From: Thraustochytrium sp. TN22
Lineage: Eukaryota; Sar; Bigyra; Thraustochytrida; Thraustochytriidae
Assembly: GCA_013306675.1 (NCBI GenBank)
Contig: JABLUY010000339.1
Coordinates: 1 to 30,956 of the forward strand
Direction of reading: 5' to 3'
DNA: 30,956 bases
The position numbers and the translations under genes were made by a program. This document shows, piece after piece, positions 1 through 30,956 of the stretch. The notes under the pieces were generated by a model, which was not told where the DNA came from, ran no database searches, and worked only from the letters and a program-made list of their open reading frames with translations. The stretch's first letter is position 1; the number at the start of each line of letters is the position of its first letter.

Positions 1-57
1 GGCAGGCGCGGCGGGGCGGCACGGAGGCGGCGCAGCGACACGCGCGGCGGGCGCGGC

Positions 58-3000
58 ATGCAGCGGCTGTCGCGGCGCGCGCTGGCGCGGCGGTCGCGGC
101 CGCGCAGCGCGCGCGAGGGCGAGCGCGAGGAGGGCGAGGAGCACCTCGAGGCGCAGGAGGAGCTGGAGCCGGAGCTGGAGCTGGAGCGGGAGCTGGAGCT
201 GGAGCGGGAGCTGGAGGGCGGCGAGACGCAGGAGGAGCGGGAGGACCAGCGCGTGGAGGCGGCGCTGGCGGCGTGGTGCGACGAGGACGGCGTGGAGAGC
301 GGGGAGCTGGCGAGGCGCTGCGTGCTGGCGGAGGACCTGCGGAGGTGCTCGCGCGAGCCGGCGGGGCTGGATGAGGCGGCGTACATCCTGGAGCGGCTGC
401 GGCGGCTGCCGGACGTGGCGACGTTCGCGCACGAGCTGCTGCACAAGCACAAGCTGGACACGCTGGACAAGTTCAAGGAGCTGAACGAGGGGGACCTGCT
501 ACGCATGGGCGTGAGCACGTGGCAGGCGCGCAGCGCCATCATCAACGCGGCCAAGTCGTGGACGCGCGGCGAGAGCCTGGACCTGTCCATGGAGGAGCTG
601 ACGAGCCTGCCGGAGGGGCCGATGACGCTGCACGCGGACGTGAACTTGGGCACGTCGCGGCTGGAGCAGCTGCCGGCGTCGCTGACGGTCAAGGGCAAGC
701 TGGTGCTGAGCTTCTCGAGCCGGCTGCGCGCGCTGCCACCCGGGCTGCGCGTGCAGGGCGACCTGGTGGCGGAGCGGTGCGTGCGCCTGCGCGAGGTGGA
801 GGAGGACCTGTCGGTGGGCGGCGCGCTGGTGCTGAAGCGGTGCGAGGCGCTGGAGCGGCTGCCGGCGCGGCTGGAGCTGCTGGGCGACCTGGTGCTGGCC
901 TCGTGCAAGTCGCTGCGCGCGCTGCCGGACGGCATGCACGTGCGCGGCAACCTGGACCTGAAGCGGTGCGAGGCGCTGCAGGTGCTGCCGCGCGGGCTCG
1001 TGGTGGACGGCCGCCTCACGCTGCGGTACTCGGGCGTGCGCGCGCTGCCGGACGACGTGGTGCTCAACGGCGACCTGGACGTGGCGGACTGCGACGGCTT
1101 CTTTCTGCGCGACGGCTTCGCGCTCGGCGGCACGCTGCTGGTGGACGAGTGGACCTTTGGCGAGGCGTTCCCGCGCGACCTGCACGTGGGCGGGAGCCTG
1201 GACCTGGAGATTCTGTCCATGGCGCGGCTGCCGCCGGTGCGCGTGGACGGCATGCTGCGCATCGGGTCGTCGCTGCGCGAGATCGAGGGCCCGCTGGTGG
1301 TCGGGCGGCACCTCTCGCTCATCTCGTGCGCGGCGGCGCTGCCCGAGGGCACGACCGTGGACGGCAAGGTGGAGCTGGTGCTGTGCCACGGCCGGCGCGA
1401 GCTGCGCGGGCTCAAGGTCGGGTCGGCGCTGGTGCTCCAGTCGTGCTCGCGCATCAAGGAGGTGGACGACATCGAGCTGGAGGGCTCGCTGCGCATCGAC
1501 AACTGCCACTCGCTGGAGCGCATCGGCGCCGGCGTGCACGTGCAGGGCGGCGTCATGATCCGGCACTGCCACCGCCTGGTCTCGCTGCCGCCGGCGTGGT
1601 CCGTGCACTCGCTGGACATCGCGTCGACGGCGATCGAGGAGCTGCCGGAAGGGCTGCGCGTGGCGCAGTTCTTCCGCGTGGTCAACTGCCCGCTGACGCG
1701 GCTCCCGGAGGACATTCACGTGGGCGGGAGCGTCGAGGTGCTGAGCGACATCGAGGCGCTGCCGCCGGCGCTGCACACGGTCAACGGCGACCTGGAGATC
1801 GCCTCGAAGCGCCTCGAGGCGCTGCCGTCGCCGCTGCGCGTGGCGCAGTCGCTGCGCGTGTCGCGCTGCGTCAAGCTGCGCCGCCTGGACGGCGACCTGC
1901 GCGTGGGCCTGGACATTTGCGCGGACAACTGCGCGGAGCTCGAGGTGCTGCTGCCGGACAACTTCCACGCGCTCGGCTCGGTCACGGCCGTGCACTGCCC
2001 GCGCCTGGAGCGCCTCGGCGACCACCTGCAGGTGGAGGGCGACCTGAACCTGCGCGAGTCCGAGGCGCTGCGCGAGCTGGACAACGTCTACGTGGGGCGC
2101 TCGCTGCTGCTGAGCAAGTGCCACAGCCTGGAGCGCGTGGGCGACGGCGTGCAGACCGGTCTGGACCTGATTCTGAGCCAGTGCACGGCGCTCACGCGCG
2201 TGCCGCGCCGCGTGCGCACGGCCGGCGTCTTCTCGCTGAACGGCTGCGAGAGCATGACGGAGCTCGACGTGGACCTGGACATTGGCTGGGACCTGGACCT
2301 GCGCGGCACCAGCATCACGGTGCTCCCGCCCAAGGGCCGCGTGCGCGGCGACCTCTTCGCGGAGCAGCTCCGCATCCGCGAGATCCCGCCGCAGCTCACC
2401 ATTGACGGTCACATTGCGCTGCGCGGCTGCACGATGCTGGAGAGCATCCAGCTCGCCTGGAGCACGGTGTACTCGATCGACCTGTCGAGCACGCGCGTCA
2501 CCTCCCTCCCGGACAACCTGCACATCAAGGGCGACCTCATCCTCTGCAACAACGACCTCGAGCACCTGCCGCGCACCCTTCGCGTCGAGGGCCTGCTCAA
2601 CGTCTCCGGCTGCCGCCGGCTGCGCGCCCTGCCCGAGGACCTCTCGGTGGCCAAGGCGATTTTGGCGAGCGACTGCACGATGCTTTCCAGCCTGCCGTCG
2701 ACGCTCTACGTGCAGAGCGACCTGACGCTCTGCAACGCCGTGGCGCTCACGGAGCTGCCCGAGGAGCTCGAGGTGGCCGGCCGCCTGGACTGCTCCGGCT
2801 GCTCCATGCTCTGGTCCGCCGGCTCGCACCTGACCGTGTACTCCAACTGCAACTTCGCCATGTGCGTCTCGCTCTCGGCGCTGCCCGAGGACCTGCACGT
2901 GGGCGGCGACCTGGACTGCTTCGGCTGCGCCTCGCTCGAGGTGCTGCCCGATGACATGAGCGTCGGCGGCAGCCTGCTGCTCACCGAGTGCATCGGCATC

Positions 3001-4215
3001 AGCACGCTGCCGCCCTCGCTGCTGCGCTGGGGTCCCACGCCCACGGGCGGCCGCCACACCATCGACCTCACCGGCACCTCCATCTTTGAGGACCACCTGG
3101 AGGACCTGCGCGCCGCGGCCTCCAGCTCCGTATTTTTGCTCGTCACGCGTCCCAACGCCTCTCCGGAGCGCAACTTCACCAACCTCTCCGACGCCGTGCG
3201 CTTCTGGTTCGGTCGTGCCCAGGTCCCTGCCGTGGCCGCCGCCGACGACCCGGCCGCGAGCAAGGCGGCCGCCGACGCCGCCACGGCCGCCGGCGAAACC
3301 GAGGAGGCTTCGCGCCTCGCCGTCGCCGTCGAGGAGGTCGTGCCCAAGATCAGCCTGCGCGGCATCCTGCTCTTCCTCAGCAAGCTCACCGTCGCCAAGG
3401 AGTACAAGCGCGAGGACCTGCGCCAGTCGCTGGCGCACCGCGTCGTCGACGTGCTCAAGCTCCTTGTTGACGAGGAGGACGCCCGCGACGAGCTTCTCAC
3501 GCGCATGGGCGACTCCGTCGACGCCTGCGGCGACAAGCCCATCCAGGCGCTCAACCAGATGGCCGTCGTCGTGCGCACTGTGCACGCGCGCGGCAACCGC
3601 GAAGCGCTGCGCGCTCTCGCCGTGGGCATTGCCCGCCTCCAGGTCGTGCAGCACCACGCGCAGATGAAGGTCGACTCCTTTCGCCGCCCGGTGGACGAGG
3701 TCGTCATCTTCCTCCGCTTCGAGGTCGCCCTTGCCGAGGAGCTTGGCCTTCCCGTGCCTGCCGCGGACCAACTCTTTCCCAACTTTGTGCTCGTCACCGA
3801 GGCCGAGCTCGCCGCCGCGCGCCAGGAGGCTCTGCAGATCACGGGCCAGGGAGACGAGTTCGAGGCCTGGCTCGCCGACTGGTCCGAGTGGCAGCGCCAG
3901 CTCCGCGAGGAGGCCGCCAAGGTGATCAGCTTCGACCACCTCAAGCGCAACTCACGCCGCTTTTCCCTCTCCTGGACCGACCTCTTCGGCAACCGCATGC
4001 GTGACCCGGTGCGCATTGGCAAGAACTCCTCCATCTGGAGTCTCCAGGATCTCCTCAGGCACTGGGTCCGCACCGGCATGGACCTCAACAACACCCCGCG
4101 TACCGTCGAGGAGATTCGCCATCTCTCGCGCTGTCAATCGCTGCCCCGCGCCGCCAGCATCGTTCCCATGGAGCAGCAGCAGCCGGTCCTTGCCGAAGAG
4201 CTGGACGCAGAGTAG
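58..4215 (+). CDS. SAM / LPX-type leucine-rich repeat / NEL-like E3 ubiquitin ligase
   Basis: Single exon, 1385 aa. An Arg-rich start is followed by an acidic Glu-Leu tract (about residues 20-60, built on a GAGCTG-type DNA repeat). Residues about 122-168 look like a SAM domain (L..L.....L..LNEGDLLRMGV). Residues about 175-1010 form a regular solenoid of roughly 21-residue units of the pattern LP..L.V.G.L.L..C..L, closer to the bacterial LPX class than to eukaryotic LRRs. Residues about 1039-1282 match NEL E3 ligase features as I know them: an LSDAV.FWF entry helix, a Cys-x-Asp motif (C1157, D1159), an IFLRFEVALAEELGLP helix and EFEAWLADWSEW near its end. Predicted role: ubiquitin transfer through a Cys thioester, with the repeats binding substrate. 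The C-terminal 90 residues may be U-box-like. The frame is open to the window edge, so ATG 58 is the first visible start, not a proven one. The gene is highly confident; the NEL assignment comes from recalled family features. Confidence 0.85.
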   Translation: MQRLSRRALARRSRPRSAREGEREEGEEHLEAQEELEPELELERELELERELEGGETQEEREDQRVEAALAAWCDEDGVESGELARRCVLAEDLRRCSREPAGLDEAAYILERLRRLPDVATFAHELLHKHKLDTLDKFKELNEGDLLRMGVSTWQARSAIINAAKSWTRGESLDLSMEELTSLPEGPMTLHADVNLGTSRLEQLPASLTVKGKLVLSFSSRLRALPPGLRVQGDLVAERCVRLREVEEDLSVGGALVLKRCEALERLPARLELLGDLVLASCKSLRALPDGMHVRGNLDLKRCEALQVLPRGLVVDGRLTLRYSGVRALPDDVVLNGDLDVADCDGFFLRDGFALGGTLLVDEWTFGEAFPRDLHVGGSLDLEILSMARLPPVRVDGMLRIGSSLREIEGPLVVGRHLSLISCAAALPEGTTVDGKVELVLCHGRRELRGLKVGSALVLQSCSRIKEVDDIELEGSLRIDNCHSLERIGAGVHVQGGVMIRHCHRLVSLPPAWSVHSLDIASTAIEELPEGLRVAQFFRVVNCPLTRLPEDIHVGGSVEVLSDIEALPPALHTVNGDLEIASKRLEALPSPLRVAQSLRVSRCVKLRRLDGDLRVGLDICADNCAELEVLLPDNFHALGSVTAVHCPRLERLGDHLQVEGDLNLRESEALRELDNVYVGRSLLLSKCHSLERVGDGVQTGLDLILSQCTALTRVPRRVRTAGVFSLNGCESMTELDVDLDIGWDLDLRGTSITVLPPKGRVRGDLFAEQLRIREIPPQLTIDGHIALRGCTMLESIQLAWSTVYSIDLSSTRVTSLPDNLHIKGDLILCNNDLEHLPRTLRVEGLLNVSGCRRLRALPEDLSVAKAILASDCTMLSSLPSTLYVQSDLTLCNAVALTELPEELEVAGRLDCSGCSMLWSAGSHLTVYSNCNFAMCVSLSALPEDLHVGGDLDCFGCASLEVLPDDMSVGGSLLLTECIGISTLPPSLLRWGPTPTGGRHTIDLTGTSIFEDHLEDLRAAASSSVFLLVTRPNASPERNFTNLSDAVRFWFGRAQVPAVAAADDPAASKAAADAATAAGETEEASRLAVAVEEVVPKISLRGILLFLSKLTVAKEYKREDLRQSLAHRVVDVLKLLVDEEDARDELLTRMGDSVDACGDKPIQALNQMAVVVRTVHARGNREALRALAVGIARLQVVQHHAQMKVDSFRRPVDEVVIFLRFEVALAEELGLPVPAADQLFPNFVLVTEAELAAARQEALQITGQGDEFEAWLADWSEWQRQLREEAAKVISFDHLKRNSRRFSLSWTDLFGNRMRDPVRIGKNSSIWSLQDLLRHWVRTGMDLNNTPRTVEEIRHLSRCQSLPRAASIVPMEQQQPVLAEELDAE
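3172..3903 (+). other. NEL-like catalytic domain within the LRR protein
   Basis: Predicted helical domain following the last repeat, residues about 1039-1282. The candidate nucleophile is Cys1157 in DACGDK (TGC at 3526-3528), and the acidic partner Asp1159 sits two residues on, as in the NEL CxD motif. The helix VVIFLRFEVALAEELGLP and the Trp-containing segment EFEAWLADWSEWQRQL occupy the places where NEL proteins have a similar helix and a W-rich closing helix. An Ala-rich insertion (about residues 1055-1090) is not typical of bacterial members as I know them. Alternative: an unrelated all-helical domain with chance resemblance. Confidence 0.7.
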
Positions 4216-4491
4216 CTATACAGGCAGCGCAGGAAAGATGAGCGACGTGCGGCAGCGCGCGAAAAGACGAGATACGAGAGACGGGCGCATCGAATGTACA
4301 ACGCACGGCTCTGACGAGTCGACGCCGGCATGCCATGTCATCGCAAGTGGCCGGCAGCATCTTGAATCCTAAGACTTTTATGTTCAATTTACGTTTCGAT
4401 GTTGATGTGAGTCGTGATGTGCGCGCCGCGCGGCCCGTGCCTTGAGAGAGTGAAGGAGAACACGGGCTGCAGAACCGAAACGCGCAAGACC
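4216..4491. other. Intergenic spacer between the NEL-like gene and the BORCS8-like gene
   Basis: A 276-bp spacer. It is more AT-rich than the flanking genes, especially at 4365-4400, and probably holds the 3' end of one gene and the promoter of the next. I see no recognisable motif. Confidence 0.5.
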
Positions 4492-5199
4492 ATGAGCGCC
4501 ACAGCGGCGGCGGCGACAGGGAGAGCGGAGCGCAGCGCCCAGAGCGCGGAGGAGGCGGCGGCGCGGAGGGCGGCGGAGGAGGTGTCGGAGCTGCTGAAGC
4601 GGCTGGCAAGCGAGCCGGCGACGGCGCTGTACCTGGTGCAGCAGCACGTGCGCGAGAAGGCGCTCGCGGACCAGGTGGCGGCGCGCGACAACCTGCTGCA
4701 GACGCTGACGAGGCTTCGCGAGGGCGTGGCCGGCGCGAGCGACGCGGGATGGCGCGGCAGCAGCAGCGGCAGCGGCAGCGGCAGCGGCAGCGGCAGCGGC
4801 AGCGGTAGCGAAAGCGAACGCACGAGCCTGGGCAGACGCACGGAGCGAGGCGCAGAGCGCGTGGAGCAGACGCGCTCGCGCGTGGCGGCGCTACAGGAGC
4901 GCCTGGAGATCGTGTCGGGCATCCACCGCGACGTGCAGACGCCGCGACGGCGGCGCAACCGGCTGACTCGCGCGTTGGCGCCGTCGCCCGACGGCTCGGG
5001 TGAGGCGGACCGGCTGCCGTTGGGCGTGGGCCAGGGCCTGGACAACGAGCTCATCTCGGGCGAGGTGGACATTGATGAGTACGCGATGCAGATCTCGCGG
5101 CTCGCGCGCACGTTTGCGGAGCTGGAAGCTGTGGAGAAGGAGCGCGACAAGGAACGCGATAAGCAGCGCGAGCGACCGCCGTTGCATCGCGACTGGTGA
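4492..5199 (+). CDS. BORCS8-like subunit of the BORC lysosome-positioning complex (tentative)
   Basis: Single exon, 235 aa. The segment LLKRLASEPATALYLVQQHV near residues 38-57 strongly resembles the N-terminal helix of BORCS8 (MEF2BNB), whose signature is LA.EPS.ALY.LQEHV. In animals BORC sits on lysosomes and recruits Arl8 and kinesins. A Gly-Ser linker encoded by a GGCAGC repeat (about 4755-4810) separates this helix from a second helical part (VAALQERLEIVSGIHRDVQ). A third, highly charged coiled-coil tail (ELEAVEKERDKERDKQRE) ends the protein. It is about twice the length of animal BORCS8. An in-frame ATG at 4417 would add 25 residues, but ATG 4492 has the better context (A at -3) and precedes the conserved part. 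The assignment rests on one helix. Confidence 0.6.
   Translation: MSATAAAATGRAERSAQSAEEAAARRAAEEVSELLKRLASEPATALYLVQQHVREKALADQVAARDNLLQTLTRLREGVAGASDAGWRGSSSGSGSGSGSGSGSGSESERTSLGRRTERGAERVEQTRSRVAALQERLEIVSGIHRDVQTPRRRRNRLTRALAPSPDGSGEADRLPLGVGQGLDNELISGEVDIDEYAMQISRLARTFAELEAVEKERDKERDKQRERPPLHRDW
4755..4810 (+). repeat. GGCAGC hexanucleotide repeat coding a Gly-Ser linker
   Basis: About eight GGCAGC units with minor variants inside the BORCS8-like gene. They encode an alternating Ser-Gly tract likely to be flexible and length-variable. Confidence 0.85.
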
Positions 5200-5362
5200 C
5201 GCTGTCTGCTCAGCGCTGTATGGCAGCACGTTAGCACTGAGTTAGTTACTGCGGAGCTGCAGCTGGCCGCGACGGCGAGCGCATGTAGTTATGAAGAAGG
5301 GGGGCTTTTGTTTGAAGTGTAGTCAGCTAGAGTACGTAGCAAAGGCGCGGCAGGGGGGCAGG
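5200..5362. other. Convergent 3' spacer
   Basis: Only 163 bp separates the stop codons of the convergently transcribed BORCS8-like and kinesin genes, so their 3' UTRs probably abut or overlap. No canonical AATAAA is visible. Confidence 0.5.
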
Positions 5363-7711
5363 TCAGCGGCGGCCGACTTTGGCCTGGACGCGAAGCTGCT
5401 GGCGCTTGCGAAGGTCAGAGATCATGTCTCGAAAGGCGTGGTAAAGATGATCGGCGATGGCGATGGCGTCCGCAGGATGCGGAACGCCGGCGCCGCGCAC
5501 AGGGCTAACCACAGCGGCCGGAGACGGCGCAGACTGGCGGCGCGAAGCGGGCGAGGCAGCAGAGGAGGAGGAGGAGGAGGACGTGGCCTGCGCCGCCCGT
5601 GTGGGCGTGGTGGCACGTTTCTCGAGCGCATCACGGCAGTACTGCTGGAAGCGCGCCTTGGACCACTTGGTGAGCATGGCGCCGTTGAGACCCGGCGGCG
5701 GCGAAATGGCCTCGGGGGCGTGCGCGAGCCACCAGTCGCGCACGCGGTCTGCGGACCACTTGCGCGGGTCGGCGGCCTTGGCCTCCTTGTAGGCCTTGGT
5801 GGCGCGAATGACGCTGGCGCTCGCAACGTCCTCGGTGGGCAGCTTGAGGTGGCGCTGCTGCGATTGCTGCTGCGACTGCTGGTGGGTTGCCGAGGGCGAG
5901 GTGGATGAAGAGGAGGCGGAGACGGTGCCGAGCATGACGGCGACATTGGTGAGCGTGCTGAGAGAGTGCTCGGTGTCGCCGGAGCTGGGGCTGACGGTGG
6001 CGATGATGGATGTCCTGGCTTGCGAATCGGTGAGTGCGGGCTTGAGGATGCGCGTGAGCATGCTGGCGCGAAAGGGAATAAAGTCTCGGCCCTCGGCCTG
6101 CGCGCGAAAGCAGTCCTTGAGCGCCATGAGGGACTTGTTAATCTCGGCGCCCTCGCGCGCGAGCTTGGCGTCGTGCATCATGGAGTCCTTGTTGCGCTCG
6201 GAGCCGGCGAGGTCGATGAGCATGAGCTGGCCGTTCTTGCCCTCGTAACTGATGTTGATTTGGCAAAAGGCGTGCGAGCGCGAGGAGCGGTCGTGCACGC
6301 CGGTCTCGCAGGTGGCGCGCACGCTCTGGCCGCGCTCGATGCAGCGCAGGAGGCCGTCCTGCGAGCCGACGCGCAGCTCGGTGAGGCCCTGGAAGCGCAG
6401 GGCGCCATCGCCGTCCTCGAGCATGCGCACGTCGTTGGCGACGGGCACGGCGCGCGTGCCTGCAGCGGCGGCAGCGGCGGCAGCCGCGGCAGGGTTGTCG
6501 AAGTCGTCGTCGAGCTTCTGGTCGGCGCTGAAGGAGGCGTCCGAAAAGGTCGGGTCCTGCGAGCCGAGCAGGTCCCTGCACTGCGTGCCGTACAGCTCGA
6601 ACATGGAGAGCGTGACGTGGGCGGTGGCCGGGGCGCGATGGAGCACCTGGAAGATGGTCTGCGCGGCGTGCGCGAGCACGGCGGTCATGGTGAAGGTCTT
6701 GCCGGAGCCGGTCTGGCCGAAGACGAAGGCGGACGCGAGCTTGCCGGCGAGCGCGTGCTGCACGAGGCCGATGGTGGTCTCGCGGTAGACCTGCGCATTG
6801 GAGGCGAACTCGTCGAAGACGCGGTCGAAGGTAAAGACGTGCGGCGTCATCTTCATGCCGCGCATGTCGGCCTTCATGCGCGTGTCGAAGATGAGCACGC
6901 CGTCCGGCTGCAGCGCGCAGGTCGCGTCCACGACGTCGAAGTCCTCGTCGAGCTCTTTGTCGAACATGGGCCGCTTGCGCACGAAGACGTGCAGGCGGCG
7001 CTGTCTGCGCGGCGAGAGCGCGCGCATGGCCGCCAGCGCCACCACGTCCGAGTGCATTCGCGGCGGCACGGCCGTCCTGCTGCCAGCGCTGTCTGGCGTC
7101 GAGCTGCGCCGCACAGGTGCGGCCGCCGCCGCCGCCGGCGGCGGCGGCGGCGGCGGCGGTGGCGCTAAAGACATGCCTGCGCCACGCACCAGGTCGTTGC
7201 CGCGCGGCGTTGCGGACTGCCGCCGCGCGATGCGCCGGTGGCACTTTTGCAGGTGGTCCAGCAGCGCCACGCCGCGCCTTGCGTCGCGTGTGCAAGCCAG
7301 CTCGAACCAGTCTACCATGCGCATCTCGTCCTCGCTCAGCTGCAGGAGCTGGTCGACTTGCAGGTCCAGGTGGTGCTCGGGCCGCGGCGGGGGCTCCGTG
7401 GGCGGCGGCGGTGGTGGCTGCGAGTCCATCGAGTCCGTGCGTGTATGCAGCAGCAGCTGTTGCGGGCGCCGCCGTTGATCTTTTTCATGGTGATGGCTTG
7501 GCCTCGGCTGGTGCGGGCGCGGGCGTCCAGGCGAAGAGCCCAGCAGCACGCCTCCCGGCCCCAGCTCCGACTCCTTACGCGCACGCCACGACCGGATCGC
7601 GCCCATGAAGTCTTGCCGATGGTGCTTGCGCGACGTCCGCTTGTCGTAGTTCTTCATCGGGTCGAAGGCGCCCCCGCCCTCGTCCACGAGCTTGCTGTCC
7701 TCGTTGCCCAT
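5363..7711 (-). CDS. Kinesin-13 family microtubule depolymerase with SAM-like tail
   Basis: Single exon, 782 aa. An internal motor spans about residues 236-592, with P-loop GQTGSGKT (332-339), switch I DRSSRSHAF, switch II LIDLAGSER and the family segment NKSLMALKDCFRA. The internal motor, FDRVFDE, FASNAQVYRE and the variants of the kinesin-13 loops (KVD appears as KAD, KEC as KDC) point to kinesin-13 (KIF2/MCAK), which depolymerises microtubule ends in spindles and flagella rather than walking. The N-terminus begins MGNEDSK, a good N-myristoylation signal (Gly2, Ser6, Lys7), suggesting membrane or flagellar anchoring. After the motor, about residues 651-697 (WSADRVRDWWLAHAP) look SAM-like, followed by a Ser-rich stretch and a basic helix. 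ATG 7711 is the first ATG in frame; the open frame upstream to about 8005 has none. Confidence 0.92.
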   Translation of the reverse strand: MGNEDSKLVDEGGGAFDPMKNYDKRTSRKHHRQDFMGAIRSWRARKESELGPGGVLLGSSPGRPRPHQPRPSHHHEKDQRRRPQQLLLHTRTDSMDSQPPPPPPTEPPPRPEHHLDLQVDQLLQLSEDEMRMVDWFELACTRDARRGVALLDHLQKCHRRIARRQSATPRGNDLVRGAGMSLAPPPPPPPPPAAAAAAPVRRSSTPDSAGSRTAVPPRMHSDVVALAAMRALSPRRQRRLHVFVRKRPMFDKELDEDFDVVDATCALQPDGVLIFDTRMKADMRGMKMTPHVFTFDRVFDEFASNAQVYRETTIGLVQHALAGKLASAFVFGQTGSGKTFTMTAVLAHAAQTIFQVLHRAPATAHVTLSMFELYGTQCRDLLGSQDPTFSDASFSADQKLDDDFDNPAAAAAAAAAAGTRAVPVANDVRMLEDGDGALRFQGLTELRVGSQDGLLRCIERGQSVRATCETGVHDRSSRSHAFCQINISYEGKNGQLMLIDLAGSERNKDSMMHDAKLAREGAEINKSLMALKDCFRAQAEGRDFIPFRASMLTRILKPALTDSQARTSIIATVSPSSGDTEHSLSTLTNVAVMLGTVSASSSSTSPSATHQQSQQQSQQRHLKLPTEDVASASVIRATKAYKEAKAADPRKWSADRVRDWWLAHAPEAISPPPGLNGAMLTKWSKARFQQYCRDALEKRATTPTRAAQATSSSSSSSAASPASRRQSAPSPAAVVSPVRGAGVPHPADAIAIADHLYHAFRDMISDLRKRQQLRVQAKVGRR

Positions 7712-7780
7712 GGTGCTGGCAAAACTTTGGCTTGCTTCTTGTTCCTGCTTCTTGCTTCTTGCCGCTGCGTCTTGCCCTTG

Positions 7781-7783
<3 letters not shown>

Positions 7784-7821
<38 letters not shown>

Positions 7822-7840
7822 GCGCGCGCGCGCGCGCGCG
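7784..7840. repeat. (CAG)12 followed by (CG)10 in the kinesin 5' leader
   Basis: Twelve uninterrupted CAG triplets (CTG on the kinesin sense strand) run directly into about ten CG dinucleotides. The block lies 70-130 bp upstream of the kinesin ATG, so it is probably in its 5' UTR or promoter. Alternating CG can adopt Z-DNA, and CTG/CAG runs are slippage-prone. Confidence 0.9.
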
Positions 7841-7882
7841 TCGCAGCCGCGCGTGGCAGCCCTGCCGCCGCGACCGAGCTCT

Positions 7883-7926
7883 GCTCAGGCAAGGCACGGC
7901 ACGGCAAGGCAAGGCAAGACAAGACA
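7883..7926. repeat. GGCAA/GGCAC pentanucleotide repeat
   Basis: Imperfect tandem units of GGCAC, GGCAA and finally GACAA, about nine in a row, upstream of the CAG/CG block on the kinesin's 5' side. Confidence 0.75.
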
Positions 7927-7992
7927 CAGTGCCATTCCAGCCGTTAGACGCCGGTACGGCGCTGCCATTCGAGAGCACCGAACGGAGACGAA

Positions 7993-8190
7993 ATGACAAG
8001 ACCAAGACAAGAAGAAGACCAAGACAAGAAAGAAGACCAGGACAAGAAAGACAAGAAAGAAGACCAAGACAAGAAGATCAAGACAAGGAAGAAGACCAAG
8101 GCAAGGAGAACAAGACAAGAAGATCAAGACAAGAAAGAATACCAAGGCAAGAAGAACAAGAGTAGAAGAAGACGTCAAGAAGACGTCAAG
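7993..8190. repeat. Polypurine minisatellite with ACAAGA core
   Basis: About 200 bp, almost all purine on the plus strand apart from scattered C and T, made of degenerate copies of an 18-bp-like unit built on GACCAAGACAAGAA. An ATG at 7993 opens a frame to 8241 (82 codons) whose product would be repeats of KEDQDKK. I treat this as a by-product of the repeat, not a supported gene. It lies upstream of, and divergent from, the kinesin. Confidence 0.8.
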
Positions 8191-10058
8191 AAGACCATAC
8201 TTACCCTATCAAGATCAAGAGCATCATCTCTTCTAAGCTAACTCAAGGGCACGCGCTGTTTCACTGCAACAAGACTCTACTTAAAAGTCAATAAGTCAGA
8301 GCGCCTCAAGTCATGATTCGACCCTGGTCAAGAAGAGCTCGAATGGAGAGCAATAACGTCAGAGCTCTTGCAAGAAGAGAGGTTGGAAAACGTGCCGAGC
8401 TCCAGTCATGGCAAAGAGTCCTCACTCAAGATTGATGGCAAAGGGGACGCGTTGGGAGACTGGGACAAGAAACCGTGCATGGTCACTACAAGCGTCAGGC
8501 TGTCCGCGATGCTCTGGTCCCAAATCTGGCGCATGTTTGGCGCTGGCGCCAGGCGCTCTGGCAAGGCGAGCAGCAAAATTAAAGCTGAGAGCGAAGCCAG
8601 GTGTCAGCAGCAACGATAGCGCGCCGTGGACACCTGGGACTCCCTCTCCCCAGCCTCGGTGCGCCTCGTCCGCCTCACCCAATTCCCGGCATTCCCTTTC
8701 TCGGAATTCCGTGGTCTCGCTCAGCCCCACCCCGGATCTCCGCGCTCCACCACCGAGCAAGCCACGAGGGAGGCTCCCGCGCGGTTGAAATTGCTCCGCG
8801 GCCCACAGCCGCACTACCCCTGCATCCGCTAACCTCCGCGCCGGGCCCCCCCATTCTCTGGCTGAACCGGCCGCACGGTCCAGCCGCACCGGACCCGGCC
8901 GGCCACCGGCTTGCCCGCGGATGACGCACTGCGGGAGGAGGGCGCTGGCTGGAAGCGCCGTTGCTCGCCGCCCCGCAGCCGCGCGGCGCGTGCATCGGGT
9001 GGCGTGTGCCCGTGGCCTCGCCGCCTCGGACCGTCAACTAACTGACCAACCAACTGCTCGGCCGCGACGGGCGGCCAAGAAGATCGCGCTCGCGGCTCGC
9101 GCCCGGCCGATGCTCTCTCCCTTCCTCGCTTGAGCTCGCGCGGCGCGGGCTGCGGCGGCGGCCGCGAGCGACGGCTCCGGCGGGACAGCGCGGCCGCCGC
9201 CCGCGTGCCGGCGGGACAGCGCAGCGGCGTGGCCACGCGCCGCGCCGCGCCCGTCGCCGTGTTTTCATCGTCTACGGCGCCGCCGGGTAGGCTACGGTTA
9301 GCGGGTCGCAGCCGGGGTTCCACGGCTCGGCCGCAGCGTGGAGGCCGTTTCGGCAGCCGCGCAAGCTCGCCGAGCTTGAATCGTCAGGTCGCGAGCTTCT
9401 TTTGGGCGCCCTGAGACTCCCGAGGGGCTGGCCTAGCTAGCTGCCGCGACTCCCGCGAGCCGCGAGCGCGCCTCGTCACGCTTCGCGGGCCCGCTTGATC
9501 GAGCAAGCGATCGAGCGCGGGCGATGGCCCAGCGTTGACGTCTGCGCAGCGCCTTCAGGCGAAGCTTGCTTGTCAAGTTGGCTGCGGCTGCAGGGTGGCT
9601 GGCATGGCAGGACTTGCTCGCGCGCCACCGGCCGAACATGCGTACGCGCCGCGGCGCAGCCAAGCCAAGCCACGGCGCGCGTGTGCGTGCGGTCAAGGCG
9701 CGTGCGCTCGCTCCTGTGCTCAAAGCTACGCTCGCTCGCGCTGCTCTGGGTTGCGTTGCGATGCGCTGCGTCGCGCCGGAGCGGCGCGGAGTCGGAGCCG
9801 GGCAGGCTGCCAATCTCGAGGCGGGGCCCCGCTCGCCAGGTCGGCCGCCTCAGCCGGCCCTCACCGCGAGAGGCGGGCGACTTGGAGGGATCGGTGAGCT
9901 AAGCACGCACTGAGCCGGCCAGTTCGTTGTCATTGCAAGGCATCGCACACGCACGCCACGCTGGGAGGAGGCTCTGCTCGGCTCTGCTTCTGCTCTCGGC
10001 TCTGCTCTCGGCGCCGCGCCGCGCTGCGCTCGTGGTCGGCGCTGCTCGGCTGGCGTGC

Positions 10059-10090
10059 GTGTCGTGTCGAGTCGTGTCGTGTCGTGTCGC
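10059..10090. repeat. GTGTC pentanucleotide repeat
   Basis: Six near-perfect tandem 5-bp units (GTGTC, one GAGTC) in the gene-poor interval. Confidence 0.85.
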
Positions 10091-11199
10091 AGCCGGAGTT
10101 CGCGCGGAGCAAAACCGCGCACGTGACAGCGCTCGAGCAAACCACGCACGCAGGCAGAAGCAAGCTCACTCACAAGGCCGAGCAGAGCAGAGCACAGCAC
10201 GGCACCGCGACGCACCGCCGTGCTGCTGCTGCTGCGCATTTGCCGCATTGCGTTTCCTTGGGCACACGGCACCTGGGCTGCTCCCTCGCGGCGCGCGGTC
10301 CCTTGTCATCCCAGACACAAGCATGTGCTACAACTTCAACTTGAAGGACATAGTCACGCCGCCAGGCCAGCGGCCAGGAGGCGGCCGCAAGCGCGGGGTC
10401 ACGCGCCTCCGCTGCCTGGGGCGCGAGGCGCGTGCGCAGCCACGAGCCGCGCGGCGCAGCGCTGCGCAAGTTTCGCCCAAGGCGCCGCGACGGCGCGCGA
10501 CGGCGCGTTCGCAGGCGCGCGGCAGCGGGCTCCCGCCTAGCTTCTGGCGGCCAGGCCTGGGAGCCTCCAGGCCTGGCCGGTCGCGCGGCGCTGCTGCAGT
10601 GCAGGCAGTGCCGGCGCTTCTTCAAGTTCGCTAGCCCAGCCCACCCACCCTGGCGCGCGGCTCCGGCTTTGGCACAGCCTGAGGCTGCCGCGCCGCGCTC
10701 CGCGCCGCCACTGCCATGGCTTGCTCGCGCCCGCGCCACCCTGGCCGCCACGGCGAGCGTCCGCTTGCACGCTTGGCAACGCGGGCGCCGCGCAGAGTTC
10801 GGCTGCGCCCGGTAGCTCGCTCGCAATGCGACGGTTCGGGCAGGGCGAGCTGGCGGCGGCGGCCGGAGCAGGCGCGGCTCGGCGGGCTCGTGCCTGCCTG
10901 TTTTCGTCGCGCTCGTCGCTTGTATCTTGCTTTCTTTCTTTCTATCCTTCTTTCTTTCGCCACGCTCCGAGCCAGCCACCGCTCAGGCCGCGCCCGCGCC
11001 GCGCGAGCAAAACACTGCACGACTCGTGGCCCACGCGCCGCGACGTGATCGCCGCCTGGCGCCAGGGCCCCGCTGGCTGGCTGGCCGGCCGGGCGGACTC
11101 GGGCGGACTCGGGCTTCATTCAGTTGGCCGCCGCCAGTGCCTGGCGGTTCAACGCGCTTGCTCTGAGCAATATCTCACTCTTGCTGCGGCTGCCTGTCC

Positions 11200-11247
11200 C
11201 TTGCTTGCTTCGGCTTGCGCTTGCTTGCTTGCGGTGCTTGCTTGCTG
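11200..11247. repeat. CTTG tetranucleotide repeat cluster
   Basis: Runs of CTTGCTTG broken by GGCTTGCG and GCGGTG interruptions, in the gene-poor interval. Confidence 0.75.
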
Positions 11248-11942
11248 GCCGGTCCGAGCAGGCCAGCCACCCCGCCGCCTCTGGGCGGCCGCCGCGCGCC
11301 CGTCCCCCCCTGCGACGCCGCGATCCGCGGCTGCGGGCGCGGCAGCGGCCCGCCGCCCCCCCGGCCCCTCTCGCCAAGGCTGGGCTCGCGCCCCTGCGCA
11401 GCGCGCCTCTGGCGCCAGGGCCGGCTGTGCCCGCAGCGGCGCGCCCGGGGCGCGCAGGTGCGCCGGCCGCGCCTCTGGGCGAAGCGGCCCCGCGGCCCCC
11501 TGGCGAGCAGCCGCCCGCAGCGCAGAGCGTGCGGGGCGGCGGCGGGGCCCCGCGGCGGAGCTTCGAGCAGGCGCTCGCGCGTGCGGCGAGGTGCGCGCGC
11601 AAGTCGGCAGTGGCTCGCGCGCAACAGCGGCGCAACCGCGCGCGGGCGGCCAGCAAGTCAAGTCAAGTCTTTGCCAGTGAACCAGCCCTTGCGCCCTCTC
11701 CCTGGCCAGGCCAGGCCGGCCAGCGCCGCCGCCGCGCAGGCCAGCCAACCAGCCCTCAGGCTGCCAGCGCCGGGTGCCCATGCGCTGCCAGGGGTGATGG
11801 CTGCCGGCGGCCGTGAGCCCTGGTGCCAGTGGGCGAGCAGGCAGGCTGCTGCGGCCTCCTCCCGCCCGCCCGCGGCCGGCGTGCACTAGCGGGCTGGCCG
11901 TGGGTGGCTGCGGGCGCGCGCCCGCGAGGCGCGGCGAGGCGC

Positions 11943-11979
11943 CTCGCTCGCCTCGCCTCGCCTCGCCTCGCCTCGCGTC
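11943..11979. repeat. CCTCG pentanucleotide repeat
   Basis: About seven tandem units of CTCGC/CCTCG with little variation. Confidence 0.85.
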
Positions 11980-12010
11980 GCGCCGACCTAGGCTGGCCGC
12001 GCGCCTGGCC

Positions 12011-12060
12011 GCGGCGCGGCGCGGCGCGGCGGCGCGGCGGCGCGAGCGCGCGGCGGCGGG
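12011..12060. repeat. GGCGC-type repeat
   Basis: Tandem 5-bp GCGCG/GGCGC units degrading into GGC triplets. Almost pure GC. Confidence 0.8.
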
Positions 12061-12524
12061 CTGGCTGCCGCTGCCGGGCGCGCGGCGCGGCGGCGGGCTG
12101 GCTGCCGCTGCCTCTGCGCGCGGCGAGGCGGCCCAGGCGGCGCCGGCGCGTTCAACCCCGTTGGCGGGTGATGAGCGCGCAGGAAGGCGCTGCGGGCCGG
12201 GTGGAAGCGCCTGCTCGGAGCGGCGTCCGGGAGGCGCCGGGACTGCGCGAAGCGGCGACGCGGCGGACTCGGGCGGAGCAGCCGCGGATTGGAAGCAAGG
12301 GCAGAAGGCGCATTACGCTGAGGCAGGCAAGCAGGCAGGCACAAGCAGGGCAGAGGCAGCCAAGCAGCGCCGGGCGGGGGGCGAAGCACCCTGGCAGGCA
12401 AACACCCATTCGCCGCCGCACGCTCGCTGGCCTGCGACGCTCGCACGGTCGCTCGCTAGCCCGCTAGCTCGCACGCACGCCGGCCGCTCGCGCGCGCGCT
12501 CGCACGCACGCGGAGGGGAGCGGC

Positions 12525-12557
12525 GGCAGCAGCAGCAGCAGCAGGCGCAGCAGCAGC
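12525..12557. repeat. Interrupted CAG run in the PP2C leader
   Basis: About ten CAG triplets with a GCG interruption, ending roughly 30 bp before the PP2C start codon. It resembles the CAG run upstream of the kinesin. Confidence 0.8.
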
Positions 12558-12586
12558 GAGCGCGGCGCCGCAAGCAAGCTAGCAAG

Positions 12587-14020
12587 ATGGACCTCGCGGA
12601 CGACAGCATCCACAGCACCGTGGCAGGGCTGCGCAAGGCGGAGCAGCTCGGCGGGCGGCTCAAGGGCTCGCTGGGCAACCTGCGCGGCAGCCTACGGAGG
12701 TCGCTGCCGCGCATCGCCGGCGCCCCCAGCGCGCAGAGCCTGCGGTCGGCCAGCAAGTCGAGCGGCACGAGCCTGACGCTCGAGGAGATGGGCGGCGAGT
12801 CGATGGGCTCCGGCCCGCACAGGTCGTTCTCGCGGTCCGAGGGCCGGTCGGAGCTGGGCAAGCTCGTCTCGCACCAGTACGACGGCGCCGCCGTGCAGTA
12901 CGGCGTGGCGCAGGCCATGGGCAAGAAGGACCAGGACCGCTACGACGTGCGCCTGGGCAACGAGGACGGCGAGGACGTGCACTACTTTGGCGTTTTCGAC
13001 GGCCACGGCACCTCGGCCCTGGCCGCCGACGTCTGCGTGGCCAAGCTCTACGACGCCGCGCGCCTCTTCGAGAAGCGCTCGCGCGGCTCGTCGGCCGGCC
13101 TCGACTCGGCGGACGAGGACGAGGAGGACGACGAGCCCGTGCCCGTGGACGAGCGCATGCTCTCGTCGCTCACGCTGCGCCAGCACGCCACCATGACCAT
13201 GCCCAGCGACGAGGCCATCGCCTACGCCTACCTGCGCATGGACGACTACGTGCGCGCGTCGCGCCACGCCGAGCCGCGCTCGGGCACGTGCGCGGTCACG
13301 CTCTGGGTCACCTCGGAGCCCGCCGCCAACCTGCTCGACGAGTCCGGGGAGGACCTCACCTACGTCAAGGCCGCCTGGTGCGGCGACTGCCGCGCCATCC
13401 TCATCAACCAGGACGGCTCGGTCGACCAGATCACCCTCGACCACCGCGTCGAGGTCAACGAGCCCGAGCGCGACCGCATCGAGGCCGCCGACCACTCGCC
13501 GCGCCACGGCCTCCTCGAGAGCGAGCTCTGGCGCCGCGAGACGGAGCGCGCCGCCCACACCGGCGAGATGCCGCGCCCGCACTCGTACATTGGCCGCCGC
13601 ACGCTCAACGGCAGCCCCTTTGGCCCCGAGGTCGTCTTCTCCCACTCGGGCGGCGTCTCGCTCCAGGTCACGCGCAGCATCGGCGACGTCTACGCTGCGC
13701 GCTCCGTCATTGCCGACCCGGACATTGTCTCCTTCACCGTGCCGCGCGGCGAGTACTGCCGCTTCGTCCTCGCCTCGGACGGCATCTTTGAGGCGCTCGA
13801 CACCACCGAGGTCGCCCGCTTTGTTTCCAAGATCGCCTCGCCTGCCAAGGCCGCCGCCAAGCTCGCGGCGCACGCCAAGCAGAAGCGCCTCTATTCTGGC
13901 ATGGCTCCGGACGACATCACTGCCGTCGTCTTCGACCTCAACCCCATGATGCGCCGCAACTTCAAGCCTGGCAACGTCTCCAAGGCCAAGTTCCGCTCCG
14001 TCTTTACCGCCGGCAAGTGA
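12587..14020 (+). CDS. PP2C (PPM family) serine/threonine phosphatase
   Basis: Single exon, 477 aa. A Ser- and Arg-rich N-terminus of about 110 residues precedes a full PP2C domain. Motifs in order: AMGKKDQDRYDV (motif 1), FGVFDGHGTS (D138, G139; metal site), SGTCAV (usually SGTTAV), WCGDCRAIL (D267, usually GDSR), LQVTRSIGDVYAA, IADPDIVSFTVPRG, LASDGIFEAL (D398) and DDITAVVF (D442/D443, metal site). The metal-ligand aspartates are present, so the enzyme should be active as a Mn/Mg-dependent protein phosphatase. An acidic insertion (DEDEEDDEPVPVDE) lies near residues 184-197. The frame is open far upstream, but ATG 12587 (context AAGATGG) is the first credible start. Its substrate cannot be told. 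Confidence 0.95.
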   Translation: MDLADDSIHSTVAGLRKAEQLGGRLKGSLGNLRGSLRRSLPRIAGAPSAQSLRSASKSSGTSLTLEEMGGESMGSGPHRSFSRSEGRSELGKLVSHQYDGAAVQYGVAQAMGKKDQDRYDVRLGNEDGEDVHYFGVFDGHGTSALAADVCVAKLYDAARLFEKRSRGSSAGLDSADEDEEDDEPVPVDERMLSSLTLRQHATMTMPSDEAIAYAYLRMDDYVRASRHAEPRSGTCAVTLWVTSEPAANLLDESGEDLTYVKAAWCGDCRAILINQDGSVDQITLDHRVEVNEPERDRIEAADHSPRHGLLESELWRRETERAAHTGEMPRPHSYIGRRTLNGSPFGPEVVFSHSGGVSLQVTRSIGDVYAARSVIADPDIVSFTVPRGEYCRFVLASDGIFEALDTTEVARFVSKIASPAKAAAKLAAHAKQKRLYSGMAPDDITAVVFDLNPMMRRNFKPGNVSKAKFRSVFTAGK

Positions 14021-14054
14021 GCTATCTCATGTTGTGCGGCGGGATGGTGTGCGA

Positions 14055-14089
<35 letters not shown>

Positions 14090-14837
14090 TCTTCGCCTTC
14101 TCTCCCTCGCCAGCCTATTGGCCGCGGTCGACCCTTATGCGCGCCGCGAGTCCTGTTTGACCACTGCATCTGTATTCATACGAGGAGACTCGAGAGACAC
14201 GCCAACTGTCGGTGCCTCTTCCCGAGAGGGAGGATCAGCGCGCTCTGTTGGTGGGTCTCGACGGGATCCAACCCCACATGCATCACACAATCATGTTGTT
14301 TCTGTAGTATCGTTCTTTGTTGGATGAGGCGGAAAGCAACACCGACATCAAAGCAACAACGTGATCAACTTGAAGGAGAAAAGCAACACCGAGATCAACT
14401 TCATTGGAGGTCACCTCGGCTGACTCGACTCGACGCCAGGCGACGAGTCTTCGTGGGGAAAGGGCGAGCTCAGCATCGCCCGAGAGCCAACTTGAACGCC
14501 ATGAAAAGATAACTTCCGCAAGCGCATGTGTGACTGCCTCGAGGGGCAGCGCGCGTTATGGGTAATTATGACGATAGTTTTCCCCGGCCGGAATGCACTC
14601 TTTGTAGCAATTGAATCTGGTGCAAAGTTTGCAGCGTTGCCGAGCAAACCATTGCCGAGCAAAAGAAAAATGACTGATGAGACGGGAGGTCGACGGTAGT
14701 AGGTAACTTAGAGTCTGGCCAGATGCGAGGGCCAGCGTGCAAGGCTCTTATGCCTCGGTGCGCCACCACGTGGGGAACAACTGACTTTATCTGCCCTGAA
14801 GCTTTGCCTTTTCTGTCTCTCTTCAGCTTTTGACTCA
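14021..14837. other. 3' spacer between convergent PP2C and threonine dehydrogenase genes
   Basis: About 0.8 kb without a supported gene. It contains a (CT)n run, and around 14331-14402 a pair of near-identical copies of AAAGCAACACCGA.ATCAA with a third partial copy between them. Composition is more balanced than in the flanking genes. Confidence 0.6.
14055..14089. repeat. (CT)n microsatellite
   Basis: About fourteen CT units ending in TTTCTTTT, just after the PP2C stop and so probably in its 3' UTR. Confidence 0.9.
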
Positions 14838-16034
14838 TCAGGCCGCCGTGAGCTTGGCATGAAGCTTATGCAACATGTCTTCACTCATGGCGTCAATGTC
14901 GTAGTCGGGGCGCCACTGCCAGTCCTCGCGCGCAAGGCTGTCATTGATGGACTGCGGCCAGGTGTCGGCGATGCGCTGGCGAAAGTCAGGGGCGTAGTCA
15001 ATCTCAAAGTCGGGGATGTTCTTGCAAATGGAGGCGGCGAGCTGCGCGGGCGTAAAGCTCATGGAAGTGATGTTGTAAACGCGCTCCGAGAGCTTGTCCG
15101 AGTCCGCCTGCAGCAGCATCATGGTGGCCTTGAGGCAGTCCGGCATGTACATCATGGGCAGCGCCGTGTCGGCGGCCAAAAAGCTCGTGTAGCGGCGCTC
15201 CTCGAGCGCCTTGTAGTAAATCTCCACTGCGTAGTCCGTGGTGCCACCGCCGGGCAGCGTCTCCGAGGAGATGACGCCCGGGTACCGTAGCGAGCGAAAG
15301 TCCAGGCCGTAGCGGTCGTGGTAGTAGCTGCCGAGCAGCTCCATGTAGATTTTGGTGATGCCGTACACCGTGGTGGGCCGCATCACCGTGTGGTCCGGCG
15401 TGTCCATTTTGGGCGTGCTCGGGCCGAAGACAGCAATGGTGCTCGGCGCGAAGACGCGCAGCTCGTTCTCGCGCGCCACCTCCAGCACGTTCTCCATGCC
15501 GCGCGTGTTGATGCGCAGCGCCAGCTGCGGATTCTTCTCGCCAATGGCGCTCAGCATCGACGCGTTGTGCACGATCATGTCGATGCCGTACTCGAGCGCG
15601 ATGCGCATCAGCGCGTCCTTTTGCATCACGTCGCAGTACACGAACGGCCCGCCATTGCTCCCGTGCCCGCCGTTCCCGCTCCCGTTCCCGCCCTTGCGCC
15701 GAGGCGTGCGGATGTCTGACGCAATCACGTTCTCCGCGCCGTACTCCTTGCGCAGGTACGGCACCAGCTCCTGCCCGATCTGGCCCGAGGCGCCCGTCAC
15801 CAGCACGCGCGTCGTCGCCTCGGCCTGCCGCACGCGCAGCGCCTCGCCGGGGTACCCAAAGCTTGCAGCACGCCGCACGGCCTGCGGCTCGCGGCTCTCG
15901 CCGCCCGCGTCCTCCGTGCTGCCGCTCAGCGCCCGAGACTGCGTACGGCTCGCGCGCGTCGCGCGCAGAACCCACCTGCTGCAGCAGCTGCTGCTGCTGC
16001 TCATGCTACTGCTACGTGCCTTGGCGGCCCACAT
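14838..16034 (-). CDS. L-threonine 3-dehydrogenase, SDR type, mitochondrial
   Basis: Single exon, 398 aa. It oxidises L-threonine to 2-amino-3-ketobutyrate with NAD+, feeding glycine and acetyl-CoA production in the mitochondrion. The Ser/Arg-rich, acid-poor N-terminus (MWAAKARSSSM...) of about 50 residues looks like a mitochondrial presequence. The Rossmann motif VTGASGQIG lies near residue 80, the catalytic pair is in YGITK (about 224), and the diagnostic segments GVISSETLPGGGTTDYAVEI and YNITSMSFTPAQLA are present. This is the epimerase-like TDH, not the zinc alcohol-dehydrogenase form. A short Gly/Asn-rich insertion (GGNGSGNGGHGSNGG) sits after the second Rossmann strand. ATG 16034 (ACC before it) is chosen; the open frame continues to 16079 but without another ATG. 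Confidence 0.94.
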   Translation of the reverse strand: MWAAKARSSSMSSSSSCCSRWVLRATRASRTQSRALSGSTEDAGGESREPQAVRRAASFGYPGEALRVRQAEATTRVLVTGASGQIGQELVPYLRKEYGAENVIASDIRTPRRKGGNGSGNGGHGSNGGPFVYCDVMQKDALMRIALEYGIDMIVHNASMLSAIGEKNPQLALRINTRGMENVLEVARENELRVFAPSTIAVFGPSTPKMDTPDHTVMRPTTVYGITKIYMELLGSYYHDRYGLDFRSLRYPGVISSETLPGGGTTDYAVEIYYKALEERRYTSFLAADTALPMMYMPDCLKATMMLLQADSDKLSERVYNITSMSFTPAQLAASICKNIPDFEIDYAPDFRQRIADTWPQSINDSLAREDWQWRPDYDIDAMSEDMLHKLHAKLTAA

Positions 16035-16840
16035 GGTCCGCGCGCGCCTGAGCTCGCGAGCAAGCAAGCGCGCGAGCAAGCAAGCGCTCTGCCAGCCGCC
16101 GGACGCCCGCGCGACGGACCGCGGTCTGCCCGCCCGCCGCCGCCGCTCAGCCGCTGCCGCGGGTCACGGTCTTTGTGGCTTGCCAACGTCCTGCTCAGGT
16201 CCTGCGCCTGTCTGGGACTCGCCAGCAGACTCCGAGTTCTCACTCGCCCTCGCACGACTTCCCAGCGCCGCTGCGAGGCTGGCGCGCGCCGCGCCGCAGG
16301 GCCTTCGGGCCTTCGCGCCTTCGCGCCTTCGGGCCCGGGCCGTGCGGCTGCAGTGAGCGAGCGAGGGCGAGGGCGAGGGCGAGCGCGACCGCGGCTCGGA
16401 GCGACCGACTTCGCCGCTCACTGGTCACGTGCAAGCCATGCGACACGGGCGAGGGGTTCTGCGGCCAGCGATAGCTAACTTAGTAGTCCAGAGACACAGG
16501 AGCGGCCAGCCAGGTGGACATCCTTCATCCGGCGACTATGCCTAGCTAACTAGGCCTAGGCAACGCCCGCCACATCGCTCATGATCGCTGCAGCCAAGTC
16601 CTCACGCCGCGCAAGGCGACCGTGCAAGCCTGGCCCCGCCGCAGGAGCGAGCGAGAGAGAGAGAACGACGCGGCACGACACCGTGACTCACTGACCCGCC
16701 TGTGAGTCACTGATGAGTCGCGCGTCGCAGTGATCCTGATGATGCGTGGCTGCTGGCAGAGCTCATGAGCGCAAAGAAAGCAGTGCAAGGCCCGAACGGG
16801 AGCAGCGGCCGGCGGCGCGCGGGCGGCAGAGGCACGCAAC
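16035..16840. promoter_or_regulatory. Divergent promoter region of threonine dehydrogenase and FMN reductase
   Basis: About 0.8 kb between two divergently transcribed starts. It holds a direct repeat of GCGAGCAAGCAAGCGC just upstream of the dehydrogenase (about 16055-16086), CCTTCGGG/CCTTCGCG repeats (about 16298-16340), GAGGGC repeats (16362-16384), a CTAG-rich palindromic patch at 16540-16560 and an AP-1-like palindrome nearer the reductase. Confidence 0.55.
16683..16720. promoter_or_regulatory. AP-1/Gcn4-type bZIP site pair in inverted repeat
   Basis: GTGACTCAC (16683-16691) and its exact reverse complement GTGAGTCAC (16702-16710) are separated by 10 bp. They contain TGACTCA and TGAGTCA, the classical bZIP (AP-1, Gcn4, Yap-like) site. 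A third partial site TGAGTCG follows at 16714-16720. The group lies about 120-160 bp upstream of the FMN reductase ATG, a sensible place for stress-responsive control of a redox enzyme. The binding protein is inferred. Confidence 0.6.
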
Positions 16841-17530
16841 ATGAAGGGGTGCAAGGAGGCGCGGCGGTTCCTGGTCTTCCTCGGGTCCACGCGGGTGCAG
16901 GGCGCGCCCAAGCCGACACGACTCGGCGAGCGCGTCGCCAAGCACTGCGCGAGCGGCCTCGAGGCGCGCGGGCACTCCGTCGAGCTCATCGACCCGCTCG
17001 AGTGGCCCTTGGACGACGGCGAGCCCGGCCCGCGCAGCTTCCGCCCGCACTTTAGCTATGCACGCGGCAGGGCGCCCGGCCGCCTCGACGAGCTCGCCGA
17101 CCGGATCCAGGACGCCGACGGCATCGTCGCCGTCAGCCCCGAGTACAACCACTCCATGTCCCCGGCGCTCGCCGATCTCCTCAACCACTTCGGCAGTAGC
17201 AAGTTCTCCTTCAAGCCCAGCCTCATCGTAGCCTACTCCATGGGCCAGTGGGGCGGCGCGCGCGCCGCCGTCAACATGCGCACCTTCCTAGGCGAGATCG
17301 GTGCACTCTCCGTCTCCGCACAGGTGCTCTTCCCGCAGGCCCACAAAGTGCTCGCCGAGGACGGCTCCCTTCTGCCCGACCAGGACGCCGGCCACTGGCA
17401 AGGCTACGTCGGCCGTGGCTTTGATCAGCTTGAGTGGTGGGCAGAGGCTGCTGCACTCCAGCGCGCTCAAGTTGATCTCAATGCTGCTGCCTTTACGCGG
17501 GATCCTTCCCAGCGCAACGCTCCCGCTTAA
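16841..17530 (+). CDS. NADPH-dependent FMN reductase, flavodoxin-like fold
   Basis: Single exon, 229 aa. The flavodoxin-like start FLVFLGSTR(V) is the FMN phosphate-binding loop. The family hallmark SPEYNHSMSPALADLLNHF lies near residue 100 and contacts the flavin ring. YSMGQWGGARAAVNMRTFLGE follows, as in the NAD(P)H-dependent FMN/azo/quinone reductases. Likely a soluble enzyme reducing FMN or quinones, with a role in redox protection; the substrate is uncertain. The C-terminal 40 residues (RGFDQLEWWAEAAALQRAQ) extend slightly beyond typical bacterial members. The ATG has favourable context (AACATGA). Confidence 0.93.
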   Translation: MKGCKEARRFLVFLGSTRVQGAPKPTRLGERVAKHCASGLEARGHSVELIDPLEWPLDDGEPGPRSFRPHFSYARGRAPGRLDELADRIQDADGIVAVSPEYNHSMSPALADLLNHFGSSKFSFKPSLIVAYSMGQWGGARAAVNMRTFLGEIGALSVSAQVLFPQAHKVLAEDGSLLPDQDAGHWQGYVGRGFDQLEWWAEAAALQRAQVDLNAAAFTRDPSQRNAPA

Positions 17531-17640
17531 TAATAACTTCAAGCGATGCAATCCACCATTGTGCAAGGCGTAAACCGGCGCAACGTGCTTGCTACTTGGC
17601 CCAGACATTTTGGGCAAGGCAAACATTGTTGGTGGTATCG

Positions 17641-17724
17641 TACGCAAAGCAGCACGCAAAGCAGCACGCCAAGGAGCACGCAAAGCAGCACGCAAAGCAG
17701 CACGCAAAGCAGCGCGCAAGGCAA
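17641..17724. repeat. 12-bp tandem repeat, seven units
   Basis: Unit CACGCAAAGCAG. Four of the seven copies are exact, one differs only at the first base and two differ at several positions. It lies downstream of the FMN reductase. Confidence 0.9.
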
Positions 17725-17784
17725 CACGCATTCTTCCACCAGGCGTGACACTCATTGAGACAGTCATCGAGATCATCGAGTTGA

Positions 17785-17883
17785 GATCCTCGTGGGAAAC
17801 CATCAATCCTCGTTGAGAAACCATCAATTCTCGTTGGAAACCATCGTTGAGAAACCATCAATCCTCGTTGGAAACCATCAATG
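17785..17883. repeat. About 21-bp tandem repeat, four to five units
   Basis: Degenerate tandem copies built on GAAACCATCAATCCTCGTTG, one copy shortened. A related ATCGAG-rich stretch precedes it. Confidence 0.88.
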
Positions 17884-18523
17884 TCTTGCTTGATGGACTT
17901 TTCACTTGCCAGCCTGAGCGGCCACCAGGCTTTTCTCTCACTCTCTGTCGTCTGTCTCTCTCTGTGCGTGTCTGTCTCTCTCAAGAAAAAAACGCTTCCA
18001 GGGCGGACATAGCCGCTGCGACAAGAAATAGAGAAAGGCCCTTGCGGGCTTGAGAAAAATTGAAGAAAAAAGGTATTCCCAAGGGAGTGTCACTGCCAAC
18101 GAAAATTGGTGGCAGTGAACGTTGGTTCCCCGGGAGCATGCCTGGCGCGAGGCGGCGCGCGGCGCTGCCTGCGGCGGCGTGCGCGCTGCCGTGGGTCGCC
18201 CTGGCCGACCTCAGAAAACGTTCGTGGGTCATCCATCAGCATCAGGACGGCATTGGCAAGGGAGAAGTGGCGAGCAGCGGCGGGGCGCGACGGCAGCCGG
18301 GCCGGGCGCGGCGCGTGCGCGGACGCCGGGGTAGACGCCCGCGACCTCCTCGCCCGCTCGCTCGCCGCTCACCAAAGTAGCGGCGGCGGCGCGGGTGGAA
18401 CGGCACCCGGTCATTGGTCTGCGTCGTTGCGCGCTGGCAAGAAGCTCGCGCGCAAGCTCACGTACCAGCTCACGCTCACAAGCTCGGTCAACAGGCTGCT
18501 GGGACCACTTGGTCGCTGCTCCG

Positions 18524-19885
18524 ATGGTGCTCACAGACAAGCAGCGGTCCGAGCTGCACGCCGCCATCCTCGAGTACCTGCAGTCGGACGAGGCGTTTTC
18601 AGGCGCCGCGCAGGCGCTGCAAGAGGCGCTCGGCAGCAGCAGCAGCAGCAGCGGCGGCAGCAATGGCAGCGCCAACGGGAATGGCGCGCCGTTGCTTGAA
18701 CGCAAGTGGACGTCGGTGGTGCGGCTGCAGCGCAAGGTGCTGGATCTGGAGCAAAAGCTCAAGGAGCTGGAGGCAGAGCGCAAGGCTGGCGGGTTCGCGG
18801 CGCGCGTGGGCGGCGGGCCGGATGGCCTGCGCGCCGGCGAGACGTACCTGCTCAAGACGACGAGCCGCGCGCGGCTCAAGGGCCACCGCGCGCCCGTGAC
18901 GTGCGTCGCCTTCCACCCGCGCTTCAACATGCTCGTGTCGGCGTCCGAAGACGCCTCGCTCAAGCTATGGGACTTTGAAACGGGGGACTTTGAGCGTACG
19001 CTCAAGGGCCACACCAACGTGGTGCAGGACGCCTGCTTCAACGCAGACGGCTCGCTGCTGGCGAGCTGCAGCGCCGACATGAGCATCAAGCTCTGGGACT
19101 TTGCGCAGGGCGGCAAACAGGACTGCGTGCGCACGCTCATGGGCCACGACCACAACGTGTCCGGCGTGCGCTTCGTGCCGGACAATCCGCAGCAGCTCGT
19201 CTCCTGCTCGCGCGACAAGACCATCAAGCTCTGGGACACCTCCAGCGGCTACTGCGTGCGCACGCTCTCGGGCCACGATGACTGGGTGCGCAAGCTCGCC
19301 GCGCATCCAGGCTCGAGCCTGCTCGCCACTTGCTCTAGCGACCAGTCCGTCATCGTCTGGAACCTCGCCGCCGCGCCCTCGTCCGAGCAGCTCGTGCGCC
19401 TGCGCGGCCACGAGCACGTCGTCGAGTGCGTCGCCTTCGCCTCGGCGCCCGCCGACCGCCAGCTCGCGCCCTCGCGCAAGCCACCCGCCTCGGCCGCCGC
19501 GCCGCAGCTGCCTGCCGGCAACCTCAACCAGCAGCAGGACGCCGCCTCCGCCTCGCTCGGCGCCGCGCACGTCGTCTCCGGCTCGCGCGACCGCACCGTC
19601 AAGGTTTGGCAGGTCGCCTCCGGCGCCTGCCTCATGACGCTCTCTGGCCACGACAACTGGGTTCGCGCCGTCGCCTTTCAGCCCAACGGGACCTACCTGC
19701 TCACCGCCTCCGAAGACAAGTCGATTCGCATCTGGGACCTCGACCAGCAGCGCTGCGTCCGCACCGTCGCCAATGCCCACGCGCACTTCATCACCTGCAT
19801 GGCCGTCCACCCCAAACTCGCGCTCGTCGCTACCGGCAGTGTCGACCAGGACGTCGCGCTCTGGGGCGCCGCGCCTGCCCTCTGA
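18524..19885 (+). CDS. LIS1 / PAFAH1B1-type dynein regulator
   Basis: Single exon, 453 aa (animal LIS1 is about 410). A LisH dimerisation motif lies at about residues 4-36 (LTDKQRSELHAAILEYLQ.. EAF). A Ser/Gly/Asn-rich spacer precedes a coiled coil (VVRLQRKVLDLEQKLKELE, about 65-85), then a seven-bladed WD40 propeller with repeated GH...V..V.F and SGSRDRTVKVW-type endings. A longer loop between blades five and six (rich in Ala, Pro and Gln) sits where LIS1 proteins normally have an insertion. LIS1 binds the dynein motor domain and promotes its assembly with cargo and microtubule plus ends. ATG 18524 is chosen because MVLTDKQRSEL is where the family begins. Confidence 0.95.
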   Translation: MVLTDKQRSELHAAILEYLQSDEAFSGAAQALQEALGSSSSSSGGSNGSANGNGAPLLERKWTSVVRLQRKVLDLEQKLKELEAERKAGGFAARVGGGPDGLRAGETYLLKTTSRARLKGHRAPVTCVAFHPRFNMLVSASEDASLKLWDFETGDFERTLKGHTNVVQDACFNADGSLLASCSADMSIKLWDFAQGGKQDCVRTLMGHDHNVSGVRFVPDNPQQLVSCSRDKTIKLWDTSSGYCVRTLSGHDDWVRKLAAHPGSSLLATCSSDQSVIVWNLAAAPSSEQLVRLRGHEHVVECVAFASAPADRQLAPSRKPPASAAAPQLPAGNLNQQQDAASASLGAAHVVSGSRDRTVKVWQVASGACLMTLSGHDNWVRAVAFQPNGTYLLTASEDKSIRIWDLDQQRCVRTVANAHAHFITCMAVHPKLALVATGSVDQDVALWGAAPAL

Positions 19886-20038
19886 CCACCCCGCCCGGAC
19901 GACCGAATCTACGAAGCCACCCACCCTTGTCTGTACACAACCAAGGAGCCAAGCGCGCAGTGCGTAATTGTACAGGCGACCGGCCCTGAACCTCAGCTTG
20001 CAGCCTGCTCTGGCTAGCTAGCTAAGAGCGAGCGAGCA

Positions 20039-20069
<31 letters not shown>

Positions 20070-20219
20070 GCCTGGCCCGGGCTGGCCTAGCTAGAGGCCC
20101 GGCCTCGCAATGTGTTGCTCCAGCGCGAGACTAGCACGCGCTACGCCTGACAGACAATCTTGTTGATGTGAGTGACATGATCCCTGTCCTGATACTCTTC
20201 ATGATGACCATGGCCGACC
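19886..20219. other. Spacer between convergent LIS1 and Roco-1
   Basis: A 334-bp spacer with GCTAGCTAGCTAAG (20012-20025), a (GA)n run and a second CTAGCTAG patch (20086-20094) within a GGCCTAGCTAGAGGCC palindrome-like stretch. No gene seen. Confidence 0.6.
20041..20065. repeat. (AG)n microsatellite
   Basis: Twelve AG dinucleotides, preceded by GAGCGAGCGAGCAAG. Confidence 0.9.
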
Positions 20220-23200
20220 TCATCCTTGTGGTGACGCTCCAAAGCATGCCTCAAACAAGGCCGCCAAAAACAAATCCTGCTCGAAATACTTGCGCCGCAC
20301 CGGTATGGAGCTGCGCTCGTCCAGCTCAAGGTCGTTAGCGAGCGAGGCTGGACACGACGCCTCGTAGGCCGCCCACGGCGCGAAGCTGAGAGACCGGTAC
20401 GCGTCCGGCTCGTGTGCCAAGACAATGCGCTTGCCAGCACGTACAGCAGCGCGGAGCTCCTCGCACACCGAGGGCAGCGCAAAGACGCCCCGGGTCAGCA
20501 CGAACACCACGACACGGGCCCCGCGCATCGCGTCCAGCGCGCCTTTGTCCGCACCCGCCGTCGCTGACGTCCAAAGCCCGCGCCTCTGCAGCTTGTGCGC
20601 GAGCTCGCCAACCAAGTCGCCGCCAGACGTTGGCGCATGGCAGAGAAAGATGTGGGACGTCTCGCCCAACCCGAGCGCAGGGATCGCGACCTGTGCCACC
20701 TCGTCGCCGTCCATGTCGCTGTCCAGGGCGCCCTCGTCCGCGTTGAAGAAATCGGAAAACTCACTCACGCCCGCGTACTTTGTCTTCACCTTCCTCTTCT
20801 TCTTCTTCAGGTCCCGCGTTGCCTGCACGCGCAGCGAGCCGCTCGCGGTCATCCGCAGCGTGACGAGGGCCACGTACGGCACGACGACGCCCGAAATCGG
20901 GCTCACCAGCATGAGCTCCCACGGGAGCCGCGAAAAGACAGCCTCTTGCTGCTTGCGAAACATGGACACCACCAACTTGAGCACGAGCACGGGGCGCTCC
21001 GCGCTGGCGCTTGCTGTCACGCGAAGCACGTCCTCCTCCTCCTCGAGCGAGAAGGCGTCGCCACCAAAAGCAAGCAGCGCTGTCCGGCGACCCACACGCG
21101 GCGCCACCACCGCGCCGCCCAAGTGGGCTGCGTAGTTGGCTGCCTGCGCGACCAACCGCTGAAAGACCCCATTCGGCAGGTTCAGCTGCCAGCTGGCGAA
21201 AGTCCAGCTCGCACGCCAGGCCGCGAGAAAAGTCGCCCAGCACGGACGCATCCGTATCCTGCAACGCGCCAAAGAGTCCCGTCAGCAGGTAGACGTCGTC
21301 CTCGCCGCGCGAAGAAGCCCAGCGGCACGCGAGGAGGTTTTCCACCATGAACGCCAGCACGAAGTCCACCTCTTCACCGCGCCACAGCCAGTCCAACAGG
21401 GCGCGCTGCGCCAGCGCCTCGCGCCGTAGGCGCTCAAAGGCCGCTGCCAGGGCCGCACTACCGGTCGCCTCCAGCTCCAGGCGCCTCCTGCCCACGTGCA
21501 GGTCTGTCGCGATGACGCATGCGAGCTTATCCAGGAGCCACTGCGGCTCGATCACCACGACGCGCGCGAGCTCCTCGGTTGCGTCTAGGTGGACCACGAC
21601 GCCCAGCCCGTGGAAGAAGCGCAGCATCGCATCGGTATCCTCGCGCGGCCGCCCGTATGCGGCCGCCATCTCCACCACGCTCTCATACGGCAAGAACGCC
21701 CGCTCGCTGGTCATCAGATCCTCGCGCACCTTGAGCCACGCCAGCGGCACGCGCTGCTGCACGCACGGCCGGCCCGCAGCGGCCCTCGTCAGGGCGGCGC
21801 GCAGGTCCGTCGCTCGCCCAGGGTCCGCGCTGCTGTTGTCCAGTGCAAAGAACGAGCGCTTGCCGTCCAGTGGCCGGACCAGGCCCGCCATTCTCTTCAG
21901 CGCCACGACCTGCTGGCGCAGGACGCGCTCCACGCCACCTAGGTCGCGCACTTGGTCTCGATGGGTGCCCACCAGCAGCACGGGTGCCTCCGGCGCGTGG
22001 AGGCGGACACTCTTGAGCCAGAATGAGAGATTCTCCACAGCGCGCATCCGCGCCCGCGTGTCGAGCAGCTCGCGCATGTCGAAGACCACCAGGTAGATGC
22101 CCTCGTTCGACAAGAAGATGTGGTGCAGCGCGTAAAACACCTCCTGCCCGCCGTAGTCCCAGATCGTGAAGCTCACGTCCTCGCCCGCCTTGTGCTCATT
22201 CAGCGCACGCGCCACGTCCCTCTGGTTGAAGCGGTGATGCTCGTCCACGGCGACTAGGGGCTCCTTGGCCGCAACGCGCCGGACGGGCTGCACTGGTGCT
22301 GTCACGACGTCAGCATGGAGCACTTCCTTGGCCTTGGCCTTCGCCTTGGCCTTGGCCTTGGCACGCGGGCTTCGCGTCAGGCCCAGGGCCCGCCGCAAGG
22401 CCGCCATGCGCATGCGGCCACCAAGGCTCCTGTGCTTGGCCGCACCCGCTCGCTTGGCCTCGCCATGGTCTTCGTCGTGTTTCGGCGCGAGTCCCGCTTC
22501 CTGGCGCAAGCGCAAGGCTGCAGCCTTGCGGACCTGCGCGTCGAAGGCACCCTGGTCCGAGGTCAGCGCCTGCCAGTCTTGTGCATTCGTGCGCACCACG
22601 TCGGCGACCTCCGTAGACACGTGCTCTGCAACCGGCGCGACGCCCAGCAGCGAGCGCACCGTTGACGACTTCCCCGCCTCGCCCTGGCCCATGACCATGA
22701 GCTTGACGCGACCCCAGGAGCACTCGTCCCCGCTTTTCAGGGCCGCGTCCACCGCCGCCACCCAGCGCTCGACGCCCGGCGCCTGGCTCGCCCGGTTCCG
22801 AGCGCACAGCTCCGCAATCGCGGTCAAAAGCGCCTCGTCCTGCATCCCGGTGATCTCCAGGCCGAGCTCCGTCACTGTGCGATTGGTTGTGAGGGCGCCC
22901 GCCAGCGCTGCGGCACCTTCGTCGCCGACCTCGTTGAGCCCGAGACTTGCGCTCTTGGTGTCAGTCAGCCGTGTGCAGCGCCCGCGCCGCTCCTCGGAGC
23001 CTCCTCCTTTCCTTCGTTTTTCTCAGCCTTTCTCAAACTTTCTCAGGCTTTCTCAGGCTTTCTCAGAAAACGTACTCAAGCACGGAGAGCGCCGCGTTGG
23101 TCGTGAGCGCTTTGGCAAGTGCAAGGACGGCTGGGAGCCTGAACATGTTGTCCTTGAGGCTATATGCCGCGGTCCGCGTCAGCCAGCTTGCGCATCGGGC

Positions 23201-24981
23201 CCCGAGCGCGGCCAGCAACATACCTTAGCGACGTGAGCGACGCGTTTCTCGCAAGCGCCGCCGCAAGTGTGACCGTGCCCTGATCCGCGAGGTCGTTTCC
23301 CTCAAGCCTGGGAATCGTAATGTCAGTGGCAGTGGGACAGTCGTGTGAGCGAGCATCAAGGGATACCTACGTGAGAGCTGCGAGCGTCACATTCTGCCGG
23401 AGCGCTGCCGCAAAGGCGGAGGCGCCCTGGTCGCCGATCACGTTCCAGCCAAGTCTGCGTTTCCTCAAGATTTTATTTAAAAATCTGTCAGCGTTTGACA
23501 AGGAGCGCCCGCGCGCGACTGGAAACGCGCAACCTACGCAAGCGCACGTAGGCCATGATTGACCTGGACCGCCTTGCCCAGGGCCATGCCGCCTTCCGCG
23601 CCCACATGGTTTTCCTCCAGGCTGAGCGCGCGCGCAGACCTCTCGTGTCAGCCCTGCGCAACCGCCAAGCTGTCCGCACGCTGAGCGTGACGCGCCACCT
23701 TACGTACTTGAACTCCTGCAGCGTCCGGTTCTGCTCGATCGCCGCGGCCAATGCGAGCGCACCAGACGGGCCCACGTGGTTCGACGCAAGGCTGGCTCAG
23801 ACGATCTGCCGTCAGTCCTCGTGCTGTGCTCGGACTACGCGCTCGCTGCAACGCGCACGCGCGCCCATCTTTTCTTATTTCGCGTACTTGAGGCGTTGGA
23901 GACCTTGGTGAGCTTTGAGCACCCGCGCAAGCGCGCTGGCGCCCTCATTGGAGAACAGATTGTCATGAAGGCTGGAGGACATGTTTGCTCGAGCACAGAC
24001 GTCAGCTCGAGGACAGAGATGAGCTTGAACACGGCAATCAGGTCGAGCATGGCAATCGGCTCGAGCACGGAAACGCAGCTCGAGCACGGAAATCACATCT
24101 CTCGGCCTTTTTTTTTCGTTTCTCAAACGCCCGCCGCCGCGACAACTCAACTCACTCGAGGTCTTTTAAAATCTCCATGCTCCCGATCGCGTTGGCAAGC
24201 AGCATCGCGCCCTCTCCGGAAATGGCGTTTTTACTCAAGCTTCCAAGGAGCGAGGTCAGCCGGCGCTTTGTGATGGAATCTCAGACGAACGCACTCGAGC
24301 TTGACCAGACGCTTGGTGCTCAGGAGCGCCTTGGCGAGTCGCTGAGCGCTGTAGATCCTGTTTCCCGCGAGGCTACTTTTTCTCGTGAGCTGCGCTGGTC
24401 ATGAGAGCAAAGCGAGCTCTTCAAGGGCTTACTTGAGGCGTGTCAGGCGCGCATTCATTGCCACGGCGTTCGCAATGTCATTGGTGTTGGCGTCGCCCAT
24501 GTTGTTGCCGGATAAGCTGCGTGCCATGATTCGCATTTGCGTGTGAGAACGGGGAAACACAAGCCGGTTCATGCGAGGCACGTACTCCAGCTGTGTGAGC
24601 GCCGCGCGCGCTCTAATTACCTGCGCCACGAAGGCCACCGCGCAGCTCGGTATATGTTTCCCAGCGAGACTGCCAGGATCGTCAGCTTGCGTTGCAGTGC
24701 GTGCGGGCAAACGCCGGCGCTTGAAACGCACTTGAGCCTCTGCGCGTCGTGTTCCAGTTGAGACCTTGCGAGCGCGACGACTGCAGCGCCCTCCTCGGAC
24801 AGAGCCATGACGCTCAGCAGCCGTGCAGCGCGGCGCTGTGCAGCGGCTGTCCAGCTGTAGGTTATGCTGCTAGCTAGCGATCGAGCGGTGATTCGACTCT
24901 GGGCCACGGTTCTGGGGCTCCGGTGTGTCTGACTCGGGTCGGTCAATTACCTGGCAAGGGAGGAATGGGGGCACAAGCCAT
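20220..24981 (-). CDS. Roco-1: LRR-Roc-COR protein with C-terminal TIR-like domain, frameshifted
   Basis: Thirteen exons by my hand model (minus strand, 5' to 3'): 24981-24951, 24846-24732, 24669-24586, 24516-24433, 24372-24295, 24239-24156, 23971-23888, 23791-23708, 23621-23538, 23454-23371, 23307-23224, 23159-23076, 22945-20220. All introns are GT..AG; all after the first are phase 2. Exons 2-12 and the start of exon 13 each encode one ribonuclease-inhibitor-like LRR (12 in all). Exon 13 encodes a Roc GTPase (P-loop GQGEAGKSS, switch II WDYGGQE, THRD at the NKxD position), an AKAKAK basic insertion, COR, and a TIR-like end (HIFLCHA ... CEELRAAV). A 7-bp duplication at 21183-21196 shifts the frame within COR, cutting off the rest of COR and the TIR. 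Without it the model is about 1232 aa. The paralogue Roco-2 is intact. Exons 1 and 2 are the least certain. Confidence 0.8.
20230..20660 (-). other. TIR-like domain of Roco-1
   Basis: Begins HIFLCHAPTSGGDLVGELAHKL and continues through GLWTS, ARVVVFVLTRGVF and CEELRAAVRAGKRIVL. The order strand-(LCHA)-helix-GL-strand-helix with CEEL fits TIR, where a Glu in the equivalent helix (WCLxEL in plants) is the NADase residue. In the present sequence it is out of frame with the Roc domain. Confidence 0.7.
21183..21196 (-). repeat. 7-bp tandem duplication causing the Roco-1 frameshift
   Basis: Plus-strand CAGCTGC CAGCTGG, two copies of a heptamer differing only at the last base. Upstream of it the reading frame matches Roco-2 through ELDFRQL; downstream the match resumes with NLPNGVFQRL in the next frame. 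Counting shows exactly seven extra bases relative to Roco-2. It could be a real mutation or an assembly error. Confidence 0.8.
22326..22361 (-). repeat. GCCAAG hexanucleotide repeat coding AKAKAK insert
   Basis: About six units of GGCCTT on the plus strand (one GCCTTC variant) give six Ala-Lys pairs inside the Roc domain, between the P-loop and switch II. Roco-2 lacks it. Confidence 0.85.
23022..23068. repeat. 10-bp minisatellite in a Roco-1 intron
   Basis: Five tandem copies of a TTTCTCAGGC-like unit close to the donor site of the intron between the last single-LRR exon and the long exon. Confidence 0.88.
23985..24092. repeat. 18-bp minisatellite in a Roco-1 intron
   Basis: About six degenerate units of CTCGAGCACGGCAATCAG filling most of the 184-bp intron between the LRR exons ending at 23971 and starting at 24156. 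The intron is about three times the length of the shortest in this gene. Confidence 0.85.
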
Positions 24982-25125
24982 GAGACGGGTGTGTGAGTTG
25001 AGCAAGGCGCCGTCGAGCCTTGCGTCACCTAACGTGGCAAATGCTTCCAAGTCACTGTGAGCTCAGGCTGCATACATACATACACATTGCACACGATCCA
25101 CAAAGTTCATGGTCATCAATCATCA
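24982..25125. other. Spacer between Roco-1 start and Roco-2 stop
   Basis: Only 144 bp lies between the modelled Roco-1 ATG and the Roco-2 stop. It must hold the Roco-2 3' end and the Roco-1 promoter. It is AT-richer (CATACATACATACACATTG near 25070-25090). Confidence 0.5.
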
Positions 25126-28100
25126 TCAGGCAAAGCAAGCCTGGAAAAGAGCCGAGAGAAAGTCGCCCTGCTCAAAGTACTTGCGATGCACGGGTAGGGA
25201 GGCAGCCTCATCAGCGAGGTAATCGGTGAAGAAGGAGGGCGCGGTGGCGACGTAGGCCTGCCAGGGCGCGAAGCTGGGGCGAAAGGCATCCGGCTCGCGC
25301 ACGAGGACAATACGCTTGTGGGCGTCGACGGCGGCGCGCAGCTCCTTGCGTACGGCGGTGCTGGCAAAGACGTCGGCGGTAAGCACGAGCACAAAGACGC
25401 GCGCGGCGTGGACCTCGGCGAGCGCGCCGCGGTCGGTATCGTCAGAGCCGGCGACGACTAGGCCACGGCGCTCGAGCTTTTGCGCAAGGTCATCAGCCAG
25501 CTCGGCGCCCGAGGCGAGCGCGTGACAGAGGAAGAGGTGGCTCGACTCGCCGGGCGCGGGCGGCGGGACGGCCGCCTGCGCAACCTCACCGCCGTCAATG
25601 TCTGCGTCGAGATCGCCCGCTGGGGCGGTGAAGAAGTCGTTGAACTCCAGCACGGAGACTTGCGCGCCCTTGCGCGGGCGCACGGCACGGACACGGTCCG
25701 TGGCGTCGGGCGACCAGAGCGTGAGAAGCGCCACGTAGGGCACGACGGCGCCCGAAGTCGGGCTGACAAGCATGAGCTCCCACGGGAGATGCGCAAAGGT
25801 AGCCTCGCGAAGCTTGCGAAACATGGAGACAACAAGCTTGAGCGCCAGCACCGGGCGGTCGGCGTCAGCAGCGGCCGTGACACGCAGCACATCGCCGTCG
25901 AGAACCTCGAGCAGCACCCGATCTGCACCAAAGGCCAGCAAGGCGGCCCTGCGGCCTGCTTGCGGACCCGCGTAGGAGGCGCCGCCGAGGCGGGCTGCGT
26001 AGTCGGCGGCCTGCGCCACGAGGCGCTGGAAGACGCCACTGGGCAGAAAAAGCTTGGCAAAGTCGAGCTCGCAGGCGAGGCCGCGCGAAAAGTCGCCAAG
26101 GTCCACATCACCGCGCCACGCCTCCGTGAGCAGAGCCGATACAAGGTAGAGCTCCTCGCGGTCCTGCACGCCCTCCGGCGACCAGCCGCAGAGCAGCAGG
26201 TTCTCCTGCATGAAGGCAATGAGAAAATCGACCTCCTCGGCGGCCCAGAGCCAGTCCAAAAGGGCTCGCGAGGCGATGGCCTCGTGGCGGAGGCGCTCAA
26301 AGGCGTGCTGCAGCGCCTCATCCTCCTCCCGCTCCAGCGCAAGCAAGGTGCTTGCCAGGTGCTGGTCGGCCGCGACGACGCGCGCAAGCTTGTCGAGGAG
26401 CCACTGCGGCTCCACCACGACGATGCGCGCCAGATCCTCCGAGCCGCGCAGGTGCAGAACGACGCCGAGCCCGTGAAAGTAGCGCAGCATGGCGTCCACG
26501 TCGGCGCGCGTGCGGCCCAGACCCGCAGCCATGAGCACGACGGCCTCGTAGGGAAGGTGCGGCTCGTCCGTGGCGAGCAGGTCGCCGTAGAGCTTCATCC
26601 AGGCCAACGGCACGCGCTTGCGCACGTACTCTTGGTCAGCGGCTGCCGCGGCCAGCGCGGTGCGCAGGTCCGCGGCGCGAGCTGGGTCGGCGCTGCTGTT
26701 GTCGATCGCGAAGAAGGAGAGTTGTGCCCCGCGCACAATGGAGGTGAAGCCCTTGGTGTAGCGGCGCAGGACGCGGTCCACCCCGCGCAAATCGCGCACC
26801 TGGTCCATAAAGGTGCCAACAAGGAGCACGGGCGCCCCCGGCGCGTGCAGCGTGATGCTACGCAGCCAAAAAAGCAGGTGATCCAGCGCCGCCGGCCGCT
26901 GGCTGCGGTCCAGCAGCTCGCGCATGTCAAAGACAACCAGGTAGATGCCCTTGTCCGAGAGGAACACGTGGTGCAGCGCGTAAAACACCTCCTGGCCACC
27001 GTAGTCCCAGATGGTGAAGCTCAGGTTTTCACCGGCCGGCTGCCGCACGTGCACTTCGTCCTCTTCCGTCAGCTCGAAGCGCCGCGCCGACTCGGTGATG
27101 CGCAGCGCATCCGACACGCGCCGCGGCAAGCTCACGCGCTTCGCGGCCGGGGCCGATGGGGCCGTATGCAGCTGCTGCGCTGCCGCCTTGCGCACTTGCG
27201 CATCGTAGACGCCCTCGTCCGTGCTCGCCGCCTCCCAGTCCTCCGCGTGCGTGCGGACAATGTCGCCCACCACCGTCGACGCATACTCCTTGGCGGGCAG
27301 GCGGCCCAGCAGCGAGTCCACCGTCGCAGTTTTGCCCGCCATGCCCTGGCCCACCACCATGAGCTTGACGCGGCCCCAAGGCACCTCGGCGCCCTGGTCC
27401 AGCACCGCCTGCACCGAGCCGGCCCAGCGCTGCGCCAAGCTCGCTCGCTCCTGGTTGCGCTCCGTCGCGTGACGGATGCGCGCGAGCACGTTGCGGTCCC
27501 CGATGTCTGGGTTCTCGAACAAGCTGTATGCGTGGAATCTCAACACGCGTGAGCACCATTGCGCGTGTACACCAGGTCTGACGACAGGGATGTCTGAACT
27601 TACTTGAGGTAGGTGAGCGTGCTGTTGAGCTCCATTGCACGGGCCAAAGCCGTCGCGCCCGGCTTCCCGATGTTGTTTTTCACCAGTCCCAGCTCGCGCA
27701 GCGTCTGGTTGTGGCGCAAGACGTCCGCCAAGGCGCTCGCGCCCGCGTTGCCAATCCCGTTGTCCGCCAGCCTGGATGCCCATCGTCAGTCTCTTGAAAA
27801 GAAACGAAAATTTGGGAACCGTGGAGCACGACCTGGCTCACGGATGCTGCGCTCCCGTCATACGTACCACAAGACCTCAAGCGCTGTGTTGGACTTGAGC
27901 GCGATGGCGAGCGAATCCACGCCTGCATCGCCAAGGGCCGTCTTGTCAAGGACGAGGCGCGTCAAGCCTGCGTCCGTCGCGAGCGAGTGCGCCAGCGTCT
28001 GCGCGCCCTCCGCGCCGAGCATCGTCGTCCGCAGACTGCGAGCAGTGCGAGCGTGAGTGAGCAAAGCTTGCTTGCTTGTGTCCAGGAGGAAGCCGATGCG

Positions 28101-28178
28101 CACGTACTCGATGTCCACCTCGCCGCTCGCCATGGCCGCCACCGCCTCCGCCGCGCTGTGCGCTCGGAAAGAACTCAT
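25126..28178 (-). CDS. Roco-2: intact LRR-Roc-COR protein with C-terminal TIR-like domain
   Basis: Four exons by my model: 28178-28108, 28035-27868, 27771-27604, 27523-25126. Introns are GT..AG and all phase 2; the joined frame runs from ATG to TGA, 934 aa. Exon 1 gives a short leader (MSSFRAHSAAEAVAAMASGE). Exons 2 and 3 are exactly 168 bp each, two LRR units per exon. A partial LRR (LFENPDIGDRN) opens exon 4. Then come Roc (GQGMAGKTA about residue 194, WDYGGQE about 306, TFMD in place of the usual THxD about 371), COR, and a TIR-like domain from about residue 796 (HLFLCHALASG ... VRKELRAAV). Roco GTPases dimerise through COR and couple ligand sensing to an output domain, here TIR. Very similar to Roco-1 through exon 4, so a tandem duplication. 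Role in defence is inferred. Confidence 0.85.
25140..25545 (-). other. TIR-like domain of Roco-2
   Basis: HLFLCHALASGAELADDLAQ is followed by LERRGLVVAGSDD, ARVFVLVLTADVF and STAVRKELRAAVDAHKRIVL. The candidate catalytic Glu in the KEL motif matches that of Roco-1 (EEL), although the surrounding Cys is lost. Intact and in frame. Confidence 0.72.
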
Positions 28179-28700
28179 CGCCTCGAAAGGCCACCGCCAC
28201 CGCCGCTACGGCCGCCGCGCTGCCGCCGCGCTGCCGCCGCGCTGCCGCCGCGCTGCCGCCGCGGCCGTGCAGCTGGAGCTTGGCAAAGCGGCGCGGACTG
28301 GAGTCAGGTCTGCGCGTTCGAGGCTCTCTGTCACCTCTTTGGCCACTGGCAGGAGTGTGCACAGTTGGTTGACCGAGCCGAGCCGAGCCGAGCCTCACCG
28401 TGACTGTCAAGCAACGCGGCGTGCACAGCTTTGTGTTGGAACGGCCCGAGCCGCCGCGCTCCGCCTCGCTCCGAGTCGCTGCCTCAGCCTGACTCACAGC
28501 AAGGGGCGGCGACCGCTGGACGAAGATGTCTCAAGCGCGTAGCCATCGTCAAGGACACCAAAGCGCACGCACGAAAGAGGGCTGCGCCCCCGAGTGCGTG
28601 AGTGGCCTCGTTTGCAGTGTTGGGCACCGTCGTTGGATTCTTTAACTTTCAAAAAAGCGCCGAGCTCGCACCGATTGCTGGCCCACGGGAGGGTTGCTCA
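28179..28700. other. Spacer between Roco-2 start and the LRR-only gene stop
   Basis: About 520 bp, with an 11-bp tandem repeat, a GAGCC pentamer run (28374-28394) and one TGACTCAC bZIP-type site (28493-28500). Probably the Roco-2 promoter. I found no further LRR exon in it. Confidence 0.55.
28213..28262. repeat. 11-bp tandem repeat, four units
   Basis: Unit CGCGCTGCCGC repeated four times exactly; the single T recurs at 28221, 28232, 28243 and 28254. Confidence 0.92.
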
Positions 28701-30195
28701 TCAAGAGGGAGGCATCCCTCGCGCTGGCATGCGAAATCTGGGAACCCTTGGATGTAACTCGTTGCGAACATCGTTGCGGTCCTCCGTTCTGGCGGCAGAG
28801 CGACCTCCAATCCTTGTATATACCTCGTTGCGGTCGTCCTGATCGCGGTCCTCCTGGGGGAAATACGGTGCGAGGAGTGCAACATGGGCGTGCAGCTCTT
28901 GGCAACGCGCACGAAGAACGGCGATCCGGGCGGCCCGCATGTTCACCAAGTCTCGCTTGAAAATTGGTGCACTGACTGCCGGCTGAGGGGGCGCAACTGA
29001 CAGGCTGCTCCGGTCGAGGTTTCTTACGGGCAGGCCTCGAAGATATGAGAGCTGGGCGCAGAAGCGGAGCTCCTGAGCCTGGCGTGCGAGCCTTCGAATG
29101 GTGGCCAGCTGCGAAGCGGACAGACGCCTGAACGCCTGCTCCCGACGCTCTATCGCAGCATGAGATCTATCTTCCGGGTAGCTGCCATCAGCACGAAATC
29201 CACTTCTCGGGTAGCTACCATCGCTCCCAATCGTCAGTTGGACTCGCTTGTGGTCGTCTCCCTCTCTCTAACTTACTTGACTCGGAGCTCGAGCGTCGTG
29301 AGCTCGCAATTGAGACTTTCCAGCCCTCGAAAGAGTGCGTCCTCACCTGCAAACCCAATCCCGTAGGCACTGAGCCTGCGCGAAAGCAAATTGTTAGTCA
29401 CTTTGGGTCATCCTCGCCCGCGGCTGCAACGGGGCTGGTCGGCCGCGTCTCGAGACTCATTGGGCGTCGAGGTGAGGTCTCAGAAGAGCGGAAACTCACG
29501 AGAGCGCCGTCAGCGTGCACCGCCCGCTCTGCAGTGCGCGCCCCATCGCTTCAGTGCCTGCCTCACCAATATTGTTGCCCCCAAGCCTGCGTGACAAAGG
29601 CAAGGTGTCAGTGAACTTGGCATGCCGATCTTCGCGTCCAAAGGTCGGCCGGCTGCTGGGATGGACTGTCCACGCAGCTTTCAGAAAAGAAGATAAAGAC
29701 GTGGCAGGACGCAAAGAACTCACCAGAGGGTTGTCAGCATGCAGTGGCCGCTCTCCAGCGCTCGTGCCAGCGCCTCGGCACCCGCAGTCCCGATGTCATT
29801 CCCCTCAAGACTGTGCAGGGGCTTTCGTTCGTGAGCTCGACTCTTGTGGCTTGCCGCGAAGCATGCATGACACATGAGTGGAACTCACTTGAGCGTCACC
29901 AGCGCACACGACCCGCTCGATAGTACTCGCGCCAGCACTTGAGCTCCCTGGTCGCCGACGCCCTTCCCCTGGAGGCTGTATCGTGGTTGAAGGCATATTG
30001 TCAGCATTCCCATACTTCAAGACATGCGATCGAATGCACAACATGCTGAGAATCCGAGCTCTCGTGTGCACGGCTGTGCACGTACTTGAGTACCGTCACC
30101 GCACCACACTCCAGGTCACGGAGTGCGCGCTTCAAGATGGCGCGAACCCGTTCATTCATTTCATCCATGCGAAATGGCAGGAGATCGGCGTCCAT
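28701..30195 (-). CDS. LRR-only protein with coiled-coil tail, same exon plan as the Roco genes
   Basis: Six exons by my model: 30195-30086, 29975-29889, 29810-29724, 29586-29500, 29375-29277, 29181-28701. All five introns are GT..AG and phase 2; the joined frame is 316 aa from ATG to TGA. Exon 1 encodes a helical leader (MDADLLPFRMDEMNERVRAI). Exons 2-4 (87 bp each) and 5 (99 bp) encode one LRR each (for example LGGNNIGEAGTEAMGRAL). The last exon gives a basic coiled coil (EQAFRRLSASQLATIRRLAR) and a charged, partly repetitive tail. No Roc, COR or TIR. The last exon has a second in-frame acceptor 36 bp upstream, at a duplicated TAGCTACCCG. It may be a separate receptor or decoy, or its LRR exons may also splice into Roco-2. 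Exons 2-4 are solid; the last exon is less sure. Confidence 0.7.
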
Positions 30196-30847
30196 GCTCG
30201 AGCACCGATAGGATGGCGACACTGCTACGTCCGCCGGCGCACCCAGAACGACAAACGAGTTTGACCGTGAAGTTGGCTTGACCCCGCGACAATGAAGCCC
30301 GCTCCCGTGCGCGCCGACTGATGGACGTTCGCCCGTGGCCGAAGCGCCTCTGCCTGCGACGGCAGGTACAGGCTAGCTAACGGCGGCGGCGGCGGCGGCA
30401 GCGGCGGCGGCGCGCGCGGCCGCGCACGACGCGTCCCGGTTGCGCACGTGGATGATGTGAAATCAGATTTGCTACGCCGCACTGCCGCTGCGCCGGCGCC
30501 GGCGGCCGATCATGATGCCACAGTCTCGCTAGACTGCGCAGTGTGCGCGTTGTGTTGCGGACGCCGCGGCGAGGACGCAAGAATCCTCTTCACAAAGGCC
30601 GCAACTAGCGCCGGCTTGACGCTCGGAAACATGCCAGGAAACGATCCCCGTCCAGCCAGCCGGCCTTCTCCGGCCGCTTCTGGCGGCAGCGGCTGCTCCG
30701 CTGCCGCCCTCTCACTGCGGCGGCGCTGCCCTGTCGCGCACGAGACTGCTCATGAGGCTGCACATTTTCAAGTCATCTACAAACTGTACCACAATCGGTC
30801 ACTTCGGCAAAGGAGGGAGTGACTCTGCGTCCTTCATCTCGAGCACC
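30196..30847. promoter_or_regulatory. Divergent spacer upstream of the LRR-only gene and the right-edge gene
   Basis: About 650 bp with a GCTAGCTAA patch (30372-30380), a GGC triplet run (30379-30413) and GC-rich short repeats. Probably shared promoter sequence. No supported gene. Confidence 0.5.
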
Positions 30848-30956
30848 ATGCCGGATGCATCATCACCAGCAACGACGGTGGCGCCCGAAGACCTGCGCGT
30901 CGACGAGGAGCGCGGCCACACCTGGCTCGCACGCCTCTGCTTCAAGTACGCCTTCG
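30848..30956 (+). CDS. 5' end of an unidentified gene, cut by the window edge
   Basis: ATG 30848 (context CACCATGCC, good) opens a frame that runs off the window after 36 codons: MPDASSPATT, then VAPEDLRVDEERGHTW and LARLCFKYAF. The run of codons looks coding in composition, but too little is present for a function. Confidence 0.5.
   Translation, partial: MPDASSPATTVAPEDLRVDEERGHTWLARLCFKYAF

Follow-up and report, generated by a model that had tools for sequence, protein, structure and literature searches.

The first gene of the window (the whole stretch of Thraustochytrium sp. TN22 DNA analysed here, 30,956 nucleotides, contig C265) probably encodes a ubiquitin ligase of the thioester type with a bacterial-type NEL catalytic core. 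Judged from its sequence, the gene is a resident nuclear one and belongs to a family of at least 25 members, in which the E2-docking module of the bacterial enzymes appears to have been swapped for a U-box-like one.

NEL catalytic domain and active site

The sequence evidence supports the presence of a NEL catalytic domain in a eukaryotic gene. A search against the Pfam NEL model, proposed in an earlier note on this DNA, was significant, with 84.5 bits against a cut-off of 24 (PF14496, E = 9e-24). The note had placed the domain at about residues 1039–1282. The Pfam match covers residues 1103–1288, so the claimed stretch comprises a linker and nearly all of the catalytic domain. NEL was the sole domain recognised by Pfam in the whole protein of 1385 aa.

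Comparison of the whole protein with the PDB by sequence identified SlrP (E = 2.7e-7) and IpaH9.8 (E = 7.4e-6), which aligned over approximately residues 1135–1286. A profile built with 14 of the 25 NEL domains of this genome matched 12 NEL chains in the PDB (E = 1.7e-19 to 1.2e-16), and the single other chain at E ≤ 1 had an E-value of 0.86. The eukaryotic and the rhizobial-type NEL profiles matched each other over 169 columns with a probability of 99.5% (E = 5.6e-23). The same NEL family search in 14 control genomes gave no match, which excludes chance as the source of the NEL domain.

The motif Cys1157-x-Asp1159 named in the earlier note was read directly in the sequence. C1157 falls on the Cys of the C-x-D of SlrP and IpaH9.8, and both residues are present in the 55 eukaryotic domains that were aligned. 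By our own counting along the PDB-search alignment, Asp1213 is the counterpart of IpaH9.8 Asp397. Section 3.3 of a 2022 review reports that Asp339 and Asp397 are both important in IpaH9.8 (PMC9320238).

Layout of the protein

The reading frame has no internal stop (Table 1). By eye, its N-terminus, starting at position 58, resembles those of the relatives P0003 and P0004, and not that of P0002. The SAM-like domain proposed earlier was recovered with a profile of five sequences, whose best PDB matches were SAM-domain proteins, the first with E = 3.9e-5; Pfam alone gave a weak match. Poly(A) polymerases appeared from E = 0.32 up. Some of the matched chains we took to be SAM proteins.

Pfam called no LRR in this protein. 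The bacterial-style LPX repeats described ahead of the NEL domain were nevertheless seen as LPxxLxVxG-like units, 20–21 residues apart in the regular stretches, and residues 194–342 matched the PDB LRR protein 8z5u (E = 3.8e-11).

Table 1. Features of the window, with positions on its forward strand and the evidence for each
Feature	Residues	Position	Strand	Basis
ORF, 1385 codons	1–1385	58..4215	+	Order: N-terminal low-complexity region, SAM, LRR solenoid, NEL catalytic domain, U-box-like tail
SAM domain	about 104–168	367..561	+	Five-sequence profile; single-protein Pfam E = 0.029
LPX-type leucine-rich repeat region		571..3099 (limits approximate)	+	Repeat spacing; PDB 8z5u
NEL catalytic subdomain	1103–1288	3364..3921	+	Pfam PF14496 and PDB NEL chains
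Cys1157, counterpart of the catalytic Cys of C-x-D	1157	3526..3528	+	Codon TGC; 55/55 eukaryotic and 12/12 rhizobial-type domains
Asp1159 of C-x-D	1159	3532..3534	+	55/55 eukaryotic and 12/12 rhizobial-type domains
Asp1213, second catalytic Asp	1213	3694..3696	+	54/55 eukaryotic (one Glu) and 12/12 rhizobial-type domains
C-terminal tail, in place of the bacterial E2-ubiquitin-binding thumb	1289–1385	3922..4212	+	Shuffle-level similarity to thumbs
U-box-like core of the tail (about 57 residues)	1303–1359	3964..4134	+	Own U-box profile; E4B matches in the PDB
BORCS8-like neighbour gene		4414..5199	+	Pfam BORCS8, E = 1.5e-8

The family in this genome and its relatives

The assembly (37.9 Mb, 453 contigs) encodes 25 NEL domains. 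All of them score above the Pfam cut-off and none has internal stops. Their open frames range from 471 to 3511 aa, the shortest being truncated by a contig end. Clusters occur on C453 (four copies), C335 (four) and C158 (three).

The window was scanned for Pfam domains, as were 21 of the other 24 copies. Among these 21, the partners were SPRY on C139 and C20, ARM on C348, and SAM at two places on C288. LRR models were found on C139, C20, C288 and C53, most of them below the cut-off, and the remaining scanned copies had NEL alone. In a loose motif count, made without a control, 23 of the 25 copies had at least two occurrences of LRR-spaced P-x-x-hydrophobic units; the two lacking them are the ARM copy on C348 and the copy truncated by a contig end. 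The NEL ORF of the copy on C288 (L030), where SAM matches occur at two places, is 2883 aa or more in length and measured 3511 aa in the six-frame search.

Searches with two queries gave 30 homologous proteins: eight from Hondaea fermentalgiana, a thraustochytrid, one from Durusdinium trenchii, two MMETSP entries and 19 without a name. Proteins built in the same way as the window gene's product thus exist elsewhere. Since the MMETSP entries derive from transcriptomes, genes of this kind are transcribed. The Durusdinium record (P0015, a dinoflagellate entry) is an ARM-NEL protein that runs into a PF01984 domain. In the tree it groups with the ARM-NELs of our genome and of Hondaea, and it may be a contamination.

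Genomic setting

Besides the NEL gene, the window carries a BORCS8-like gene, a kinesin, two ROC-COR genes, a WD40 protein and a PP2C. One ROC-COR ORF lies at 20761–22875 (−). The protein of the other, at 25126–27783 (−), has a C-terminal TIR match barely above the Pfam cut-off (28.3 vs 28 bits).

Gene order was compared through four homologous models, three from Hondaea and one from Durusdinium, that extend beyond the NEL gene into a second one. Hondaea P0003 runs on into a BORCS8-like gene, the same gene that follows NEL in the window: its end matches window positions 4684–5148 (E = 5e-36). Likewise, P0007 extends into a gene that on C139 comes after the NEL gene. The third Hondaea model, P0023, runs on into tubulin, and on C453 that tubulin gene is nearby, on the strand of the NEL gene but ahead of it. 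Gene order was thus kept in two of the three Hondaea models, and in the third the other gene is close on the opposite side. The Durusdinium model had no match.

The earlier note had proposed a nuclear gene of a cellular eukaryote with host-like composition. The first proposal agrees with the eukaryotic neighbours, the gene order common with Hondaea and the 25 copies. As for composition, the GC3 of ORF 58–4215 is 0.955, above the 0.77–0.90 of the seven neighbours measured, so the gene bears no low-GC foreign mark.

Phylogeny and origin

The tree included 67 NEL domains. Its bacterial side was drawn from the search with a Bradyrhizobium query and consisted of 12 of the 121 bacterial proteins. 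One of the bacterial NEL proteins, P0130 from Bradyrhizobium septentrionale, also has PF02902, which we take to be the ULP1-type protease family.

The window gene groups with P0002, P0003 and P0004 (support 100/99). Several other copies of this genome have partners from other sources, and one group (support 98/93) is made up entirely of ten copies from this genome. These groupings indicate that, as sampled, the family predates the split from Hondaea and kept expanding in this genome. The 12 rhizobial-type rows make up one side of a fully supported long branch. The phylogeny with bacterial NELs proposed earlier separated the two groups. It cannot be rooted, and all its bacterial rows are of the rhizobial type.

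Bacterial contamination, or a very recent bacterial insertion, would be suggested by the fact that NELs are otherwise known from bacteria. We rejected it as extremely improbable: the neighbours are eukaryotic and are shared with Hondaea, there are 25 copies, many of them diverged, and several copies group in the tree with proteins from other sources. Among GTDB genomes and viral contigs, scans turned up no relative of this type; the patterns used were narrow and these are weak negatives, and a second pair of such scans overlooked bacterial NELs known to exist. In a transfer of the reverse direction, bacteria would have acquired the NEL core of a eukaryote and exchanged a U-box-like tail for the helical thumb. 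In its favour, ubiquitin ligases have work only in eukaryotes, the eukaryotic family is varied and combines NEL with eukaryotic domains, and the long branch parting both groups cannot be rooted. Against this, NELs are described as widespread in bacteria (PMC9320238), and the species-named eukaryotic matches come from one species and one dubious record. We regard this direction as improbable. Acquisition from bacteria is the simpler and most likely reading, preferred on the known distribution of NELs: the catalytic core would have been gained in an ancestor of these protists, a U-box-like module would then have taken over from the thumb, and the family would have expanded with different recognition domains. 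In this sense we infer the transfer and domestication that the earlier note had suggested.

A U-box-like tail in the place of the thumb

In bacterial NELs the thumb is a helical E2-ubiquitin-binding domain. A report on SspH1 places the catalytic Cys at residue 492 and the thumb at residues 623–697, so that the thumb begins 131 residues after the Cys (PMC12506513, in the part on its domain limits). In the window gene, the NEL match ends 131 residues after C1157 and the tail comes next. The catalytic part of the rhizobial-type proteins ends 125–133 residues after the Cys. What follows in the window gene, a U-box-like tail in the position of the thumb, was overlooked in the earlier note.

Two single-sequence genome searches located the tail in 23 of the 25 NEL ORFs, and the one further match was a fragment on C358. 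The tails of C44 and C156, which look degenerate, were not found by these searches. The C358 fragment (positions 2–211) is a partial NEL-type tail at the very start of the contig and is probably a 26th copy cut by the assembly. The core has the pattern L.G...DPV ... HWV.TG.D..N, in which the Gly is kept in 52, the Pro in 53 and the Asp in 54 of 54 tails. These are 54 of the 55 available; P0003 was omitted, as its model continues into the gene that follows.

A profile of 34 tails was searched against all PDB chains. E4B U-box chains occupied ranks 1–3, in register (E = 0.04, 0.079 and 0.14), and the only other chain up to E = 10 was a keratin, at 1.7. This profile included 34 of 41 non-redundant tails; seven were left out by hand, including the degenerate ones of C44 and C156. 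An earlier profile of 25 longer tails (19 of the 25 from this genome and six of the 30 others) also had E4B first (E = 0.094), with keratin second (E = 0.13), followed at lower ranks by two more E4B chains and then by vinculin and one other.

The core was also compared with a profile of the seven U-boxes of the genome. With default settings it scored 21.3 (E = 0.00063, probability 28%). None of 200 column shuffles of the core reached this score, the maximum being 16.7, and when any one of the seven U-boxes was left out the E-value stayed at 0.0002–0.0017. The tails gave E = 0.0011 against the same U-boxes with default settings, a value reached by none of 100 shuffles, and E = 0.0063 with a probability of 2.5% under a different alignment setting. 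The U-box had been picked for testing after its motif was noticed by eye, so the E-values of these single comparisons are not those of a blind search; the PDB searches were blind. SAM, NEL and thumb profiles found nothing in the core. The Pfam U-box model (PF04564) called none of the 25 tails at E ≤ 10, and the alignment, as we read it, shows no conservation of the Pro in the second U-box loop. The match is suggestive and not decisive; on these comparisons, the tail is probably, though not provenly, a divergent U-box of the E4 type.

A different explanation is that the tail is a strongly diverged bacterial helical thumb and the protein an ordinary NEL in every part. It stands in the same place, directly after the catalytic domain, and with 97 aa in the window gene it is near the length that follows the rhizobial-type domain (median 77). 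When a homologous thumb was sought, the similarity of the tail to 58 non-redundant rhizobial-type thumbs was at shuffle level, equalled by 10 of 150 shuffles for the full tail and 28 of 150 for the core, yet the similarity to the genome's own U-boxes exceeded all shuffles. The direct alignment covered rhizobial-type thumbs. For the thumbs of other bacterial groups the sole cover was the PDB, where the tail profiles matched no NEL chain up to E = 10. In addition, the Gly, Pro and Asp are conserved where a helix would be needed. These results did not support homology with the thumb, and we consider a diverged thumb unlikely.

Proposed mechanism and known systems

Section 3.3 of the 2022 review describes how bacterial NELs transfer ubiquitin from the E2 to the Cys by transthiolation and then to a lysine, while the LRR selects the substrate and restrains the enzyme (PMC9320238). 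The residues needed for transthiolation are present in the window gene, and the part that differs is the one docking the E2. In the mechanism we propose, an E2 loaded with ubiquitin would dock on the U-box-like tail, the ubiquitin would pass to Cys1157 with the help of Asp1159 and Asp1213, and it would then be moved to a lysine of a protein held by the LRR. An empty LRR may also keep the enzyme off, as in bacterial NELs.

According to a 2014 essay, E2 mutants on which RING and HECT enzymes fail are still used by bacterial NELs, which indicates a different contact with the E2 (PMC4133400). A U-box in the place of the thumb would therefore mean a changed E2 contact. The same observation counts against the swap, since a U-box is not obviously needed.

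In the RBR ligases (Parkin, HOIP, HHARI) the E2 binds to a RING-like module, and its ubiquitin is passed to a Cys located elsewhere in the protein. The swapped contact proposed for the thraustochytrid proteins could be a similar two-step scheme reached another way. The likeness lies in the proposed mechanism only, as these proteins have a NEL catalytic domain and no RING1-IBR-RING2 zinc fingers.

The bacterial NEL effectors (IpaH, SspH, SlrP, NopM; PF14496) share with the window gene the catalytic subdomain, the C-x-D, the second Asp and LPX-type LRRs ahead of them. They differ in being encoded by bacteria and injected. Here we found a large eukaryotic gene family without secretion-system context, with SAM, SPRY or ARM partners and with a U-box-like tail where the thumb is not recognisable. 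Compared with the U-box E3/E4 enzymes of the UFD2/E4B type (PF04564), the tail core is in register with E4B in the DPV motif, the hydrophobic positions and the D..N, but it falls below the family cut-offs, is joined to a catalytic-Cys domain and, as we read the alignment, lacks the second-loop Pro.

NELs are called exclusive to bacteria in the 2022 review (PMC9320238, in the part consulted), and the 2014 essay considers at one point that eukaryotes might encode NEL enzymes (PMC4133400). NEL is named among the bacteria-like domains of NLR genes of Klebsormidium and green algae (PMC7145615). The relevant part of that paper equates an LRR/ODAL domain with NEL, and no catalytic NEL is shown in it. 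PF14496 occurs in that paper and in two others, a Giardia inventory whose models include the accession and a predictor of bacterial effectors. Our search of open-licence papers found no description of thraustochytrid NEL ligases or of this family. The family bears on whether eukaryotes encode NEL enzymes, a question that can now be put to the test in thraustochytrids. Should the tail function as a U-box, a captured enzyme would have been re-fitted to the E2 of its host by the exchange of one module, giving an additional cysteine-type E3 architecture that we did not meet in the open-licence literature searched.

Divergence of tandem copies

Six tandem pairs were compared. In five of them, identity was 92–98% in the NEL domain plus tail and 67–87% in the stretch before it. 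The sixth pair is older and had 72% and 44%, respectively. The dN/dS ratios were 0.38–0.97 before the NEL domain vs 0.12–0.35 in NEL plus tail. Positive selection on the LRR was looked for in these six pairs and no dN/dS above 1 was found. The Fisher test of the contrast was below 0.05 in two of four pairs. In two pairs (C158 11418/8175 and C453) silent sites were far more diverged before the NEL domain, so part of the contrast reflects homogenisation of the NEL half. The pattern fits receptors with changing recognition surfaces and does not prove them.

The proteins could also be inactive as ligases and serve as LRR/SAM scaffolds. This seems quite unlikely to us: the three catalytic residues are kept in 55, 55 and 54 of 55 domains, and dN/dS in NEL plus tail was below that of the preceding region in all six tandem pairs, although hardly so in one. 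Returning to an active ligase, we put forward tentatively, as a possibility short of an even chance, that the family is a new eukaryotic E3 class, in which the U-box-like module would recruit the E2 via the usual RING/U-box surface and hand ubiquitin to the NEL Cys, a two-step scheme like that of the RBR ligases but invented independently when a captured effector had its thumb exchanged, and the fast-diverging LRRs would perhaps act as intracellular recognition receptors. In the tandem NEL group peculiar to this genome, the two copies inspected (L039 on C335 and L036 on C158) have an N-terminal region rich in Cys, and hydrophobic stretches precede their LRR.
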